DNA from: Actinomycetospora chiangmaiensis DSM 45062
GTDB taxonomy: Bacteria > Actinomycetota > Actinomycetes > Mycobacteriales > Pseudonocardiaceae
Assembly: GCF_000379625.1 (NCBI RefSeq)
Contig: NZ_KB903243.1
Span: forward strand, 310,105-374,104
Direction: 5' to 3'
Length of the DNA stretch: 64,000 nucleotides
Part shown: piece by piece, positions 1 through 64,000 of the stretch
How the letters are laid out: each line of letters starts with the position of its first letter
How positions within the stretch are numbered: the first letter of the stretch is position 1
Made by a program: the position numbers and the translations under genes
The notes under the pieces: model-generated
Database searches by the model: none
Seen by the model: only the letters and a program-made list of their open reading frames with translations
Told to the model about the DNA's origin: nothing

Positions 1-2
1 GG

Positions 3-1283
3 GCCGGCGCCCGCACGCTCGGCGCAGCGGTCGACCTCGGACCCGCCCGGGACCTCCTGCTGGGCCGCGCCGACGCCGCGTCGTGGCTGCCCCGCCCCTC
101 GCGCCGCGCCGTGGCGCCCGCCCGCGCCGCCGTGCTGCGCGCGGCCGTGGACTGGACCCGCCTCGGCGTCGCCCACGCCCTCCCGACGCCGCTGCTCGCC
201 CGCCTCGCCCTCGCCTACGCCCGGGAGATGCCCGGCGAGCCGCCGGCGGTGGACGACCTGACGCGGGCGGTGGAGGACCTGGTCGCGGCGACGGCGGGCG
301 GCCGGGGAGGCGGCCCGGCCCGGCCACTGCGCCGGCTGCGGCTGCCCGACGGGGTGCACCACGTGCCCGACCCGCTGCTCACGGTCGCGGCCGACCGTCT
401 CGGCCGCGACGGCTGGGAGCCCCCGGAGCGCCTCCGCGAGGTGGTGGGCGACCTGCTGGCCGCGCCCGTGGACCGGGCGGACCGCCGCACGGTGGGCGTC
501 CTCGCCGCCGTCCGGGGCTTCGACGACCTCGCCGCCGCCCTGCTCCGGCCGCCCCCCGCCCCGGACGGCCCGACCGGGCTCACCCCGGCGCAGTGCTACC
601 GGCTCGGGGTCGCCTCCCTGCAGGCCGGGCGGGCCGCGGAGGCCCGCCGCTGGTTCGCCGCCGTGCTCACCGCGACCCCCGACGACGGGTCGGTCCGCGA
701 GCTGCGGGCGCGCGCGGCCTTCTGGTTGGGTCTCGACCGCGACGCCGACCCCGGCGACCGACGTCGACACCTCGAACTCGTGGTGCGCGACGGCCCGGCC
801 CGGGACGCCTCGGACGCCGGGCTCCTGCTCGCGGGCCTGGAGCGCGACGCCGGACGCTTCGACGCGCAGCGGGGCTGCCTGCGCGCGGCCGTCACCGCGG
901 CGCGGACGGCCGGCGACGCCGGGCGGGAGGCCGAGGCGACGCTCGACCTGGCCCACCTCGACCGGCACAGCGGCCGCTCCGACGCGGCCCGGACGGGCTA
1001 CGACCGGGTCCTCGCCCTGGTCGGCCCGGACGAGCCCGCGGGCCTCGCCGCGGGGCGCGGACTCCACGAGCTGGACGACGCGGCCGCCGCCGACGACGGA
1101 CCAGCGCCCGCCCGCTTCGTGCCCGAGCCCCTGCCCGCGCAACGCGGCGGACCCGGTCGGACGCCGCTGCCCCGTCGTGGCGGGGACGACGTCGAGGAGC
1201 TCGACGACGTGGCCGACCGGGACGCGGCGGACGGCGGTCCGGTCGACCGGCCCACGGTGCCGCGCCGGTCGTCCCCGCGCTGA
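3..1283 (+). CDS. TPR-repeat protein, 5' end beyond window
   Basis: The reading frame is already open at the first bases of the window, so the N-terminus is missing and the GTG at 111 is unlikely to be the true start. About 426 residues are visible. Residues ~195-345 form helical pairs typical of tetratricopeptide repeats, for example 'YRLGVASLQAGRAAEARRWF' and later 'LAHLDRHSGRSDAARTGYDR'. The last ~75 residues are acidic, Pro/Asp-rich and probably disordered. TPR domains mediate protein-protein contacts; nothing visible shows the partner or any enzymatic domain. The following gene is convergent, so this is the last gene of its transcript. Confidence 0.6.
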   Translation, partial: AGARTLGAAVDLGPARDLLLGRADAASWLPRPSRRAVAPARAAVLRAAVDWTRLGVAHALPTPLLARLALAYAREMPGEPPAVDDLTRAVEDLVAATAGGRGGGPARPLRRLRLPDGVHHVPDPLLTVAADRLGRDGWEPPERLREVVGDLLAAPVDRADRRTVGVLAAVRGFDDLAAALLRPPPAPDGPTGLTPAQCYRLGVASLQAGRAAEARRWFAAVLTATPDDGSVRELRARAAFWLGLDRDADPGDRRRHLELVVRDGPARDASDAGLLLAGLERDAGRFDAQRGCLRAAVTAARTAGDAGREAEATLDLAHLDRHSGRSDAARTGYDRVLALVGPDEPAGLAAGRGLHELDDAAAADDGPAPARFVPEPLPAQRGGPGRTPLPRRGGDDVEELDDVADRDAADGGPVDRPTVPRRSSPR

Positions 1284-1299
1284 GGTCCCGCCCCGGCCG

Positions 1300-1824
1300 T
1301 CAGGCGGCCGGCGCGACGACGGTCGGCGCCTGCCGCGGCGCCGGGACCCCCACGACGGTGGGCTGACCGGCGAGGGCGGGCAGCGGCGCGAAGACCGAGC
1401 CGCCGAAGAGTCCCTGCCCGGTGCCGGCGGTGGCGAGCATCGTGTCCTCGGTGCGCCGGGGCAGGGCGGTGACGTCCGCGCCGCCGGCGGCCATCTCGTC
1501 GAGCACCCGCTGCGGCCAGGAGCGCGCGGAGCCGCCCGCCACCGGGACCCCGTGGCGGGCGCCGAGGCACCGGGCGCGCAGCGCGGCGAAGGCGTCGGCG
1601 GGCAGCGTGGTGCGGGCTGCGTCCAGGAAGGCCGACCCGAGGTGGTCGTGCAGGACCGCGACGTTGTGCGCGGTCGCCGGGAACCCGGCCCGGGCGAGCA
1701 GCGTGGGGGCGTACCCCGGCGAGAGCCGCGGCGCGAGCTGCTCGACGCCCGCCCCGGCCCGCAGCACGACCGCGAACCCGACCAGCACGACGACGGCGAC
1801 GACACCGACCCCGATGATCCCCAT
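1300..1824 (-). CDS. membrane-anchored hypothetical protein
   Basis: A 174-residue protein. Residues 1-23 are a hydrophobic segment ('GVGVVAVVVLVGFAVVL') that would act as a signal anchor, with the rest outside the membrane. The ATG is preceded only by a weak G-rich ribosome site. The remainder is Ala/Leu/Pro-rich helical sequence with one Cys, and I recognise no domain. It converges on the TPR gene, whose stop is 16 bp away. Function unknown. Confidence 0.5.
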   Translation of the reverse strand: MGIIGVGVVAVVVLVGFAVVLRAGAGVEQLAPRLSPGYAPTLLARAGFPATAHNVAVLHDHLGSAFLDAARTTLPADAFAALRARCLGARHGVPVAGGSARSWPQRVLDEMAAGGADVTALPRRTEDTMLATAGTGQGLFGGSVFAPLPALAGQPTVVGVPAPRQAPTVVAPAA

Positions 1825-1980
1825 GACCCCAACCCCCTCGGCCGACCGGCGGGCCCCGATACCGCCACGCCCTGTGACGGAAGCGTCGTCCGAAGAGACG
1901 TCGTCGTTACGAGATCGCGACCGCGATCCCCCGTCCGGCCCACGTCATCACCCCGAGGTGAGGGATCTTTCCGATTCGTC

Positions 1981-2002
1981 CGTGATCGGATCGTGATCGG
2001 AC
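1981..2002 (+). repeat. tandem 11-bp direct repeat
   Basis: Two adjacent copies of CGTGATCGGAY (Y is T then C) lie upstream of the small gene at 2137. A tandem repeat of about one helical turn could be a regulator binding site, but no matching regulator is identified. Confidence 0.5.
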
Positions 2003-2052
2003 ACGCCGCAACCCTCGTCGCTCTCACTCGGGTGGACTAGTGACGCCCTCTC

Positions 2053-2073
2053 GGGAACCTTTATGTTGTTCCC
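2053..2073. promoter_or_regulatory. GGGAAC...GTTCCC inverted repeat
   Basis: Six-base perfect arms flank the loop CTTTATGTT, about 64 bp before the start of the 67-residue protein. It may be a promoter element (GGGAAC as a stress-sigma -35) or an operator. Confidence 0.35.
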
Positions 2074-2136
2074 ACACCGGGCGCGGCCCCAGCGCGCCCC
2101 GGGACGACCGACACTCCCCCACCGAGGAGTCCCCCG

Positions 2137-2340
2137 ATGTCCTTCGCCAGCAACGCCCTGCTCGCCGCCGGCTCCTCCGTCGCCGCGTGGCTCACCGCGC
2201 CGTTGGTCAGTGCCGCGGTCCACGGCACCACCGACCAGCGCACGCTGGCGGCCTGGAAGGACGAGACCGGGCCGATCCCGCTCCCGCGCCTGGACGACTA
2301 CCGCGAGTCCGGCTTCGACGCGCCCGCGCGCCACGCCTGA
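2137..2340 (+). CDS. small membrane-associated protein (67 aa)
   Basis: The ATG at 2137 follows a good GAGGAG ribosome site. The N-terminal ~28 residues are a weakly hydrophobic, Ala-rich helix, followed by a short charged tail. It shares the spaced pattern A-W-L-x-x-P-[LM]-V then G-T-x-D with the 92-residue protein at 6308, so the two appear to be distant paralogues. No known domain is recognised. The likely location is the membrane or its inner face. Confidence 0.6.
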   Translation: MSFASNALLAAGSSVAAWLTAPLVSAAVHGTTDQRTLAAWKDETGPIPLPRLDDYRESGFDAPARHA

Positions 2341-2525
2341 CCGCTCACCCCTCCGTCACCCGTCCGCGCGCCGCCACCCGCCCGGGTCGCCCCGGGCGAG
2401 CGGCGAGCGTGACCGAAGGTGACACCGAACGGCGGAACCAGCTCGAGCGTGTCGCGGGCGATGTCAGGGAAGAGCCTCACGAGGCCCTCACCCCGACACC
2501 ACCCCGACCAGAGGACGTGAGCGCG

Positions 2526-2840
2526 ATGTCCCGTCACAGCGGCCGTCACCACCACACCTCCCTGCAGCGGGAGCGCGACGAGGCGCGCCTGCAGCGGGCG
2601 CGCGTGGCGCGCGCCCAGCGGCGCGCCGAGCAGGTCGGCGCCGCGACGCCCGTCGACGGCACCCCGGCGCAGCGCAGCGGAACGCCCGCGAAGGTCGTCA
2701 TCGACAACGCCGTCGCCCGTCGTGACCCGCTGACGCGGCCGTTCCCGGCCGCGCCGGGCCTCCCCGACGCCCGGCGCTCCCCCTCCGCGCCGCTGCCCGC
2801 CCACCGACGCCGGCCCGAGGCGGTCCTGGGCGCGCGATGA
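2526..2840 (+). CDS. small basic hypothetical protein (104 aa)
   Basis: The ATG at 2526 is chosen; an in-frame GTG at 2517 is also possible. Residues ~15-40 are an Arg-rich amphipathic helix ('LQRARVARAQRRAEQV'), and the C-terminal half is Pro/Arg-rich and likely disordered. The helix resembles residues ~58-75 of the protein at 6308, which hints at a shared module. No enzymatic motif is visible. Function unknown, possibly nucleic-acid or membrane binding because of its charge. Confidence 0.45.
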   Translation: MSRHSGRHHHTSLQRERDEARLQRARVARAQRRAEQVGAATPVDGTPAQRSGTPAKVVIDNAVARRDPLTRPFPAAPGLPDARRSPSAPLPAHRRRPEAVLGAR

Positions 2841-2868
2841 GACGGGCCGGTGCGGGTAGCCCCGGGTT

Positions 2869-3021
2869 GTGATCGATTCCGACGACCCCACCGACCGCGA
2901 CGACACCCCGGCGGACCCGCCGCACCCCGAGAGCGGGGAGGCCGCCGACCCGGCGTTCGACATCGACCTCGAGCCCGAGGACCAGGGGACGGCCGGCGCC
3001 GCGGCCGAGCCGTCCGGCTGA
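2869..3021 (+). CDS. tiny acidic hypothetical protein (50 aa)
   Basis: A GTG-started frame encodes a highly acidic peptide rich in Asp, Pro and Glu. Codon use has the G/C third positions seen in real genes here. It lies between the basic 104-aa gene and zwf and ends 47 bp before the zwf stop. It has no domain and could be a chance frame. Confidence 0.35.
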   Translation: MIDSDDPTDRDDTPADPPHPESGEAADPAFDIDLEPEDQGTAGAAAEPSG

Positions 3022-3045
3022 CCGCGCCCGACGGCGCGGCCGCGC

Positions 3046-3071
3046 CTGACCCGTCGTCGTCGCCGGGTCAG
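3046..3071. terminator. hairpin at zwf 3' end
   Basis: The perfect 8-bp arms CTGACCCG and CGGGTCAG flank a 10-nt loop and include the zwf stop codon. It lies between two convergent genes and could terminate both. There is no T-tract, as is usual in high-GC actinobacteria. Confidence 0.5.
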
Positions 3072-4564
3072 CCGCGGTTCTCCCGCCAGGCCCGCTCGAA
3101 GGGCAGTCGCCAGGCGTTGGGCGCGATCAGCTGGTGGATCGCGTTCGGCCCCCAGGACCCCGGCGGGTAGGGCTTGACCGGGGGCGGGTCGGCCAGCAGG
3201 GGCTGGGACCGGTCCCAGAGCGACTCGATGCCGTCGGCGGTGGTGAACAGCGTGTGGTCGCCCCGCATGGCGTCGAGGATGAGCCGCTCGTAGGCCTCGA
3301 GGACGTCGGACGCCTCCTGGGTCTCCTGGGTGGAGAACTGCATCGAGAGCTTCTGCAGCCGCATCCCGGGGCCGGGCCGCTTGCCGTAGAAGGACAGCGA
3401 GACCCGCGAGGAGTCGGCGAGATCGAACGTCAGGTGGTCGGGCCCCTGGGTCCCGACGCCCGAGCCCTGCGGGAACATCGTCCGCGGGGCCTCCTTGAAC
3501 GCGATGGAGACGATGCGCTGGCCCTCGGCGAGCCGCTTGCCGGTGCGCAGGTAGAACGGCACCCCGGCCCAGCGCCAGTTGTCCAGCCCGACGCGCAGCG
3601 CGATGAACGTCTCGGTGTCCGAGTCGCGGGCGACCCCCGGCTCGTCGCGGTAGCCGCCGTACTGCCCGCGCACCACGTCGGAGGGGTGCACCGGCAGCAG
3701 CGACCGGAAGACCTTGTTCTTCTCCTCGCTGATCGCCCGCGGCTCGAGCGCGGTCGGCGGCTCCATCGCGACGAACGCCATCACCTGCATGAGGTGGGTG
3801 ACGACCATGTCCTTGTACGCGCCGGTCGCCTCGTAGAAGCTCGCCCGCTGGTCGAGCCCGAGCGACTCCGGGATGTCGATCTGCACGTGGTCGATGAAGT
3901 TGCGGTTCCAGATCGGCTCGAACAGCCCGTTGGCGAAGCGGAACGCGAGGACGTTCTGCGCCGCCTCCTTGCCGAGGAAGTGGTCGATCCGGAACACCTG
4001 CGACTCGTCGAACACCTGGTGCACGAAGTCGTTCAGCTGGATCGCCGACGGCAGGTCGTACCCGAACGGCTTCTCCATGATCACGCGCGCGTCCTGGACG
4101 AGGTCGGCGTCGCGCAGCATCCCGACGACCGCCTGCGCGGCCTTCGGCGGCACCGAGAGGTAGTGCAGCAGCCGCACCCGGTCGCCGAGCTGGGTACTGG
4201 CCTCCTTCACCGCCGAGGCGAGCGCCTCGGGGCCCTCGCGCTGGCCGACGTAGACGAGCTTCGCCGCGAAGTCGTCCCAGGCGGACTCCGCGAGCCGGTG
4301 CATGCCGAAGTTCTGCACCGCGTCGTGGGCGAGCTCGCGGAACTCCTCGGTGGTGAGGTCGTCCATCGCCGTCCCGACGATGCGGATGTCGGGCGCGAGC
4401 TCGGACGCGGCGAGGTAGGCGAGCCCGGGCAGCAGCTTGCGTTTGGCCAGGTCCCCGGTGCACCCGAACAGCACGATGACGTGCGGGACGATCGGGTCGA
4501 GGTCCCGCCGGAACGGGCGCGACCCGGGGCCCGGGTAGGCGATGTCGGAGTTGCGATCGGGCAA
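3068..4564 (-). CDS. zwf: glucose-6-phosphate 1-dehydrogenase
   Basis: Cytoplasmic enzyme oxidising glucose-6-phosphate to 6-phosphogluconolactone with NADP+, the entry to the pentose phosphate pathway. The product is 498 residues, normal for the family. Visible signatures are the dinucleotide loop 'GCTGDLAKRK' (residues ~34-43), 'EKPFGYD' near 160 and the active-site segment 'RIDHFLGK' near 190. I chose the TTG at 4564 because GGAGG (4570-4574 on the minus strand) sits 5 nt upstream; a frame opening at 4609 has no such site. No gnd, tal or opcA neighbour is present, so the gene stands outside the usual pentose phosphate operon. Confidence 0.95.
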   Translation of the reverse strand: MPDRNSDIAYPGPGSRPFRRDLDPIVPHVIVLFGCTGDLAKRKLLPGLAYLAASELAPDIRIVGTAMDDLTTEEFRELAHDAVQNFGMHRLAESAWDDFAAKLVYVGQREGPEALASAVKEASTQLGDRVRLLHYLSVPPKAAQAVVGMLRDADLVQDARVIMEKPFGYDLPSAIQLNDFVHQVFDESQVFRIDHFLGKEAAQNVLAFRFANGLFEPIWNRNFIDHVQIDIPESLGLDQRASFYEATGAYKDMVVTHLMQVMAFVAMEPPTALEPRAISEEKNKVFRSLLPVHPSDVVRGQYGGYRDEPGVARDSDTETFIALRVGLDNWRWAGVPFYLRTGKRLAEGQRIVSIAFKEAPRTMFPQGSGVGTQGPDHLTFDLADSSRVSLSFYGKRPGPGMRLQKLSMQFSTQETQEASDVLEAYERLILDAMRGDHTLFTTADGIESLWDRSQPLLADPPPVKPYPPGSWGPNAIHQLIAPNAWRLPFERAWRENRG

Positions 4565-4671
4565 CGGAGCCTCCCGCGGATCGAGTTCCGCGTGGACCGT
4601 AGCCCGCACGTGTGGCGGGCGTGTGTCGTCCGGGAGGGGTTGAACGTGATCACCCGGGGAACGCCTGCCCG

Positions 4672-4872
4672 GTGGAGGACGACGGAACGTTGGTCAATCG
4701 GGTACGACGCGACGGGGACGCGGGGGTGGACCGCGGGTCGAGCCAGACCCACGGGGCCGGTGACCCCAGCGGGGTCGACGTGGAGCCCGACATACCGCCG
4801 CTGCGCTTCGGCGAGGACGTCGCGGACCACGACGAGGACGCCGCCCCGCCGTCCGCGGCGAAGCCCTCCTGA
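4672..4872 (+). CDS. small acidic hypothetical protein (66 aa)
   Basis: A GTG at 4672 follows a GGGGAA stretch about 11 nt upstream. The product is strongly acidic in its second half ('DVADHDEDAAPP') and has no recognised domain. It is divergent from zwf and its stop is 10 bp before the stop of the esterase-fold gene. In composition it resembles the tiny acidic protein at 2869. Confidence 0.4.
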   Translation: MEDDGTLVNRVRRDGDAGVDRGSSQTHGAGDPSGVDVEPDIPPLRFGEDVADHDEDAAPPSAAKPS

Positions 4873-4881
4873 CGACGGGCC

Positions 4882-6117
4882 TCAGCGGATCCAGGCCGGG
4901 TGCACCCGCGGGACGAACGCCACGGCGTCGTACTCGCGGACGGGGACCACGGGGATGCGTTCCCGGAGCTGCCCGGAGTCGACCACGCTGCCGATCCGGC
5001 GCATCGTCGTCGGGCTGGCGGCCCAGTCGGCCAGCCCGCCGCGGGCGCCCCGCAGGTCGACGAGCTGGTCCTCGGTGTCGCCGAGGGCGCGGCGCAGGTC
5101 CGCCTCGGCGGTCCCGGCCAGGACCGGCAGCCGGTGTGACGACGGCCGGGGCCGCGCCGGCCGCAGCAGCTTGCGGCGGACCGCCGACGCGCTGCCCTCG
5201 GCGAACCACCCGCCCACCACGTAGTAGGCGTCGCCGAGCGCGGCGCGCAGGTGCCGGCCCGCCGTCGTGGGGTCCGCGACCCGGACCAGGTCGTCGTGGC
5301 CCCAGAAGAGCACCGCCGGGGTGCCCGCGGCGCCGTCCGCCGCGCGGCTGACGGCGTCGGCGACCAGCCGCGCCCGCAGCACCGGCGCGCTGGTGTCGTC
5401 CAGCTGCTCGGCCTCCGCGGCCGTGGGGAACGCCCGCCCGCGGGGCGCCGCGGCGACCTCGGCCGCCCGCGCCAGGATCCAGGCGTGGTCGAGGGCCTCG
5501 GCGTAGCGGCTCGGGGACGTCTCGGCGACCAGCCGGGCCTCCGCCGCGACCAGCTCGCCGTGCAACGCGACGACGCCGTCGCGGAGGGGGGCCTTGAGCG
5601 GGCGCTCGTCGGGCTCGCGGTCGAGGAGCTCGCCGAGGCCGTCCCGCGCGGGCGGGAGGAGCTCGGGCGCCGCGTCCCGGAGGTAGGCCCCGAGGACCTT
5701 GACCGAGCGCGCCGCGCGGACGGGATCGGCGCCGACCACCCGCACCCGGTCGGACGGGTCCACCATCTCGTTGCGGTCCCGCAGCCAGGAGACCAGCCCG
5801 ACCATCTCGCGCGTGTCGTACTCCCACCCGCCCAGGGCGGCGACGGCGTCGCTCGGCGAGGAGATCCCGCGGGCGGCGGCGTCGAGCCCGGTGGCCCCCG
5901 CCTCGCTCGCCCCGAGCACCAGCACGCGCACGCCCAGCTCGTCGACGGCGTACTCGACGATGCGGCGGCCCATCTCGAGGAGCTCGCGGGCGCCGTACGC
6001 GGCCGCTCCGACGCCGAGCACCCGGACGCCGCGCAGCGCCGGGCGCCAGGACGCGAGTCCGAACGCGTCGACGGGCACCGCCCGCGCGGCGACCTCGTCG
6101 GCGACCTCGTCGTCCAT
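4882..6117 (-). CDS. erythromycin-esterase-fold protein, probably catalytically inactive
   Basis: About 411 residues from the ATG at 6117; an upstream in-frame extension to 6240 lacks support. The N-terminal third follows the erythromycin esterase/EreA family (PF05139): 'VLGVGAAAYGARELLEMGRR' aligns with the family's V-x-x-L-G-E-x-x-H-G-x-x-E segment, and 'FWGHDDLV' with its W-x-H-N-x-H-V segment. The Glu and His of GExxHG are Ala and Tyr here, the Glu of the following strand is Gly, and the second His of WxHNxHV is Leu. By family knowledge such a protein should not hydrolyse esters. It may be a pseudoenzyme or bind a ligand. No resistance role can be claimed. Confidence 0.6.
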   Translation of the reverse strand: MDDEVADEVAARAVPVDAFGLASWRPALRGVRVLGVGAAAYGARELLEMGRRIVEYAVDELGVRVLVLGASEAGATGLDAAARGISSPSDAVAALGGWEYDTREMVGLVSWLRDRNEMVDPSDRVRVVGADPVRAARSVKVLGAYLRDAAPELLPPARDGLGELLDREPDERPLKAPLRDGVVALHGELVAAEARLVAETSPSRYAEALDHAWILARAAEVAAAPRGRAFPTAAEAEQLDDTSAPVLRARLVADAVSRAADGAAGTPAVLFWGHDDLVRVADPTTAGRHLRAALGDAYYVVGGWFAEGSASAVRRKLLRPARPRPSSHRLPVLAGTAEADLRRALGDTEDQLVDLRGARGGLADWAASPTTMRRIGSVVDSGQLRERIPVVPVREYDAVAFVPRVHPAWIR

Positions 6118-6307
6118 GCCCGCAGACCCTACGGAGCGCCCCGCCCGGCCCGCCGTGGGGTCCGCGGGGTCCGCGGCGGCCCGCGGACCAGGTCTCATCA
6201 CACTCTCGGGTGACATTACGCCGAGTGGCCTAACGGTCATCGTGCGTGGCGCGACACCCCGGGTGACTCCGCACCCGCGGAGGAGAGTTCACCGGGAGGA
6301 ACCCACG

Positions 6308-6586
6308 ATGTCGAAGCCCGCGACCGGAGCCGCCGCAGCAGCCGCCGCGCTGGGGGCGTGGCTCGCCGTCCCGATGGTCACCATGCGCCGCAAGGGGACG
6401 CTCGACGAGCAGCAGATCGCCGCGATCCGGGGCGAGTCCCGCTTCGACCCGACCGACGCCGAGGCCCGGCACCGCGCCGCCCTCCGTCGGGCTCGCGTGC
6501 GTGAGGCCCAGGTGCGCGCGGCGATGGCCGCCATCCCCGAGCCGCGCCCGTCGGCGGAGCCGCAGCGCTCGCCGCTGACCTGGTGA
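6308..6586 (+). CDS. small protein with N-terminal hydrophobic helix (92 aa)
   Basis: The ATG at 6308 has a GGGAGGA ribosome site 6 nt upstream. Residues 6-26 are an Ala-rich hydrophobic helix ending 'AWLAVPMV', followed by a charged helical region. It resembles the 67-aa protein at 2137 over the first half and the Arg-rich helix of the protein at 2526 over the second, as if it combined both. No family is recognised. Confidence 0.6.
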   Translation: MSKPATGAAAAAAALGAWLAVPMVTMRRKGTLDEQQIAAIRGESRFDPTDAEARHRAALRRARVREAQVRAAMAAIPEPRPSAEPQRSPLTW

Positions 6587-6637
6587 CCGGCGGGTCCCAC
6601 CCGCCCGCCGTCGCGGTGCCGCTAGCGTGCGGCCCCG

Positions 6638-8116
6638 ATGGCCGCTACGGGATCGTCGGGACGACGCCTGGTCGTGTGCTGCGACGGCACCTGGGACACC
6701 CCGTCCGAGCGGACCAACGTCTCCCTGCTCGCCGCCGCCCTGCGTGAGGACGAGACGCAGGTCGTGCAGTACTTCCCCGGGGTGGGCGCCGACGGCGACC
6801 CGGTCTCCCGGGTGCTCGAGGGCGGGCTCGGCCTCGGGCTGAACCGGCGGATCCGCGAGGCCTACGCGTGGCTCGCGGAGACCTGGCGGCCCGGCGACGA
6901 GATCGTGCTGCTGGGCTTCAGCCGCGGCGCGTTCACGGTCCGCAGCCTCGCCGGCATGCTCGCGGCCACCGGGCTCGTCGCCTTCGTCCCGGGCACGTCC
7001 CGCCGTGAGCGCAACCGCGTCGTCCGGCGCCTGTTCCTCGACGGCTACCAGCGTGGCCGGCGCGTCGACGGGCTGACCTACGCCCCGGGCTTCGGTCCCG
7101 ACGACACCGCGCCGATCGCCTTCCTCGGCGTGTTCGACACCGTCGGCGCCCTCGGCGTCCCCCGCACCTTCGGCCTGCTCTCCACGCTCCTCCCCCGGCA
7201 GGTCGAGGGGTTCCACGACCTGACCCTGGCCCCCGACGTCCGCCACGCCCGCCAGGCCCTCGCCCTCGACGAGCGGCGCGGACCGTTCGTGCCCGCGGTG
7301 TGGGCCGACCCGGCGCCCGGCGACCACCTCTCGTTCGCCCAGCAGTGGTTCGTCGGCACCCACGGCGACGTCGGCGGGTCCCAGGACCGCCCCCGGGCGC
7401 TCTCCGACATCACGCTGCGCTGGATGGCCGACGAGGCCACCGCCGCCGTCGGGCTCACCTGGGACCGACCGGTCACGACGACGGGTGACCCGCTCGGACC
7501 GCTCGACCCGCGGCCCCGCGGCATCTGGTCGGTGCTCTCCCCGCAGCCCCGCTCGGTGCCCCGCGTCGTCGAGGGCGCCCCCGACGTGCACCCGTCGGCC
7601 GTCGTCCGCCGCGCGGCCACCACCTACCGGCCGGGCCGCCTCGTCCCGGCGGCCTCCGCCGTCTCCGCGGTCGTCCCCGCCGACGACCCCTGGGCCGAGA
7701 CCGGGCTCTACCTCGAGGCGGGCCGCTGGGCCCTGACGGCGAGCGGGACCTGGACCGACCACGGGACCTCGACCCCGCCGTCGGGCTTCCGGCGGTGGCC
7801 GCTGCGCGCCTGGCCGGACTACGCCGTCGGCGCGGTCGCGGACGGTTACCGGCGGGCGGTCCGGCGTCTCACCACGCGGCTCGCCGACGCACCCGGCGCC
7901 CCCCGGGACGGCGACGCCCGGCGGATGGCGATGGTGGCCGCCGTCGCGAACGCGCGCCGCGATCCGGACGGCGGGCTCACCCGCGGGACCACCGCCCTCG
8001 TCGGGACCGTCGTGGACCTGCCGCGACCCGGCTACCTCTACGCCTTCGCGAACGACTCCTGGCTCGGGTACCGGGGCAACCGCGGCGCGGCGACGCTCGT
8101 GGTGGAACGCGGGTGA
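6638..8116 (+). CDS. DUF2235 alpha/beta-hydrolase domain protein
   Basis: 492 residues. The N-terminus 'LVVCCDGTWDTP' and the nucleophile elbow 'GFSRGA' near residue 92 are hallmarks of DUF2235, the fold also used by Tle1 phospholipase effectors of type VI secretion. The 'GTHGDVGG' segment near residue 240 is another conserved block. There is no signal peptide and no T6SS gene nearby, so a secreted effector role is unlikely; a cytoplasmic lipase or esterase is a reasonable guess. The stop overlaps the start of the next gene (GTGA), so the two are probably co-translated. Confidence 0.8.
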   Translation: MAATGSSGRRLVVCCDGTWDTPSERTNVSLLAAALREDETQVVQYFPGVGADGDPVSRVLEGGLGLGLNRRIREAYAWLAETWRPGDEIVLLGFSRGAFTVRSLAGMLAATGLVAFVPGTSRRERNRVVRRLFLDGYQRGRRVDGLTYAPGFGPDDTAPIAFLGVFDTVGALGVPRTFGLLSTLLPRQVEGFHDLTLAPDVRHARQALALDERRGPFVPAVWADPAPGDHLSFAQQWFVGTHGDVGGSQDRPRALSDITLRWMADEATAAVGLTWDRPVTTTGDPLGPLDPRPRGIWSVLSPQPRSVPRVVEGAPDVHPSAVVRRAATTYRPGRLVPAASAVSAVVPADDPWAETGLYLEAGRWALTASGTWTDHGTSTPPSGFRRWPLRAWPDYAVGAVADGYRRAVRRLTTRLADAPGAPRDGDARRMAMVAAVANARRDPDGGLTRGTTALVGTVVDLPRPGYLYAFANDSWLGYRGNRGAATLVVERG

Positions 8117-9147
8117 CGGACCCCGACCGAGGGTCCGGCGCCGACTCCGGGGCCGCCACGGGTCCGGTCGTCGTCCGGCGGTGGCGTCGGCGGCTCCCCC
8201 GGGCCTCGCGGGTCGTGGCCGGGCTCGTCGTCGTCGCGGCGGTCGCGGTGCTGCTGGTGCCGGACCGGCTCGGGCTCGACCAGACGCTGCCCTTCGTGGG
8301 CTTCGTGCTGGTCCGCGCGCCGGCCACGCTCGCCGTCGTCGTGCTCGCGCTGCTGGCGCTCGCGGTCCGTGCCCGCTGGTGGCCGACCGTGGTGCCGGTC
8401 CTGGCGATCGGTGCGGTGGCCGCGGCGGCACTGGTCCCCCGGCTGATCCCGGACGGACCCGGTCCCGACCCGGGACCCGACATCGTCGTCATGGTCCAGA
8501 ACGTCGACCGCGGGAGCGCGGACGTGCCCGCCCTGGCGGCCGTCCTGCGCGAGCGCCGTCCCGACGTGCTGGTACTCCCCGAGGCGGGCGAGCCGTTCCG
8601 CGCACGCCTCGCGGCCGCGATCCCGGAGCTGGGCTACCGGTCGTGGTCCTCCGTGCCGGTGAGCGAGCCCGACGCCGTGGGCACCACGGTGTTCGCCGGG
8701 CCCTCACTCGGTGACGTCCGCGTGACCCCCGTCCCGGCCCGCTTCCCCTGGCTCGAGCTGACCGGCGGCGCGCTGGGCCCCACCCGGCTGCTCGGGGCGC
8801 ACCTCGCCTCGCCCGTCCCGGACCTGATCGACGTGTGGCCGGCCGAGCTCGCGTCCCTCGCGCGCTGGTGCGCGCCGGGGACCGGACCCGCCGTCGTCGT
8901 CGGGGACCTCAACGCGACCGCGGACCTGCGCGCCTTCCGCGCCGGCAGCGCGGGGTGCACCGACGCGGGCGACGCGGCGGGCAAGGGACTGCTCGCGACG
9001 TGGCCCGCGGGGCTGCCGCGCTGGCTCGGGGCGCAGCTCGACCACGTCCTCGTCGGGGGCGGCGCCGGGGTCGACGGGTTCGACGTCGTGGAGGTGCCGG
9101 GGACCGACCACCGCGGGGTGCTCGTGACGGTCCACGTCCAGGGCTAG
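8113..9147 (+). CDS. membrane-anchored endonuclease/exonuclease/phosphatase-fold protein
   Basis: 344 residues from the GTG overlapping the previous stop. Residues ~25-115 hold three transmembrane helices, and the rest is an EEP (DNase I/sphingomyelinase-like) domain on the far side of the membrane. Visible motifs are 'QNVDRGSA' (in place of the usual QN), 'LPEAG', 'VVGDLNAT' and 'GTDHRGV', which supply the metal-binding Glu/Asp/Asn and catalytic His. The gene at 12590 encodes a paralogue with the same architecture. The likely substrates are phosphodiesters outside the membrane (lipid, nucleic acid or teichoic-type polymer); the sequence does not decide which. Confidence 0.8.
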   Translation: MTDPDRGSGADSGAATGPVVVRRWRRRLPRASRVVAGLVVVAAVAVLLVPDRLGLDQTLPFVGFVLVRAPATLAVVVLALLALAVRARWWPTVVPVLAIGAVAAAALVPRLIPDGPGPDPGPDIVVMVQNVDRGSADVPALAAVLRERRPDVLVLPEAGEPFRARLAAAIPELGYRSWSSVPVSEPDAVGTTVFAGPSLGDVRVTPVPARFPWLELTGGALGPTRLLGAHLASPVPDLIDVWPAELASLARWCAPGTGPAVVVGDLNATADLRAFRAGSAGCTDAGDAAGKGLLATWPAGLPRWLGAQLDHVLVGGGAGVDGFDVVEVPGTDHRGVLVTVHVQG

Positions 9148-9965
9148 CCCGTGGGCAGGAGCCCGCTGAGGTCGGCGACCTGGTCGGCGGGCGGCGCGAC
9201 GACCGCGGGGGCGCCGCCGATGTCGGTGAAGGTGAGGCTCGTCGTCGTGGAGGTGGGCGCGCCGGTGCCCTGGGCCGGGACGGTGACGGTCTGCGCGGCC
9301 TTGACCAGCCGGCCGTCCGCGACCCAGAGGTCGACCGGCAGCGTCGAGCTGCGCAGCTGGGACTTCAGGAGGTCCACGGCCGGCTTCGTCGACGGGTCCT
9401 GCGCGCCGGGCACCCGGTCGAGGTCGACGACACCCGCGTAGTGCGTGGCGTCCCGGCCCGCGACCTGCTCGGGCCCGACCTCGCGGACGTCGTCACGGAT
9501 CGCGTCGAGCCACGCGAGCTGGCGGGCCGGGTTCTGCGACGTGCCCACCCCGAGCGCACCGAGCGGCGCCCCGTAGCGCGACCGGGCCAGCCGGTCGACG
9601 TCCACCGACACCCACGGCTTCCCGCCCGCGACCATCCCGGCCAGCCCCGACGCGGACGGCGGCAGCTGCGCGTCCAGGCGGCCGCCCGCGAACACGACCC
9701 GCACGGCACCGAGGGAGGGCAGCTGCAGGGTGAGGTCCGCGGCCTGGGCGCGCGGGTCGACGACACCCTGCCCCTGCAGCGGCATCTCCTGGCCCGCCAC
9801 GGCGGTGCGGCCGTCGAGGGTCGCCCGGGACGGTCCGGCCGCGGCGGTCGCCACGATCGCCGCCCGTACTGCCGTGGCCGGGTTGGCGGGGCTGCCCGGG
9901 CCCGTCGATCCGCACCCGGCGAGGAGGGCGACGAGCAGCAGCACGGGGAGCACGCAGCGGGTCAC
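9144..9965 (-). CDS. secreted lipoprotein, LppX/LprG-like
   Basis: 273 residues with a signal peptide ending in the lipobox 'LLAGC' (Cys near residue 18), so the mature protein should be lipid-anchored to the outer face of the membrane. The body is a soluble beta-rich domain resembling actinobacterial LppX/LprAFG lipoproteins, which carry lipids across the envelope; I base this on overall pattern only. Its stop overlaps that of the convergent EEP gene by 4 bp. Confidence 0.7.
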   Translation of the reverse strand: MTRCVLPVLLLVALLAGCGSTGPGSPANPATAVRAAIVATAAAGPSRATLDGRTAVAGQEMPLQGQGVVDPRAQAADLTLQLPSLGAVRVVFAGGRLDAQLPPSASGLAGMVAGGKPWVSVDVDRLARSRYGAPLGALGVGTSQNPARQLAWLDAIRDDVREVGPEQVAGRDATHYAGVVDLDRVPGAQDPSTKPAVDLLKSQLRSSTLPVDLWVADGRLVKAAQTVTVPAQGTGAPTSTTTSLTFTDIGGAPAVVAPPADQVADLSGLLPTG

Positions 9966-10115
9966 GGGCCCATCGTGACCGGTGGGAGTCGGCCGCCCGT
10001 GACCCGGGCCCGCGAGAGTGATGGCGCGTCCCTGACACCCGACGTCAGGACGGCGCCACTCGCACGTCGTGGTCCGAGGCCTGGGCGGCTTGTCGCGGGG
10101 AGCCGACTGCCAGCC

Positions 10116-10150
10116 CCACCTCGTCGTTCGGAATCAGAACGACAAGGTGG
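10116..10150. terminator. 14-bp-arm hairpin downstream of membrane-protein gene
   Basis: Arms of 14 bp with one mismatch flank the loop GGAATCA, 32 bp past the stop of the minus-strand gene at 10182. The placement fits a factor-independent terminator. Confidence 0.55.
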
Positions 10151-10181
10151 TCGGCGCTCGTCGGTCGCCCGCGACAGGGCG

Positions 10182-11489
10182 TCAGCGCCAGCGGTGGGTG
10201 CGGCGGCCCTTCACGGTGGTGGCGAGCTGTCGTTGCCACAGGGCCCAGGTCTCCGGGTCCAGCGTGTGGTTGCCCGTGTCGCCCGTTCCCGACGACGGGG
10301 CGGTGCGGGTCGAACCCGTCCGCGCCGCGGACCCGGCGCTGCCCGTACGCGTCGCGGCGGCGCCGACCGGGATCGGGCCGGACCCGGTGCGCGGGTGCGA
10401 GCCGGTCGTCGGGTGGGAGCCGGTGTCGGACGTCCGCGACCCGGTCGTCTGGTGCGAGCCCGTCGTCGGCCCGGCGATCGGGATCGGGCCCGAGCCGGTC
10501 CGCGGGTGCGAGCCGGTCGTCGGGTGCGAGCCGGTGTGCGGACCTGTCGCGGGCCCGGCGACGGGGAACGGGCCCGACGGGTGCTGGCGCGGGATCGGGG
10601 CGGAGGGGTGCCCGACCGGCATCGGGGGCGGCGGCACGACGTGCGGACGCTCCTTCACGGCCGGGAGCGGACGCGACGGGGTCGGGACCGCCGGCCGGGG
10701 GGCGGACGGGACCGGACCCGACGTCGGGAACGGGTGGGCGACGCGCAGCGTGCCGTGGGCGCGGGCCTCGTCGGCGACGAACCAGCCGACGACCGGGGTC
10801 CAGGGCCAGTAGCGGTGCGCGGAGCGGGTCTTGACGAAGCCGAGGCCCATGATCAGGCCGAAGATCAGGTGGCCGACGAGCGAGAGCGTGAGCGTGACGG
10901 GCGTCAGCGGGAACATCATCGTCTGGCCGCGGGGGGCGAGCCAGACGGTGCCGATGAGGCCGGCCCACACGGGGAAGACCGCGAACGCGACCGACGCCGC
11001 GACGACGACCGGCGCGGGGCGGCGGTGCAGGCCGAGGAAGGCGGCGAGGACGAAGAAGGTCACGCCGATGCCGCCGCCGTCGCCGACGTAGCGCCACAGG
11101 TAGCCGACCCAGGCGCCGGCCTCCTTCGACGTGCCGTCACCGACGATCCAGGTGCCCATGGTCGGGATGAAGTCGGCCCACCAGCCGAGCATGTAGACGG
11201 TGTCGAGCCGGAACACGTCGTACAGCGCGCAGGCGATGATCCCCCAGACGAAGCCGTGGAGGATGACGCGGTCCTCGGGGTGCGGGTCGAAGATCGACAG
11301 CGCGAGGATCGTCGTGGCCAGCGGGATCACCAGGAGCGCGGCCGACCAGTTCATCGTGATGAGGCCGAACACGTGCGCCGAGATCGCCAGCAGGGGCAAC
11401 GCGGCGAGCAGCACGTGCAGGCCGACCCGCAGGAGTCCCTGCCGGGTCACCGGGGCCAGGGGGAGCGCAGCACCGTCGGTCGTCGTCAC
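10182..11489 (-). CDS. polytopic membrane protein with repetitive Pro/Gly/Ser/Thr tail
   Basis: About 435 residues from the GTG at 11489; a GTG at 11516 is also possible and neither has a clear ribosome site. Residues ~15-245 contain roughly seven hydrophobic segments. Residues ~248-415 form a Pro-rich then Gly-Ser-His-Thr-rich tail with the unit 'GSHPTTGSHPRTGSGPIP' repeated almost exactly. The last 20 residues are ordered and basic ('WALWQRQLATTVKGRRTHRW'). I recognise no transporter or enzyme family. The tail could be extracellular or wall-spanning. Confidence 0.6.
   Translation of the reverse strand: MTTTDGAALPLAPVTRQGLLRVGLHVLLAALPLLAISAHVFGLITMNWSAALLVIPLATTILALSIFDPHPEDRVILHGFVWGIIACALYDVFRLDTVYMLGWWADFIPTMGTWIVGDGTSKEAGAWVGYLWRYVGDGGGIGVTFFVLAAFLGLHRRPAPVVVAASVAFAVFPVWAGLIGTVWLAPRGQTMMFPLTPVTLTLSLVGHLIFGLIMGLGFVKTRSAHRYWPWTPVVGWFVADEARAHGTLRVAHPFPTSGPVPSAPRPAVPTPSRPLPAVKERPHVVPPPPMPVGHPSAPIPRQHPSGPFPVAGPATGPHTGSHPTTGSHPRTGSGPIPIAGPTTGSHQTTGSRTSDTGSHPTTGSHPRTGSGPIPVGAAATRTGSAGSAARTGSTRTAPSSGTGDTGNHTLDPETWALWQRQLATTVKGRRTHRWR
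10286..10299 (+). repeat. interspersed 14-mer TTCCCGACGACGGG
   Basis: One of seven exact copies in the window (others at 17346, 24611, 29320, 43630, 48232, 53321). This copy lies inside the tail of the membrane-protein gene, which is read on the opposite strand. Confidence 0.6.
10369..10538. repeat. 59-bp imperfect direct repeats in a coding tail
   Basis: Two 59-bp units (10369-10427 and 10480-10538), 111 bp apart, differ at only a few positions and encode the duplicated 'GSHPTTGSHPRTGSGPIP' module. Unequal crossing-over could change the tail length in-frame. Confidence 0.7.
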
Positions 11490-11610
11490 GACCGGAAAAC
11501 TAGGTGTGGCCGTGACCGGTCCGTGGCCAACCTGAGAGCGCACGGAGATCGTCGCGATCACGGGCGCTCGTCGCGCGCCCACCGGTCGGGACCCTCGTCC
11601 GTCCGGCCGA

Positions 11611-11630
11611 ACCCTTCCGCCGGGAAGGGT
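11611..11630. terminator. 8-bp-arm hairpin (ACCCTTCC/GGAAGGGT)
   Basis: A compact stem with a 4-nt loop lies 66 bp past the stop of the minus-strand gene at 11697, upstream of the membrane-protein gene. It is probably the terminator of the former. Confidence 0.5.
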
Positions 11631-11696
11631 CTCCGGGCCTCTCAGGCTGGGTCCGGATGATCGACGAGCGGTCGGTCCTCCTCGACGAGCCCGCTC

Positions 11697-12509
11697 TCAG
11701 CTCGCCGCGCGACCCTCGCGGATCTCCTCGATCCACAGCGCGGTCTTGGTGCGGTGACCGGGGGCGACCTCGATGCGGTGGTCGGCGAGGAACCGGGCGA
11801 GGGCGACCGCGGCGCGCGGCGCGTCGACGGGCCGGCACTTGACCGACAGCTCACGCAGCTCCCGCCCGCTCGGGTACCGGCAGTGCTCCAGGAACGCCCG
11901 GCCGACGGCGAACCGGGCGCGCGGCACGCGGTAGCGGTGGGTGGTGAGGGGGCCGTGGAGCACGAGGGCGTCGAGCACCGTCTCCGGCATGCCCTCGGGC
12001 AGCAGGGTCTGCAGCCAGCGGCGCTGGGTCCCGGAGAGCAGCGAGCCCAGCGGGGCGGCGGCGTCGAGGCAGGCGGTCGCGGTGTCGGGGTCGACGGTGC
12101 GGCGCAGCTGGGTGGTGCGCAGCAGGTTCCCGGGCAGGACGTCGAGCTCCACCCGGGCCTCGCGCGGACCGCGGCGGCCCGTCACGCGGTCCCGGTCCCG
12201 CACCCGGACGACGAGGTCGAAGCGGCGGGGGCCGCGGCGCCGGACCCGGAGGTTCACGCCGGCCAGGCAGAGGTCGAGCTCCGGGGTGTCGAGGAGGTAC
12301 ACCCGGCGCGCGCCGCGACGGCGGGTGGTCTCGGTGGGGACGGGGGCGCCGTCGAGGGCGAGGAGCATCTTGAGCTCCACGGAGTCCGCGTCGCTGCCGA
12401 CCACGCCGTGCCAGTCGATGCCCTCCGGGAGCGGGAACACCTCTGCCGCCGCACGTCGATCGCCCACCGCGTGGATCCGCCTTCCTGTTGAAACTCCAGC
12501 ATTACCCAT
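11697..12509 (-). CDS. CYTH-like domain protein (tentative)
   Basis: About 270 residues from the ATG at 12509; GTGs at 12560 and 12467 are alternatives. An inverted repeat just upstream (12515-12540) favours a start at or after 12509. The pattern 'SVELKMLLALDG', 'YLLDTPELDLCLAGVNLRVR' and 'FDLVVRVR', with alternating charged residues on beta strands, resembles the CYTH/triphosphate-tunnel fold (polyphosphate- or nucleoside-triphosphate-binding), but a clean E-x-E-x-K is absent. Divergent from the EEP gene at 12590, suggesting shared control. Confidence 0.45.
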   Translation of the reverse strand: MGNAGVSTGRRIHAVGDRRAAAEVFPLPEGIDWHGVVGSDADSVELKMLLALDGAPVPTETTRRRGARRVYLLDTPELDLCLAGVNLRVRRRGPRRFDLVVRVRDRDRVTGRRGPREARVELDVLPGNLLRTTQLRRTVDPDTATACLDAAAPLGSLLSGTQRRWLQTLLPEGMPETVLDALVLHGPLTTHRYRVPRARFAVGRAFLEHCRYPSGRELRELSVKCRPVDAPRAAVALARFLADHRIEVAPGHRTKTALWIEEIREGRAAS

Positions 12510-12514
12510 TCGTG

Positions 12515-12540
12515 CCGTCCGATCACCATTTTCCGGACGG
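12515..12540. promoter_or_regulatory. CCGTCCG/CGGACGG inverted repeat in divergent region
   Basis: Seven-base perfect arms flank a 12-nt A+T-richer spacer between the divergent CYTH-like and EEP genes. The position suits an operator serving both. Confidence 0.5.
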
Positions 12541-12589
12541 ATGAGACGTCCGACCGCCACCCGACACCCCTCTTCTAGGCTCGACGGCG

Positions 12590-13726
12590 ATGTCCACGAC
12601 CACGCGACCGCCGTCCCCGGGGCATCACGCCGGTCCCGCCGACGAGGCCGGTCCCGCCTGGAGTTCCCGGCCCCCGGTCGCGCCGTGGCACCGACTGCGG
12701 TCGCCGACGCGGCCGCGGTGGCGCCGGCGACGCCTGCTCGGGGCGGCCGTCGCCCTGGTCCTGGCCGTGCTCGTCCTGCTCCCGGACCTGTTCGGGCTCG
12801 ACCGGGTGCTCCCCTTCGCCGTCTTCGCGGCCCTGCGGCTGCCGCTCGCCGTCGCGACGTGGGTGCTCGGGGTCGGCCTGCTGGCGCTGCGGCCGCGGTG
12901 GTGGCCGGTGCTCGCCCCGACGCTCGCCGTCGCCGTGCTGGCGGTCGCGCTCGTCGTCCCGCGGGCGGTCCCGGAGCCCGCCCCGGCCCCCGGCGGCACC
13001 GAACTCACGGTCCTGGAGCTCAACTCCTTCGAGGGGCACGCCGACCCGCGCGCGATCGCCGCGACGGCGCTGGGGGCGGGCGCCGACCTCGTCGTGCTAC
13101 CCGAGGCCGGGGACCGGATGCGGCGGGCGCTGGCCGGACTGCTGCCGGGCTGGCGGACGTGGACGAACGTGCCGCCGTCCGCGGCGGAGGTGCGCGGCGT
13201 CGTCGTCGCGAGCTCGCCCCGCGCCGGGGACGTCTCGGCCCAGCGGCTCGACGGCGACACCCGCTACCCCTGGGCGGAGGTCACGGGTGGGATCCTCGGC
13301 CCGACCCGGCTCGTCGCCGTGCACCTCGTCTCCGTGGTGCCGCAGTGGATCTCCTACTGGCCCGGTGAGCTCGCCATGCTGCAGCGGTGGTGCGCGGCCG
13401 CGGGCCCGGCGATGGTCGTGGGCGATCTCAACGCCTCGCCCGACCACTCGGCGTTCCGCGCCGGCACCGCCGGGTGCACCGACGCCGGGACGGCGACCGG
13501 CACCTCGCTGGTCGGCACCTGGAACAGCGGGGTGCCCCGATGGCTGGGCACCCAGATCGACCACGTGCTCACCCGCACTGCTCCGGACGGCTCAGGACCG
13601 CAGGCGCGGTCGCTCGAGGTCCTCGACCTCCCCGGCAGTGACCACCGCGCCCTGCTGGTGCGACTGCGGCTCGGAGCCGGACCGGCTGCCGGGTCACCGC
13701 GGGTACACACCCCGCCCGTAGGCTGA
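12590..13726 (+). CDS. membrane-anchored EEP-family phosphatase, second paralogue
   Basis: 378 residues, start ATG 12590. A ~55-residue Pro-rich N-terminus precedes three transmembrane helices (~55-145) and a C-terminal EEP domain with 'LELNSFEG', 'VLPEAGDR', 'VVGDLNAS' and 'GSDHRAL'. It matches the protein at 8113 throughout, including the shared segment 'FRAG(T/S)AGCTDAG'. Only 6 bp separate it from tatC, so they are likely co-transcribed. The product should expose a metal-dependent phosphodiesterase outside the membrane. Confidence 0.8.
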   Translation: MSTTTRPPSPGHHAGPADEAGPAWSSRPPVAPWHRLRSPTRPRWRRRRLLGAAVALVLAVLVLLPDLFGLDRVLPFAVFAALRLPLAVATWVLGVGLLALRPRWWPVLAPTLAVAVLAVALVVPRAVPEPAPAPGGTELTVLELNSFEGHADPRAIAATALGAGADLVVLPEAGDRMRRALAGLLPGWRTWTNVPPSAAEVRGVVVASSPRAGDVSAQRLDGDTRYPWAEVTGGILGPTRLVAVHLVSVVPQWISYWPGELAMLQRWCAAAGPAMVVGDLNASPDHSAFRAGTAGCTDAGTATGTSLVGTWNSGVPRWLGTQIDHVLTRTAPDGSGPQARSLEVLDLPGSDHRALLVRLRLGAGPAAGSPRVHTPPVG

Positions 13727-13732
13727 CGAGCC

Positions 13733-14758
13733 GTGGCACGACCGTCGTGGATGCACGTCCCCCGCTGGCTGCGCCCGCGCGCCGGGAACCCGGACGGCAC
13801 GATGACGCTGCTCGAGCACATCCACGAGCTGCGGCGTCGGCTGGCGATCGGGGTCATCGCGATCCTGCTGGGCACGATCGTCGGTGTCCTCTGGTACCAG
13901 TTCCACATCTTCGGGCTGCCGTCGCTCGGTGAGCTGCTGACCGAGCCCTACTGCGCGCTGCCCCCGAGCGCCCGGCTGACCCTCGGCGACCCGAACCGCT
14001 GCCAGCTCGTCGCCTTCGCCCCGTTCGAGCAGCTCACCCTGCTCATCAAGGTCAGCGTGGCCGCGGGCGTGGTGCTCTCCAGCCCGATCTGGCTCTCCCA
14101 GCTCTGGGGCTTCATCACGCCCGGTCTGCACGCCCACGAGCGCAAGTTCGCCCGGGTGTTCATCGGCACCGGCACGGTGCTGTTCGTCGGCGGCGCGGTG
14201 ATGGCCTACCTGGTGCTCACCAAGGCGCTGTACTTCCTGGTCACCGTGGGCGGGGGCATCCAGATCACCGCCCTGCGCGGCGACGACTACTTCAGCCTGC
14301 TGATCACCCTGCTCGTGATCTTCGGGGTGAGCTTCGAGCTGCCGTTGCTCATGATCATGCTGAACCGGGTCGGCATCTTCCCGTACGCCACGATCACGGC
14401 CTGGCGCCGCGGGCTGATCTTCGCGATCTTCGTGTTCGCGGCGGTGGTGACGCCGGGTCAGGACCCCTTCTCGATGCTCGCGCTCGGGTGCTCGCTGACC
14501 GTGCTGTTCGAGATCGCCGCACAGGTCTGCCGCGTCCACGACCGGCGGGCCGCGAAGGCGGCGCCGTGGCAGGGCCTGGCCGACGACGAGGCCGGGCCCT
14601 CGCCGATGGCCTCCGCCGGGGCGTCGGCGAGCACCGTCACGGCCTCCACCGCCGTGGCGCCCTCCGCGCTGGAGCCGGCGACCCGTGCCGCCGCGCCCGC
14701 ACCGGCCCCCACCCGCGCCGACCCGCCGTCGGGAAGCGACTACGACGACATGACGTGA
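13733..14758 (+). CDS. tatC: twin-arginine translocase subunit TatC
   Basis: 341 residues, start GTG 13733. Core subunit that binds twin-arginine signal peptides and exports folded proteins. The conserved N-terminus 'MTLLEHIHELRRRL' (residues ~23-36), the 'FAPFEQLTLLIKVS' region and 'FGVSFELPLLMIMLNRVG' are present, with six transmembrane helices. A ~90-residue Ala/Pro/Ser-rich cytoplasmic tail is longer than in most TatC proteins. No tatA or tatB is in the window, and no neighbour carries an obvious RR signal. Confidence 0.92.
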   Translation: MARPSWMHVPRWLRPRAGNPDGTMTLLEHIHELRRRLAIGVIAILLGTIVGVLWYQFHIFGLPSLGELLTEPYCALPPSARLTLGDPNRCQLVAFAPFEQLTLLIKVSVAAGVVLSSPIWLSQLWGFITPGLHAHERKFARVFIGTGTVLFVGGAVMAYLVLTKALYFLVTVGGGIQITALRGDDYFSLLITLLVIFGVSFELPLLMIMLNRVGIFPYATITAWRRGLIFAIFVFAAVVTPGQDPFSMLALGCSLTVLFEIAAQVCRVHDRRAAKAAPWQGLADDEAGPSPMASAGASASTVTASTAVAPSALEPATRAAAPAPAPTRADPPSGSDYDDMT

Positions 14759-14767
14759 GGCGCGCTC

Positions 14768-14819
14768 GTGAGCAGAAAGTGGGGCTATAGCCCCACTTTC
14801 TGCTCACCTGCCGGAGGCA
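14768..14819 (+). repeat. hairpin element A (40-nt perfect palindrome plus mini-hairpin)
   Basis: The main hairpin, 14768-14807, begins GTGAGCA and ends TGCTCAC. Its two 20-bp halves are perfect reverse complements. A right-hand mini-hairpin TGCC-GGA-GGCA follows at 14809-14819; no left-hand GNA mini-hairpin is clear. It lies between convergent genes, and its centre (CTATAG) supplies the TAG stop of the minus-strand gene. It probably also terminates transcription in both directions. Confidence 0.85.
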
Positions 14820-15156
14820 CATGCGCGTGACGCGGGCGGACGAGCCGGCCGCGCAGGTCGCGGTGGCCCCCGACGAGGCCGCACCAGGTGCAGTCCTCGG
14901 ACGGGACGGCGGACACGGCGGGCCCCGCGGTGACCGCCTCCGCCCGGGGCGCCGGGAGCAGGAGGTCCAGCCCGGCGTCGAGGACCGGGGGTGCGCTCCC
15001 GCGGTGACGGCGCCACGCCTCCCGCACGAACAGGGTCAGCCCCCACCCGACCAGGGCGACGATCGCCAACCACTTGAGCAGCAGCACGGCGCACAGCGCG
15101 ATGACGACGCCGACGACGGCGCCCGGGACGGGGACGCGGACTCGACCGGAGGACAC
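14785..15156 (-). CDS. small membrane protein (123 aa)
   Basis: The GTG at 15156 is the likely start; an upstream extension to 15264 is unlikely. Residues ~5-45 are one long or two short hydrophobic helices. A cytoplasmic tail follows with 'CTWCGLVGGHRDLRGRLV', a Cys-x-x-Cys with nearby His that could bind metal. The last nine residues and the stop are encoded by hairpin element A, so the element has become coding sequence. Function unknown. Confidence 0.5.
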   Translation of the reverse strand: MSSGRVRVPVPGAVVGVVIALCAVLLLKWLAIVALVGWGLTLFVREAWRRHRGSAPPVLDAGLDLLLPAPRAEAVTAGPAVSAVPSEDCTWCGLVGGHRDLRGRLVRPRHAHVPPAGEQKVGL

Positions 15157-15293
15157 CCGATCGAGGCTAGGTCGACGCTGCGGTGACCACACGCAGGCGC
15201 GCCGGGAACGACGACGGCCCCGGTGAGCCGCGAGGTCGGGGGTCCCGCGGCCCGCCGGGGCCACCGATGAGTTCGCTCGGGGCGACGCCGGCG

Positions 15294-16064
15294 TTACCCG
15301 GCCGCCGAGAATTCCGCCGCGACCTCGTCGGACCAGGGCACGGAGCGGGTGACGACCTCGACGCCGCCCTCCGGTTCGCCGCCCGCGAGCTCGGCCGCCC
15401 GCACGCAGCAGTGCACCCAGAGCTGGAACTGCAGGTTCTTCGCGAGCCGGAGACGGTTGTAGACGAGGTCCGCCACGACGTCGCCCGCCCGGGCCCAGGT
15501 GGTGATCGTGAACTGGAGGGTGCGGTCACCGCCCTCCTCGTCGCCGGCGCCCTCGGCCGCGAACTCGATCTGCCCGGCCTCGACGTGGCCCTCGAGCGTG
15601 GCGAGCCGGAACGACGAGCGGCGGACCTCGTCCGTGCGGTCGACGACCCGTACCGGCCCGTCCCAGGGTCCCGGGATGCGCACCACGTACTCGTCGCCAA
15701 CGGTCAGGGCGTGGGCCGAGCCCGTGACGCGGTCGAACCTCGCGGCGCCGGGGATCATCGCGGCGTTGATGTCCGCGACCAGGACGGCGACGAGCTCGCG
15801 GGGGCCGAGCTGTGCGTCGGGCACGTGGACGGTGAACACGCGGTGCAGCATCGGCCCGTGCCCGTCGAACAGCGTCTGGTCGCGCGGGCCGGGGCTCGGC
15901 AGGGGCGGCGGCGCATCCGTCACCGGGTCGCCCGGCTCCTCGCGGTGGTTGACCCGGACCCCGGGCAGCGCCCAGATGCGGCCGAGCGCGAGCAGCCCGC
16001 GCGGCGCGGACGTAAGCATCCGCGCCTCGCGGACGACCTGACTGGGGGTGGGGACCAACTGCAC
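15294..16064 (-). CDS. DUF1990-like protein
   Basis: 256 residues from the GTG at 16064. The C-terminal ~180 residues contain 'SFRLATLEGHVEAGQIEF', which matches the T-L-x-G-H-x-E-x-G-x-x-x-F core I associate with DUF1990 (YuxX-like), a family of unknown role. The N-terminal ~70 residues are variable. It lies 29 bp after the SRPBCC gene on the same strand, so the two are probably one operon that may act on the same small lipophilic ligand. Confidence 0.55.
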   Translation of the reverse strand: MQLVPTPSQVVREARMLTSAPRGLLALGRIWALPGVRVNHREEPGDPVTDAPPPLPSPGPRDQTLFDGHGPMLHRVFTVHVPDAQLGPRELVAVLVADINAAMIPGAARFDRVTGSAHALTVGDEYVVRIPGPWDGPVRVVDRTDEVRRSSFRLATLEGHVEAGQIEFAAEGAGDEEGGDRTLQFTITTWARAGDVVADLVYNRLRLAKNLQFQLWVHCCVRAAELAGGEPEGGVEVVTRSVPWSDEVAAEFSAAG

Positions 16065-16093
16065 CCGGGGGGTGTACCCCGTTCGGCCGGTTC

Positions 16094-16570
16094 TCAGGAA
16101 CGCGGCCGTCCCGCCGGCACCGCCTCGACCGCGACGGGCGCGCACTGCCCGGCCTCGCAGCGGCGGCGCAGGCCGGCGAACAGGTCGTCGAGGTGGGCCG
16201 CCGTGGTCGACGCCGTCACGGCGCCGAGCACCGTACCCATCCAGCCGGAGCGGTCGAGGTCGGCGACGAGGTCGGTCCCCCGCCCCTGCGCCGAGCGCCC
16301 CAGCCGGACGCGGAACGACGACGCCGAGCCGAGACCGACGCCGCGCCAGGTGAACCCGCGGTGGGGACGCAGCTCGGTGACGCGCCACTCGCGGTCGGGG
16401 AGGTGGCGCTGGCGCACCCGCACGCCGCCGCCGACCACCAGCGGCCCGCCGTCGAAGGGCTCCACCGCGCGCAACGTGGGCGACCAGTCCGGCCACCGGG
16501 CGACGTCGGTCAGCACGGCCCAGACGTAGTCCGGGCAGGCGCCGATCCGCACCTCGAGGTGCTGGTGCAC
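16094..16570 (-). CDS. SRPBCC (polyketide cyclase/dehydrase-like) protein
   Basis: 158 residues. GTG 16570 is fixed by the ribosome site GAGGAGG shortly upstream. 'PDYVWAVLTDVARWPDWSP' near residue 13 is the classic opening of START-like ligand-binding proteins, which hold hydrophobic ligands in a helix-grip cavity. The rest follows the fold ('FTWRGVGLGSASSFRV'). The catalytic role, if any, is unknown. It is divergent from the MarR gene across a 123-bp control region. Confidence 0.75.
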   Translation of the reverse strand: MHQHLEVRIGACPDYVWAVLTDVARWPDWSPTLRAVEPFDGGPLVVGGGVRVRQRHLPDREWRVTELRPHRGFTWRGVGLGSASSFRVRLGRSAQGRGTDLVADLDRSGWMGTVLGAVTASTTAAHLDDLFAGLRRRCEAGQCAPVAVEAVPAGRPRS

Positions 16571-16666
16571 GCGGGGCCTCCTCGTCGTGGTCCGCTCCCA
16601 GGTGGAGCGTAGAGACGCGTCCGGCCGATCGGAACGGCCCCCGGTATGGCCCATGACTCGACTTGT

Positions 16667-16679
16667 CTCTGTAGCAGAG
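16667..16679. promoter_or_regulatory. MarR operator candidate CTCTG-TAG-CAGAG
   Basis: A perfect 5-bp-arm palindrome in an A+T-rich patch sits 15-27 bp before the proposed MarR start and between divergent promoters. It is suited to autorepression by the MarR protein. Confidence 0.55.
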
Positions 16680-16693
16680 CTAAATTGCTGGGT

Positions 16694-17143
16694 GTGGTCC
16701 TCGCCCCCGCGCTCGCCGACCGGCTCCTGCCGGCGATGACGGCGGTCCGGCGGGCGGTCCGGCGCCGCACCCGCGAGCGGCTCGGGGTGGAGCAGCTGCC
16801 CGCGGGGCGGATCGAGCTGCTCCGCGCCGTCGAGGAGCTGCCGGGAGCCGGGATCGGCGCCGTGGCCCGGCGGCTGCGGCTGGCCGAGAACACGATCTCC
16901 ACCGCGGTCCGCGCCGCCGTCGCCGACGGCCACCTGGAGCGCCACACCGACCCGGCCGACCGGCGCGCCGTCCGGCTCGACCTCACCGACGCCGCCCGCG
17001 CCCGGTTGCAGCAGTGGCGCGCGGCGCGGGGCGAGCTCGTCGAGGACGCGCTGCGCCGCCTGCCCGACGCGGACCGGGCCGCCCTCGAGGCGGCCGTCCC
17101 CGCCCTGGAACGCCTGCTCGACGCGGTGGAGGGAGCCCCGTGA
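16694..17143 (+). CDS. MarR-family transcriptional regulator
   Basis: About 149 residues. I place the start at GTG 16694 because the upstream in-frame ATG at 16646 would put a palindromic operator inside the coding region; TTG 16685 is another option. The winged helix-turn-helix is visible as 'IGAVARRLRLAENTISTAVR' followed by the wing 'DPADRRAVRLDLTDAAR', typical of MarR proteins. The stop overlaps the GTG of the ABC ATPase gene, so regulator and exporter are one transcript. It probably represses its own operon and is released by a compound the exporter removes. Confidence 0.85.
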   Translation: MVLAPALADRLLPAMTAVRRAVRRRTRERLGVEQLPAGRIELLRAVEELPGAGIGAVARRLRLAENTISTAVRAAVADGHLERHTDPADRRAVRLDLTDAARARLQQWRAARGELVEDALRRLPDADRAALEAAVPALERLLDAVEGAP

Positions 17144-17931
17144 ACCCCGTGCTGGTGAAGGATCTGCACTACGCCTTCGGCGACCACGTCGCGGTCGACG
17201 GCGTCGACCTGGCGCTGGAACCCGGCGAGGTGTTCGGCCTGCTCGGTCCGAACGGCGCCGGCAAGACGACGACGCTGCGCGTCGTCACCACGCTGCTGCC
17301 CGCGCCGCCGGACACGGTGCTGGTGGAGGGTCTCGACGTCGTCCGTTCCCGACGACGGGTGCGCCGACTGCTCGGCTACGTCCCCCAGCAGCTCTCCGCC
17401 GACGGGTCGTTGACCGGCCGGGAGAACGTGGCGCTGTTCGCCCGCCTCTTCGACGTCCCGCGCCGCGAGCGGGCGGAGGCCGTCGACGCCGTGCTCGACG
17501 CGATGGGCCTGTCCGAGTCGGCCGACCGCACCGCCTCGACCTACTCCGGGGGCATGGTCCGGCGGCTCGAGCTGGCCCAGGCGCTCGTCAGCGCGCCGCG
17601 GGTGCTCGTGCTCGACGAGCCGACCGTCGGGCTCGACCCGGTGGCCCGGTCCGGGGTGTGGGACCGCATCCACGAGGTGCGCCGCGCCAACGGCATGACC
17701 GTGCTCGTCACCACCCACGCCATGGAGGAGGCCGAGCTGCACTGCGACCGCGTCGCCCTCATGCACCGCGGCCGCCTCCGCGCCGAGGGCACGCCCGCCG
17801 AGCTCACGGCGGCGATCGGTCCCGACGCGACCCTCGAGGACGTCTTCCGCCACCACACCGGCGACACCCTGGAAGCAGGAGGAATGCGCGATGTCCGTGC
17901 TGCCCGCCGCACCGCCCGCCGCGTCGGCTGA
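17140..17931 (+). CDS. ABC transporter ATP-binding protein (DrrA-like)
   Basis: 263 residues. Walker A is 'GPNGAGKTTT' (~residue 37), the Q-loop lies in 'GYVPQQ', the signature is 'YSGGMVRRLELAQAL' and Walker B is 'VLVLDEPTVGLDP', followed by the switch His in 'VTTHAMEEAE'. The single ATPase plus single ABC-2 permease layout is that of daunorubicin-type exporters. The 3' end overlaps the permease start by 41 bp, which implies tight translational coupling. The substrate is unknown; the MarR gene in front suggests a drug or lipid-like compound. Confidence 0.92.
   Translation: MNPVLVKDLHYAFGDHVAVDGVDLALEPGEVFGLLGPNGAGKTTTLRVVTTLLPAPPDTVLVEGLDVVRSRRRVRRLLGYVPQQLSADGSLTGRENVALFARLFDVPRRERAEAVDAVLDAMGLSESADRTASTYSGGMVRRLELAQALVSAPRVLVLDEPTVGLDPVARSGVWDRIHEVRRANGMTVLVTTHAMEEAELHCDRVALMHRGRLRAEGTPAELTAAIGPDATLEDVFRHHTGDTLEAGGMRDVRAARRTARRVG
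17346..17359 (+). repeat. interspersed 14-mer TTCCCGACGACGGG
   Basis: Exact copy inside the ABC ATPase gene, where it encodes part of 'RSRRRV'. Confidence 0.6.
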
Positions 17932-18715
17932 GCGTCCCTCGCCGGTCGGCGAGGTCACGCTGCTGCTGCGCCGGGTGGGCGCGATGTGCCTGGTCGAGCT
18001 GCAGAAGCTGCGCCACGACCGCACCGAGCTCGTCACCCGCACCGTCCAGCCGGCGCTCTGGCTCATCGTGTTCGGCACGACGTTCAGCCGGATCCACGCC
18101 ATCCCCACCGGCTCGACGCCCTACCTGGACTTCCTCGCGCCCGGGATCCTCGCGCAGTCGGCGCTGTTCGTGGCCATCTTCTACGGCATCCAGGTCATCT
18201 GGGAGCGCGACGCGGGCGTGCTCGCGAAGCTGCTCGTGACCCCGACGCCGCGGGCGGCCCTGGTGACCGCCAAGGCGTTCGCCGCCGGCATCCGCGCGCT
18301 CGTGCAGGCGCTCGTCGTCGTCGTGATCGCGCTGCTGCTCGGGGTGGGCCTCACGGGGAACCCGCTGAAGCTGCTCGGCGCCGCCGTCGTCGTGGTGCTG
18401 GGGTCGGCGTTCTTCTGCTGCCTGTCGATCACGCTCGCCGGTGTGGTGCTCTCGCGCGACCGGCTCATGGGCATCGGCCAGGCGATCACGATGCCGCTGT
18501 TCTTCGCCTCGAACGCGCTCTACCCGGTCGACGTGATGCCCGGCTGGCTGCAGATGGTCAACCGCGTCAACCCGCTGAGCTACGAGGTGGAGGCGCTGCG
18601 CGGACTGCTCGTCGGCACGCCCGCCCGCCTCGGCCTGTGCTTCGCTGTGCTCCTCGTGGCCGCCGCGGTGATGATCACGGTGGCGTCGGCGCTGCTGCCG
18701 CGGCTCGCCAGGTGA
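17891..18715 (+). CDS. ABC-2 type transporter permease
   Basis: 274 residues with six hydrophobic segments. The ABC-2 features are 'VELQKLRHDRTEL' before the first helix, 'YLDFLAPGILAQSALF' and 'RVNPLSYEVEALRGLL' near residue 235. It forms the membrane channel with the upstream ATPase. The stop codon TGA (18713-18715) is contributed by the left mini-hairpin of element B. Confidence 0.92.
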   Translation: MSVLPAAPPAASAERPSPVGEVTLLLRRVGAMCLVELQKLRHDRTELVTRTVQPALWLIVFGTTFSRIHAIPTGSTPYLDFLAPGILAQSALFVAIFYGIQVIWERDAGVLAKLLVTPTPRAALVTAKAFAAGIRALVQALVVVVIALLLGVGLTGNPLKLLGAAVVVVLGSAFFCCLSITLAGVVLSRDRLMGIGQAITMPLFFASNALYPVDVMPGWLQMVNRVNPLSYEVEALRGLLVGTPARLGLCFAVLLVAAAVMITVASALLPRLAR

Positions 18716-18774
18716 CTCCGTCAGGTGAGCACTCAGTGGGCCTATAGCCCCCATTAATGCTCACCTGCGAAGCA
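18713..18774 (+). repeat. hairpin element B with two GNA mini-hairpins
   Basis: The main hairpin is 18725-18764 (40 nt, GTGAGCA...TGCTCAC), with outer arms extended to CAGGTGAGCA/TGCTCACCTG. The left mini-hairpin is 18713-18723 (read on the minus strand, TGAC-GGA-GTCA) and the right one 18766-18774 (TGC-GAA-GCA). It separates convergent genes. The inner stem is imperfect but retains a CCTATAGCCC centre like that of element A. Confidence 0.85.
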
Positions 18775-18775
18775 C

Positions 18776-20377
18776 CTACAGCTTGCTCTCCCGCCCCTCC
18801 CAGTACGCGTCGCGCAGGGTCCGCTTGAGGATCTTGCCGGCGCCGGACTTCGGCAGCGGGTCCTCGCGCAATTCCACGGTGCGCGGCACCTTGTAGCCCG
18901 CGATCGTCAGCCGGCAGTGCGCGACGAGCTCGTCGGCGGTGACGGCCGCCCGCACCTGGACGGTCGCGTGTACGGCCTCGCCGAACCGGTCGTCGGGAAC
19001 GCCGAAGACCGCGGCCTCGACGACCGCCGGATGGGAGTACAGCGCGTTCTCCACCTCGGCGGAGTACACGTTCTCACCGCCGGAGACGATCATGTCCTTG
19101 GCGCGGTCGACGAGGAACAGGTAGCCGGCGTCGTCGAGGTAGCCGAGGTCGCCGGAGCGGAACCACCCGCCGTCGAGCACCTTGGCGGTCTCCTCCGGCT
19201 TGTGCCAGTAGCCCGCGGTCACGTTGGCGCCGCGGATCGCGACCTCCCCGACCTGCCCGCTCGGCAGCGTCGTCCGCTCCACCGGGTCCTCGATGCGCAC
19301 CTCCACCCCGACGGCGGGTCGCCCGCACGACATCGCACGTGCTGAGTCCAGCCGGAGCTGCTCGTCGGGGTGCAGCGTGACGATGGGCGAGGTCTCGGTG
19401 AGCCCGTAGATGTGCAGCATCGACGCGGCGGGGAAGGTCGCGTGCGTGCGGCGCAGCAGCTCGCGCGCGGCGGGCGAGCTGCCGTGGGAGAGCCAGCGCA
19501 GCGACGACACGTCCCGCGGCCGCTCGCGCTGCTCGACGGCGAGCGCGTCCATCATCGTCGGGACGACGAGGGTGGCGGTGACCCGCTCGGTCTCGACGAC
19601 GTCGAGCACGCCGCCCGGGGTGAACGCCGGGACGATCACCTGCGTGCCGGCGGCCCAGATCGTGGCGAGCGTGCCGATGGTGCCCGCGGCGTGGAACATG
19701 GGCGCGACGACCATGAACCGCGTGTCCTCGGTGAACGGCCAGCACGCCATGAAGTGGAAGGCGTTGGCGACGAGGTTGCCGTGGGTCAGCATCACGCCCT
19801 TGGCCGCGCCCGTCGTCCCGCCGGTGTAGAAGATGCCGGCGAGGTCGTGCTCGGCGGGGGCGTCCTCCCCGTCGGGGACCGGCACCTCGGACGCGTCGGC
19901 GAGGAGCCGGTCGTACAGGAGCCCCTCCCCCGTCGCTCCGCTCGCCCCGGCCTCGAGGTCCACCACGCGCACGCCCGCGTCGACCCCCGCGACGGCACGG
20001 TCGGTGATCAGCACGCGCGCCCCGGAGTCGGCGATCGCGTAGCAGCGCTCGACGTCGGTGTGCCGGGTGTTGAGGGGGACGATGACGAGGCCGGCGGCGG
20101 GCACCGCGAGGTAGAGCTCCAGATAGCGGTGACCGTTGGCGCCCAGCACCGCGACCCGGTCACCCCGCTCGAGCCCGAGGCCCGCGAGGGCCCCGATGAG
20201 GCGGCGGACGCGGGCGCCGAGCTCGGCGTAGGTGAGCTCCACCCCGGCGCAGACGACGGCGGTCGCGCCCGGCGACACGGCCAGCGCCCGGGCCAGCGGC
20301 GCCCCGACCGTGCGGGTGGCGTTGCGGTGGTCGCCCGCGGGGGCGAGCAGCGGCGCGGTGCCCGTGGTCGTCGTCAT
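18776..20377 (-). CDS. AMP-dependent acyl-CoA synthetase
   Basis: 533 residues. ATG 20377 follows the ribosome site GGGAGAGG. The enzyme activates a fatty or other carboxylic acid to its CoA thioester through an acyl-adenylate. Adenylation motifs are present: 'YTGGTTGAAKGVMLTHGN' (~residue 180), 'YGLTETSP', 'RSGDLGYLDDAGYL', 'DMIVSGGENVY' and the catalytic Lys in 'KSGAGKILKRTLRD' near the C-terminus. It is divergent from a TetR gene across a perfect operator palindrome, which suggests acyl-CoA-responsive control. The acyl chain length cannot be read from the sequence. Confidence 0.92.
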   Translation of the reverse strand: MTTTTGTAPLLAPAGDHRNATRTVGAPLARALAVSPGATAVVCAGVELTYAELGARVRRLIGALAGLGLERGDRVAVLGANGHRYLELYLAVPAAGLVIVPLNTRHTDVERCYAIADSGARVLITDRAVAGVDAGVRVVDLEAGASGATGEGLLYDRLLADASEVPVPDGEDAPAEHDLAGIFYTGGTTGAAKGVMLTHGNLVANAFHFMACWPFTEDTRFMVVAPMFHAAGTIGTLATIWAAGTQVIVPAFTPGGVLDVVETERVTATLVVPTMMDALAVEQRERPRDVSSLRWLSHGSSPAARELLRRTHATFPAASMLHIYGLTETSPIVTLHPDEQLRLDSARAMSCGRPAVGVEVRIEDPVERTTLPSGQVGEVAIRGANVTAGYWHKPEETAKVLDGGWFRSGDLGYLDDAGYLFLVDRAKDMIVSGGENVYSAEVENALYSHPAVVEAAVFGVPDDRFGEAVHATVQVRAAVTADELVAHCRLTIAGYKVPRTVELREDPLPKSGAGKILKRTLRDAYWEGRESKL

Positions 20378-20402
20378 GACCTCTCCCGGAGCCTGGCGGT
20401 GC

Positions 20403-20420
20403 ACCGAACGATCGTTCGGT
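20403..20420. promoter_or_regulatory. TetR operator, perfect 18-bp palindrome
   Basis: ACCGAACGATCGTTCGGT reads the same on both strands and lies 26 bp before the acyl-CoA synthetase start and 96 bp before the divergent TetR gene. It is the best operator candidate in the window; 'AACGATCGTT' cores are common among TetR regulators of fatty-acid genes. Confidence 0.75.
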
Positions 20421-20515
20421 CGGACGCGACGATAGCAGCGGCGGGTGACCGGTGACACCCGTCCCGGCGGACAGCGTCAACCATCCCGCCCCGCGCCGCT
20501 AGGGTCCGCAGGATC

Positions 20516-21127
20516 ATGACCAGTGACGAGCGGAGCGACGGGTCGGCGCGGCCCGGGCGGGCGGGGCGCCGATCGGGCCACGCCGAGCCGTACACGCTCG
20601 CCTCCCTGGTCGAGGTCGCGGCGCGGGCGTTCAACGAGCGCGGGTACGACGCGACCAGCATGGAGGACCTCTCCCGGGCCGCCGGGATCACGAAGTCGTC
20701 CTTCTACCACCACGTCTCGGGCAAGGAGGCGCTGCTGCGCGCCGCGCTCGACCGCGCCCTCGACGGGCTCTTCGGCATCCTCGCCGAGCCCGGGGCGTCG
20801 GCCGGCGCGCCCGTCGACCGGCTCCGTCACATCGTGCGCCGCCAGGTCGAGGTGCTCGCGACCGAGCTGCCGTACGTGACGCTGCTGCTGCGGCTGCACG
20901 GCAACACCGAGACCGAGCGCTGGGCGCTGGCCCGCCGCCGGGAGTTCGACCAGACCATCGCGCGGCTCGTGGCCGACGTCCGGTCCGACGTCGACCCGGT
21001 CGTCGCTGCCCGGCTGCTCAGCGGCACGGTGAACTCGTTGATCGAGTGGTACCGGCCCGGCCGGGTGCCCGTGGCGGAGCTGGTCGAGGCGGTCGACCGT
21101 CAGGTGTTCGAGGGGCTGCTGCGATGA
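20516..21127 (+). CDS. TetR-family regulator
   Basis: 203 residues, start ATG 20516. The N-terminal helix-turn-helix spans ~residues 25-70: 'ARAFNERGYDATSMEDLSRA' then 'GITKSSFYHHVSGKEALL'. The C-terminal ligand domain ends near 'SLIEWYRPG', reminiscent of KstR2/PaaR-type regulators that sense acyl-CoA. It probably represses the divergent synthetase and itself. Its stop overlaps the start of the cyclase gene (ATGA). Confidence 0.88.
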   Translation: MTSDERSDGSARPGRAGRRSGHAEPYTLASLVEVAARAFNERGYDATSMEDLSRAAGITKSSFYHHVSGKEALLRAALDRALDGLFGILAEPGASAGAPVDRLRHIVRRQVEVLATELPYVTLLLRLHGNTETERWALARRREFDQTIARLVADVRSDVDPVVAARLLSGTVNSLIEWYRPGRVPVAELVEAVDRQVFEGLLR

Positions 21128-22035
21128 CCGGATCGGACGATCTCGATCTTCCCGACGGAGACCCGGAGCAGCACGCCGACGGGGGTTCGACGCCGGCCCG
21201 TGACGACGGCTCGCCCCCGGCCCACGACGACGGCTCGGCCCCGTCCCGGGCCGAGCGGTTCCGGGTCGCCGCCGTCCGCGGGGCCGCGCGGGCGCGTGAG
21301 CTCGACCGGTCCCCCGCGCTGCAGCGGGCCGTGCGTCGGCTGCGGGAGACGCTGCCCGGCGACGCCCACTTCGGCGACCCGCTGTCGCTGGGCGGGGCCC
21401 GGCACACCGAGGCCGCCGGTCGGGCGATCGTGGGACTGACCGGGGACCGCCCCGGCGTCGTGCGGGAGCTCGGTCTCGGCGGGGTGCAGCTGTGGCAGTC
21501 GGTGCTCGAACGGTTCGGCCGCGGCGTCGGCGACCACGAGGTGGCGCTCGTGTTCACCGACCTCGTCGAGTTCTCCCGCTGGTCGCTCGAGGCGGGCGAC
21601 GACGAGGTGCTCCGGGTCCTGCGGCAGGTCGGCGAGGCGTGGGAGCCGCCGATGACCCAGCGGGCGGGCACCGTGGTCAAACGCCTCGGGGACGGCCTGA
21701 TGGTGGCGTTCGCCGACCCGCGGGCCGCCCTCGACGCCGTGCTGGAGGCCCGACGGCGGCTCGGGACACTGCACGTGGACGGCTGGTCGCCCCGGATGCG
21801 GGCGGGCCTCCACGTCGGGCGCCCGCGCCGGGTCGGCGGGGACTACCTGGGCATCGCCGTCAACGTCGCCGCCCGCCTCGGTGACGCCGCCCGGGCCGAC
21901 GAGATCCTCGTCAGCGGCGACTTCCTCGGACGCGTCGACGCCCGCACCGTGCAGGCGAAGCGGCGCCGCCGGGTGCACCTCAAGGGCGCGCCGGACGACC
22001 TGGAGGTCTACTCGGTCGGTGGCTCCGCCCTGTGA
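21124..22035 (+). CDS. class III adenylate/guanylate cyclase
   Basis: 303 residues from the ATG overlapping the TetR stop. The first ~125 residues are disordered then helical and contain a 'DDGSPPAHDDGS' repeat. The C-terminal ~170 residues are a cyclase catalytic domain: metal-binding Asp in 'VFTDLVEFSRW', the second Asp with a base-selecting Lys in 'GTVVKRLGDGLMVAF', and the transition-state Asn/Arg in 'GIAVNVAARLGDAA'. It should make cAMP (Lys favours ATP). There is no membrane segment. Coupling to a TetR regulator of lipid metabolism is unusual. The TGA stop lies in hairpin element C. Confidence 0.85.
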   Translation: MTGSDDLDLPDGDPEQHADGGSTPARDDGSPPAHDDGSAPSRAERFRVAAVRGAARARELDRSPALQRAVRRLRETLPGDAHFGDPLSLGGARHTEAAGRAIVGLTGDRPGVVRELGLGGVQLWQSVLERFGRGVGDHEVALVFTDLVEFSRWSLEAGDDEVLRVLRQVGEAWEPPMTQRAGTVVKRLGDGLMVAFADPRAALDAVLEARRRLGTLHVDGWSPRMRAGLHVGRPRRVGGDYLGIAVNVAARLGDAARADEILVSGDFLGRVDARTVQAKRRRRVHLKGAPDDLEVYSVGGSAL

Positions 22036-22084
22036 GCACGTGCCGTGGTCATACCGACGGAAAGTGCTCACAGGCGCGCAGCGC
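22021..22084 (+). repeat. hairpin element C with two GNA mini-hairpins
   Basis: The main hairpin is 22032-22071 (40 nt), with 8-bp outer arms GTGAGCAC/GTGCTCAC and an inner CCGT...ACGG stem. The left mini-hairpin is 22021-22029 (GGC-GGA-GCC on the minus strand) and the right one 22074-22084 (GCGC-GCA-GCGC). The main hairpin matches element D at 38 of 40 positions in the same orientation. It contains the cyclase stop, and its right boundary CACCTA supplies the TAG stop of the DUF2000 gene. Confidence 0.85.
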
Positions 22085-22086
22085 AC

Positions 22087-22503
22087 CTACGAGCTCGTCC
22101 GTGCACCCTTCGTGATCCTGTCGGCGGCGTTCCGGGGCGCGTGCACGGCCACGCCGACCAGGTCCAGCTCGTCGCGGGGCACCGCCGCGACCGCCGCGCG
22201 GTTCTCCTCGTCGCCGCCGGTCGCGAAGAGCTCGGCCGTGAACACCGGGACCCGCAGCCCCCGGTCGACCGCGCGCCGATGGGCGGCACGGACCGCCTCC
22301 GCGTCGCCCTCCAGCACCACCACGGGCTGACGGAACATCGGGGCGTAGACGGTGCCGCCGGCGTCGGCGTAGGGCTCCCCGAGCAGCTCGGGCTCCGTCG
22401 CCGCGATCCCGCTCGCGAGGAACGCGACGACGTTGCTGCGCTGCCACCCGGCGAGGTCGTCGCGGACGACCACCACGATCTTCGTGTCGAAACGAGGGCT
22501 CAT
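22087..22503 (-). CDS. DUF2000 family protein
   Basis: 138 residues from the ATG at 22503 (GTG 22512 possible). The family pattern is clear: 'KIVVVVRDDLAGWQRSNVVA', 'GEPYADAGGTVYAPMFRQP', 'FATGGDEENRAAVAAV' and 'LDLVGVAVHAPRNAADRITK'. DUF2000 proteins are small, soluble and of unknown biochemical function; the fold resembles peptidyl-tRNA hydrolase 2. It is divergent from the AraC gene with a 50-bp gap, a pairing that suggests AraC controls it. Confidence 0.85.
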   Translation of the reverse strand: MSPRFDTKIVVVVRDDLAGWQRSNVVAFLASGIAATEPELLGEPYADAGGTVYAPMFRQPVVVLEGDAEAVRAAHRRAVDRGLRVPVFTAELFATGGDEENRAAVAAVPRDELDLVGVAVHAPRNAADRITKGARTSS

Positions 22504-22553
22504 GGCGTCCACGATCGACCGGGCCCGGGGAGCGGTTCTTGTACGTTCCTGGG

Positions 22554-23333
22554 GTGGGTCCGGAGCAGGTGCGGGCGTGGAACCCCGGGGTGCCGGGCAT
22601 CGAGGAGGTCTTCCACGCCCGGTTCGTCGAACACGCCTACCCGCGGCACACCCACTCGACGTGGACGCTGCTCGTCGTCGACGACGGCGCCGTCCGCTAC
22701 GACCTCGACCGCGCCGAGCACGGCGCCCTCGGCCGTTCGGTGACGCTGCTGCCGCCGGGCGTGGCGCACGACGGGCGCTCGGCGACGTCTGGCGGCCTCC
22801 GCAAGCGGGTGCTCTACCTGTCCGACTTCCCGGAGGGGCTCGTCGGGCGCGCCGTCGACCGGCCCTCCGTCCTCGACGACGCCCTGCGCGGCGCCGTCGA
22901 CCGCCTGCACCGGGTGCTCGAGCACCCGGGCGACGAGCTCGCGGCGAGCTCCGGGCTGGCCCTGGTCACCGACCGGCTCGCCACCCACCTCGGCGGCGGC
23001 GTGCCCGACGACGGGCCGGTGCGGGATCCGCGGACGGCCGCCGGTCTGCGGGACCTCCTCGACGCCCACGTCGTCGACGGGCTGGCCCTCGACGACGCGG
23101 CCACGCAGCTGCACGTGACCCCGAACCACCTGGTCAAGGCGTTCTCGGCCGCGTTCGGGCTGCCGCCGCACCGCTACCTGGTCGGGCGGCGCGTGGAGGT
23201 CGCGCGCCGCCTCCTGCTCGCCGGTGTGCCCACGGCCCGGGTGGCCGTCGACGCGGGCTTCCACGACCAGGCGCACCTGACGCGGCACTTCCGTCGCCTG
23301 CTCGGGGTGCCGCCGGGTCGCTTCGCGACGTGA
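22554..23333 (+). CDS. AraC-family regulator with cupin-type N-terminal domain
   Basis: About 259 residues. GTG 22554 is preferred over TTG 22539; no ribosome site is visible, so the mRNA may be leaderless. The N-terminal part has the cupin opening 'PRHTHSTWTLLVVDDG' and 'PGVAHDG'. The C-terminal ~100 residues carry the two helix-turn-helix motifs of AraC proteins: 'LDDAATQLHVTPNHLVKAF' and 'VAVDAGFHDQAHLTRHFRRL'. The stop codon lies inside element D. It probably activates the divergent DUF2000 gene in response to a small ligand. Confidence 0.85.
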   Translation: MGPEQVRAWNPGVPGIEEVFHARFVEHAYPRHTHSTWTLLVVDDGAVRYDLDRAEHGALGRSVTLLPPGVAHDGRSATSGGLRKRVLYLSDFPEGLVGRAVDRPSVLDDALRGAVDRLHRVLEHPGDELAASSGLALVTDRLATHLGGGVPDDGPVRDPRTAAGLRDLLDAHVVDGLALDDAATQLHVTPNHLVKAFSAAFGLPPHRYLVGRRVEVARRLLLAGVPTARVAVDAGFHDQAHLTRHFRRLLGVPPGRFAT

Positions 23334-23382
23334 GCACCTGCCGTGGTCATACCGACCGAAAGTGCTCACGGGCGCGCAGCGC
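23317..23382 (+). repeat. hairpin element D with two GNA mini-hairpins
   Basis: The main hairpin is 23330-23369 (40 nt). The left mini-hairpin is 23317-23329 (GTCGC-GAA-GCGAC on the minus strand) and the right one 23372-23382 (GCGC-GCA-GCGC). The two TGA triplets in its GTGAGCA ends are the stop codons of both convergent genes (AraC, 23331-23333; TetR, 23366-23368). The right flank matches that of element C. Confidence 0.88.
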
Positions 23383-24046
23383 ACCTGTCGAGCCACTCCC
23401 CCAGCAGGGCCCGTTCGGCCGGGGTGAGCGCGTCGAGGTCGTCCACCGACGCTCGCAGGGCGACGGCGGCGGCGACCGGACCGGAACCCGTCGTCGGGAC
23501 CTCCTCCGTGGTGACCGCCGCGATCACGGCGTCGCGCGCGGCGTGGGACAACCCCCGGTCACGCTTCTCCGGCGGCACGGCAATGAGGGAGAGGGCGACG
23601 CCCGAGCCCGCGGAGTGCACCAGGCCGACGGCCCGCCCCTCGGGCACGCGCAGCCGCCCGGCGGCCGCGATGCGGCGGATCAACACCGCGAGCTCGGCGA
23701 AGGCGGCCCGCGCGGCGGGCGAGTAGCCGACGGCCTGGGGGCGGGCGTACATCAGCCGGTAGAGCGCAGGACGCTCCAGCGCGAGCCCGACGTGGAGGTC
23801 CCAGCCGGTGCGCAGATCGGCGACCGGGTCGTCGGTGGGCGACCGCACGGTCTTCTCGGCCAGGTAGTCCTCGAAGCCACGGCTCACGACAGCGTCGAGC
23901 AGGCCCTGCTTGTCCCCGAACAGCCGGTAGATCGTCGGGGCCTGCACGCCCGCGGCGGCACTCACCGCGCGCGTCGACACGGCCTCCTCGCCGCCGGACT
24001 CGAGCAGCCGGGCGGCCGCCGCGACGATCCGCTCCCGGGGCTCCAC
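23366..24046 (-). CDS. TetR-family regulator
   Basis: 226 residues from GTG 24046. The DNA-binding domain is 'VSAAAGVQAPTIYRLFGDKQ' at ~residues 28-47, followed by a TetR_C-type ligand domain. An operator-like palindrome lies just upstream, between this gene and the divergent reductase. It should repress the reductase until its ligand binds. The stop codon is provided by element D. Confidence 0.88.
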   Translation of the reverse strand: MEPRERIVAAAARLLESGGEEAVSTRAVSAAAGVQAPTIYRLFGDKQGLLDAVVSRGFEDYLAEKTVRSPTDDPVADLRTGWDLHVGLALERPALYRLMYARPQAVGYSPAARAAFAELAVLIRRIAAAGRLRVPEGRAVGLVHSAGSGVALSLIAVPPEKRDRGLSHAARDAVIAAVTTEEVPTTGSGPVAAAVALRASVDDLDALTPAERALLGEWLDRCAARP

Positions 24047-24057
24047 GAGAACGACGA

Positions 24058-24073
24058 TAACAGTGTGCTGTTA
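24058..24073. promoter_or_regulatory. TetR operator TAACAG-TGTG-CTGTTA
   Basis: A 6-bp-arm palindrome centred in the 83-bp gap between the divergent TetR and NAD(P)-binding genes, in an unusually A+T-rich patch. Confidence 0.7.
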
Positions 24074-24129
24074 GCGCCGGAACGTTTCCGGTGTTAGCGT
24101 CGGCGCGCTACCACCGATAGGAGACCACC

Positions 24130-24996
24130 GTGATCGTCGTGACCGGAGCGACCGGCGTCCTGGGCCGCCTCGTCGTCGACCGCCTGCTCGAGATCGTGCC
24201 CGCCGGCGAGGTCGGGGTGAGCGTCCGCGACCCCGCGAAGGCGCAGGACCTGGCCGACCGCGGCGTCCGCGTCCGCCGCGGCGACTTCACCGAGCCCGCC
24301 GCGCTCGCCGACGCCTTCGCCGGCGCGGACCAGGTGCTCGTCGTCAGCGCGAACACCCTCGGCCCGGACGGGGTCGCCCAGCACCGGGCGGCGATCGAGG
24401 CCGCCGTCGCGGCCGGGGCGGGCCGGGTCCTCTACACCGCACACCAGGGCGCCCGTCCCGATTCCCCCTTCGCCGCCGCGGCCGACCATGCCGCGACGGA
24501 GGAGATCCTCGCCGGGTGCGGCGCCGCGTGGACGTCGCTGCGCAACGGGTTCTACGCGAACACGGTCCCGATGTTCCTGGCCGACGCCGCGAGCACCGGG
24601 GAACTGCGCCTTCCCGACGACGGGCCGGTCGCCTGGACCACGCGCGAGGACCTGGCGGCGGCGACCGCCCGACTGCTCGTCGACGGCGCGCCCGACGGGC
24701 CGACCGCCCCGCTCACCGGGCCGGAGGCGGTGGACTTCGAGCAGGTGGCGGCCACGGTGGGCGAACTCACCGGGCGGACGGTGCGCCGCGTCGTCGTGGA
24801 GCCCGCCGAGTACCGGGAGATCCTCGTCGGCCGCGGCGTGCCCGAGCACGCGGCGGACCTGCTGCTCGGTTTCTTCCCGGCCGCGGCGCGCGGAGACTTC
24901 GCCCCGGCCGACCCGACCCTGGCGGAGCTCGTCGGTCGGCCCGCCAGCCCGATCGAGGACGTGTTGCGGGCGACGCTCGTGCCCAGCGGGTCGTGA
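24130..24996 (+). CDS. NAD(P)-binding NmrA/QOR2-like oxidoreductase
   Basis: 288 residues. GTG 24130 follows TAGGAG. The N-terminus 'VVTGATGVLGRLVVDRLLE' is the glycine-rich dinucleotide loop of atypical short-chain dehydrogenases of the NmrA/quinone oxidoreductase 2 type. 'LYTAHQGARPDSPF' and 'LRNGFYANTVPMFLA' are conserved blocks of this group. It probably reduces quinones or senses the NAD(P) state, and is likely induced when the divergent TetR releases its operator. Confidence 0.85.
   Translation: MIVVTGATGVLGRLVVDRLLEIVPAGEVGVSVRDPAKAQDLADRGVRVRRGDFTEPAALADAFAGADQVLVVSANTLGPDGVAQHRAAIEAAVAAGAGRVLYTAHQGARPDSPFAAAADHAATEEILAGCGAAWTSLRNGFYANTVPMFLADAASTGELRLPDDGPVAWTTREDLAAATARLLVDGAPDGPTAPLTGPEAVDFEQVAATVGELTGRTVRRVVVEPAEYREILVGRGVPEHAADLLLGFFPAAARGDFAPADPTLAELVGRPASPIEDVLRATLVPSGS
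24611..24624 (+). repeat. interspersed 14-mer TTCCCGACGACGGG
   Basis: Exact copy inside the reductase gene, where it encodes part of 'LPDDGPV'. Confidence 0.6.
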
Positions 24997-25047
24997 TCGC
25001 CGGCACGTTCGCGCACATGGATGCTGCGAGAGTGCCGAGCGTGCAGG

Positions 25048-25479
25048 TCAGGAGCGCTCGGCGAGAGCGGTGAGGAGCGCCGCGAGGTGCGCGCGCTCGT
25101 CGTCGGGAAGGCGGTCGAGGAGATGGGCGCGGACGGCGGCCGCGTGCACCGGGCGCGCCGCCTCCGCAAGGTCGGACCCGGCCTCCGTGACAGCGACCTC
25201 GACGCCGCCCCCGACCCCGGCACGTGTGACCAGGCCGCGGCCGGCCATGCGCGTGAGCTGGTGCGAGAGCCGGCTGCGGTGCCAGCCGAGAGAGGTCGCG
25301 AGCTCGTTCTGCCGCTGGCACCCGCCGGCGTCGAGGAGGCGCGTGAGGATGCCGAAGTCGGGGTCGGACAGGCCGGTGGCGCGCGTGATGTCCTCGGCGA
25401 CCGCCGCCCGGACGGCCTCGCCGGCCCGCTTGAAGGCGTGCCAGAGCGCGATCTCGTCGTCGTCGAGTGGTGTTGTCAC
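25048..25479 (-). CDS. MarR-family transcriptional regulator
   Basis: About 143 residues from GTG 25479. The winged helix is visible in 'ELATSLGWHRSRLSHQLTRM' followed by 'GRGLVTRAGVGGGVEVAVTE'; the loop before the wing is Gly-rich where many MarR proteins have 'D-x-R'. It is divergent from the SDR gene with only 28 bp between start codons, so one bound site would block both promoters. Confidence 0.85.
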   Translation of the reverse strand: MTTPLDDDEIALWHAFKRAGEAVRAAVAEDITRATGLSDPDFGILTRLLDAGGCQRQNELATSLGWHRSRLSHQLTRMAGRGLVTRAGVGGGVEVAVTEAGSDLAEAARPVHAAAVRAHLLDRLPDDERAHLAALLTALAERS

Positions 25480-25516
25480 ATCAACCTCCGGGTGGCACGG
25501 TGGTGACATGACAACA
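25471..25516. promoter_or_regulatory. divergent MarR/SDR control region with TGTTGTCA/TGACAACA
   Basis: Eight-base inverted half-sites overlap the two start codons of the divergent genes, with 30 bp between them. This is compatible with MarR dimers at each promoter. Confidence 0.5.
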
Positions 25517-26242
25517 CGACAGGTGCTGGTGACCGGCGGCGGGCGCGGGATCGGTCTCGGCCTGGCGACCCGGTTCCACGCGCGGGGCGACCGGGTGATC
25601 GTCACGGCGCGCTCCGCAGCCGGCCTGGCGGACGCCGCGGCCGCCGGGCTGGAGACGGTCGAGGCCGACATGGCCCGGCCCGGGGACCGCGAGGCGCTGG
25701 CCGCGCACGTGCGGGCGGAGATGCCGGGGCTCGACCTCGTCGTGCAGAACGCGGGCGGGCAGCGCCGGGTCGGGCTGGCCGCGGACGACGCCCCGTGGGC
25801 GGAACGGCAGGCCGAGATCGACACGCTGCTGGCCGGCCCGGTCCACCTGGACGCGCTGCTGGTCCCGACCCTGCTCGCCCACGGCCGGCCCGCGACCGTG
25901 GTCGAGGTGACCTCGGGCGGCGCCGTCGTGCCCCAGCCGTTCGCGCCGCTCTACAGCGCCTCGAAGGCGGCGCTGCACCACTACGCGCTGCTCCTGCGCG
26001 CGTCGCTGGCGGACACCCCGGTGCGGGTCGTGGAACTGATGCCGCCGGCCGTCGCGACCGGCCTGGGCGGGGCGACCCACGGCGCCGACCTCGACGCCTT
26101 CTGCGACGTGGCCGTGGCCGGGATCGACCGGGGTGACGCCGTGGTCGGCTTCGGCCCGACGGCGTCGGGCGAGCTCCGCGCGCTGGTGACGGCCCAGCAG
26201 GAGCTGTTCGACCGGAGGGCCCGAGGCGTCCCCGTCGCCTGA
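25508..26242 (+). CDS. short-chain dehydrogenase/reductase
   Basis: 244 residues from ATG 25508. Classical SDR features are 'VTGGGRGIGLGLA' (cofactor loop), 'VQNAGG' in place of NNAG, the catalytic Ser in 'VEVTSGGAV' and the Tyr-x-x-x-Lys in 'LYSASKAALHH'. It resembles DltE-type oxidoreductases in its 'ELMPPAVAT' segment. Substrate unknown. It is controlled with the MarR gene by position. Confidence 0.88.
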   Translation: MTTRQVLVTGGGRGIGLGLATRFHARGDRVIVTARSAAGLADAAAAGLETVEADMARPGDREALAAHVRAEMPGLDLVVQNAGGQRRVGLAADDAPWAERQAEIDTLLAGPVHLDALLVPTLLAHGRPATVVEVTSGGAVVPQPFAPLYSASKAALHHYALLLRASLADTPVRVVELMPPAVATGLGGATHGADLDAFCDVAVAGIDRGDAVVGFGPTASGELRALVTAQQELFDRRARGVPVA

Positions 26243-26243
26243 A

Positions 26244-26278
26244 CGAACGGCACGCCCGCTCGGGCGACGTGCCGTTCG
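26244..26278. terminator. bidirectional terminator hairpin
   Basis: The 11-bp arms CGAACGGCACG/CGTGCCGTTCG flank a small CCCG-CT-CGGG inner stem. They sit between the convergent SDR (stop 26242) and ugd (stop 26294) genes. Confidence 0.75.
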
Positions 26279-26293
26279 CTCAGGTCAGGGGCA

Positions 26294-27658
26294 CTACTCC
26301 GCGATGTCCCCGTCCCCGCGGCGGCCGAGGCCGACGGCGGTGAGGCCGGCGCGGCGCAGCGTGGCCGGGTCGACGATGTTGCGGGTGTCGATGACGATCG
26401 GGCGCTTCACCGCGGTCGCGATCACCGACCAGTCCAGGGTGCGGAACATCGGCCACTCGGTGAGCACCAGCACCGCCTCCGCGCCCTGCGCCGCCGACAC
26501 CGCGTCCGCCGCGAGCGGCACCCCGTCGATCTCGGTCGGCGGGGCCGCACCGTCTCTGTTCTTGCTGCCCTCGACAAATGCCGGGTCGAAGCCGACCAGC
26601 TCCGCCCCCGCCTGACGCAGCAGCGCCGCGATCGCCAGGGCCGGGGAGTCGCGCAGGTCGTCGGTGCCGGCCTTGAACGTCAGCCCCAGCAGCGCCAGCC
26701 GCACCCGCGACAGCGACCCGGTCCGCTTCCCGGTCACCGCCAGGCGCACCTTGTCCACGATCCGCTGCCGCTGCCGGGTGTTCGTGTCGATCGTCGCCCG
26801 CAGCAGCCGGAACTCGAAGTCCGCCGAGTCCGCCACCTGCAGCAGCGCGTGGGTGTCCTTCGGCAGGCACGACCCGCCCCAGCCCGGACCCGGCGACAGG
26901 AACGCCTGCCCGATCCGCCGGTCGTAGCCGATCCCCTCGGTCACGTCCCCGATGTCGGCGCCGACCCGCTCGCACAGCTCGGCCATCGCGTTGACGTAGG
27001 ACAGCTTCATCGCCAGGAAGCAGTTCGCCGCGTACTTCATCAGCTCCGCCGACGCCGCGTCGGTCAGCACCGTCGGCGCACCCAGCCGCGCGTAGAGCGC
27101 CGCGACCCGCTCCGCGGCGTCCTGATTGTCCGACCCGACCACGATCCGGTCCGGACCCAGGAAGTCCTTGACCGCCGACCCCTCACGCAGGAACTCCGGG
27201 TTCGACACCACCGCCACGTCGGTGCGCTCGAGCAGCTCGGCGGTCCGCGCCGCGGTCCCCACCGGCACCGTCGACTTGTTCACCACCACCGTGCCCGGCG
27301 CCAGCTCCGCGCCGACCTCCTCGATCACCGACTCCACCGCACGCAGGTCGGCCACCCCACCCGCGCCCATCGGCGTCGGGACACAGAGGAAGAGCACCTC
27401 CGCGGGCCGACCGTCCTCGAACGAACCCAGCGCCGCCCCCGCGCCGACCACGAACGACAACCGGCCCGCCGAGGTCTGCTCGGCGACCAGCTCCGCCAGG
27501 TCCGGCTCCACGATGTCCACCACACCGCGACGCAGCCGTTCCACCTTGGCCGCGTCGATGTCCGCGCACACCACCTCGTGGCCCAACGACGCCAGACACG
27601 CCCCCGTCGTCAGCCCGACGTAGCCCGTCCCCACCACCATGACCCGCCGTGCGAACAC
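26294..27658 (-). CDS. ugd: UDP-glucose 6-dehydrogenase
   Basis: 454 residues. It oxidises UDP-glucose to UDP-glucuronate with two NAD+, feeding acidic polysaccharides. The NAD loop is 'VVGTGYVGLTTG' at the N-terminus, the catalytic Cys is in 'GGSCLPKD' (~residue 262) and the conserved Lys in 'FLAMKLSYVNAMAE'. I chose GTG 27658 because AGGAAGG lies 9 nt upstream; the GTG at 27667 would overlap that site. It is the first precursor enzyme of the minus-strand glycan block. Confidence 0.95.
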   Translation of the reverse strand: MFARRVMVVGTGYVGLTTGACLASLGHEVVCADIDAAKVERLRRGVVDIVEPDLAELVAEQTSAGRLSFVVGAGAALGSFEDGRPAEVLFLCVPTPMGAGGVADLRAVESVIEEVGAELAPGTVVVNKSTVPVGTAARTAELLERTDVAVVSNPEFLREGSAVKDFLGPDRIVVGSDNQDAAERVAALYARLGAPTVLTDAASAELMKYAANCFLAMKLSYVNAMAELCERVGADIGDVTEGIGYDRRIGQAFLSPGPGWGGSCLPKDTHALLQVADSADFEFRLLRATIDTNTRQRQRIVDKVRLAVTGKRTGSLSRVRLALLGLTFKAGTDDLRDSPALAIAALLRQAGAELVGFDPAFVEGSKNRDGAAPPTEIDGVPLAADAVSAAQGAEAVLVLTEWPMFRTLDWSVIATAVKRPIVIDTRNIVDPATLRRAGLTAVGLGRRGDGDIAE

Positions 27659-27731
27659 CCCTGGCACCCTTCCTCGGGATCGGTTCGGACGTCACCGTGC
27701 CAGATCACGGTGGGTGAGCGAGGAGTTGCGG

Positions 27732-29099
27732 CTAACTCGCGCCCGTGACGGCGTTCACGTAGTCCTGGCGGGTCGATCCCGACGACGGGTCGTCGAGCAC
27801 GCTCTCGAAGGCCAGGAAGAACGCCGCCAGCGCACACCCGCGGGCGTAGCCGGGGCTGCGCCGGATCTGCGCGGCCTCGGAGTCGGAGTTCGACGTGCCC
27901 CCGGTCTGCGCCGCGGGCGGGCCCGGGTTCTCCCCCACGGCGGCGAGCCCGGCCCGGGCGGCCTGGGCCCGGGCGAAGCGCAGGTTCGACCACGCGGCGA
28001 CGTTGGTCGAGGTCTGCGTGCTGGCCGTCGCGTCGGTGGACTGGCAGGTGTCCTGCGCGGGGTTCAGGCCGCGGGCGGTGACCGCGGTGGCGTCGTCGAC
28101 ACCGGTCAGGTCGACCACCACGGTGCTCGTGATGTTGCCGGCCATCACCGGGAACTGGTCCACGTAGTAGAGGCCGCGGCCCAGGGAGCCGTCGCGGTCC
28201 CCGCTGCCGTTCAGCAGGGCGTTCGTCGCGGTGGTGAGGTCGGCCGGGAGCACGCCCTTGCCCGGGGACGGGACGTGCACGGCGCCGGCGTAGCCGGCGG
28301 TGCGCAGCGTGTCGGCCTGGTCCTTGATCGCGTAGACCAGGGAGCGCTCGTACCAGAGGAACCAGTTCTGCGCGGCGGCGGCGGTCACGGCCGCGCCGTT
28401 CCAGGTCTTCGCACCGGGGATCCAGCCGGGCATCGGGGACTTCGGGGTGCCGGCGGCGAGGCCGGTGCCCTGCTGGGCGTCGGCGCCGTAGGCCCAGTAG
28501 CTCTGCAGGAAGCCGGTGCCGGACTCGTTCGGGCCGGGGAAGCCGATCTCGCCCGCGGCGCTGGTGCCGACGCGGATGCCGTCGAGGCGCGAGACCGGGA
28601 GCTTCGCGACGATGCGCGTGAGGTAGTCGTCCTGCGCGCTCCGAACGGCCGCGGAGAAGATCGTGTCGACGGCGCCGGTGTTCGGGGTGTTGCCCTTCTG
28701 GTCCACCAGCGTCGCCCCGGCGAGCTGCCGCACCCACGACGGCGGGTACTGCGTGCCGGTCCCGAGCACCACGCGGATGCCGGCGTTCAGGCAGGCCGTC
28801 ACGCGGGAGGCGAGGTCGGTGACGTAGTCGGTGCTCTCGGCGGTGGCCGAGGTCGGCAGCCACCGGTCCCAGTACGCCTCGACCTCGACGAGCCCGATCC
28901 CCGCGGCCTGGTTGGCCGCGATGTCGGAGGAGCTGCAGCTGGAGGCCATGAGCCCCCAGGACGGGTCGGTGGCGGCCCGGGCGGCGGGCGGCCGCTGGCC
29001 GAGGAGCAGGAGCGGGACGAGGGCGAGCAGGACGACGGCGACGCGGAGGCCTCGGGGGGCGCGCAGCGGTCGGGCGAGGGTGAGCACGATCCCTGCCAT
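27732..29099 (-). CDS. secreted GH-like (TIM-barrel) protein, copy 1
   Basis: About 455 residues from ATG 29099 (ATG/GTG further upstream possible). A signal peptide spans ~1-45 with a hydrophobic core 'VAVVLLALVPLLLLG' and a cut after 'ARA'. The mature part begins 'WGLMASSCSSSDIAANQAAG' and contains 'EVEAYWDRWLP', 'EIGFPGPNE' and 'NWFLWYERSLVYAIK', suggestive of a beta-galactosidase/GH42-like barrel with Glu near strand ends; this is tentative. It is nearly collinear with the next gene. It may trim or remodel the exported glycan. Confidence 0.6.
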   Translation of the reverse strand: MAGIVLTLARPLRAPRGLRVAVVLLALVPLLLLGQRPPAARAATDPSWGLMASSCSSSDIAANQAAGIGLVEVEAYWDRWLPTSATAESTDYVTDLASRVTACLNAGIRVVLGTGTQYPPSWVRQLAGATLVDQKGNTPNTGAVDTIFSAAVRSAQDDYLTRIVAKLPVSRLDGIRVGTSAAGEIGFPGPNESGTGFLQSYWAYGADAQQGTGLAAGTPKSPMPGWIPGAKTWNGAAVTAAAAQNWFLWYERSLVYAIKDQADTLRTAGYAGAVHVPSPGKGVLPADLTTATNALLNGSGDRDGSLGRGLYYVDQFPVMAGNITSTVVVDLTGVDDATAVTARGLNPAQDTCQSTDATASTQTSTNVAAWSNLRFARAQAARAGLAAVGENPGPPAAQTGGTSNSDSEAAQIRRSPGYARGCALAAFFLAFESVLDDPSSGSTRQDYVNAVTGAS

Positions 29100-29192
29100 C
29101 GCGGCGTCCGGGCACGGATGGCACACCTCGGCGGCCGCGTCGTTCGGACGGCCGAACGGTTCCACGCGGACGGCCCAGCACCTCCTCCGGAT

Positions 29193-29225
29193 CTACTCCG
29201 AGCGTGAATCCCCTGCTCGGAGTAG
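29193..29225. terminator. 10-bp-arm hairpin between the paralogues
   Basis: Perfect arms CTACTCCGAG/CTCGGAGTAG with a 13-nt loop lie 139 bp past the stop of copy 2 and upstream of copy 1. It could be a terminator or, from its distance, an operator for copy 1. Confidence 0.55.
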
Positions 29226-29319
29226 CGATGGATCTCGGGCCCCCGCCCCTCGGGCGAGCAGGACCGCACGCGCCGGCCCGCCCCGGGCCGCTGCCGCTCA
29301 GCCTGGCCGAGCCGCGGGA

Positions 29320-29333
29320 CCCGTCGTCGGGAA
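29320..29333 (-). repeat. interspersed 14-mer TTCCCGACGACGGG
   Basis: The only exact copy on the minus strand and one of two exact copies outside coding sequence, located between the two secreted paralogues. Confidence 0.6.
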
Positions 29334-29363
29334 CGGGGACGGAAACCGCCCGGACCGGTGACG

Positions 29364-30680
29364 TCAGCCGAGCACGGCGCGCCGGTAGTCGTCGCGGGTC
29401 ACGCCCCAGCGGGGATCGTCCATCGTCCACTCGAAGGCCACGAGCAGGACGGCGAGTCGGCAGCCGCGGGCGTAGCCGGGCGACCGGGCGATCTGGTCGG
29501 CGAGGGAGTCGGAGTACGAGGTGCCGCCGGTCTGCGCCGCCGGCGGACCGGGGTTCTCCCCCACCGCCGCCAGGTCGGCGCGCGCGGCCTGGGCGCGGGC
29601 GAAGCGCAGGTTCGACCACAGCTGCACCGGGGTGCCGGCGGCGACGCTGGCGGCCGGGTCGCCGTCCTGGCAGGCGTCCTGCGGCGGGGACTGGCGGCGG
29701 GCGAGGACGGCGGTGCCGTCGTCGACGCCGGTGAGGTCGACGACGAGCTTCGACGTGCTCCCGGCCAGCACCGCGAACTGGTCGGGGTAGTCCAGCCCGC
29801 GCCCGAGCGAGCCGTCGCGGTCACCGGTGCCGTTCAGCAGCGCGGCGGTGGCCGTCGTCAGGTCGGCGGGGAGCACTCCCTTACCCGGCGCGGGGAGGTG
29901 GACCGCGCCGGTGTACCCCGCGGCGCGCAGCGCGTCGTGCTGTGCCCTCACCGCCGTGGTCAGGGAGCGGGAGTACCAGAGGAACCAGGAGCGGGCGGCC
30001 GCGGCCGTGACGGTGCGGCCCTGCCACGTGCGCTGGCCGGGGACCCAGCCCGGCATCGGCGACCGGGCCGCCCCCGGCGCGAGGCCCGTGCCCTGCTGAG
30101 CGGCCGGCGAGAAGGCCCACCAGCTCTGCAGGAACCCGTCGCCGGCCTCGTTCGGGCCGGGGAAGCCGATCTCGCCCTGTGCGCTCGTGCCGATCCGGAT
30201 CGCCTCGATCCGGCTCGACGGCAGGTCGGCCACCAACCGCTTCAGGTAGTCGGTCTGGGCGGCCCGCACCGTGGCGGAGAAGACCGTGTCGAGGGCGCCG
30301 GTGGCCGGCTTCCCCCGCTGGTCCACGAACCTCGACCCGGACAGCGCCCGCACCCACGCCGGCGGGTACTGCAGCCCGGGCCCGAGCACCACGCGCAGGC
30401 CCGCGTCGAGGCACCGGGTGATCCGGGCGCGCAGGTCGGCGACGTACGCCGTGTCGACCACCCCGGACCGGGCGGGGAGGTAGCGGTCCCAGTAGGCCTC
30501 GACCTCGACGACCCCGAGGCCGTAGGCCCGGTTCGCCGCGACCGAGGACTCCGTGCACGAGGAGTCGACGAACCCCCACGCCGGCCCCTCGGCCGCCTGC
30601 GCCCGCCCGGCGGGGAGGGCGAGGGAGACCAGGACCGCGGCGACGAGCGCGGCGGGCAGCAGACGCACGGCTCGCGACAC
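29364..30680 (-). CDS. secreted GH-like (TIM-barrel) protein, copy 2
   Basis: 438 residues. GTG 30680 has GGAGG 5 nt upstream. A signal peptide of ~30 residues ('LLPAALVAAVLVSLALPAG') precedes a mature domain matching copy 1: 'EVEAYWDRYLP', 'GEIGFPGPNEAGDGFLQSWW', 'WFLWYSRSLTTAV' and 'RFARAQAARADLAAVGENPG'. The pair arose by tandem duplication. Both C-termini carry a 'SPGYARGC' segment, so a conserved Cys is present. Substrate unknown. Confidence 0.6.
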   Translation of the reverse strand: MSRAVRLLPAALVAAVLVSLALPAGRAQAAEGPAWGFVDSSCTESSVAANRAYGLGVVEVEAYWDRYLPARSGVVDTAYVADLRARITRCLDAGLRVVLGPGLQYPPAWVRALSGSRFVDQRGKPATGALDTVFSATVRAAQTDYLKRLVADLPSSRIEAIRIGTSAQGEIGFPGPNEAGDGFLQSWWAFSPAAQQGTGLAPGAARSPMPGWVPGQRTWQGRTVTAAAARSWFLWYSRSLTTAVRAQHDALRAAGYTGAVHLPAPGKGVLPADLTTATAALLNGTGDRDGSLGRGLDYPDQFAVLAGSTSKLVVDLTGVDDGTAVLARRQSPPQDACQDGDPAASVAAGTPVQLWSNLRFARAQAARADLAAVGENPGPPAAQTGGTSYSDSLADQIARSPGYARGCRLAVLLVAFEWTMDDPRWGVTRDDYRRAVLG

Positions 30681-30744
30681 GCGGGCCTCCGATCGGGGAC
30701 GGCTGACACCGGAGGCGTCAGCGTGTCACCCGTTCAGCCCATCA

Positions 30745-30764
30745 GAGACCGAAAGACCGGTCTC
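30745..30764. terminator. GAGACC/GGTCTC hairpin
   Basis: Six-base arms with an 8-nt loop, 49 bp past the acyltransferase stop and ahead of copy 2 of the secreted protein. Confidence 0.4.
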
Positions 30765-30812
30765 GATCATGTCTCGATTGCTCCGTTCGGGACCTTCGGC
30801 GGACCAGGAAGG

Positions 30813-32042
30813 TCATCGGGCCTCACTCCGGTGAGCACCCGGTGTCCGAGCCGGTGCGCTCTCCGGGCCGCGCTCCACCGCGGCCTCGATGCGTTCCTCC
30901 ACGGGCTTCACCGGCGCGGCCGGGGCGCGCTTCACGAGGCGGCGCATCGCCTTCTGGGCCGGCCGTTCGACGACCACGTAGGCCAGCCACGCCAGGACGA
31001 ACGCGCCGAGCACCAGCAGGACGATGCCGAGGACGCCCCACCCCGACCCGGGGAACGTCCGGGGGTTGATCAGCAGCGACGCCGCGAGGATCCACGGCAC
31101 GTGGACGAGGAAGAGCGCGACGCTGTACTCGCCGCCGATCATCGACACCCGGGTGGAGAGGAAGCGGTCGAACGCGCCGCGACGCTGCGCGAGGGCCGGC
31201 ACCACGAGACCGATGAACGGCAGCGCGTACATCGTCGGGACACCCAGCAGCGAGGTGGCGACGATGGCGGCGAAGGCGACCACGGCGACGGGACCGGTCA
31301 CCCGCCCGAGCCACGCCGGGATGCGGGACCCGACGGTGGTGAGCTGGTAGAGGGCGCACCCGGCGAGGAACCCGCCGAACGCCCGCGGCAGCGGCATGCT
31401 GTAGGTGATGGTGCCGTCGTCGAACCCGATGATCGAGTAGATGACCAGCGGGATCGCGCAGGCCACGAGGTAGCCGACCAGGCACGCGGCCGGGGTGCGC
31501 AGCCGCTGCACCAGCGGCAGGAGCAGCGGGAGCACCAGGTAGCAGGCCCACTCCGCCGAGAGCGACCAGACCGGGCCGTTCCAGGTCAGGGCGTGCGCGC
31601 CGCCCCAGCCCGAGGTCAGCGTGAGCTGGCGGAACAGGTCCCAGGTGAGGTTGCCGCCGTGCGGGATCTCGCGGCCGACCGCGCGGAACGCGAGGACCGC
31701 GGCCACCATCGCGGCGAGCACCGCGAGGTGCACCGGGTAGAAGCGCGAGAGCCGGGCCCAGAGGAACTTCCCGAAGGTGGCCCGGCCCGGCCAGCGCGCG
31801 AACGTCCGTGCGTAGCCCGAGCTGATGACGAAGCCCGAGAGGACGAAGAAGAGGTCGAGCGCCACGTAGCCGTGGTGCCAGACGGGCAGGAAGAAGCCCG
31901 CCGTGCCGGGGACCATCGCGACCGCGAACGGCGCGACGTGGACCGCGACGACGACGAGCGCGAGGTAGCCGCGGATGCCGACCAGGCTCGGGATGAGCCC
32001 GGTCGGCGCCGGGGCGGCAGCGGTGCGGGAGTGCGTGGGCAT
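30813..32042 (-). CDS. acyltransferase family 3 membrane protein
   Basis: 409 residues. ATG 32042 has AGGAG 5 nt upstream. About ten transmembrane helices; 'HGYVALDLFFVLSGFVISSG' is the hallmark of acyltransferase_3 (OafA/ExoZ type), which O-acylates exported sugars using cytoplasmic acyl-CoA. 'SAEWACYLVLPLLLPL' is a second conserved block. A ~50-residue charged C-terminal tail is present. It sits directly after the GT-C gene and likely acetylates or succinylates the glycan made by this cluster. Confidence 0.85.
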   Translation of the reverse strand: MPTHSRTAAAPAPTGLIPSLVGIRGYLALVVVAVHVAPFAVAMVPGTAGFFLPVWHHGYVALDLFFVLSGFVISSGYARTFARWPGRATFGKFLWARLSRFYPVHLAVLAAMVAAVLAFRAVGREIPHGGNLTWDLFRQLTLTSGWGGAHALTWNGPVWSLSAEWACYLVLPLLLPLVQRLRTPAACLVGYLVACAIPLVIYSIIGFDDGTITYSMPLPRAFGGFLAGCALYQLTTVGSRIPAWLGRVTGPVAVVAFAAIVATSLLGVPTMYALPFIGLVVPALAQRRGAFDRFLSTRVSMIGGEYSVALFLVHVPWILAASLLINPRTFPGSGWGVLGIVLLVLGAFVLAWLAYVVVERPAQKAMRRLVKRAPAAPVKPVEERIEAAVERGPESAPARTPGAHRSEAR

Positions 32043-32050
32043 CGTCGCTC

Positions 32051-34297
32051 CTAGCCTTGGGGACCGAGTCCGATGGGGGCCGAGCCGTCGAGCGGCCGGC
32101 CGAAGTCGTAGACCTTGAGGTCGCCCGCGGTGCGGCCGTGGGCGAGGAAGACCACCGGGTAGCGCCGGTCGAGGTCGGCGATGGCGGCGGGCGTGACGTC
32201 GGCGAGGCCGAGCTCGGAGAGCTGCGTCGAGACGACGCCGTAGCGGGAGTTCGAGGCGCGGGCGTCGGCGATGTCGCGCAGCGGGAACACGCCGTAGCCG
32301 GGCATGACGAACTGCGCGGTGTGCTCCCCCAGCGCGATGTGGGTCGTCCTCGGGTCGACGTTCGCGAAGAGCCAGGCCGAGAACAGGCTGTAGGTGTCGT
32401 CGGTCTGGGACCGGATGTTCCACCAGATCCCACCGGAGGCGAGGAGCACCGCGGCGACGAGCGTGAGGGCGATGCCCGCGACCCAGCGGCGGGCGCGGGC
32501 GGCCCGCGTCACGAGCAGGCCGGCGACCACCGAGAGCGGCACGGCGAGCAGGTAGAACGTCTGTTCCTCGACCTCGCCGAGGCCGAAGGTGTAGGTGATC
32601 GCGCCGAGCACGCCGGCGATCCAGCAGACCATGACGGCGAGCGCGTGCTCGCCGGGCGCGCGGACGCGCCCGCCGAGGTCGCGGGGGTCGGCGAAGCGGT
32701 CACCCGGCTCGCCGCGGATCCGCAGCGAGCGCCAGGACAGCAGGACCACCCAGGCCGCGAAGACCGACGCGGCGCCGATGAGCACGTAGGACGTCCCGGT
32801 CAGGCTCAGGTTCGCCGCGATGCGACTCGAGAACGACGGGGCGTTCGCGGAGCTGAACCCGGTCTGCTTGACCAGCCCGACCGCCCGGAGGACCCCGCCG
32901 AAGGTCTGGTCGGCCCAGCCGAGGAAGCGGCCGGTGACCACGGTCCAGAGCACGTAGCAGAGGTAGAAGCCGACCTCGCAGCCGAACACCGTCACCGCCT
33001 CCCGGCGGCGTAGACCCCACGAGAACACCAGCATGATCAGCAGCGGGAGGCCGGTCACGAGACCCGCGTTGGTCTTCGTCGTGATCGAGAGGCCCCAGAA
33101 CAGGCCGCCGACGACGAGCAGCACCCACCGCCGGCGTCCGGTCGGCGCCTCGGCCGCGAGGAGCACGCAGAACAGCCCGGCGAGGACCCCGAAGAGCATC
33201 GGCGCCTCGAGCATGAGGCGGCTGTCGAAGCGGATGACGAACGGGTCGAGGGCGTAGAAGGCCCCCGCGACGAGCGCCGCCCAGCGCGGGACCACCCGGC
33301 GGGCACAGGCGACGACGAGCGCGGTGTTCGCCGCCCCGAACAGCAGGTTGGCGGGGCGCAGCGAGAGCACGAACTCCACGGTCATGCTCGTCTGCGGGGC
33401 GCTGATGAAGCGGCTGAAGTAGAGGAACGCGAGCGGCGGGTGCAGGAAGAACGGCGCGTTGAACAGCTGCGGACCGGTGCCCTCGGCGAAGGAGTTCGCG
33501 ACGTCGGCGTACTGCACCTCGTCCATGAACAGCTCGTAGGCCGAGTGCTGGTCGTAGCCGCGCAGCACCACCGCGACGGCGACGAGCACGAGCGTCGACA
33601 GCCCGAACACGAGGCTCGGCCGGCGCCCGGGCAGCGCGCCGCCGAACGGCCGCGTGCCGTAGAGGACCGCGGTGAGCCGGGCGCCGGGCTCCCGGGAGAA
33701 GCGGCGCACCAGACCCGCCGTCGGGCGGTGGACGAGCAGGAAGGTGCCGAGGACCGCGAGCAGGTCGCGCACCCGCCACTCGATCCCGGCGAGGCCGCCG
33801 GGGCGGACGCGGGTCGGTCCGGGCGCGGTGACGAGGACGCGGCCCAGGGGCGGGGTGACGCCCGGCGGGAGCCGGCGCCGACGGTGCCGGGGCCGGGCGG
33901 GCGGCGGGGTGCCGCCGCGGTGCCCGGGCGAGGACGCCCGGTGCCGCCCGCCCCCGCGCGCGGTGGTGAGCGGGCCCGTTCCCGACGCCGGGTCCCCGCC
34001 GGCGGCGTGCCGGCCGCCGGTCGGGGTCGGGGTGGTGTCCTCGGCCGGACCCGACGGGTCCACCCGGTAGCCGCGCCGTGCCCGGGAGCGGTGGGCGGCC
34101 CCGTCGGGGTCGAGGGTCGGCACGCCCGCGTGCCGCGGTGCCCCCGAGCGGTGGGTCGTCGCCCCGCCGTCGGCCCGGAAGGCGGCGGACAGCGCCTCCG
34201 CCGCCGCCGGCGGGCCCCACCGGCCGTCGGGACCCGCCGTCCGCACCCGCCTGGGGTCCCGGCGCAGGCGGACGAGCGGTACCGAGCTGTCGGTCAC
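32051..34297 (-). CDS. GT-C (GT39-like) membrane glycosyltransferase
   Basis: 748 residues. The first ~170 are a long basic, Pro/Arg-rich cytoplasmic region, unusual for the family. About eleven membrane helices follow, with 'FMDEVQYADVANSFAEG' in the first outer loop, whose acidic pair is the GT-C catalytic signature. Such enzymes use polyprenyl-phosphate sugars on the outer face of the membrane. The start (GTG) overlaps the stop of the fusion gene by 4 bp, and 8 bp separate its end from the acyltransferase. Confidence 0.8.
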   Translation of the reverse strand: MTDSSVPLVRLRRDPRRVRTAGPDGRWGPPAAAEALSAAFRADGGATTHRSGAPRHAGVPTLDPDGAAHRSRARRGYRVDPSGPAEDTTPTPTGGRHAAGGDPASGTGPLTTARGGGRHRASSPGHRGGTPPPARPRHRRRRLPPGVTPPLGRVLVTAPGPTRVRPGGLAGIEWRVRDLLAVLGTFLLVHRPTAGLVRRFSREPGARLTAVLYGTRPFGGALPGRRPSLVFGLSTLVLVAVAVVLRGYDQHSAYELFMDEVQYADVANSFAEGTGPQLFNAPFFLHPPLAFLYFSRFISAPQTSMTVEFVLSLRPANLLFGAANTALVVACARRVVPRWAALVAGAFYALDPFVIRFDSRLMLEAPMLFGVLAGLFCVLLAAEAPTGRRRWVLLVVGGLFWGLSITTKTNAGLVTGLPLLIMLVFSWGLRRREAVTVFGCEVGFYLCYVLWTVVTGRFLGWADQTFGGVLRAVGLVKQTGFSSANAPSFSSRIAANLSLTGTSYVLIGAASVFAAWVVLLSWRSLRIRGEPGDRFADPRDLGGRVRAPGEHALAVMVCWIAGVLGAITYTFGLGEVEEQTFYLLAVPLSVVAGLLVTRAARARRWVAGIALTLVAAVLLASGGIWWNIRSQTDDTYSLFSAWLFANVDPRTTHIALGEHTAQFVMPGYGVFPLRDIADARASNSRYGVVSTQLSELGLADVTPAAIADLDRRYPVVFLAHGRTAGDLKVYDFGRPLDGSAPIGLGPQG

Positions 34298-37089
34298 GCC
34301 CCTCCCCGGCCCTCGGCGACCACCCGCCGGTAGAACGCGTCCTGCGTCGCGGCGAGCGCGTCCCAGTCGTGGATGCGCGCGAGGTCCGGCCCGCGGCGGG
34401 CGACGACGGCGCAGCGCGGCTCGTCGTGCCAGACCTCGACGAGCGCGTCGGCATAGGCGCGGGCGTCGAAGCCGCCCACGGTCGGCACCAGCAGGCCGCC
34501 CTCGGCGGGGACGACCTCGCGCAGGCAGTCGATGTCGTAGGCGACGACGGGCGTGCCGACGGCGAGCGCCTCGGCGGCGACGATGCCGAAGGTCTCGAAC
34601 CGGGACGGCACGGCGGCGATCCGGGCGGCGGCCACGAGCTCGGACTTGTCACGGCCGGCGACCCACCCGAGGAACCGCACGCGGTCGGCGACCCCGAGCT
34701 CCCGGGCCCGCTCGCGCAACGCCGCCTCGTCCGGGCCGGTGCCTGCGAGGAGGAGGTCGCCCGGGATGCGGTCGGCGGCCGCAGCCCACGCGTCGAGCAG
34801 CAGGTCGAGCCCCTTCTGCGCGATCTCGAGCCGGCCCACGTAGACGACGTCGCGACGCGACGCGACCGGCGCGGGCGGCACCGTGAAGGCCACGGGGTCG
34901 ACGCCGTTGCCGATGACCGCGACCTCGGCGTGCGGGCTGAGCGTCTGGGTGGCCGCGCCGACGCCGTGCGACACGGCGACGATCCGGCGGTGCGTGCGCA
35001 CCGCCCAGCGCTCCACCCAGTGCACCGGCAGGTGGTACTGCGCGGCCTTCTCCTTCGCGTTCAGCCACTGCACCACCCCGACGACGGGTCGCCGCGTCCA
35101 CCGCGGGATCGCCATCGACGAGATCGGGGCGAAGAAGTCCTCGACGACGAGGTCCACCGGGCCCGGGCCGGCCTCGTCGCCCGGGTGGCGACGGCCGGCG
35201 CGGCGGGCTGCGAGGAAGGCCGCGGCCATGTAGGGCAGCAGGCGGGTGAGCCGCGTCCGGCCCCGCCCGACGTGCGGGTGCACCCAGTGCACGGTGCCGA
35301 GGCCGTGGCGCTCGACCCGGTCCTCGGCGCCGGGGTAGCGCCCGGTGAGGACGGTGACGTGGTGCCCGGCCGCGGCGAGGCGCCGGTCGATCTCCGCGGT
35401 CCGCAGCGCCCCGCCCCCGGAGCCCGGCATGTCCGGGTCCTCGAAAGCGAGGTGCAGCACGTGCAGCGCGCCGTGCTCCCGGTCGGGCGGCGCGAGGGCA
35501 GCGTCCGGACCGGGCGCGATGCGGCGGCCGAGCACCGGCAGGCCCACCAGGCCGAGGCCGAACGCCACGACGGCGACGAGCCAGAGCGCGACCGACGGAC
35601 GGGCCGCGGCGAGCACCACCGTGGCCACCACCGCGTACAGCACGCCGAGCGCGGCGGCCCGGCCGAGCCCCGGGCCCGGGGCCACGCGGCGGGGACGGTG
35701 CGCGGCGCCCAGGACCGCGACCGCGACGGCGCCGACGAGCGCGCCGGCGGCCGCACCGGCGGCGAGCGGCCCGGCCGGGTCGGCGGGCACGCCGGGGAGA
35801 CCGGCGAGCGTGCCGGCCGCGCCGAGGGCGAGCCCCGCCGCCAGCGCGAGGACGGCGGCGGCCAGTGACGCGGCGAGCGCCCGGCGGGCGCGCACCGCGA
35901 GGAGCAGGGTGGCGAGCACCGTCGTCGTCCCCAGCCCGACGCCCATGAGCGCGAGCACCGGCAGGAGCGCGACCGAGGGCAGGTAGCGCTCGGGCAGCAC
36001 GATCCCGACGAGGGCGGTGGGGACGGTCGCGACGACGGCGGCGGCCGGCACGACGAGCTTGACGAAGGACCCGAGGGCCTCGCGCAGGCGCAGCTCCCGG
36101 TCGCGGCCGTGGGCGACCCGCAGCACCGGGAAGCTGACCAGCGCGGTGCCGACGGCGACGTAGACCGGCGCCTTCGCGAGGGTGGAGACGGCCTGGTAGC
36201 CCGCGGCGGCGGTCGCGTCGGTGACCACGAGGGCGACGACGACGGCGTCGGCCGCCGCGAGGGCGGACAGCACCGCCTGGGTGCCGGCGACCCCGCCGGT
36301 CTCGGCCCAGCGGGCGCGGTCGCGCAGCGCGCGGCCGACGTCGCCGACGGTCAGCCCGCGGAACGGGCCGGTCGCCGGGGTGAGCGAGACCGCGAGCACC
36401 GCGACCGCGCCGACGGCGAAGCCGCCGACGGCGCCCCAGGCACCGGCGCCCACGATCACCGCGACGACGCTCGCGACGAGCCGCACGGCGACCTCGCCGA
36501 CGGTCAGCGCGGCGTAGCGCACGAAGCGGGACTCCCCCTGCAGGTGGCCCCACACCGGCGCGATCGCGAAGAGCGCGAGCCCGGAGACGGCCGCCGCGAG
36601 GGCGGTCGGGACGTCGGACACCGGGCCCACGATCAGCGCGAGCACCACGGCGGCGACGAACCCGACGAGCACCGAGACGCCGACCGCGAACGCCGTCGCC
36701 GCCCGCCGTCGGGGGTCGTGCGACGGGTACGCCCGCACCACGTGGGCCAGCGGGAACGGGATGAGGGCCGCCGAGGCCACCCCCGCGGTGCCGACGACGG
36801 CGACCGCCGCCGCGAACGCCGTGTACGCGGGCGCGTCGAGCAGGTGCGCCATCACCAGCGTGACCGCGTAGCTGAGCAGCCCGACCAGGCCGCCCGAGGC
36901 CGACAGCAGGGTCGCCGTCCCGCCCGTGGCGCGGCCGTCGCGCTGCTGGTCGGACGGTGCCGGCGACCCCGGTGGCAGCACCGCGTCGGTGCTGTCACCG
37001 GACGTCAGCAACGAGGCGCTGCCGTCACGGACGGGACCGACGCCGACCGGGCCGCCGACCACGGAACTGCCTCCGACCGGTGCGGTCAT
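34294..37089 (-). CDS. flippase-glycosyltransferase fusion (Wzx-like + GT4)
   Basis: 931 residues in one uninterrupted frame. Residues ~55-520 form a polytopic MATE/Wzx-type polysaccharide flippase domain ('LLSYAVTLVMAHLLDAPAYT' at the start). Residues ~540-931 are a complete GT4 transferase: 'GGGALRTAEIDRRLAAAGHH', 'VIGNGVDP', and the E-x7-E motif in 'SRFETFGIVAAEALAVGTP'. The two functions are normally separate proteins; fusion would couple sugar addition to export. Both ends overlap neighbours (ATGA upstream, GTGA downstream), so it sits mid-operon. Confidence 0.85.
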   Translation of the reverse strand: MTAPVGGSSVVGGPVGVGPVRDGSASLLTSGDSTDAVLPPGSPAPSDQQRDGRATGGTATLLSASGGLVGLLSYAVTLVMAHLLDAPAYTAFAAAVAVVGTAGVASAALIPFPLAHVVRAYPSHDPRRRAATAFAVGVSVLVGFVAAVVLALIVGPVSDVPTALAAAVSGLALFAIAPVWGHLQGESRFVRYAALTVGEVAVRLVASVVAVIVGAGAWGAVGGFAVGAVAVLAVSLTPATGPFRGLTVGDVGRALRDRARWAETGGVAGTQAVLSALAAADAVVVALVVTDATAAAGYQAVSTLAKAPVYVAVGTALVSFPVLRVAHGRDRELRLREALGSFVKLVVPAAAVVATVPTALVGIVLPERYLPSVALLPVLALMGVGLGTTTVLATLLLAVRARRALAASLAAAVLALAAGLALGAAGTLAGLPGVPADPAGPLAAGAAAGALVGAVAVAVLGAAHRPRRVAPGPGLGRAAALGVLYAVVATVVLAAARPSVALWLVAVVAFGLGLVGLPVLGRRIAPGPDAALAPPDREHGALHVLHLAFEDPDMPGSGGGALRTAEIDRRLAAAGHHVTVLTGRYPGAEDRVERHGLGTVHWVHPHVGRGRTRLTRLLPYMAAAFLAARRAGRRHPGDEAGPGPVDLVVEDFFAPISSMAIPRWTRRPVVGVVQWLNAKEKAAQYHLPVHWVERWAVRTHRRIVAVSHGVGAATQTLSPHAEVAVIGNGVDPVAFTVPPAPVASRRDVVYVGRLEIAQKGLDLLLDAWAAAADRIPGDLLLAGTGPDEAALRERARELGVADRVRFLGWVAGRDKSELVAAARIAAVPSRFETFGIVAAEALAVGTPVVAYDIDCLREVVPAEGGLLVPTVGGFDARAYADALVEVWHDEPRCAVVARRGPDLARIHDWDALAATQDAFYRRVVAEGRGGA

Positions 37090-38654
37090 GGGACGTGGAC
37101 GACGTCCGACGACAGGGTCTCGCCGCGGGCGATGCCCACGATCGCGGGGCCGCCCAGGAGCTCCGGCCGGCTGGCGAGCCGGACGTAGGGCTCCTGCGCC
37201 CCGAGGCGCCCGATCACGCCGAGCGCGTCCACCTCGTCGCAGCCGCGCAGCAGGGCGAGGACGCGGTTGCGGCCGAGGCAGATCGACACCTCGTCGCTCA
37301 GTCGCAGTGCCGCGGCGGCCTCGGCCGGGTCCGGGTGGCTGAAGCGCGCGAGGACCGTCATGTCCGAGCGGGCCCGACGGCGGGTGGCGGCGCGGTGCAG
37401 CGCGGAGCGGTCGGCCGGGGGCAGGTCGGACGCGGCCGACGAGCGGTGGAAGGCCCGCATCTCCGAGAGCACGGACCCGGCGAGGAGTTCCGCCGAGCGC
37501 TCCCACGAGAAGCATCCCGCCCACGTGCGGCACGCCTCGGCGACCTCGTCGGCGCGCGCCGGGTCGGCCAGCTCGGCGATGGTGCGCGGCAGCACCGCGG
37601 CGAAGTCGTCGATCCCGTCGACGAGCCAGCCGGTGACGCCGTCGAGGACCGAGTCGCGGATACCCGTCGTCCGGATCGCGAGGCAGGGGACGCCCGCGGC
37701 AGCGCCCTCGAGCACGACGAGGCCCCAGCCCTCGCCGTCGGAGGTGGACGTGGTCAGCCACGCCGACTCCATCAGGGCGTCGCGCTCGGCGTCGGGCAGG
37801 CGGCCGTGGAAGCGGACCACGTGGCCGAGCCCGAGCTCGACGGCCATGCGGCGCAGCACCGTGAGCTCGGGGCCGTCGCCGATGATCTCGACCTGGAGGT
37901 CGGGGATGTCGGGCAGCGCCGCGGACACCGCGTGCAGCAGCAGGTCGACGCGCTTGTGCGTGACCAGGCGGCTGGTCAGCACGATGGTGGGCTTCTCGGC
38001 CCGGCGCCGGGTGCCGGACGTGATCGCCGTGTTCATGCCGTTCGGGACGACGTCGATGGGGCCGTCGAACTTGAGGCGCCGGCGCAGCTCCTGGCGGGTC
38101 GAGGCGGACACCGCGACGGTGCGCTTGCCCGAGTAGACCTTGCGCGCCACGCGCCCCTCGAGCAGCCGGCCGACGAGGGCGCCCCCGGGACCGAACCGCG
38201 TCGAGAACTGGTCCTGGTGGACGTGGTGGACCACCTGGACGATCGGGACGGTGTCCCGGGTGAACAGGGGCGAGAAGAACGGGATGCCGTTCTGGCAGTC
38301 GACCACCGCGTCGAACCGCTGGCGCAGGCTGCCGCGCAGCAGCCGCATCGCGGTGCGCGCGTAGACGCCCATGGTGCCGCCGGCCCGCAGGATCTCGATG
38401 CCGTCGATCTCGTCGCGGGCGCTCTGGCCGGCATCGCGGGCGGTCAGCCAGGTGACGTGCACGCCGGCCGCGACCCAGCGCTTCGAGATCTGGTGGGCGT
38501 ACGCCTCGGCGCCACCGGCCTGCGAGTGCTTGACGTCGCGCCAGTTGAGGACGAGCACGCGGCACCCGGAGAGCTGGGCGGTCGCGCGGCCGAGGACGGG
38601 GACCAGCCGCACCGGCGGCAGGGTCTCCCCGGGGGTGGGCAGGGTGGAGGTCAC
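37086..38654 (-). CDS. GT4 glycosyltransferase
   Basis: 522 residues from GTG 38654, overlapping the upstream stop. GT4 features are 'GGAEAYAHQISKRWVAAG' (acceptor-side loop), 'VPNGMNTAITSG' and the donor motif 'DGEGWGLVVLEGAAAGVP' (E-x7-E). It retains ~130 extra residues after the GT-B fold, ending 'VGIARGETLSSDVVHVP', with no recognised domain. A much longer in-frame extension toward 40877 crosses the GT2 gene and is not believable. It adds a sugar from a nucleotide donor in the cytoplasm. Confidence 0.88.
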   Translation of the reverse strand: MTSTLPTPGETLPPVRLVPVLGRATAQLSGCRVLVLNWRDVKHSQAGGAEAYAHQISKRWVAAGVHVTWLTARDAGQSARDEIDGIEILRAGGTMGVYARTAMRLLRGSLRQRFDAVVDCQNGIPFFSPLFTRDTVPIVQVVHHVHQDQFSTRFGPGGALVGRLLEGRVARKVYSGKRTVAVSASTRQELRRRLKFDGPIDVVPNGMNTAITSGTRRRAEKPTIVLTSRLVTHKRVDLLLHAVSAALPDIPDLQVEIIGDGPELTVLRRMAVELGLGHVVRFHGRLPDAERDALMESAWLTTSTSDGEGWGLVVLEGAAAGVPCLAIRTTGIRDSVLDGVTGWLVDGIDDFAAVLPRTIAELADPARADEVAEACRTWAGCFSWERSAELLAGSVLSEMRAFHRSSAASDLPPADRSALHRAATRRRARSDMTVLARFSHPDPAEAAAALRLSDEVSICLGRNRVLALLRGCDEVDALGVIGRLGAQEPYVRLASRPELLGGPAIVGIARGETLSSDVVHVP

Positions 38655-39664
38655 GTCGTGCTCCCGAGGGCGGAGGTGGTGAGGGCGGACGTCCGACGTC
38701 CGGGCAGGGCCGGCGCGGTACCGCGGTTCAGCTCGCGGTGCAGCTTCGCCACCGCGCCGAAGGCGGCGACGCCGTCGCGGACCGGGCGCAGCGTCGAGCC
38801 GGCGGTGTCGGTCCAGGTCACGGGGATTTCGGCGATGCGGCCCCCGTCGTCCCGGACGTGGCGCAGGAGCTCGATGTCGAAGGCGAAGCCGGTCGACCGG
38901 CACTTCCACAGCGCGCTCTGGACCGCCTCGCGGTCGAAGAACTTGAACCCGCACTGGGTGTCGTGGATGCCGGGCACCAGGGGCCGGGACAGCATGCGGA
39001 AGGCGGTGCCGCCGAGCCGCCGGCCGAGCGGCTGCTTCCCGGCGATCGACGCGCCGGGGGCGTGGCGGGACGCGATGGCGGCGGCCGCCCCGTCGTCGAG
39101 GGCCGCCATCACCGGCAGGAAGGTCTCCAGCGGGGTCGACAGGTCGGCGTCGGTGAACCCGACGACGCGCGACCGGCTGGTCCGCAGCCCGCGGATCACC
39201 GCAGCACCCTTGCCCGCCTGCGAGCAGCCGATCGCGACCGCCTCGACGCACCACCCGGTGGCGACGTTGCAGGCCCGCCCGGTCACGCCCAGCACGCCTG
39301 CCGCGGTGTCGTCCACGCTGCCGTTGTCGACGACGACGATGCGCGAGGTCCACGGCTGCTCGGAGAGGAAGGCGACCATCGCGGCGAGGGTCGCGGGGAG
39401 TCGTCCGGACTCGTTGTAGGCCGGGATCACGACCTCGAGGTCGACGGGCGCGCGGGTGTCGACCTCCTCCGGCTCCGACGGGCGCTCGGCGAGTTCGTGG
39501 GTCGCGCGGGACACCTCGCGGGCGACCGCGGCGACCACCTCGTCGTCGACCACGTCCACCAGGTCCGAGCTGCGTACCGCCCCCACGAGATCGTCCGGCC
39601 GGTGCTCCCGCACCCCCCGGAGCGCGGGGTGCGGGGCCAGCGCGTCCTCCAAACCGTCCATCAC
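38651..39664 (-). CDS. GT2 glycosyltransferase, ALG5-like
   Basis: About 337 residues. GGGAGG lies 8 nt before GTG 39664, so I prefer that to the GTG at 39673 that overlaps the site; ATG 39661 is also possible. GT-A signatures are 'VVIPAYNESGRLPATL', 'VVDNGSVDDT' and the metal-binding 'FTDADLSTPLE'. 'HDTQCGFKFFDREAV' is characteristic of dolichyl-phosphate beta-glucosyltransferase-like enzymes, which make polyprenyl-P-glucose. That product could feed the GT-C enzyme three genes downstream. First gene of the minus-strand operon. Confidence 0.88.
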   Translation of the reverse strand: MMDGLEDALAPHPALRGVREHRPDDLVGAVRSSDLVDVVDDEVVAAVAREVSRATHELAERPSEPEEVDTRAPVDLEVVIPAYNESGRLPATLAAMVAFLSEQPWTSRIVVVDNGSVDDTAAGVLGVTGRACNVATGWCVEAVAIGCSQAGKGAAVIRGLRTSRSRVVGFTDADLSTPLETFLPVMAALDDGAAAAIASRHAPGASIAGKQPLGRRLGGTAFRMLSRPLVPGIHDTQCGFKFFDREAVQSALWKCRSTGFAFDIELLRHVRDDGGRIAEIPVTWTDTAGSTLRPVRDGVAAFGAVAKLHRELNRGTAPALPGRRTSALTTSALGSTT

Positions 39665-40046
39665 GTTCTGCACCTCCCGAATATCGACCTTTCGGCTCAG
39701 GCATTAACCCTTTCGTCTCGCGTCCATTCGAGTCGTCTGGGGCCATCGCCGCAGGTGGGGCGGCATATAACCACCACATCGAGGTCGATAAACCCGGTGC
39801 GACTTCCACACGGTCGAGTGACACGACGCTCGGCGTGTCGGACTCCTGCCGGACTCGGTGTGTCGGCCGAACGGGGGTGCCGCCGAACGGGGTAGCCGCC
39901 CCCGCGCGGACCCCCCTGGCAGGGGCGCCTCCTACACTGCGGAGCCGCAGGGTCCGGCGGAGGACCCCGTCGCGGCGGCGCGAGGAGGCCGTCCGACATC
40001 GAAGGCCCGCGGGTGCGCTCCGGGGGCCGCGAGCAGGAGGCCCCCC
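39665..40046. promoter_or_regulatory. 382-bp divergent intergenic region
   Basis: This gap separates the glycan operon (leftward) from the four-gene envelope operon (rightward). Its left third is A+T-rich, with 'GGCATTAACCC', 'CATATAACC' and 'GATAAACC' as possible -10 or UP-like patches; the right third is ordinary GC-rich leader ending in AGGAGG. No open frame or strong palindrome is convincing. Confidence 0.4.
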
Positions 40047-40967
40047 ATGAGCCGGTCGGCGCCGCCCCCACCGCGTCACGCGGGATCGGGCCCCGACGGC
40101 ACCCCGTCCGCTCCGGCCGCGGGAGCCGGTCGCCGACCCGAGCCGGGCACGCCCGCGGCCGGGACCCCCGTCATCGGGGCCCCCGCGCCGCGCCCGCCCG
40201 CCGGGCCGCCGTCGACCTCGCAGGCCCCGGTGCCACCCGCCCCGGCGTCGCGCCCGATCCCGCCGCCCGACGGGTCGACGGGCATGCCGGCCTACACGCT
40301 CGCCAACCGCTTCACCGACCGGCGCCGGGCCCGGGCGGACGGCCGCGCCGGGCTGCCGAGCGGGGACGGCGGCACCCCCACGCTCGAGGAGCTCGCCCAG
40401 GACTTCCTGGCCCGCAGCCACCGCGAACGGCTCCGCCTCGACGTCGAGCTCGCACCGCTGCTCGAGACCGAGGCCGCCCTGACCGTCCGGATCACCGAGA
40501 CCACGGCGGCCCGGCAGCGGGCGGAGGACCGGGTCGCGTCGTGGCCGGCCCTGCTCGAGGCCGACCAGCTCGGGCTGCGCCGGGGCGGCGAGTCGCTGAC
40601 CGCGGACGACGTGGTGCGCGCCCGCCGGGCCCGCGAGTACGAGGCATTGCGCCGCCCCATGGTCGAGGAGATCACCCGCCTGCAGCGCGCCGGCTCGGCC
40701 GCCCGCGAGGAGCTCGCCCGCGTGCGGGCCGCGATCCGGGCGCGCGAGGTGGTCGGCGCGACCCGCGTGCGCCGCCTCCACGCGCAGGCCATGGCCCGCA
40801 TCTCGGCCTACGAGCGGCACCTGGTGCGCCACCACCCCCGCGGCGACGCCATCGGGCCCTGGCTCGTCGCCCAGCACCCCCGGATCCCCGGCTGGGTGTT
40901 CGACGCGGAGGCCGCCGCCCCCGCCGATCCCCCGGCCCCGTCCGACCGCCCGCGCGAGGAGTCCTGA
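40047..40967 (+). CDS. Pro-rich/coiled-coil protein, envelope operon gene 1
   Basis: 306 residues. ATG 40047 has AGGAGG 6 nt upstream. Residues 1-75 are Pro/Ala/Gly-rich and disordered. Residues ~110-260 are heptad-rich helices ('LDVELAPLLETEAALTVRIT', 'REYEALRRPMVEEITRLQRA') that should form a coiled coil. The C-terminus contains 'GPWLVAQHPRIPGWVF'. There is no signal peptide or membrane segment, so it is probably cytoplasmic. Its stop overlaps the next start (TGATG). Family not recognised. Confidence 0.6.
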   Translation: MSRSAPPPPRHAGSGPDGTPSAPAAGAGRRPEPGTPAAGTPVIGAPAPRPPAGPPSTSQAPVPPAPASRPIPPPDGSTGMPAYTLANRFTDRRRARADGRAGLPSGDGGTPTLEELAQDFLARSHRERLRLDVELAPLLETEAALTVRITETTAARQRAEDRVASWPALLEADQLGLRRGGESLTADDVVRARRAREYEALRRPMVEEITRLQRAGSAAREELARVRAAIRAREVVGATRVRRLHAQAMARISAYERHLVRHHPRGDAIGPWLVAQHPRIPGWVFDAEAAAPADPPAPSDRPREES

Positions 40968-41680
40968 TGTTCCAGTGGTTGCGCCGGCGACGGTCCGACG
41001 ACGACGGGGCGGGCCGGGCCCCGGCGCACCGGGTGACCGGCGCCCCCGACACCCCGCCGCCCGGTCTGCGCGCGCCCGGCACCCCCGAGGAGAAGCGCTT
41101 CTCGCAGGTCTACGCCGAGGACCGGGTGGGCCCGATGCCCTACCCGAATCAGGCCTCGCCGGACGTCGCCGCGGCCCGCGGGCGGGTCCGCGCCCTCGTC
41201 AACGACCTGCTGCCCAACGCGGTCGACGAGGGCACCGGGGCGGCGCTCGACCCGCTGATCGCGTCGTGGGCCTCGGGCTGGCTCGCGCGGATCGACTCCG
41301 AGCACGCCGACCACCACGCCGTCATCGACCGGCTCGTCGGCGGCGCCCGCCAGCAGCTCGCCGACGCCGAGGCCAACCACGAGCGCGACCGACGCGCCCT
41401 GGAGATCGCCCGCCACGACTACGCCGACGCCCGCGACCGGCTCATGGAGGCGCCCCGGACACCCGCCGGCCGCCCCGGCGTGCCCGAGGACGACGCGACC
41501 GTCGCCGACGACCCCCGCCGCAGCGCGTCCCGCGGCCCCCGCGCCGCCCGCCAGGCCCTCGCCGTCCGCCGCCCGGGGCCCGACGACGAGGCCCTCACCG
41601 GCCCGCTGCGGGTCCGCGCCCCCGCGCGCTCGACCGGCCCCGCCGTCGACGACGCCGTCACCGAGCAGGAGACCCGATGA
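40967..41680 (+). CDS. helical hypothetical protein, envelope operon gene 2
   Basis: 237 residues from ATG 40967, translationally coupled to genes 1 and 3. The N-terminus 'FQWLRRRRSDDD' is amphipathic and could touch the membrane. The centre (~60-165) is helical with 'VDEGTGAALDPLIASWASGW' and a coiled-coil stretch 'AEANHERDRRALEIARHDYA'. The last ~65 residues are Pro/Arg-rich and disordered. No domain recognised; probably a cytoplasmic partner of gene 1 or 3. Confidence 0.55.
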   Translation: MFQWLRRRRSDDDGAGRAPAHRVTGAPDTPPPGLRAPGTPEEKRFSQVYAEDRVGPMPYPNQASPDVAAARGRVRALVNDLLPNAVDEGTGAALDPLIASWASGWLARIDSEHADHHAVIDRLVGGARQQLADAEANHERDRRALEIARHDYADARDRLMEAPRTPAGRPGVPEDDATVADDPRRSASRGPRAARQALAVRRPGPDDEALTGPLRVRAPARSTGPAVDDAVTEQETR

Positions 41681-42750
41681 CACCGCCGTCCCCGCCGTCC
41701 CCGCCGTCGCGCTTCTCGCTGCGCCGGGGCGCCCGGCCCGGCACCACCGGGTCCTACCGCGACTCGACGATGCTGATCAACCGGTCGCGGGAGGACTACC
41801 TCGCGCTCGGCATCATCGTGCTCGCCATCGGTGGCGACATCGCCGCGTTCTACGTCGTCCTCGCCCGGGTGTTCCGCGGGTCGACGTTCCTCATCGTCAT
41901 CGGCACGGTCGGCTTCGCCGCCGCCTCGGTCGGGCTCGCGCACCTCGTCGGGCAGGGCCTCGCGCGGCGGCGGTGCGGCGACCCGCGCGCGTCCCTGCTG
42001 CTCACGCTCGCCGCCTTCGGCACCTGGCTCCTGCTGGGTATCGCGTCGTTCGTGACCCGGCTCCTCACGCCGTCGTCGACGTCGTCGAACCCGTTCGGCT
42101 CGTCGTCGGGCTCGGGATTCGGCTCCGGCGGCGGCTTCGGCTCGGGCGGCTCCGGGTTCGGTTCCGGGGGCGGGTTCGGGTCCGGCGGCGGGTTCGGGTC
42201 GAGCTCGTCGACGGCCCTCGACGCCTCCGCCGTCCTGCCCGCGATGCTCTTCGGCGCGCTGTTCCTGGCCAGCGGGGTCGCGGCCATGGTGGCGACGTTC
42301 GTGTCCTTCAACCCGGTCGCCGGGGCGCTGCGCCGGGCCGAGCGCCGCCTCGAGGAGGCCACCGCCGCGGAGCGGTCGAGCCGGGCCGAGCTGGAGCGCT
42401 CGCGCGAGGCGCTGCGCCAGCAGCAGAACGAGCGCGACCGCGAGGAGCAGCGCTGGGTCGCCGCGCGCCAGCAGGTGGCCGCGGAGATGCTGGAGCTGCA
42501 GAACTACGCGCGGAACCTCATGGCCTCGAAGATGCAGAACCCGTCGATCACCGACGGCCTCACCAACTCGGCGCCGTACCCGCTGTTCACCCCGGCCCGC
42601 GCGATCGAGCCGGGCCGGGAGGCCCGCCCGCCGGTGCGCCACGACCCGCCTGCGCACCGGGTCCCCGCACCCGCCGTCGTGAACGGCCGCCGGAACGGCA
42701 CCAACGGGCACCACCACCGCGCCCCGTCCGCGAACGGAGATCCTTCGTGA
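41677..42750 (+). CDS. four-helix membrane protein with Gly-Ser loop and coiled coil, envelope operon gene 3
   Basis: 357 residues from ATG 41677 (ATGA overlap). Hydrophobic segments lie at ~42-65, 70-92, 103-125 and 185-212. Between the third and fourth is a striking Gly/Ser/Phe loop (~130-182) made of 'GFGSGG' repeats. Residues ~218-285 are a charged coiled coil ('RRAERRLEEATAAERSSRAE'), followed by a conserved-looking 'NYARNLMASKMQNPS' and a disordered His/Asn-rich end. It probably links the cytoplasmic coiled-coil proteins to the exported OmpA-domain lipoprotein. Confidence 0.6.
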   Translation: MTPPSPPSPPSRFSLRRGARPGTTGSYRDSTMLINRSREDYLALGIIVLAIGGDIAAFYVVLARVFRGSTFLIVIGTVGFAAASVGLAHLVGQGLARRRCGDPRASLLLTLAAFGTWLLLGIASFVTRLLTPSSTSSNPFGSSSGSGFGSGGGFGSGGSGFGSGGGFGSGGGFGSSSSTALDASAVLPAMLFGALFLASGVAAMVATFVSFNPVAGALRRAERRLEEATAAERSSRAELERSREALRQQQNERDREEQRWVAARQQVAAEMLELQNYARNLMASKMQNPSITDGLTNSAPYPLFTPARAIEPGREARPPVRHDPPAHRVPAPAVVNGRRNGTNGHHHRAPSANGDPS

Positions 42751-43991
42751 CCCTGCGGCGTCCGACCTGGTCGAGCTCCGCTCCGCTGCGTCTCCGGAAT
42801 TCCGCACTGGCCCTCGCCACGGTCGCCGCACTCGCCCTCGGGGCGTGCTCGTCGGGCGACTCCTCCGGCGGCGTCGGCTTCGCCGGCGGGGGCGCGCCGC
42901 TCTCGTGTCCGGTGCCCGTCGGCCCGATGGCGATCGCGATGGGTGGCCGCGCCAACGAGCCCGGCCCGAGCCTCCCCGGGCCGGTGCAGCAGGCGGCGAT
43001 CTCGGTGGTCGCCGGCGCCTCCGACCAGAAGGTGCAGCCGAAGTTCACCGTCGTGAACGTCGACGGGCGCCCGGCCGTGGCGGGCAGCGACACCTACCGC
43101 ACCGACGCGGGCAACGCGATCGCCGCGCAGGACGACCAGAACGCCTTCCTGTCCGGTCTCGGCAACGCGATCCCGACGCTGCGGGCGCAGACCCCGGAGG
43201 CCGACACCCTCGGCGCCCTCACCCTCGCCGGACGCTCCGTGCAGGGCACTCGGCCGGGAACGGTGGTGCTCGTCGACTCCGGACTCTCCACCGTCGCCCC
43301 GCTCGACTTCCGCACCGCGGGGCTGCTCGCCGCCCCCGTCGCCGACGTCGTCTCCTCGTTGCGCGACGCGAACGCGCTGCCGGCGCTGAACGGCGCGACC
43401 GTGATCCTGGCCGGGATCGGGGACGTCGCGGCACCGCAGGGCCCGCTCGACACCTCGCAGCGGGCGTCGTTGGTCGCGCTGTGGAAGGGCATCGCCCAGG
43501 CCGGGGGCGCGTCCTGCGTCGCGGTCGTCGACGAGCCCCGGTCGGGGGACGCCCCGTCGGACGTCCCGCCGGTCTCGGTGGTCAACGTGCCGCCGCCGCC
43601 GACCATCACCCCCGGGAAGGCGAGCGTCCTTCCCGACGACGGGTCGGTGGGCTTCCAGCCCGACACCGCCGACTTCCGCGACGAGAACGCCGCGCGCGGC
43701 GTGCTGGCGCCGTTCGCGGACTTCCTCAAGCAGGCGCCGACCCGTCGGCTCGCCCTGACCGGCACCACCGCACGGGCGGGGAGTCCCGCCTCGCAGGTGG
43801 ACCTGTCGACGCGGCGCGCCGAGGCGGTGAAGGGCCTGCTGGTCTCCCTGGGTGCCGCCGCGGGCCAGATCACCACCACGGGCGTGGGGAGCCAGTTCCC
43901 CGGCTACGTGAACGACGTGGGGCCGGGCGGCAAGCAGCTGCCGGGGCCGGCGTCGTCGAACCGGAAGGTCATCGTCGAGCCGTCGAGCTGA
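42747..43991 (+). CDS. OmpA-domain lipoprotein, envelope operon gene 4
   Basis: 414 residues from GTG 42747 (GTGA overlap). Signal peptide with lipobox 'LALGAC' (Cys ~35). Residues ~75-280 resemble a Rossmann-like or von Willebrand-like domain ('TVVLVDSGLSTVAPLDF'). Residues ~300-414 are OmpA-like: 'ALTGTTARAG', 'DLSTRRAEAVKGLLVSLG' and 'SSNRKVIVEPS' match the TD-x-x-G / LS-x-x-R-A / N-R-V core of the peptidoglycan-binding domain. It should be lipid-anchored outside the membrane and hold the complex to the wall. Confidence 0.75.
   Translation: MTLRRPTWSSSAPLRLRNSALALATVAALALGACSSGDSSGGVGFAGGGAPLSCPVPVGPMAIAMGGRANEPGPSLPGPVQQAAISVVAGASDQKVQPKFTVVNVDGRPAVAGSDTYRTDAGNAIAAQDDQNAFLSGLGNAIPTLRAQTPEADTLGALTLAGRSVQGTRPGTVVLVDSGLSTVAPLDFRTAGLLAAPVADVVSSLRDANALPALNGATVILAGIGDVAAPQGPLDTSQRASLVALWKGIAQAGGASCVAVVDEPRSGDAPSDVPPVSVVNVPPPPTITPGKASVLPDDGSVGFQPDTADFRDENAARGVLAPFADFLKQAPTRRLALTGTTARAGSPASQVDLSTRRAEAVKGLLVSLGAAAGQITTTGVGSQFPGYVNDVGPGGKQLPGPASSNRKVIVEPSS
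43630..43643 (+). repeat. interspersed 14-mer TTCCCGACGACGGG
   Basis: Exact copy inside the OmpA-lipoprotein gene, read as 'LPDDG', the same peptide as the copy at 24611. Confidence 0.6.
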
Positions 43992-44144
43992 AGCACGTTT
44001 ACTTCCCGAAGGCTATGCCCGGTTAACGTGACCGGTATCTCTTCACCCGCCGGCAACCTCTCCGTTGCACGCGATGCGGGCGGTCCCAACAGGGCTGATC
44101 GGCCCAGCGCAGCGCATTCCTGAACGGTTCACTTGATCGCTCCC

Positions 44145-44172
44145 GACACCGAGCGTGACGGTGTTCGGTGTC
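44145..44172. promoter_or_regulatory. GACACCGA/TCGGTGTC dyad before the betaine gene
   Basis: Eight-base perfect arms with a 12-nt spacer lie 85 bp before the methyltransferase start, inside a 265-bp intergenic region. It is a candidate operator for osmotic control. No further promoter element is certain. Confidence 0.5.
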
Positions 44173-44256
44173 CATAGTCGTCGGACCGCTCTAGCGTCTT
44201 CTCTCCGGAAGCCCCGTTGGAAGCGAGACGAGCATCGACGTCCGGAGGACCACCAG

Positions 44257-45951
44257 ATGACCACAGCCGCAGACCGGAGCCCCGACACCGCGGCTGGCCT
44301 CGAGGACTACACCGAGGCCGAGGTGCACCAGGAGTTCGGTGAGAACCCGAACGAGATGCGCGACACGAACCACTACCAGGACGAGTACATCAAGGGATTC
44401 GTCGACAAGTGGGACGACTACATCGGCTGGGAGGGACGCGCCGCCAGCGAGGGCACGTTCTTCATCGACCAGCTGCGCGCCCGCGGTGTCGAGAAGGTCC
44501 TCGACGTCGCCACCGGGACCGGCTTCAACTCGGTGCAGCTGCTCGAGGCGGGGTTCGAGACGGTCTCGGCGGACGGCAGCGCCGAGATGCTCGCCAAGGC
44601 CTTCGCGAACGGCCGCGACCGCGGGCACGTGCTGCGCGTGGTCCAGGCCGACTGGCGCTGGCTCAACCGCGACGTGCACGGCGAGTACGACGCGATCATC
44701 TGCCTCGGCAACTCGTTCACGCACCTGTTCTCCGAGCGTGACCGCCGCAAGGCGCTGGCCGAGTTCTACGCGATGCTCTCGCACGACGGGGTGCTGATCC
44801 TCGATCAGCGCAACTACGACGCGATCCTCGACGAGGGCTTCTCATCGAAGCACAAGTACTACTACAGCGGTGACACCGTGACCGCGGAGCCGGAGTACCT
44901 GGACGAGGGCCTCGCCCGCTTCCGGTACACGTTCCACGACGACGGCTCGGTGTACCACCTCAACATGTTCCCGCTGCGCAAGGAGTACGTGCGGCGCCTC
45001 ATGCGTGAGGTCGGGTTCCAGAAGATCGACACCTACGGCGACTTCCAGGACACCTACGGACAGGACACCCCCGACTTCTGGATTCACGTGGCCGAGAAGA
45101 CGTACCGCACCGACGACGAGCTGACCGAGTCGTACTCGAACGCGGTCCACACCGCGCGCGACTACTACAACTCCGAGGACGCCGACACCTTCTACCACGA
45201 GGTGTGGGGCGGTGAGGACATCCACGTCGGGCTCTACGCGACCCCCGACGAGGCGATCGCGCCGGCGTCGGCGCGCACCGTCGAGCGGATGGCCGAGACC
45301 GCCGGCATCACCGCGCAGACCCGCGTGCTCGACATGGGCGCCGGCTACGGCGGCGCCGCCCGCCACCTCGCCCGGACCTACGGCTGCCGCGTCACGTGCC
45401 TCAACCTCTCCGAGGTCGAGAACGAGCGGAACCGGGAGAAGACCCGCGAGCAGGGTCTCGACCACCTCGTCGACGTCGTCGACGGCTCCTTCGAGAACAT
45501 GCCGATCCAGGACAACGCCTACGACCTCGTGTGGTCGCAGGACGCGTTCCTGCACTCCGGCGAGCGCTCGACGGTCGTCGCCGAGATCGCGCGCGTGCTC
45601 GTCCCGACCGGCCAGGTCGTGTTCACCGACCCGATGGCCGCCGACGGCGCCGACGTCTCGGCCCTGACGCCGATCCTCGCCCGCCTGCACCTGGACAGCC
45701 TGGGCTCGCCCGGGTTCTACCGCGCCGAGTTCGCGAAGAACGGGTTCAACGACTACGCCTTCGACGACCACACCGACCAGCTCACGACCCACTACGGCCG
45801 GGTCCTGACCGAGCTCGAGAAGGCCGAGCAGGCGTTCGCCGGGAAGATCTCGGAGGACTACATCTCGAACATGAAGACCGGCCTGCGCAACTGGGTCAAC
45901 GGCGGGAAGTCCGGTCAGCTGTCCTGGGGGATCTTCCGCATCAAGCGGTGA
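44257..45951 (+). CDS. bifunctional glycine/sarcosine N-methyltransferase + sarcosine/dimethylglycine N-methyltransferase
   Basis: 564 residues. ATG 44257 follows GGAGG. Two SAM-dependent methyltransferase domains are fused. The first (1-~290) carries motif I 'VLDVATGTGFNSVQLLEAG' and the GSMT-specific 'HYQDEYIKGFVDKWDDYIGW'. The second (~305-564) carries 'VLDMGAGYGGAARHLAR' and 'SQDAFLHSGERSTVVAEIAR', typical of SDMT. Together they methylate glycine three times to glycine betaine, a compatible solute. A fused form is known from the halophilic actinomycete Actinopolyspora. Codon use matches the neighbours. No betaine or choline transporter is adjacent. Confidence 0.95.
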   Translation: MTTAADRSPDTAAGLEDYTEAEVHQEFGENPNEMRDTNHYQDEYIKGFVDKWDDYIGWEGRAASEGTFFIDQLRARGVEKVLDVATGTGFNSVQLLEAGFETVSADGSAEMLAKAFANGRDRGHVLRVVQADWRWLNRDVHGEYDAIICLGNSFTHLFSERDRRKALAEFYAMLSHDGVLILDQRNYDAILDEGFSSKHKYYYSGDTVTAEPEYLDEGLARFRYTFHDDGSVYHLNMFPLRKEYVRRLMREVGFQKIDTYGDFQDTYGQDTPDFWIHVAEKTYRTDDELTESYSNAVHTARDYYNSEDADTFYHEVWGGEDIHVGLYATPDEAIAPASARTVERMAETAGITAQTRVLDMGAGYGGAARHLARTYGCRVTCLNLSEVENERNREKTREQGLDHLVDVVDGSFENMPIQDNAYDLVWSQDAFLHSGERSTVVAEIARVLVPTGQVVFTDPMAADGADVSALTPILARLHLDSLGSPGFYRAEFAKNGFNDYAFDDHTDQLTTHYGRVLTELEKAEQAFAGKISEDYISNMKTGLRNWVNGGKSGQLSWGIFRIKR

Positions 45952-45960
45952 CCCCCTCCT

Positions 45961-46017
45961 GGTGCAAGCAATGCGTCACTGCTTGCACCCAGTGCCAGAG
46001 AATCCGGCATCGTGGCG
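45961..46017 (+). repeat. left inverted repeat of the cassette
   Basis: A main hairpin GGTGCAAGCA / TGCTTGCACC with a 9-nt loop (45961-45989) is followed by a second stem TGCC...GGCA. The first 48 bp match the right end with two mismatches, and similarity continues for ~9 more bases. Confidence 0.88.
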
Positions 46018-46028
46018 ACATCAGCCTG

Positions 46029-46070
46029 ACGACGGCGGGTGGACCAGTTCGTTGGTCCACCCGCCGTCGT
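46029..46070. terminator. perfect 18-bp-arm terminator
   Basis: The arms start ACGACGGCGGG and pair perfectly across the loop GTTCGT. It lies 77 bp past the betaine-gene stop but inside the left inverted repeat, as if the repeat had been placed between that gene and its terminator. Confidence 0.85.
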
Positions 46071-46174
46071 GCGTCTACGACCATCCATCCACAGGTCCGA
46101 CGCGGACCCTGCCTCGTCCACAGGCGGCATACTCGTGCTCCCCCTCGGCCCGTTTCGCGCCGCACCCTTCGGCC

Positions 46175-47152
46175 ATGAGACGTGGAGCCTGGGCCGACGA
46201 CCTCGAGAGCATGCGAGCGGCTGCCGACGACGACGTCATCGCCGTCGTGGCGCTGATGGCGCTCGGAGTCCCCGAGAGCACGATCTACCGTCGGTGCCGC
46301 AAGGACGGCCCGTGGCAGCTCCTCGCTCCGGCCACCGTCCTGCTGAGCAACGGGCCCCCGACCCGCCGCCAACGACTCGTGGCCGCGCTCCTTCACGCGG
46401 GCCCAGGATCCATGGTCACCGGCCTGGACGCGGCCCGGGCACACGGGCTCCGGCGCGGGGAGCTTCCCGAGGACGTGCACGTCCTGATCGCGGCGTTCCG
46501 GCAGGTCCGCAGCGTGCGCGGCATCCGGGTGGAGCGGACGAAGCGGTTGCCGACGCCGGTGCTGCGAGACGGTCTGCCCGTCGCGCCGCTCGACCGCTGC
46601 GTACTCGACGCCGTGCGTCGGCTACGGGACCGAGGTCGGATCGCGGCGATCCTGACGGAGCCGGTGCAACGGCGCATGGTCACCCGCCAGGCCCTGCGCC
46701 TCGAGCTCGACGCCGGGTGTCGTCGGGGATCCGGAACGCCCCGGGAGGTCCTCGGATCGATCGACGACGGCGTCCGCTCCCCCGCCGAGTTCGACGTCCG
46801 CCGGTGGTGGTCGGAGCACCCCGACCTCGGGACCATGCGGTGGAACGTGCGGCTGTTCGACGTGCAGGGACGCTTCCTCGGCATCGCGGACGCCTTCGAC
46901 GAGGAGATCGGCCTCGTCGCGCAGGTCGACTCGACCGAGCACCACTTCATGACGCCGGATCAGGTCGTCGAGACCGAGCGTCAGCACCGTGCCTATCGCT
47001 CGGCGGGCCTTCACGTCGTCGGCATCCGTCCGAGTCGGTTGCGGTCGGACCGGGAGGGGCTGTACCGCGACGTCCTCGACGCCCGCACCGTCGCCGCCTC
47101 GCTCCCACGGGTGGACGTCGGCTGGCGTCCGGATATCGAAGCAGGCGCCTGA
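46175..47152 (+). CDS. AbiEi-like N-terminus + DUF559/Vsr-like nuclease-fold protein
   Basis: 325 residues from ATG 46175. The N-terminal ~70 residues resemble the AbiEi antitoxin winged-helix region ('MALGVPESTIYRRCRKDGPW', then 'LLAPATVLL'). The C-terminal ~125 follow the DUF559/very-short-patch-repair nuclease pattern: Glu in 'SPAEFDV' (~202), Asp in 'GIADAFDE' (~236), then 'AQVDSTEHHF', where the usual Glu of the active site is Gln, and 'ERQHRAYRSAGLHVVGI'. No toxin partner is adjacent. Such proteins are frequent orphans in actinobacteria and their role is unknown. It is the sole gene of the cassette. Confidence 0.65.
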   Translation: MRRGAWADDLESMRAAADDDVIAVVALMALGVPESTIYRRCRKDGPWQLLAPATVLLSNGPPTRRQRLVAALLHAGPGSMVTGLDAARAHGLRRGELPEDVHVLIAAFRQVRSVRGIRVERTKRLPTPVLRDGLPVAPLDRCVLDAVRRLRDRGRIAAILTEPVQRRMVTRQALRLELDAGCRRGSGTPREVLGSIDDGVRSPAEFDVRRWWSEHPDLGTMRWNVRLFDVQGRFLGIADAFDEEIGLVAQVDSTEHHFMTPDQVVETERQHRAYRSAGLHVVGIRPSRLRSDREGLYRDVLDARTVAASLPRVDVGWRPDIEAGA

Positions 47153-47161
47153 CCCGTGTCC

Positions 47162-47218
47162 ATCGACGGTGCCGGATTTCCTGGCACTGGGTGCAAGCAG
47201 TGACGCATTGCTTGCACC
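47162..47218 (-). repeat. right inverted repeat of the cassette
   Basis: Inverted partner of the left end, beginning 9 bp past the stop of the enclosed gene. It forms the same main hairpin, with the loop sequence inverted. Confidence 0.88.
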
Positions 47219-47227
47219 GAGCAGGTG

Positions 47228-48175
47228 CTACCGCCGGCGGGACAGCGTCGACACCGTCCGCCCGACGAGGCCCTTCGCCTTGCGCCAGCCCTTCTCGGCG
47301 ACGCCGGCGATGTCGGTGGTGGGCGTGACGATGACGCGGCGCATCTCGTAGGGCGAGTCGCCGCCCGAGGCGAGCCCGGCCGTCGTCGTGATGGCGCAGC
47401 GGTAGCCCAGGTCGCGGGCGACCCGGGTGGTGACGTCGGAGTAGTCCGCGGCCGAGCCGTTGGGGAACGCGAGGGTGTCGACGGTGATGCCCAGGCCCGA
47501 CTCGAGGGCCGCGCGGGACTCCCCCATCTCGACCCGCTGGCCCGGCTCGGTCTCCCGCTCCAGGATCGCGTGCGAGACGGTGTGCGAGCCGATCTCGTGC
47601 CCGGCCGCGAGCAGCGACTTCGCGCCCGACCAGTCCATGAACAGGCCCTCACCGACCGAGGACTCCGCCGGCGACAGCAGCTCCGACACCCGCGCGACCT
47701 CGGCGACCCGGGAGGCGTGGTCCAGCCGCTTCAGCGACGCCCGCACCGCGGCGTGGGCGGTCTCGCGCTCGGCGGGCGTGCCCAGCGGGTACACCGTGCC
47801 GCCGAACTCCAGCGTCGCGGCGCGCGCCCGGTCGAACGCCGACGACAGGTCCTCCCACCACGCACCGACCGTCCCCGAGAGGAAGCCGGGCACGAGGAAG
47901 AACGTGGCCGGGAGGCCGTGGCGCTCGAGGGCCGGCACGCCGAGCTCGAGGTTGTCCCGGTAGCCGTCGTCGAAGGTCAGCACCACCGCCCGCGACGGCA
48001 GCGGCTCCCCGGCCTCCATCAGCCCCAGCGCGGTCTGCAGCGGGAGCACGTTCGCGAACCGCGAGAGCATCCGGAGCTGCCGGGCGAACCCGAGGCGGCC
48101 CACGCCGGGCGGGTCGGGGAACCCGGGCGTCGGGTCGATGTTGTGCCAGCCGAGCACGAGGAGCCGGTTGCCCAT
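47228..48175 (-). CDS. polysaccharide deacetylase (CE4/NodB domain)
   Basis: 315 residues from ATG 48175. NodB motifs are 'LTFDDGYRDN' (catalytic and metal Asp), 'GHEIGSHTVSHAIL' (metal His pair) and 'LAFPNGSAADYSD' (third motif). CE4 enzymes remove N- or O-acetyl groups from glycans with a divalent metal. There is no signal peptide, so it may act on an intermediate inside the cell. It lies 11 bp after the gene at 48187 on the same strand. Confidence 0.9.
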   Translation of the reverse strand: MGNRLLVLGWHNIDPTPGFPDPPGVGRLGFARQLRMLSRFANVLPLQTALGLMEAGEPLPSRAVVLTFDDGYRDNLELGVPALERHGLPATFFLVPGFLSGTVGAWWEDLSSAFDRARAATLEFGGTVYPLGTPAERETAHAAVRASLKRLDHASRVAEVARVSELLSPAESSVGEGLFMDWSGAKSLLAAGHEIGSHTVSHAILERETEPGQRVEMGESRAALESGLGITVDTLAFPNGSAADYSDVTTRVARDLGYRCAITTTAGLASGGDSPYEMRRVIVTPTTDIAGVAEKGWRKAKGLVGRTVSTLSRRR

Positions 48176-48186
48176 GGCGGCCCACC

Positions 48187-48996
48187 CTAGGTGGCCGACC
48201 TCACGGCCCCGGTCACCGCCTCCGCCACCCGTTCCCGACGACGGGCCGACCGGCGCAGCGAGCGCGAGAGCTCCACGTGCACGAACACGGTGCCGTGGCG
48301 CGCCGCGACCCGGCCCTGCACGTTCCGTGTCCCGGACAGGTCCTCGCATCCGGGCTCGCCGCCGCGACGCACCCGTTCCCCCGAGGCCGCCAGTCGGGTC
48401 ACCGTCTCCTCCAGCACCACCGACCCGGTCGCCGCGCCGGCCGACACGACGGCGTCGACGTCCGGCCGGTCGGCGAAGCCGTGCAGCTGCACCTGGGGCA
48501 CGCCGCGGTGGGCGACGAGCCCGGCGGCGACCCGGGCGAAGACGGAGTCCGGGCGGTGGGCGACGTCGGCGGGGCAGTCGGCGCGCGTGCGGGCGCCGGC
48601 GGGGGCGCCCGCGTGGCGGTGGGCGCCCGCCTGCAGGTAGAGCGCGTCGGGCAGGGCCTCGACGATGGCGACGCCGATCTGCTCGGTGCGCAGGTCGGCC
48701 GCCGGGTGCGGCACCTCGACGACGAGCGAGGGCTCGGCCCGCGGCAGCAGGAGCAGCCCCCAGGACCGCTCGCTGCACGGGTCCGCGACGAGCGCGGCCC
48801 GGCCGGCCACGGTCGTCGTCGTGAACCCGAGGGCGGCGGCGTGGTGGGCCACTCCGTCGCCGGCGGCGATCGCGACGGCGAGGGCGTCGGCCGCAGCGCG
48901 TTCGGCCTCGTCGGGGGCGCGGTAGGGGCCGCCGGACCGCAGGGAGGCGGTGAACCGGTCGACCAGGCCCGCGAGGGAGGTCACCGGTGCGATCAT
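48187..48996 (-). CDS. N-formylglutamate amidohydrolase-like protein (tentative)
   Basis: 269 residues from ATG 48996. Conserved-looking His/Asp blocks are 'LVVEVPHPAADLRTEQI', 'LYLQAGAHRHAG', 'ADVAHRPDSVF', 'QVQLHGFAD' and 'VFVHVELSRSLR'. The spacing recalls zinc amidohydrolases of the N-formylglutamate deformylase or poly-gamma-glutamate hydrolase groups; I cannot decide between them. Co-directional with the deacetylase, so the pair may process one acylated substrate. Confidence 0.5.
   Translation of the reverse strand: MIAPVTSLAGLVDRFTASLRSGGPYRAPDEAERAAADALAVAIAAGDGVAHHAAALGFTTTTVAGRAALVADPCSERSWGLLLLPRAEPSLVVEVPHPAADLRTEQIGVAIVEALPDALYLQAGAHRHAGAPAGARTRADCPADVAHRPDSVFARVAAGLVAHRGVPQVQLHGFADRPDVDAVVSAGAATGSVVLEETVTRLAASGERVRRGGEPGCEDLSGTRNVQGRVAARHGTVFVHVELSRSLRRSARRRERVAEAVTGAVRSAT
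48232..48245 (+). repeat. interspersed 14-mer TTCCCGACGACGGG
   Basis: Exact copy in the 3' part of the gene at 48187, which is read on the opposite strand and encodes Arg-rich sequence here. Confidence 0.6.
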
Positions 48997-49034
48997 GCCC
49001 GGGCGGCAGGCCCCCGGCACGACGACGGGTCGGC

Positions 49035-49403
49035 TCAGGCCCCCGCGGGGTAGGCCGGGCCCCACTCGGGCGCACCCGACGGCACACCCCGGGTCGGGCG
49101 GGCCGCGGGGGACGGCGGGTTGCCGAACGGCGGGGTCCCGAACGGCGCCACGTAGAACGCGAGCGGACGCCTCGGAGCGTTGAGGAAGGCCGCGGCCTCG
49201 GGGTCGGGCTCGAACGGCAGGGCCGCCCCGAACGGGAAGAGCGGCTCCACCTCCGGGACCGCCACCCCCTCGGACGGGACGGACGACGGCGTCCACGCCC
49301 CCGTGGCGACGCCGGGCTCGGCCCACGCGGGCACGGGCTCCGACGGCCGCCGGACGGCCGGTCGCAGGGCGACGACGCGACGCACCCCCGAGGACCCCGT
49401 CAC
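49035..49403 (-). CDS. Pro-rich hypothetical protein (122 aa)
   Basis: GTG 49403 is fixed by GGAGGAGGG 8 nt upstream; a longer frame reaching 49715 has no support. The product is Pro/Ala-rich with 'LFPFGAALPFEPDPEAAAFL' and 'YVAPFGTPPFGNPPSP', probably disordered, with no signal peptide or domain. It is 38 bp upstream of the amidohydrolase-like gene and probably in the same transcript. Confidence 0.5.
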   Translation of the reverse strand: MTGSSGVRRVVALRPAVRRPSEPVPAWAEPGVATGAWTPSSVPSEGVAVPEVEPLFPFGAALPFEPDPEAAAFLNAPRRPLAFYVAPFGTPPFGNPPSPAARPTRGVPSGAPEWGPAYPAGA

Positions 49404-49903
49404 CGGGCCGCCCTCCTCCGATGCACCGCGGTCATGGGTCGTACCGCAGGAACCTCGCTCCGCCATGTGAACCATTCTGGGAAGCCGTTTCCCGCAATCA
49501 CGGTCGGGGGACCACCCCTGCACCCCGGCGTACGCCCTCCGGCCGCACCGACCGGGGACCCCGCGACCGCCCGCCGTCGCGCCGCCCCCTCCGATCGGGG
49601 CAGGCCCGCCCGGGACGGTCGAAACGTCCCGGTCGGCGCCCGCGGGGAGTGACGCACCGTACATCGTGGAGTTCCACCCGACCTTCGTCACCGACGCCGA
49701 CCACGGCCGTTCCACCTCCGGGAGGGCCGATCGTGGCCCGTGCGATACCGGGATGATCCGGACGCCGGGTACGTAACTGCACCACCCCCCGGTGCGGAAC
49801 GCGACGCTCCGGTGGCGGACGATGGTGTCCGACCGTTCCGACGCCCGACCACCGTTCGTAGCCGACGACGCGGTCCGCTGCCCCCGACCCGGAGGTGCTC
49901 CCC
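49404..49903. promoter_or_regulatory. 500-bp divergent intergenic region
   Basis: The longest gene-free stretch in the window, between divergent transcripts. Its left part is less GC-rich and holds a small GGGAA/TTCCC dyad (49479-49493). Near the right end, 'GATACC' and 'TACGTAACT' are weak promoter-like strings. I see no convincing small gene or RNA. Confidence 0.4.
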
Positions 49904-51244
49904 GTGGAGAGACCCGCTCCCGACTTCAGCCGGTCGAACGCCCTGGCGGACCGACTGCACGCGATGGTCCCGGGGGGTGCGCACACCTACGCCCGCGGCG
50001 ACGACCAGTACCCCGAGGGCATGGCGCCGATCATCGAGCGGGGCCACGGCGCCCGGGTGTGGGACGCGGACGGCAACGAGTTCGTCGAGTACGGCATGGG
50101 GCTCCGGGCGGTGACCCTGGGGCACGGCTACGCCCCGGTCCTGGACGCGGTCCGCGACGTCCTGGGCCGCGGGGTCAGCTTCACCCGGCCCTCCACCCTC
50201 GAGGTGGCCGCGGCGGAGGACTTCCTCGCGACGGTCCCCGGCGCGGACATGGTGAAGTTCGCGAAGAACGGCTCCGACGCGACGACGGCGGCGCTGAAGC
50301 TCGCGCGGGCCGCCACCGGCCGTGACCTCGTCGCGGTCGCCGACCAGCCGTTCTTCTCGGTCGACGACTGGTTCATCGGCACCACCGGCATGCACGCGGG
50401 CATCCCGGCGGCCACGCGGGACGCGACGCTGCGCTTCGGCTTCAACGACCTCGACTCGCTCCGCGCGCTGTTCGCGGCCCACCCCGGCCGGATCGCCGCC
50501 GTGTTCATGGAGGCCGCGACCGGTCTGGTCGCTCCCGAGCCCGGCTTCCTGGCGGCCGTGCGCGAGCTGTGCACGGCCGAGGGCACGGTCCTCGTCTTCG
50601 ACGAGATGATCACCGGCTTCCGCTGGGCGGCCGGCGGGGCCCAGGAGGTCCACGGGGTCGTGCCCGACCTCTCGACGTGGGGCAAGGCCATGGGCAACGG
50701 CTTCCCGATCGCGGCGCTGGCCGGGAAGCGGGAGCTCATGGAGCTCGGCGGACTCGCCACCGACGCGAGCCGCGTGTTCCTACTCTCCACCACGAACGGC
50801 CCCGAGACCGTCGGCCTCACCGCGTTCCGCGCGGTCGTGGCGGCCTACCGCGCCGGGGACCCCATCGCCGCCATGCGCCACGCCGGGGAGCGCCTGACGG
50901 CCGGTGCGAACGCCGCGATCGAGGCCGAGGGCCTGCAGGAACACCTGCTCGTCGCGGGCCACCCCAACTGCCTGGTGTTCCTCACGCGCGGGCCGGACGG
51001 CCTGCCGTCCCAGGAGTTCCGGACGCTGTTCCTCGCCGAGCTGCTGCGCGGCGGGGTGCTCGGGCAGTCGTTCGTGGTCTCGGCGGCGCACACCGATGCG
51101 GACGTCGACCAGACGGTGCAGGCCGTCACCGACGCCCTGCCCACCTACCGCAAGGCCCTCGAGCACGGCTCGACGGCGGGACTGCTCGAGGGTCGGCCGG
51201 TCGCTCCCGCGCTGCGGACCCACGCCGCCCCCCGGCGGCGCTGA
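49904..51244 (+). CDS. class III PLP aminotransferase/aminomutase (GSAM-like)
   Basis: 446 residues. GTG 49904 is chosen because GGAGG (49891-49895) lies 8 nt upstream; GTG 49895 overlaps that site. Features are 'VPGGAHTYARGDDQYPEG', 'VKFAKNGSDATTAALKLARA', the PLP-contacting 'LVFDEMITGFRWAAGG' and the Schiff-base Lys in 'TWGKAMGNGFPIAALAG'. This is the glutamate-1-semialdehyde aminomutase-like subgroup often found in surface-sugar clusters. No other haem gene is near, so a role in amino-sugar or amino-acid decoration is more likely than haem synthesis. Confidence 0.85.
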   Translation: MERPAPDFSRSNALADRLHAMVPGGAHTYARGDDQYPEGMAPIIERGHGARVWDADGNEFVEYGMGLRAVTLGHGYAPVLDAVRDVLGRGVSFTRPSTLEVAAAEDFLATVPGADMVKFAKNGSDATTAALKLARAATGRDLVAVADQPFFSVDDWFIGTTGMHAGIPAATRDATLRFGFNDLDSLRALFAAHPGRIAAVFMEAATGLVAPEPGFLAAVRELCTAEGTVLVFDEMITGFRWAAGGAQEVHGVVPDLSTWGKAMGNGFPIAALAGKRELMELGGLATDASRVFLLSTTNGPETVGLTAFRAVVAAYRAGDPIAAMRHAGERLTAGANAAIEAEGLQEHLLVAGHPNCLVFLTRGPDGLPSQEFRTLFLAELLRGGVLGQSFVVSAAHTDADVDQTVQAVTDALPTYRKALEHGSTAGLLEGRPVAPALRTHAAPRRR

Positions 51245-51283
51245 GACCGGCCGGCGGACGGACCGACGGCGGGTGGCCCGGGG

Positions 51284-52177
51284 TCAGACCCCGACGACCG
51301 CCCGCCCGTCGTACTGCGTGGCGAGCTCCTCGGGCATCGGCGCGAGGTCGGAGCAGCGCCGGAAGTCGCGCAGCGACGTCCCCGAGCACTCCGAGTCGAC
51401 GTTGCGCGAGCCGCGGCCGGCCGCGACGTCGTCGATGTCCACGACGCGGAAGTCGATCGAGAACCGGGTGCGCCCGGAGGTGTTCGGCACCGATGAGTGC
51501 AGCTGGTTGCCCGAGAACACCATCATCCCGCCGACCTCCGGCACCACCCGCACCTGCGGGTCGAGCTCCACCGGCTCCTCGGGCGTCGGCTGGTCGCGGG
51601 TGTCCTTGCCGATCTGCGTCGCCGCGCTGAACCGGCTCGTCCGGTTCCACTCGTCGTAGTCGTAGCGCCGCGAGCCGTTCTTCACGCCGCGGGTCATGTA
51701 CTGCGGGTGGAACGCCATGACGTTGTCGGCGGTCACCGGGTAGACGGGCATCCACCAGTTGGTCTGGCACATCGGCGCCGAGTACCAGGTGTCGCGGTGC
51801 GGGTGGAAGGCGAACGCGATCCCCGTCGTCAGGTAGTCGTCCGAGGTCGAGGTGCGCAGCCGCGGCACGTCGAAGTAGGTGCGCTCCAGGTCGCACCCCC
51901 GCTCCTCGAGGATGGCGGGGAGCAGCTCCTTGCACCGCGGGTGGTGGATGAAGCGCGGCTTGAGGTCCGCGAGCAGCGTCGCGAAGTCCCGCACCTCCAT
52001 CTCGTACTGCGCCACCTGCGGGTCCCGCCCCGCGAACGCCTCCTCGACCAGCTCCCGGGTGAACTGGACGAGGGCGAGCGTGGCCGGCGTCGCGCCGTAG
52101 ACCATCACGTCGCCCGAGTACAGGTGCTCGCGTCGCGTCGCGTCGTCGAACGACGGATTCGAGAGAACGTTCGTCAC
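51284..52177 (-). CDS. Fe(II)/2-oxoglutarate dioxygenase-like protein
   Basis: 297 residues. GTG 52177 is preceded by AAGGGGG. The iron-binding H-x-D is in 'FHPHRDTWYSAPM' and the distal His in 'GNQLHSSVPNTSGRTRFSID', with the Arg that would bind 2-oxoglutarate. The pattern is that of phytanoyl-CoA-hydroxylase-like enzymes, which hydroxylate small molecules. Divergent from the class IV aminotransferase, convergent with the class III one, so it lies between two PLP enzymes. Confidence 0.75.
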   Translation of the reverse strand: MTNVLSNPSFDDATRREHLYSGDVMVYGATPATLALVQFTRELVEEAFAGRDPQVAQYEMEVRDFATLLADLKPRFIHHPRCKELLPAILEERGCDLERTYFDVPRLRTSTSDDYLTTGIAFAFHPHRDTWYSAPMCQTNWWMPVYPVTADNVMAFHPQYMTRGVKNGSRRYDYDEWNRTSRFSAATQIGKDTRDQPTPEEPVELDPQVRVVPEVGGMMVFSGNQLHSSVPNTSGRTRFSIDFRVVDIDDVAAGRGSRNVDSECSGTSLRDFRRCSDLAPMPEELATQYDGRAVVGV

Positions 52178-52366
52178 GTCGGCCCCCTTCGCGCCGGTTC
52201 TTCCCACAGCAGGAGAACCTCCTGGCTACCGAGACGTCGCACGGTAGCCACTGGTTGTCCGCTCGGGTGCAGCGAGGTACCCGAAAAGAATGCGCACGCG
52301 CGACCGTCGGTACGATTCGATCACGAAACGTACCTGGAATGGTTCGTTCGGGGAGGATTACGACAT

Positions 52367-53314
52367 ATGGCACACATCGCGTCGCTGTCCCAGCTGCAGT
52401 CCCCGCCGTGGGCGTCGGTCGACGGCCAGCTCGTGCCGTACGACGACGTCCGGATCCACATCTCCGCCGAGGCCCTCACCCGCGCGCTCTCGGTGTTCGA
52501 GGGGGTCAAGGGCTACTGGGACCCGGCGAGCGAGACGTTCTCCCTCCGCACGCCGCGGGAGCACTACGAGCGGCTGCTCCGGTCGGCCAGGCTCTTCCAC
52601 ATCCCGGTGGACTTCGACTACCCGGAGTTCGTGCGCCGCCTCGAGCAGCTGGCCGCGGAACTCCTGGTGCGCGACCGCGACCTCTGGTTCCGGCCCACCC
52701 TCTACGTCACCGAGGGTCACTGGGGCGAGGGCACGCGGGCCACGCTCGTCATCACCGCGTTCACCCAGCAGAAGGAGTCGGGCGAGCCGATGCGGCTCGG
52801 CGTCTCCACCTGGCGCCGCGGCACCGACGTCGACCTGCCCACCCGCGTCAAGAGCAGCGCGAACTACGTCGTCGCCCGCCTCGCCCGGATCGAGGCCCGC
52901 CGGCTCGGCTACGACGACGCGATCCTGCTCAACCGGGAGGGCCGCGTCGCCGAGGCCACCGGCGCCTGCGTGGTCGCGCTGCTCGACGGCGAGGTCGTGG
53001 TGCCGCCGTCCTCGGAGGGCGCGCTGGACAGCCTCACCGTGCGCATCCTCGAGCGGCTCTGCGAGCGCGACGGGCTCCGTCTCGTGCGCCGCCCGATGGA
53101 CCGCACCGAGCTCCTCGCCGCCCAGGAGGTCGGGATCGCGGGCACGATCTCCGAGCTCACGCTCGTCTCCGAGATCGACGGCTTCACGTTCCCGGTCGAC
53201 GGCGTGCTCGCGCGGCTGCGGGCCGCCTACCTGCAGGTGATGCGCGGCGACGTCCCCGTCGACGGCGTCGAGATGGTCGCCACCGACGCCGGGCGCGCGC
53301 TCGTCACGTCGTAG
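52367..53314 (+). CDS. class IV PLP aminotransferase (branched-chain/D-amino-acid type)
   Basis: 315 residues. ATG 52367 follows GGGAGG. Features are 'ALTRALSVFEGVKGYWDP' (start of the fold), the PLP Lys in 'TRVKSSANYVVARLARIEA' and Glu in 'GRVAEATGACVVAL'. Class IV enzymes transaminate branched-chain or D-amino acids or related keto acids. Placement beside dioxygenases and glycosyltransferases suggests a specialised amino donor or building block rather than valine/leucine metabolism. Confidence 0.88.
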   Translation: MAHIASLSQLQSPPWASVDGQLVPYDDVRIHISAEALTRALSVFEGVKGYWDPASETFSLRTPREHYERLLRSARLFHIPVDFDYPEFVRRLEQLAAELLVRDRDLWFRPTLYVTEGHWGEGTRATLVITAFTQQKESGEPMRLGVSTWRRGTDVDLPTRVKSSANYVVARLARIEARRLGYDDAILLNREGRVAEATGACVVALLDGEVVVPPSSEGALDSLTVRILERLCERDGLRLVRRPMDRTELLAAQEVGIAGTISELTLVSEIDGFTFPVDGVLARLRAAYLQVMRGDVPVDGVEMVATDAGRALVTS

Positions 53315-53320
53315 TACCGG

Positions 53321-53334
53321 TTCCCGACGACGGG
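53321..53334 (+). repeat. interspersed 14-mer TTCCCGACGACGGG
   Basis: Exact copy; here it contributes the left arm of the terminator at 53323-53357, whose right arm carries the complementary CCCGTCGTCGGG. Confidence 0.6.
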
Positions 53335-53357
53335 TGGCGAGGCCACCCGTCGTCGGG
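53323..53357. terminator. perfect 16-bp-arm bidirectional terminator
   Basis: The arms start CCCGACGACGGG and pair fully across a 3-nt loop (GAG), between the convergent aminotransferase (stop 53314) and glycosyltransferase (stop 53363) genes. Confidence 0.85.
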
Positions 53358-53362
53358 GGCGG

Positions 53363-54421
53363 CTAGATGACGCCGCGGACGATGTCGGCGAGCTCGCGCG
53401 CCATGTGCGCGGAGGTGAACCGGGTCTCGACGTCCTTGCGGCCCTCGGCACCCATGGCCGCCGCGCGCTCCGGGTCGGAGAGCAGGTCGGCGATCGCCGT
53501 GGCCATCGCCGCCGGGTCGCCGGGCGGCACGAGGATGCCGGTGCGGCCGTGGTCGACGTAGTGGTCCATGCCGGGGTTGTCCGTCGCGACCACCGGGCGG
53601 CCGCTGGCCAGCCCCTCCAGCGCGACCGTCAGCCCCGCGCCGACGGGGTTCGACCGCAGCGCGATGGCGACGACGGTCGAGCGCCGGTACAGCCCGCGCA
53701 TCGCGGCGTTCATCCGCCGGGCGTGCACCACCCCGGCGTCGGGGGCGAGGGTGACCGGGATCGTCGTGGCGAGCTCCAGCCAGGCCGGGACCCCTCCCGC
53801 GCGGACCCGCTCGACGGCGGCGACGAGCGTGTCGTGGTCACGGTTGCGGTCGTCGCCGACGCTGGTGATCGTGACGCCGCCGGGGTCGCGCTCGTCCCAC
53901 GGCTGCTCGGGGTAGAACTCCGGGTCGATCCCCAGGGTCACCCCGTGGACGCGCCCGGGGTCCACGTCCCAGTGCTCGCGCAGGATCGGCACCACGCCCG
54001 GGGACTGGCTGAACAGGCCCGCCGCCCGGCGCAGCGCGCGCGTCGTCGCGATCCGCTCCGCCCGGCCGAGCAGGTCGGGGCGCTCGAGCCAGCCGATCCC
54101 GGTGACCACCGGGCGCCGCGGCGAGGTGAACAGCGCCGGCACCCCGGTGCGCTCGTCCATGCACAGCACCGCGTCCGCGCCGCGACGCTGCACCGCGCCG
54201 GTCACCGCCGTCACGGCCTCGTAGCCGTCGAGCCGGTTGCGCACCTTGCGCGAGGCGTAGGCGACCGCGCCGTGCGCCGGCCGACGGAAGGTGACGACGT
54301 CGCCGTCGTCGCCGATGTGGTGCAGGCCGTAGGGGGTGTGGTCCGGGATCTCGCCGCGGGCGTTCCGGAGCCGGTAGGCCTCCACGTCGAGCTCCTCGGG
54401 CAGCTCCACGTGTACGTGCAT
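53363..54421 (-). CDS. GT4-like glycosyltransferase
   Basis: 352 residues from ATG 54421. GT-B pattern: 'GVTLGIDPEFYPEQP', 'TITSVGDDRNRDHDTLVAAV' and the donor region 'NPVGAGLTVALEGLASGRPV', where the first Glu of E-x7-E is replaced. 'GMDHYVDHGRTGILVPPGDP' closes the domain. Acts in the cytoplasm on a lipid- or protein-linked acceptor; sugars unknown. It is divergent from the next glycosyltransferase block. Confidence 0.82.
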   Translation of the reverse strand: MHVHVELPEELDVEAYRLRNARGEIPDHTPYGLHHIGDDGDVVTFRRPAHGAVAYASRKVRNRLDGYEAVTAVTGAVQRRGADAVLCMDERTGVPALFTSPRRPVVTGIGWLERPDLLGRAERIATTRALRRAAGLFSQSPGVVPILREHWDVDPGRVHGVTLGIDPEFYPEQPWDERDPGGVTITSVGDDRNRDHDTLVAAVERVRAGGVPAWLELATTIPVTLAPDAGVVHARRMNAAMRGLYRRSTVVAIALRSNPVGAGLTVALEGLASGRPVVATDNPGMDHYVDHGRTGILVPPGDPAAMATAIADLLSDPERAAAMGAEGRKDVETRFTSAHMARELADIVRGVI

Positions 54422-54753
54422 GTCCTCGGTCTCCCCCTGCGCCGTGCGTCGTGACCCGTTCGGGCTACCGCGACGCTACCGATGTCCGGTCCCGGCCCGA
54501 ACGCCGGATGTCGCTGTCCGCGCCGGGCTGCCCACCCGCCGCCCCGGTCCACGCCATCGTTCCATCCGCCGTCATCGATCCGAGCGCTGCGTCACGGCAA
54601 CCACCGGGTCCCCCGAACGTCCTCTGGACAGTGGTACGTGCCGGGGACACCGGGCACCCGCCGGGCCCCGACACCGCATCGCTACCGTGGTCCGAGCCCG
54701 AACGGCATCCGCTCGGGCCGGACCTGGCCCCCGACAGGACGGAAGACGAGATC
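54422..54753. promoter_or_regulatory. 332-bp divergent region between glycosyltransferase genes
   Basis: The region stays open in the frame of the downstream gene (from 54451), but that stretch encodes low-complexity Pro/Arg/Ser sequence unlike a protein start. It probably contains both divergent promoters. No palindrome or tract stands out. Confidence 0.35.
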
Positions 54754-55953
54754 TTGCCCGGAAGAGCACTCATCCTCGTCGAGAACCTCTCGGTGCCGTT
54801 CGACCGTCGCGTCTGGCAGGAGGCCACGACGCTGCGCGACCACGGCTGGGACGTCGAGGTGATCTGCCCGAGGGGCACCGCGCGGGACACCGAGCGCGAG
54901 GCGACCGTCGACGGCGTCCGCATCCACCGGTACCCGCTCCAGGCGGCGTCCGGGGGCCCCCAGGGCTACCTCAAGGAGTACGCCACCGCGCTCTTCCACT
55001 CGGTGCGGCTGGCGCGGGCCGTGCACCGCCGGGCACCGGTCGACGTCGTGCACCTGTGCAACCCGCCGGACCTGCTGTTCGTGGTCGCGCTCGTGCTCAA
55101 GGTGCTCAGCGGGGGCCGCACCAAGGTCGTGTTCGACCAGCACGACCTCGTGCCCGAGCTCTACCTGTCCCGCTTCCGCCCGAAGCGCGACGCGCTGTAC
55201 TGGGCGCTGCGGCTGACCGAGTTCCTGACATACCGCACGGCGGACGTCGTGATCTCCACCAACGAGAGCTACCGGTCGAAGGCCGTCGGCCGTGGCCGCG
55301 TGCGGGGCGACCGGGCCTTCACGGTCCGCTCCGCGCCCGCGCTGGACCGCTTCCGGCAGGTCCCGCCGGAGCCCGACCTGGCGCGCGGCAAGGAGCACCT
55401 GCTCGTCTACCTCGGTGTGATGGGCCCGCAGGACGGCGTGGACTACGCGGTCCGCGCCCTCGCCCGGCTCGGCGAGCGCCGCGACGACTGGCACGCCGCC
55501 TTCCTCGGCGGCGGCGACGCCTTCGACGACGTCGTCGACCTCGCCCACCGGCTCGGCCTCGACGACCGCGTCACCTTCACGGGTATGGCAGACACCCCGG
55601 ACGTGCAGCGCTACCTCTCCACCGCGTGCCTGGGTCTCGCCCCCGACCCGCTCAACCCGCTCAGCGACCTGTCGACCATGAACAAGATCATGGAGTACAT
55701 GGCGATGGGCCTGCCGATGGTCTCGTTCGATCTGACCGAGGGCCGGGTCTCCGCCGGGGACGCGGCGCTCTACGCCCGCCCGAACGACGTCGACGAGTAC
55801 GCGTCGCTGGTCTCGGACCTGCTCGACGACCCGGTGCGGCGCAAGCAGATGGGCGAGGTCGGCCGCGAACGCGTCGCCGGCGCGCTGTCGTGGTCGCACT
55901 CCCAGACCTCACTGCTCGCCGCGTACGCGACGGTGGACCCGGCCCGCCGGTGA
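54754..55953 (+). CDS. GT4 glycosyltransferase
   Basis: About 399 residues. I choose TTG 54754 because the GT fold begins at once ('RALILVENLSVPFDRRVWQE') and GGAAG lies 8 nt upstream; the frame stays open to 54451. Other GT-B signatures are 'VVFDQHDLVPELYLSRF', 'VYLGVMGPQDGVDYAVRA' and 'LSTMNKIMEYMAMGLPMVSF', the donor-binding Glu region. It resembles WbuB-type transferases. The stop overlaps the next start (GTGA), so the two act in sequence. Confidence 0.85.
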   Translation: MPGRALILVENLSVPFDRRVWQEATTLRDHGWDVEVICPRGTARDTEREATVDGVRIHRYPLQAASGGPQGYLKEYATALFHSVRLARAVHRRAPVDVVHLCNPPDLLFVVALVLKVLSGGRTKVVFDQHDLVPELYLSRFRPKRDALYWALRLTEFLTYRTADVVISTNESYRSKAVGRGRVRGDRAFTVRSAPALDRFRQVPPEPDLARGKEHLLVYLGVMGPQDGVDYAVRALARLGERRDDWHAAFLGGGDAFDDVVDLAHRLGLDDRVTFTGMADTPDVQRYLSTACLGLAPDPLNPLSDLSTMNKIMEYMAMGLPMVSFDLTEGRVSAGDAALYARPNDVDEYASLVSDLLDDPVRRKQMGEVGRERVAGALSWSHSQTSLLAAYATVDPARR

Positions 55954-57119
55954 CGTCCCCCGCTCCGGTGCCGCTGCGCGGCTCACGCCCGCGGTCCGGC
56001 TCCGCTCCGCTGCGCGTCCTCGTGGTCGGGCAGGCCGAGGGCACGCCCGGGGGCATCTCCTCGGTGCAGCGGCTGCACGTCCGGTTCCTCGCCGCGCGGG
56101 ACGACGTCACCGTGCGGCTGGTCACCACCTACGACGAGGTCGGTGCCGCCGCGCGGCTGCGGCTGATGGTCGGCGGGATCGCCCGCGCCGTCGCCCTGAT
56201 CCTCGGCGGGCGGGTCGACGTGGTGCACCTGCACGTGGCCAAGGGGCTGTCCGCCCTGCGCAAGGGCCTGATCGTCGCGGTCGCCCGTGGCCGCGGGGTC
56301 CCGACCGTGCTGCACACCCACGCGGGCGCCTTCGCGGAGTGGTTCGACGGACTGCCCCGGCCGCTGCGGCGGGTCGTCGCGTGGCTGCTGCGGGCCGACC
56401 GCGTGATCGTGCTGGCCGACGGGGCCCGCGAGACCTACACGAGCCGGCTGGGCGTCCCGGCCGAGCGCGTCCCCGTCGTCGCGAACCCGGTGGAGTGGCC
56501 GGCGGAGCTGCCCGCCCGGGACCCCCACGCGGGCCGCGTCCGCGGCGTCTTCCTCGGGCGCCTGATCGACCGCAAGGGCGTCTTCGACCTGATCGACGCG
56601 ATCGCCGGCCTCCACGCCGACCACCGTGCCCGCCTGCACGTGACCCTCGCGGGGCACGGCGACGTCGACGCGGTCCGCGCGGCCGTCGCCGCGGCGGACC
56701 TCGGGGGCAGCGTCGAGGTGCGCAGCTGGATCGGGCCCGAGGAGCGCGACGCGCTGCTCCGCGAGGCCGAGCTGCTCCTGCTGCCCAGCTGGTGGGAGGG
56801 CCTGCCGATGTCGGTCCTCGAGGGGATGGCCTGGGGCCTCTGCCCGGTCGTCACCCCGGTCGGTGGCCTCGCCACCCTCGTGCGCGACGGTGACAACGGC
56901 GTCGTCGTCCCGGTGAACGACCCGGCGGCGCTCGGCGCCGCCCTGGACAAGCTGCTCTCCGACGACGAGGTGCGGGTGCAGCTGGGAGCCCGGGCCCGCG
57001 AGAGCGTCGCGCCGTTCGGCGCCGACGCCTGGGCGGACCGCCTCGTGGCGCTCTACCGCGAACTCCTGGTCCCCGAGCAGCTCCCCGAACAGCACGGAAG
57101 GAAGCCCCACCATGGCTGA
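55950..57119 (+). CDS. GT4 glycosyltransferase
   Basis: 389 residues from GTG 55950. 'VVGQAEGTPGGISSVQRLHV' is the acceptor-side glycine loop, 'VPVVANPVEWP' the linker, 'FLGRLIDRKGVFDLIDAI' the donor-domain start and 'SWWEGLPMSVLEGMAWG' the E-x7-E donor motif. Middle gene of a three-gene operon; it overlaps the StrG-like gene by 8 bp. Confidence 0.88.
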   Translation: MTSPAPVPLRGSRPRSGSAPLRVLVVGQAEGTPGGISSVQRLHVRFLAARDDVTVRLVTTYDEVGAAARLRLMVGGIARAVALILGGRVDVVHLHVAKGLSALRKGLIVAVARGRGVPTVLHTHAGAFAEWFDGLPRPLRRVVAWLLRADRVIVLADGARETYTSRLGVPAERVPVVANPVEWPAELPARDPHAGRVRGVFLGRLIDRKGVFDLIDAIAGLHADHRARLHVTLAGHGDVDAVRAAVAAADLGGSVEVRSWIGPEERDALLREAELLLLPSWWEGLPMSVLEGMAWGLCPVVTPVGGLATLVRDGDNGVVVPVNDPAALGAALDKLLSDDEVRVQLGARARESVAPFGADAWADRLVALYRELLVPEQLPEQHGRKPHHG

Positions 57120-57774
57120 CCGCAGCGAGCACGGCACCGTGCTCACCTACGACCCGATCGAGTTCCCCTTCTCGACGGTCGTCGCGAAGATCCTCGACAC
57201 CCCGGACCTGGAGAAGATCCACGAGCTGGGGCGCCGGGCGGACGTGGACAACCACGACCAGGACTCCGACGACCACTCGATCTTCTACCGCGAGTACGAC
57301 CAGGTGCGGGACCTCTACGACCGCTTCCTCGTCGAGTGGATCCTCCCCCAGTACGGCGAGGACCTCGCCGTGCAGCGCGTGCCCACCTTCCGGGTGCACC
57401 GTCCGGGCAGCGTGGCCGTGTCCGAGTTCCACAAGGACTCCGACTACAACCACCAGCCGGCCACCCTGAACTACTGGCTGCCGCTGACGCGCGCCTACGG
57501 CACCAACTCGATGTGGATCGAGGACGCCCCGGGCACCGACACCTACTCGCCCGCCGTCGTCGAGCCCGGCGAGGTGTTCCGGTTCGACGCCGTGAACAAC
57601 CGTCACGGCAACTACCCGAACGACACCGACACCTCGCGCGTGAGCTTCGACTTCCGTGCGATCCCGCTGCGGCTGTTCGTCGACGAGGGCAAGTCCACGG
57701 TCAACGCCAAGCGCCGCATGGACCTCTCGGGCTACTACCGCAAGCTCAGCGCCGACGGGACGCTGGGCGACTAG
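57112..57774 (+). CDS. StrG-like Fe(II)/2OG oxygenase-family protein
   Basis: 220 residues from ATG 57112. 'VPTFRVHRPGSVAVSEFHKD' followed by 'SDYNH' gives an H-x-D iron site, and 'NNRHGNYPNDTDTSRVSFDF' gives the distal His and Arg. This arrangement is typical of the StrG family named from streptomycin biosynthesis and found in many glycan clusters. Reaction unknown; hydroxylation of a sugar or amino-acid substituent is plausible. It is co-translated with two glycosyltransferases. Confidence 0.75.
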   Translation: MADRSEHGTVLTYDPIEFPFSTVVAKILDTPDLEKIHELGRRADVDNHDQDSDDHSIFYREYDQVRDLYDRFLVEWILPQYGEDLAVQRVPTFRVHRPGSVAVSEFHKDSDYNHQPATLNYWLPLTRAYGTNSMWIEDAPGTDTYSPAVVEPGEVFRFDAVNNRHGNYPNDTDTSRVSFDFRAIPLRLFVDEGKSTVNAKRRMDLSGYYRKLSADGTLGD

Positions 57775-57775
57775 G

Positions 57776-57839
57776 TGCTCCGCAGGTGAGCACTCAGGGG
57801 GGCTATCGCACCTGTTAGTGCTCACCTGCGCGGAGCGCA
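57776..57839 (+). repeat. hairpin element E with two GNA mini-hairpins
   Basis: The main hairpin is 57786-57825 (40 nt), with outer arms extended to GCAGGTGAGCAC/GTGCTCACCTGC. The left mini-hairpin is 57776-57784 (TGC-GGA-GCA on the minus strand) and the right one 57827-57839 (TGCGC-GGA-GCGCA). It provides the TGA stop of galE (57822-57824). Confidence 0.88.
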
Positions 57840-58784
57840 CATCTCCTCGATCCCCCGCGCCGCCCGCCAGCCGAGCACCGTCGCGATCCGCGACGCGTCG
57901 GCCACGACCCGCGCAGGGTCACCCGGCCGGCGCCCGACGATCTCGTAGGGCACCGCGTGGCCCCGGGCGACCGACACGGCCCTGATCACCTCGAGCACGC
58001 TCGTGCCCTCGTTGCGGCCCACGTTCAGCGCCCCGGGCGACCGGCCCTCGAGCAGCGCCGCGGCCGCTGCCACGTGGGCCTCCGCGAGGTCGGCGACGTG
58101 GACGTAGTCCCGCAGGCAGGTGCCGTCCGGGGTCGGCCAGTCGTCCCCGAACACCTGCACCGGCCGGCCCGTCGTCGCGGCCCGCTCCACCAGCGGCAGC
58201 AGGTTGGTCGCGCCACGATCGGCCAGCGTCGCCGACGCCGTGCCCGCCACGTTGAAGTAGCGCAGCGCCGTCCACCCCAGGCCCTCGGCCTCGGCGTGCC
58301 GACGCACCGCCCACTCCCCCGCGAGCTTGGTCTCGCCGTAGGGGCTGGTGGGCAACGTCGGCTGGTCCTCGGTGACCGGCTCGGCCGACGTCTCGCCGTA
58401 GACCGCCGCGCTCGAGGAGTACAGGAAGCGGCCGATCCCGGCGGCCGTCGCGGCCCGCAGCACCGCCACCGTGCCGCCGACGTTGTGCTCGTAGTAGGTC
58501 AGTGGGGCCGCCACCGACTCCGGCACCGACTTCTTGGCGGCCAGGTGCACCATCCCCGCCACGTCCCGACGACGGGTCAGGTCGGCCAGGACCTCGGGCA
58601 GCGCGGGGTCGCGCAGGTCGTGGCGCAGCAGCTCGACGTCGTCGGGCAGCCGTTCGACCAGGCCCGTCGAGAGGTCGTCGAGCACGACCGCGTCGTGCCC
58701 CCCGGCGCGCAGGGCCCGCAGCACGTGCGACCCGATGTAGCCGGCACCGCCGGTCAGCAGCCAGGTCGAGCTCCGGACGTCCAT
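57822..58784 (-). CDS. galE: UDP-glucose 4-epimerase
   Basis: 320 residues from ATG 58784. It interconverts UDP-glucose and UDP-galactose with bound NAD+. Motifs are 'LTGGAGYIGSHVLRAL' (NAD loop), 'YSSSAAVYGETS' (catalytic Ser), 'SPYGETKLAGEW' (Tyr-x-x-x-Lys) and 'GTCLRDYVHVADLAEAH'. It supplies galactose donors to the surrounding glycosyltransferases. The last residues and stop fall at hairpin element E. Confidence 0.93.
   Translation of the reverse strand: MDVRSSTWLLTGGAGYIGSHVLRALRAGGHDAVVLDDLSTGLVERLPDDVELLRHDLRDPALPEVLADLTRRRDVAGMVHLAAKKSVPESVAAPLTYYEHNVGGTVAVLRAATAAGIGRFLYSSSAAVYGETSAEPVTEDQPTLPTSPYGETKLAGEWAVRRHAEAEGLGWTALRYFNVAGTASATLADRGATNLLPLVERAATTGRPVQVFGDDWPTPDGTCLRDYVHVADLAEAHVAAAAALLEGRSPGALNVGRNEGTSVLEVIRAVSVARGHAVPYEIVGRRPGDPARVVADASRIATVLGWRAARGIEEMCAPRR
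58564..58576 (+). repeat. 13-mer variant TCCCGACGACGGG
   Basis: One-base-shorter match to the interspersed 14-mer, inside galE on the opposite strand. Other 13-mer matches are at 23487-23499 (minus) and 27777-27789 (plus). Confidence 0.5.
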
Positions 58785-58866
58785 CGGCGGTCACCCTAGC
58801 CAGCGGCGGGTGCCCCGCCGGGGGCCGGGCCCCGCCTCCCGGGACCGCCCCCGACCCGCCCCCGAC

Positions 58867-58899
58867 CGCTCCAGACCCGCTCCAGACCCGCTCCGAACC
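58867..58899 (+). repeat. triple tandem 11-bp repeat before flippase gene
   Basis: CGCTCCAGACC occurs twice, then CGCTCCGAACC, ending 22 bp before the flippase ATG. It could affect translation or be a binding site, and could vary in copy number by slippage. Confidence 0.6.
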
Positions 58900-58921
58900 C
58901 GCACGAGTAGCATTCCGGTCG

Positions 58922-60709
58922 ATGAGCACCCGGTCCACGGCGATCGCGCGCGGCGTCGTCATCCAGGTGCTGGCGAAGTTCTCGGCCCTGCCCCTGTCGA
59001 TGGTCACGCTGGGCATCGCCACCCGCTACCTGGGCGAGTCGGGCTACGGGATCATGGCCGCCGCCGTCGTCTTCGCCCAGACCTTCGAGGCCTTCACCGA
59101 GCTCGGCGTGGGCACCATCATCGTCCGCCGGGTGGCGGGCTTCGGCGGCAACCTCGAGCGCCTCGTCGGGATGAACATCTCCTTCTCGACGCTGTACGCG
59201 GTGCCGCTGGCGGTCATCGCGGCGATCGCCGGGATCGGGGTCTACTGGGGCGACTACCAGCAGCAGGCCGCGGTCTGCGTGCTCGCCGTCGGCCTGATCT
59301 TCACCACGGTCTCGTCGTGCTACGAGCCGGTGTTCGACATCAAGGTGCGCTACTCCTCCGCCGCGTCGGCGGAGTTCTTCTCCCGGGTGCTGACGTTGTC
59401 CGCGGCCGCCTCGGTCGCGTTCTTCGACTGGGGCCTGCTCGCCATGTGCGCGGTGCAGATCATCCCGCAGGCGCTGCGCCTGGTGATCCAGTGGTGGGGC
59501 GCGCGGCGGCTCACCGAGATCCGCTGGGTCGTCGACTGGGCGGAGATGTGGCACCTGCTCAAGGAGGCCTTCCCGCTCACGGTCATCGCGATCATCGCGG
59601 TGCTGTACTGGCGCGCCGACGGTCTGATCCTGTCGATCCTCGGCACGCCCGAACAGGTCGGTGGCTACTACGCCGCCCTCTCGATCGCGTTCACCCTGAC
59701 GTTGATCTCGCAGGTCTTCGAACGCTCGGTGCTCTCGACGATCAACGAGACCTACCACTCCGACCGCGACCGCTTCGCCCGGGCGGTCGACCAGGGTTAC
59801 CGCTTCCTGCTGCTCGTGGGCTTCCCCATCGCGGTGATCGGCTGGCCGCTCGCCCACCGCATGGCCGACCTCGTCGGCGGCTCGAACGGGGTCGGCGCGT
59901 TCGCCGGGCCGCCCCTGCAGTTCTTCTTCATCGCCGTGGCCATGACGTTCCTGTCGGCGATCGTCTCCGACGGCCTCATCGCAGCGCACGAGCAGAAGTA
60001 CCTGACGACGATGTCGACGATCAACCTGATCATCAACATCGTCGGCAACATCATCCTCGTCCCCCGCCTGGGCGCGGTGGCCTGCGGGATCATGCTGATC
60101 GTCACCGAGACGATCGGTGTCCTGATGTCGCAGTGGCGCCTCCGTCGCCATGGGGTGCACCCGCTGCCGTTCGGCTACCTCGCCCGCCTCGTCCCCGCGG
60201 GCCTGCTCGCCCTCGGCGCGATCTACCTCACCTACGACCTGCCGCTGCTCGTCCCGATGGCCGCGGGCGGGATCGCCTACTTCGGCGGCGCGCTCCTCGT
60301 CGGCGCCATCCCGCTGTCGATGCGCAACGCGCTGCTCGGCGCGCTGCGCCCCAAGAGCCTCGACCGCATGGAGGCCGAGGCGGCGGCGGAGAACGCCGAC
60401 GACGGGATCGGGGTCGCCCCGTCCGCGCCGACGGTCGAGCCGCGGATCGACCCGGCGGGGGTCGGCCTGGACGCCGCGACGACGGTGCTGCCCGGCATGA
60501 CCCGGGTGCCCGAGGGCCGCAGCGCGCTCGACGCCGAGACCGCGCAGATGCGTCCGACGGTCGCCGCCGGCACGCGCAGCGCGCCCCGCCGCGATCTCGC
60601 CGACATCACCGACGTGCCCACCATGGAGCTCGACATGGCGGCGCTGCAGACGATCCGCATGCGCCAGCAGGGCAAGTTCGTCGAGATGCGGGTCATCCGG
60701 AAGGGCTGA
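58922..60709 (+). CDS. oligosaccharide flippase (Wzx/MATE-like)
   Basis: 595 residues from ATG 58922. Residues 1-~475 contain 12-14 transmembrane helices with the family's opening 'VTLGIATRYLGESGYGIMAA' and 'EVGFTEL'-like 'FEAFTELGVGTIIVRR'. They should flip lipid-linked oligosaccharides outward. A ~120-residue cytoplasmic tail follows, acidic and Thr-rich, with repeated 'T-x-V/M-x' acidic patches ('DITDVPTMELDM'), unusual for flippases and possibly a phosphorylation or docking segment. Confidence 0.85.
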   Translation: MSTRSTAIARGVVIQVLAKFSALPLSMVTLGIATRYLGESGYGIMAAAVVFAQTFEAFTELGVGTIIVRRVAGFGGNLERLVGMNISFSTLYAVPLAVIAAIAGIGVYWGDYQQQAAVCVLAVGLIFTTVSSCYEPVFDIKVRYSSAASAEFFSRVLTLSAAASVAFFDWGLLAMCAVQIIPQALRLVIQWWGARRLTEIRWVVDWAEMWHLLKEAFPLTVIAIIAVLYWRADGLILSILGTPEQVGGYYAALSIAFTLTLISQVFERSVLSTINETYHSDRDRFARAVDQGYRFLLLVGFPIAVIGWPLAHRMADLVGGSNGVGAFAGPPLQFFFIAVAMTFLSAIVSDGLIAAHEQKYLTTMSTINLIINIVGNIILVPRLGAVACGIMLIVTETIGVLMSQWRLRRHGVHPLPFGYLARLVPAGLLALGAIYLTYDLPLLVPMAAGGIAYFGGALLVGAIPLSMRNALLGALRPKSLDRMEAEAAAENADDGIGVAPSAPTVEPRIDPAGVGLDAATTVLPGMTRVPEGRSALDAETAQMRPTVAAGTRSAPRRDLADITDVPTMELDMAALQTIRMRQQGKFVEMRVIRKG

Positions 60710-60792
60710 CCGGGGCGGGCGCCGGGTCACTCCCGACGTCGTGCCACGATCGCGGTGTCCGGTTCCGGGGGCGGTGAAGGAGACAGCAGGTC

Positions 60793-62778
60793 GTGTCGGG
60801 TCGTGAGTTGGCGGTCCTGATCGTGTCCTACCGGCGGGCCGACCTGCTGGACCGGGCACTGCGCAGCGTCGAGAAGCACCTCCCGGACGCGCCGGTGTAC
60901 GTGTGGGACAACGCGTCGTCGGGTTCCGACGAGGTCCGCGCGCTCGCGACGTCGTGGCCGCAGGTGCGGTGGACGTTCTCGCAGGCGAACCTCGGCTACA
61001 TCGCGGCCATGAACCGCCTCGCGGCGCAGTGCCCGGAGGCGGACATGCTCCACCTCAATCCCGACGCCGAGCTCATCGGTCCGCTCACGGCGGCGCGGGA
61101 GGCCCTCGCCCGGCCGCGGGTCGCCGCGGTCTCGCCGACGGTGCTCGACCCGGAGGGCCGCGAGCGCCCGTGGGACGTCGCGCACCGCGAGCAGAGCGTG
61201 CTGCGCAACCTGCTCAACGCCGCCGGCTACGCGAAGCGGCTCCGGGAGCACCCGGTGCTCGCCGGGCTCTCCGACCTGTACCCGGAGACCCCGCACGACG
61301 TCGACGGCTACATGGCCGGCTGCTGCCTGCTCATCGCCCGCGACGCCTGGAACGCCCTCGGACCGTTCGACGAGCGCTTCTTCGTCTACGGCGAGGACGC
61401 GACGTGGCAGCCCGCCGCGCGCCGCGCCGGCTGGACGCTGAAGCTGGTCGACGACGACGGGCCGCAGGTCAGCCACGCCGCCGCCGGCACCCAGGCCGGT
61501 GACCCGCTCGCCTCCCAGCGCGGGGCCGACCTGCTGCGCGCCGCCCAGGTGATGGCCCTCGGCAACGCGGGCAACCGCGGCCCCGGCACCGTGTTCTCGC
61601 TCGGCACGGCGGTGCTCGACCGCGTGCAGCGCTCGAAGCGCACCGACCGCCGCCGTCGCCGGATCGCGCTGACCGAGCAGGCCGCGGGGCGGCCCGGCGT
61701 CGTCGTGACCACGAACGACCTCGATCTCGGCGGGGCCGAGCGGCAGCGGGTGCTCCTCGCGAACACGCTCGTGGACCGGGGCCACCCGGTGACGATGGTG
61801 TGCCTGCAGGGCCTCGGGCTCTACACCGCCGAGCTCGACCCGCGGGTGCGCCTCGCCTTCGTCCCGTGGTGGCAGCCGACGGTGGAGGTCGCGGGCGACG
61901 CGGCCGTCGTCGTGGGCGGGGTGACCAACACCGAGGTCGGCTTCGCGCGGGCCTGGCGTGCGTTCGGGCGCACGACCAACCAGGAGCGTCGCTGGATGCC
62001 GGCGACGCACGACCCGGCGCGCCTGGACCGGGCCACCTACTCCGAGGCGCTCGCCGCCAACCTGCGCACCGCGGACGGCCTCCTCGTGCTGTCCGCCCGG
62101 CACCACGTCGACCTGACCCGGCACCAGGCGCTCACCGACGTCGTCATGGCGGCACCGAACGGCATCCCCGCCGCCGACCCGATCCCGTTCCGGGCGACCG
62201 GCACCGGGCCGTTGCGCTTCGCGATGCTCACCCGCATCGTCGAGTACAAGAACCCGCTGCTGCTCATCGACGCCCTCGCGGCCACCGGGCGGGACGACTG
62301 GACGCTCGACATCTTCGGCGACGGTCCCGACAGGGCCCGCCTCGAGGCGCGGACCCCCGCCGCCCTGCGCGACAAGGTCCGCTGGCGCGGGCAGGTGTCC
62401 GGGCCGGACGCCGCGTTCGCCGAGACCGACGTGCTCTGCGTCCCCAGCGACTTCGAGGCGTTCCCGCTGGTGATGGTGGAGGCGATGACGCGCGCCGTCC
62501 CCGTCATGGCCTCCGCGAGCGGCACCGTGCCCGAGATGCTGGCCGACGGCGACGCCGGGGTGGTGGTCACGCCCGCGACCGTCGAGACCTGGAGCGCGGC
62601 GCTGACCGAGGCCCTGACGGACCGCGAGCGGCTCGCCGCGCTCGGTGCCGCCGGGCGGGAGCGGGCCCTCGCCCGCTACACCGACGCCGCGATGGCCGAC
62701 GCCTACCAGCGGGCCTTCGCCCGACTGTTCGGCCGGCCGGTCCCCGGCGGCCCGAGCGAGCCGGCGGAGCTGCTGTGA
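60793..62778 (+). CDS. GT2-GT4 fused bifunctional glycosyltransferase
   Basis: 661 residues from GTG 60793. Residues 1-~290 are a GT2 (GT-A) domain: 'VLIVSYRRADLLDRALRSV', 'WDNASSGSDEVR', 'NLGYIAAMNRL', 'LNPDAEL' and 'RFFVYGEDATW', rhamnosyltransferase-like. Residues ~303-661 are a GT4 domain: 'DLDLGGAERQRVLLANTLVD', 'APNGIPA' and 'SDFEAFPLVMVEAMTRAVP' (E-x7-E). One chain should add two sugars in succession. Its stop overlaps the next start. Confidence 0.88.
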   Translation: MSGRELAVLIVSYRRADLLDRALRSVEKHLPDAPVYVWDNASSGSDEVRALATSWPQVRWTFSQANLGYIAAMNRLAAQCPEADMLHLNPDAELIGPLTAAREALARPRVAAVSPTVLDPEGRERPWDVAHREQSVLRNLLNAAGYAKRLREHPVLAGLSDLYPETPHDVDGYMAGCCLLIARDAWNALGPFDERFFVYGEDATWQPAARRAGWTLKLVDDDGPQVSHAAAGTQAGDPLASQRGADLLRAAQVMALGNAGNRGPGTVFSLGTAVLDRVQRSKRTDRRRRRIALTEQAAGRPGVVVTTNDLDLGGAERQRVLLANTLVDRGHPVTMVCLQGLGLYTAELDPRVRLAFVPWWQPTVEVAGDAAVVVGGVTNTEVGFARAWRAFGRTTNQERRWMPATHDPARLDRATYSEALAANLRTADGLLVLSARHHVDLTRHQALTDVVMAAPNGIPAADPIPFRATGTGPLRFAMLTRIVEYKNPLLLIDALAATGRDDWTLDIFGDGPDRARLEARTPAALRDKVRWRGQVSGPDAAFAETDVLCVPSDFEAFPLVMVEAMTRAVPVMASASGTVPEMLADGDAGVVVTPATVETWSAALTEALTDRERLAALGAAGRERALARYTDAAMADAYQRAFARLFGRPVPGGPSEPAELL

Positions 62779-63815
62779 GGGTTCTCTGGCTCTCCCCCTG
62801 GCTGCGCACCCTCACCCGGGTCCAGGTCGACGCACTGGACGCCGCGGGCCACGAGTGCCTCGTCGTCACCACCGACCAGCACTACGAGAAGGTCACGGCC
62901 CGGCCCGACGAGCGGGTGCTCGACCCGGCCATCAAGGACCCACGCACGCTCCCGGCCCTCGCGCGGGTCGTCGCCGAGGCCCGCCGGTTCCGGCCCGACG
63001 TCGTCGTGTCCGAGCTGATGCACGACCCGCGGTGGCTCCCCCTGACGCGCCTCGCACCGTTGGTGCAGGTGGTGCACGACGACCGGCCGCACGACGCGAC
63101 CGAGGAACGCCCCTGGCACCGCCGCGCCGTGCTCGACCTGCAGACCCGGACGGCGGCCGCCGTCGTCGCGCCCAGCGCGCACGTGGCCGCGGTCCTCTCC
63201 GCCCGGTTCGGACGACGGATCGACGTGGTCCCGCTGACCTCCGACGTCCCGGAGTCCGCCCTGCCCGCCGTCCCGGTGCCCGCCGCCGAGCGGCGCGACG
63301 TGGTGCTGCTCGGCCGGATGTCGCCGTACAAGAACGTCGAGGTCGCGCTGCGGGCCTGGGCCGCGCACACGGCGTCGCCGGAGTACCGGGGCGACCGGCT
63401 GCTCCTGCTCGGGAACGGGCCGCTCTCCGAGCTCGACCTGCCCGCGCACGTCGAGTGGCGCCGCGAGCACTTCTCCTACGCCGACGTCCTGCCCGACCTC
63501 GCCCGCGCGAAGGGCTCGCTGGCGCACTACCGGCTCGCCACGCAGAGCGGCGTCCAGGTCCTGTCCATGCAGCTCGGCATCCCGACGATCGTCTCCGACT
63601 CCGGTGGCCTGCCCGAGTTCAGCCCGCCGTCGCTGCCCCCGCTCGGGGTGGACGACGTCGCCGGCCTGACGGCCGTCCTCGGTCGCCTGGCCGACCCGGC
63701 CGTGGCCGCCGAGATCGGTGCGGCCGCGCGGTCGCACTACCTGGCCCACTTCTCGGCCGACCGGGTCGCCGAGGGGTGGACGACCGTGTTCGCCCGCGTG
63801 TCCGGCCGGGCGTGA
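62775..63815 (+). CDS. GT4-like glycosyltransferase
   Basis: 346 residues from GTG 62775 (GTGA overlap). 'LWLSPWLRTLTRVQVDALDA' starts the fold, 'VLLGRMSPYKNVEVALRAW' is the donor-domain start and 'GVQVLSMQLGIPTIVSDSGG' the donor-binding loop, lacking a clear first Glu. 'VQVVHDDRPHDATEE' is a distinctive acceptor-side loop. Last gene of the cluster seen here. Confidence 0.8.
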   Translation: MRVLWLSPWLRTLTRVQVDALDAAGHECLVVTTDQHYEKVTARPDERVLDPAIKDPRTLPALARVVAEARRFRPDVVVSELMHDPRWLPLTRLAPLVQVVHDDRPHDATEERPWHRRAVLDLQTRTAAAVVAPSAHVAAVLSARFGRRIDVVPLTSDVPESALPAVPVPAAERRDVVLLGRMSPYKNVEVALRAWAAHTASPEYRGDRLLLLGNGPLSELDLPAHVEWRREHFSYADVLPDLARAKGSLAHYRLATQSGVQVLSMQLGIPTIVSDSGGLPEFSPPSLPPLGVDDVAGLTAVLGRLADPAVAAEIGAAARSHYLAHFSADRVAEGWTTVFARVSGRA

Positions 63816-63842
63816 TCCCGGCCCGTCGCCCGCCGTTCTGAG

Positions 63843-63857
63843 CGAAGGGCCCCTTCG
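63843..63857. terminator. short CGAAGGG/CCCTTCG palindrome
   Basis: A tight near-perfect palindrome 28 bp past the last glycosyltransferase stop, possibly its terminator. The remaining ~140 bases to the window end show no convincing gene. Confidence 0.4.
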
Positions 63858-64000
63858 GTCGGGTAGATGGGCGGTGGGCGCCCTCGGCCGGCTGGCGCCC
63901 GTCCGCGAGAGTCACACCACGCAGGTTCCGGGCCGGGCCGACCTGCCTGAGGTGAGTGTCGCGGCGCACCGGAGCCGGAACGACGACGGCCCGGCGTCGG

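Follow-up and report, generated by a model that had tools for sequence, protein, structure and literature searches.

The window, by which we mean the whole 64-kb stretch of DNA analysed here, contains a gene of an AbiEi/DUF559-like family that is bracketed by two inverted copies of a palindromic repeat unit. Genes for a methyltransferase and a polysaccharide deacetylase are the neighbours of this cassette, whose features are as follows (coordinates, strand, feature and basis).

45961-45989, + strand: left outer hairpin, a 29-nt palindrome, GGTGCAAGCAATGCGTCACTGCTTGCACC (fold and genome-wide copies)
45990-46013, + strand: left inner arm of the repeat unit, with the second small stem (sequence)
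46029-46070, no strand assigned: terminator-like stem of 18 perfect base pairs separating the left repeat from the gene (sequence)
46175-47152, + strand: 325-aa protein with an AbiEi-like N-terminal part and a Vsr/EDxHD/DUF559-like C-terminal nuclease-type domain (profiles, alignment, structure search)
47166-47189, - strand: right inner arm, in opposite orientation to the left arm (sequence)
47190-47218, - strand: right outer hairpin, the left one in inverted form (sequence, fold)

A sequence-only reading of this DNA had described 45961-47218 as an inverted-repeat cassette with a single gene inside, and this description was borne out. The terminator-like stem at 46029-46070 and the genome-wide occurrence of the hairpin are additions to it. 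In the window sequence, the inverted arms (45945-46013 and 47166-47234) extend over 69 nt at 86% complementarity, the inner 53 nt differ at three positions, and 46175-47152 on the + strand is the only credible gene between them. As had also been claimed, each end consists of the 29-nt hairpin and a second small stem, with single-stranded DNA folding energies of -13.7 (left) and -19.2 kcal/mol (right) and z-scores of -3.7 and -5.3. The arm match scores 44. For random intervals of the window, counting inverted matches only, the maximum was 17 with 500-nt flanks (n = 474) and 20 with 700-nt flanks (n = 573). Direct matches in the 700-nt-flank control reach 125 and are probably local tandem repeats. 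An Rfam search over 45700-47500 returned no family at gathering score.

The encoded protein

The PADLOC AbiEi model matched all 49 family members at E ≤ 1, the window member at 3.4e-8. Pfam matches at E ≤ 1 among the same 49 were AbiEi_4 (12), REase_MTES_1575 (8) and DUF559 (1); the window protein itself had no significant Pfam match, and no transposase domain appeared in the Pfam matches of this protein or of the 49 members. An NCBIfam search yielded nothing meaningful, and a profile search against solved structures gave no match up to E 10. A profile of the family could be aligned with the distant paralogues L132, L135 and L137 over 283 columns (99.4%, E 2e-21), and these three score above the Pfam DUF559 cut-off.

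Fifteen alignment columns are invariant, among them E205, D239, S253 and H257 in all 49 sequences. Three loci with broken or frame-shifted genes (L081, L046 and L032) were excluded from this alignment and retained in the flank test described below. E205, D239 and H257 may be the equivalents of the Vsr/EDxHD catalytic residues. The earlier assignment of the C-terminal half to a PD-(D/E)XK-like DUF559/Vsr layout has weak or indirect matches in its favour. In the window protein's own clade, Q or P stands at the second acidic position of the PD-(D/E)XK motif. The protein is under purifying selection, as dN/dS was 0.10-0.33 in eight pairs.

Structure prediction with AlphaFold2 from three close sequences resulted in a poor full-length model (mean pLDDT 47.5) of which parts of residues 200-310 were usable. 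Foldseek found no match in the PDB at E ≤ 0.001. The first-ranked hit was a Toxoplasma mitoribosomal chain, followed at rank 2 by the I-Bth0305I domain (3r3p; probability 1.00, TM 0.67 by target, E 0.037 and thus below usual significance), at rank 4 by a putative endonuclease-like Neisseria protein (3hrl) and at rank 14 by Vsr (1vsr, probability 0.38). Based on this model, the best sensible fold match of the C-terminal domain, albeit a weak one, would be the EDxHD homing endonuclease I-Bth0305I. On this weak match, the fold would have a precedent among homing enzymes, and the earlier statement that no such family is described for it would need correction.

The N-terminal similarity leads to the main rival explanation of the locus. 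Here, the repeats would be binding sites of the AbiEi-like domain, serving autoregulation at the gene and, at other places, a regulon or the organisation of the chromosome; the nuclease-type domain would be a relic or regulatory. In favour of this, the promoters of AbiEi and of its M. tuberculosis homologue contain 23-bp inverted repeats to which these proteins themselves bind (PMC7319586), and the AbiEi model matches every family member. However, a second copy of the repeat lies downstream of the stop codon of the gene, while the left copy is separated from the gene by the terminator-like stem. Neither invariance of E205, D239 and H257 nor tens to hundreds of dispersed repeat copies, those inspected being mostly near gene stop codons (12 of 15 and 11 of 12 for two repeat types), are readily accommodated by operator function, which we regard as unlikely though with some real chance of being correct.

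Recurrence of the cassette architecture

Homologues were found in all 18 genomes searched of the genus Actinomycetospora, in 50 of 60 sampled genomes of the family Pseudonocardiaceae and, at a stricter cut-off, in 17 of 148 genomes sampled from the phylum. We compared the 500-nt flanks of each locus and counted loci scoring at least 21 as flanked. After L048, L049, L082 and L083 had been dropped as duplicates, 56 of 80 distinct loci reached this score (genus: 43 of 52; other Pseudonocardiaceae genera: 13 of 28). Nine further genus loci added eight flanked ones; from this later test L175 and L190 were dropped as duplicates (16 of 37 flanked with them included). The gene thus lies between two matching repeats at 51 of 61 loci in the genus and at 13 of 28 in other Pseudonocardiaceae genera, which answers the objection that homologues might lack such flanks; 10 and 15 loci, respectively, are without a flanking repeat. 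Among distant homologues in other families, 15 of 19 have no flanking repeats and four score.

None of 1,200 control intervals, inverted or direct, in 30 cassette-free loci matched as well (maximum 18). When flanks from different homologues were paired (n = 1,500), 95% of the pairs lay at 14 and 99% at 44, with a maximum of 234; such pairs score high at times because related cassettes share ends. A detector for palindromes only was positive at 15 of 61 genus loci, 11 of 28 loci of other genera, 4 of 7 distant paralogues and 2 of 19 loci of other families (cross-pair control: 99% at 16, maximum 36), and was set aside because it is too strict for repeat types with short stems.

The architecture recurs with different sequences, since the end repeats differ from subfamily to subfamily. 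Among the four paralogues in the window's genome, L016, L018 and L019 are flanked by three different end types and L017 is unflanked. Ends are mostly inverted, and some palindromic types fit better as direct repeats (e.g. L018 and L068). Treated as a strict hairpin, the L041-type unit folds no better than shuffled sequences (z -1.3). Homologues L086, L087, L096 and L105 from other Pseudonocardiaceae genera are flanked by long near-perfect palindromes.

Beyond chromosomes, a plasmid search gave one Rhodococcus record (32% identity), and a scan of viral contigs with one peptide pattern matched 13 stretches, none of which was a relative. The viral scan bears on a defence role, in which an anti-phage nuclease would act next to repeats that serve as self-marking or protective sites. 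Although the PADLOC AbiEi similarity and the nuclease-type domain are compatible with such a role, the window's cassette has no partner toxin and sits between methyltransferase and polysaccharide deacetylase genes, the repeats are mostly found at gene ends in the copies examined, and the viral contigs, scanned with that one pattern, hold no relative. We accord defence a very slim chance.

The hairpin as a dispersed repeat

The 29-nt hairpin is found at 33 places in the window's Actinomycetospora genome with up to three mismatches; the reversed-pattern control gave none in the same genome. Twelve of these places form six inverted pairs with a spacing of 89-91 nt, and such a pair looks like the cassette minus its gene. 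The RAYT/REP-like logic suggested from sequence alone gains support here, as the gene is bracketed by palindromes that are dispersed genome-wide. Repeats stand beside unrelated genes, yet they also bracket the family gene, so that they are not confined to unrelated surroundings, as had been considered.

The A-type repeat unit is asymmetric, being made up of hairpin and inner arm. Of the 15 such units inspected, 13 contain CGTC, and 12 contain CGTCG, close to where the inner arm ends. A gene oriented toward the repeat has its stop codon at most 40 nt away from it for 12 of the 15 A-type copies and 11 of the 12 L019-type copies, counts that are based on heuristic frames, include the cassette ends and come without a control. 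At L053, L059, L060 and L061 the L019-type repeats start with CGTGAG and, in heuristic frames, the neighbouring gene seemingly ends inside the repeat; the L019-type repeat may therefore supply the stop codon. Further palindromes, e.g. GAACGAAGGGCACC..GGTGCCCTTCGTTC, stand beside other repeats at L052, L053, L054 and L148 and by eye resemble the ends of other cassettes.

The proximity to stop codons is what would be expected if the repeats were terminators or mRNA-stability hairpins amplified for the benefit of the host, with the gene lying between two of them by chance or hitch-hiking. Against this, different repeats enclose different members of the family at every one of the seven chromosomal sites, none of the 1,200 control intervals matched as well, and in two of the four repeat types copy number goes along with the cassette (see below). 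We consider this the least probable of the explanations weighed here.

Gene position and repeat turnover

The 52 genus loci fall at seven common sites and are hence not independent of each other. For 49 loci both flanks are common with the cassette of another genome, for two loci one flank is (L028 and L068), and for one locus neither is (L018). The earlier notion of a cassette is thus upheld as a recurrent architecture, but not as a mobile-looking element, since all but one of the 52 genus loci have shared flanks, at seven sites in all, and dispersal is seen for the small units alone. Identity to the window protein is only 36-59% for the other family members of the window's genome, which thus yielded no second copy of the element.

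These observations weigh on an ordinary transposon with miniature derivatives, in which the gene would encode the transposase and the repeats would be terminal inverted repeats and MITEs. In line with such an element are the inverted ends around the gene, the occurrence of short paired elements that share these ends, and L081, a copy that has lost internal sequence but kept its ends. In contrast, the absence of a second copy in the window's genome, where other members are only 36-59% identical, the shared flanks at the seven sites and Pfam matches devoid of a transposase domain render it quite improbable.

At the window's site, the cassette is intact in five genus genomes; ten others contain repeat units without a cassette. 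In G004 and G010 (the latter a 59% complete assembly) the gene is deleted or split and still bracketed by repeats. The G004 locus, L081 (G004:C1:3553000-3556600), has an internally deleted gene with both flanking repeats intact, possibly a step from cassette toward gene-less element. In G017, a different paralogue with about 50% identity and other end repeats occupies the orthologous site (L117/L045); either the cassette was replaced by another or it diverged in place. For the ten cassette-less genomes, the repeat at this site was compared with 52 cassette flanks, and in eight it matched the genome's own cassette best or second-best (exceptions: G011, 14th; G002, 11th). Species relatedness contributes to this matching.

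A second, convergent intergenic site carries repeats in G000, G013, G004, G008, G016 and G010. In the first five of these genomes they resemble the ends of the genome's own cassettes by eye; of the two repeats in G010, one matches its own cassette L182 and for the other no matching cassette was seen. The site is empty in G003, G014 and G012, where 114, 116 and 37 nt separate the flanks and no palindrome is visible by eye. In G001, G002, G006, G007 and G015 it spans 534-745 nt and apparently holds another gene (first 420 nt viewed). Reading across the site failed in G005, G009 and G017, and for G011 no match was obtained. Of the anticipated hairpin ends around homologues and empty sites, the flanked ends do recur and three relatives carry no repeat at one of the repeat sites, whereas end sequences differ between subfamilies and distant homologues are mostly unflanked (15 of 19).

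Orthologous cassettes have switched end type. By site, the two arms of a cassette are on average 79-95% identical, compared with 61-87% between orthologous cassettes, and within-cassette identity was the higher in 119 of 134 pairs. This comparison used 44 of 52 loci (8 left out) and favours within-cassette identity because the arms were picked by their within-cassette match.

Repeat copy number and resident cassette

We counted four repeat types across the 18 genus genomes and found, for some of them, that the repeats and the cassette of a genome match as cognates. The L041 type is present in 28 (G002), 34 (G006), 36 (G011), 33 (G012) and 34 copies (G014), and exactly these five genomes have L041-type ends on their site-D cassette. 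The other 13 genomes have seven (G015), three (G001), one (G005) and, in ten cases, no copies. Among the copies listed, the GTGGCGT variant occurs mostly in G011 and G014, as on their own cassettes, and GTGCCGT mostly in G002, G006 and G012. Copies of the G013 type number 235, 162, 140, 96, 19, 19, 4 and 1 in the eight genomes with any site-A cassette and zero in the ten genomes without one; the 96 copies in G000 are a type mismatch.

The two remaining types show exceptions. The window's hairpin also occurs in G008 (31 copies), G004 (8), G017 (6) and G002 (1), and no cassette examined there bears it, including L021, L038 and L071 of G008. The L019 type is found in G004 (27), G008 (14), G013 (15) and G017 (3), where the site-F cassettes end in another type. 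G005 and G009, which have the genes nearest to the L019 type, contain no exact L019 pattern because their own ends have diverged. The co-occurrence of gene and repeat number that had been proposed as a check therefore holds for the L041 and G013 types and not throughout for the window's hairpin and the L019 type; phylogeny in part confounds the cognate matching. Readings as a simple transposon, as chance or as pure terminators are disfavoured by the fixed sites, the control intervals and the tracking of the cassette by copy number.

The 40-nt elements

The window also contains five copies of dispersed 40-nt palindromes of the GTGAGCA..TGCTCAC kind, none with an assigned strand.

14768-14807: dispersed 40-nt palindrome GTGAGCA..TGCTCAC, of the family flanking distant paralogues
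18725-18764: dispersed 40-nt palindrome, GTGAGCA..TGCTCAC family
22032-22071: dispersed 40-nt palindrome, by eye like the ends of paralogue L136 in the same genome
23330-23369: dispersed 40-nt palindrome, by eye like the ends of paralogue L136
57786-57825: dispersed 40-nt palindrome, GTGAGCA..TGCTCAC family

The similarity seen earlier between the outer pattern of the cassette ends and these elements was a fruitful one, as the GTGAGCA..TGCTCAC family flanks four distant AbiEi/DUF559-like paralogues in G000 and G004 (L133, L134, L136 and L138) on both sides. L132, another distant paralogue, is flanked by a palindrome of a different family. While the flank test alone registered three of seven distant paralogues, direct reading of the palindromes added L134 and L136, and thus five of seven fit the cassette architecture. 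We also considered 22032-23369 as a second cassette and rejected it, the enclosed gene (22072-23329) being an AraC-type regulator and not a family member.

A proposed two-part system

We think it probable that gene and repeats constitute a RAYT/REP-like two-part system on an unrelated nuclease fold, in which repeat-directed cutting copies and homogenises the units. The first part would be a gene fixed at one chromosomal site and encoding a putative DNA-binding (AbiEi-like) nuclease-type (Vsr/EDxHD/DUF559-like) protein. Short palindromic units would form the second part, two of them, mostly inverted, bracketing the gene and tens to hundreds being scattered between genes, singly or as inverted pairs. 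Most likely, the protein would recognise its own unit and cut or nick DNA there. Cutting or nicking could then result in units being copied into intergenic sites and in older units, including the cassette's own ends, being overwritten by the current type. Binding, cleavage and copying driven by cleavage are steps we infer from the arrangement and distribution of gene and repeats.

A broader claim, for and against which we see the balance as even, is that AbiEi-DUF559 (Vsr-fold) nucleases, not HUH transposases, generate and homogenise cognate extragenic palindromes and thus represent a second, independently evolved REP-type class. If true, this class would be general in Pseudonocardiaceae and reach to the distant DUF559 paralogues with their 40-nt elements. 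It would provide a candidate enzyme class for REP-like repeats without a RAYT and imply that the REP-type way of life evolved at least twice. Further, it would suggest a role for proteins annotated as 'AbiEi antitoxin / DUF559', which are now named after toxin-antitoxin parts or unknown function. A literature search, with preprints and most subscription papers outside its scope, returned no report of an association between a nuclease gene and cognate palindromes in the texts as available.

Comparison with known systems

No known family passed the comparison in full. Insertion sequences and MITE families are defined by transposition of the gene-bearing element itself, with copies at unrelated loci, which is not what we find here. 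The DUF559 and REase_MTES_1575 families are approached through the distant paralogues L132, L135 and L137, which pass the Pfam DUF559 cut-off, in contrast to the window protein with no significant Pfam match. With the AbiE type IV toxin-antitoxin system, the protein shares the AbiEi-like N-terminal region (49 of 49 members at E ≤ 1), and AbiEi proteins bind 23-bp inverted repeats (PMC7319586). However, AbiE includes an adjacent AbiEii nucleotidyltransferase toxin, whereas the window's cassette is a single gene without one, and the protein here, unlike AbiEi, has a C-terminal nuclease-type domain.

I-Bth0305I and Vsr are the best sensible fold matches of the modelled C-terminal domain, at scores below usual significance. 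The setting of a homing endonuclease differs, in that the gene here is intergenic and bounded by repeats, with no intron, intein or split gene according to context and Rfam. Also unlike I-Bth0305I and Vsr, the protein has an AbiEi-like N-terminal domain and is associated with dispersed palindromes.

CGTC-tagged REP families are said to lack a dedicated enzyme and have been reported in Proteobacteria, Chlorobi, Bacteroidetes, Spirochaetes and Thermotogae (PMC3733652). As here, they are short palindromes without a known transposase, and CGTC occurs near the inner-arm end in most A-type units; stems and loops differ. This likeness is a lead and possibly a coincidence in GC-rich DNA.

The closest parallel is RAYT/REP/REPIN. 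Enzymes tied to REP-type repeats are, in the literature consulted, HUH transposases, namely RAYTs and their TIR-bearing kin (PMC3733652). A RAYT is an IS200/IS605-like HUH enzyme, whereas the protein here is AbiEi-like and Vsr/DUF559-like. The Y1 HUH tyrosine transposase domain (PF01797) had no match in the window's genome, a 97.6% complete draft (5 of 14 control genomes were positive), or among the 49 family members; because no Y1 transposase was found in this genome, the system is not a RAYT. The GTAG foot of REPs was not seen in the 15 A-type units inspected, and the units are larger than REPs and have two stems. Nevertheless, the flanking inverted palindromes are likewise dispersed in the genome, and there is one gene copy per type, the gene itself not multiplying. 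RAYT genes, too, occur as single copies that are inherited vertically, and they replicate REPINs (PMC8049555). Common to both systems are, according to PMC8049555, PMC3686654 and PMC3733652, a vertically inherited gene bracketed by inverted palindromes and many dispersed units, single or in inverted pairs, mostly downstream of genes. In the same accounts, copy number follows the cognate gene, as it does here for two types, with exceptions for two; orthologous genes switch their flanking repeat type, and repeats can outlast the gene, as in Actinomycetospora (PMC8049555, PMC3686654, PMC3733652). By analogy, then, the logic of the proposed system has a precedent in REP/RAYT.
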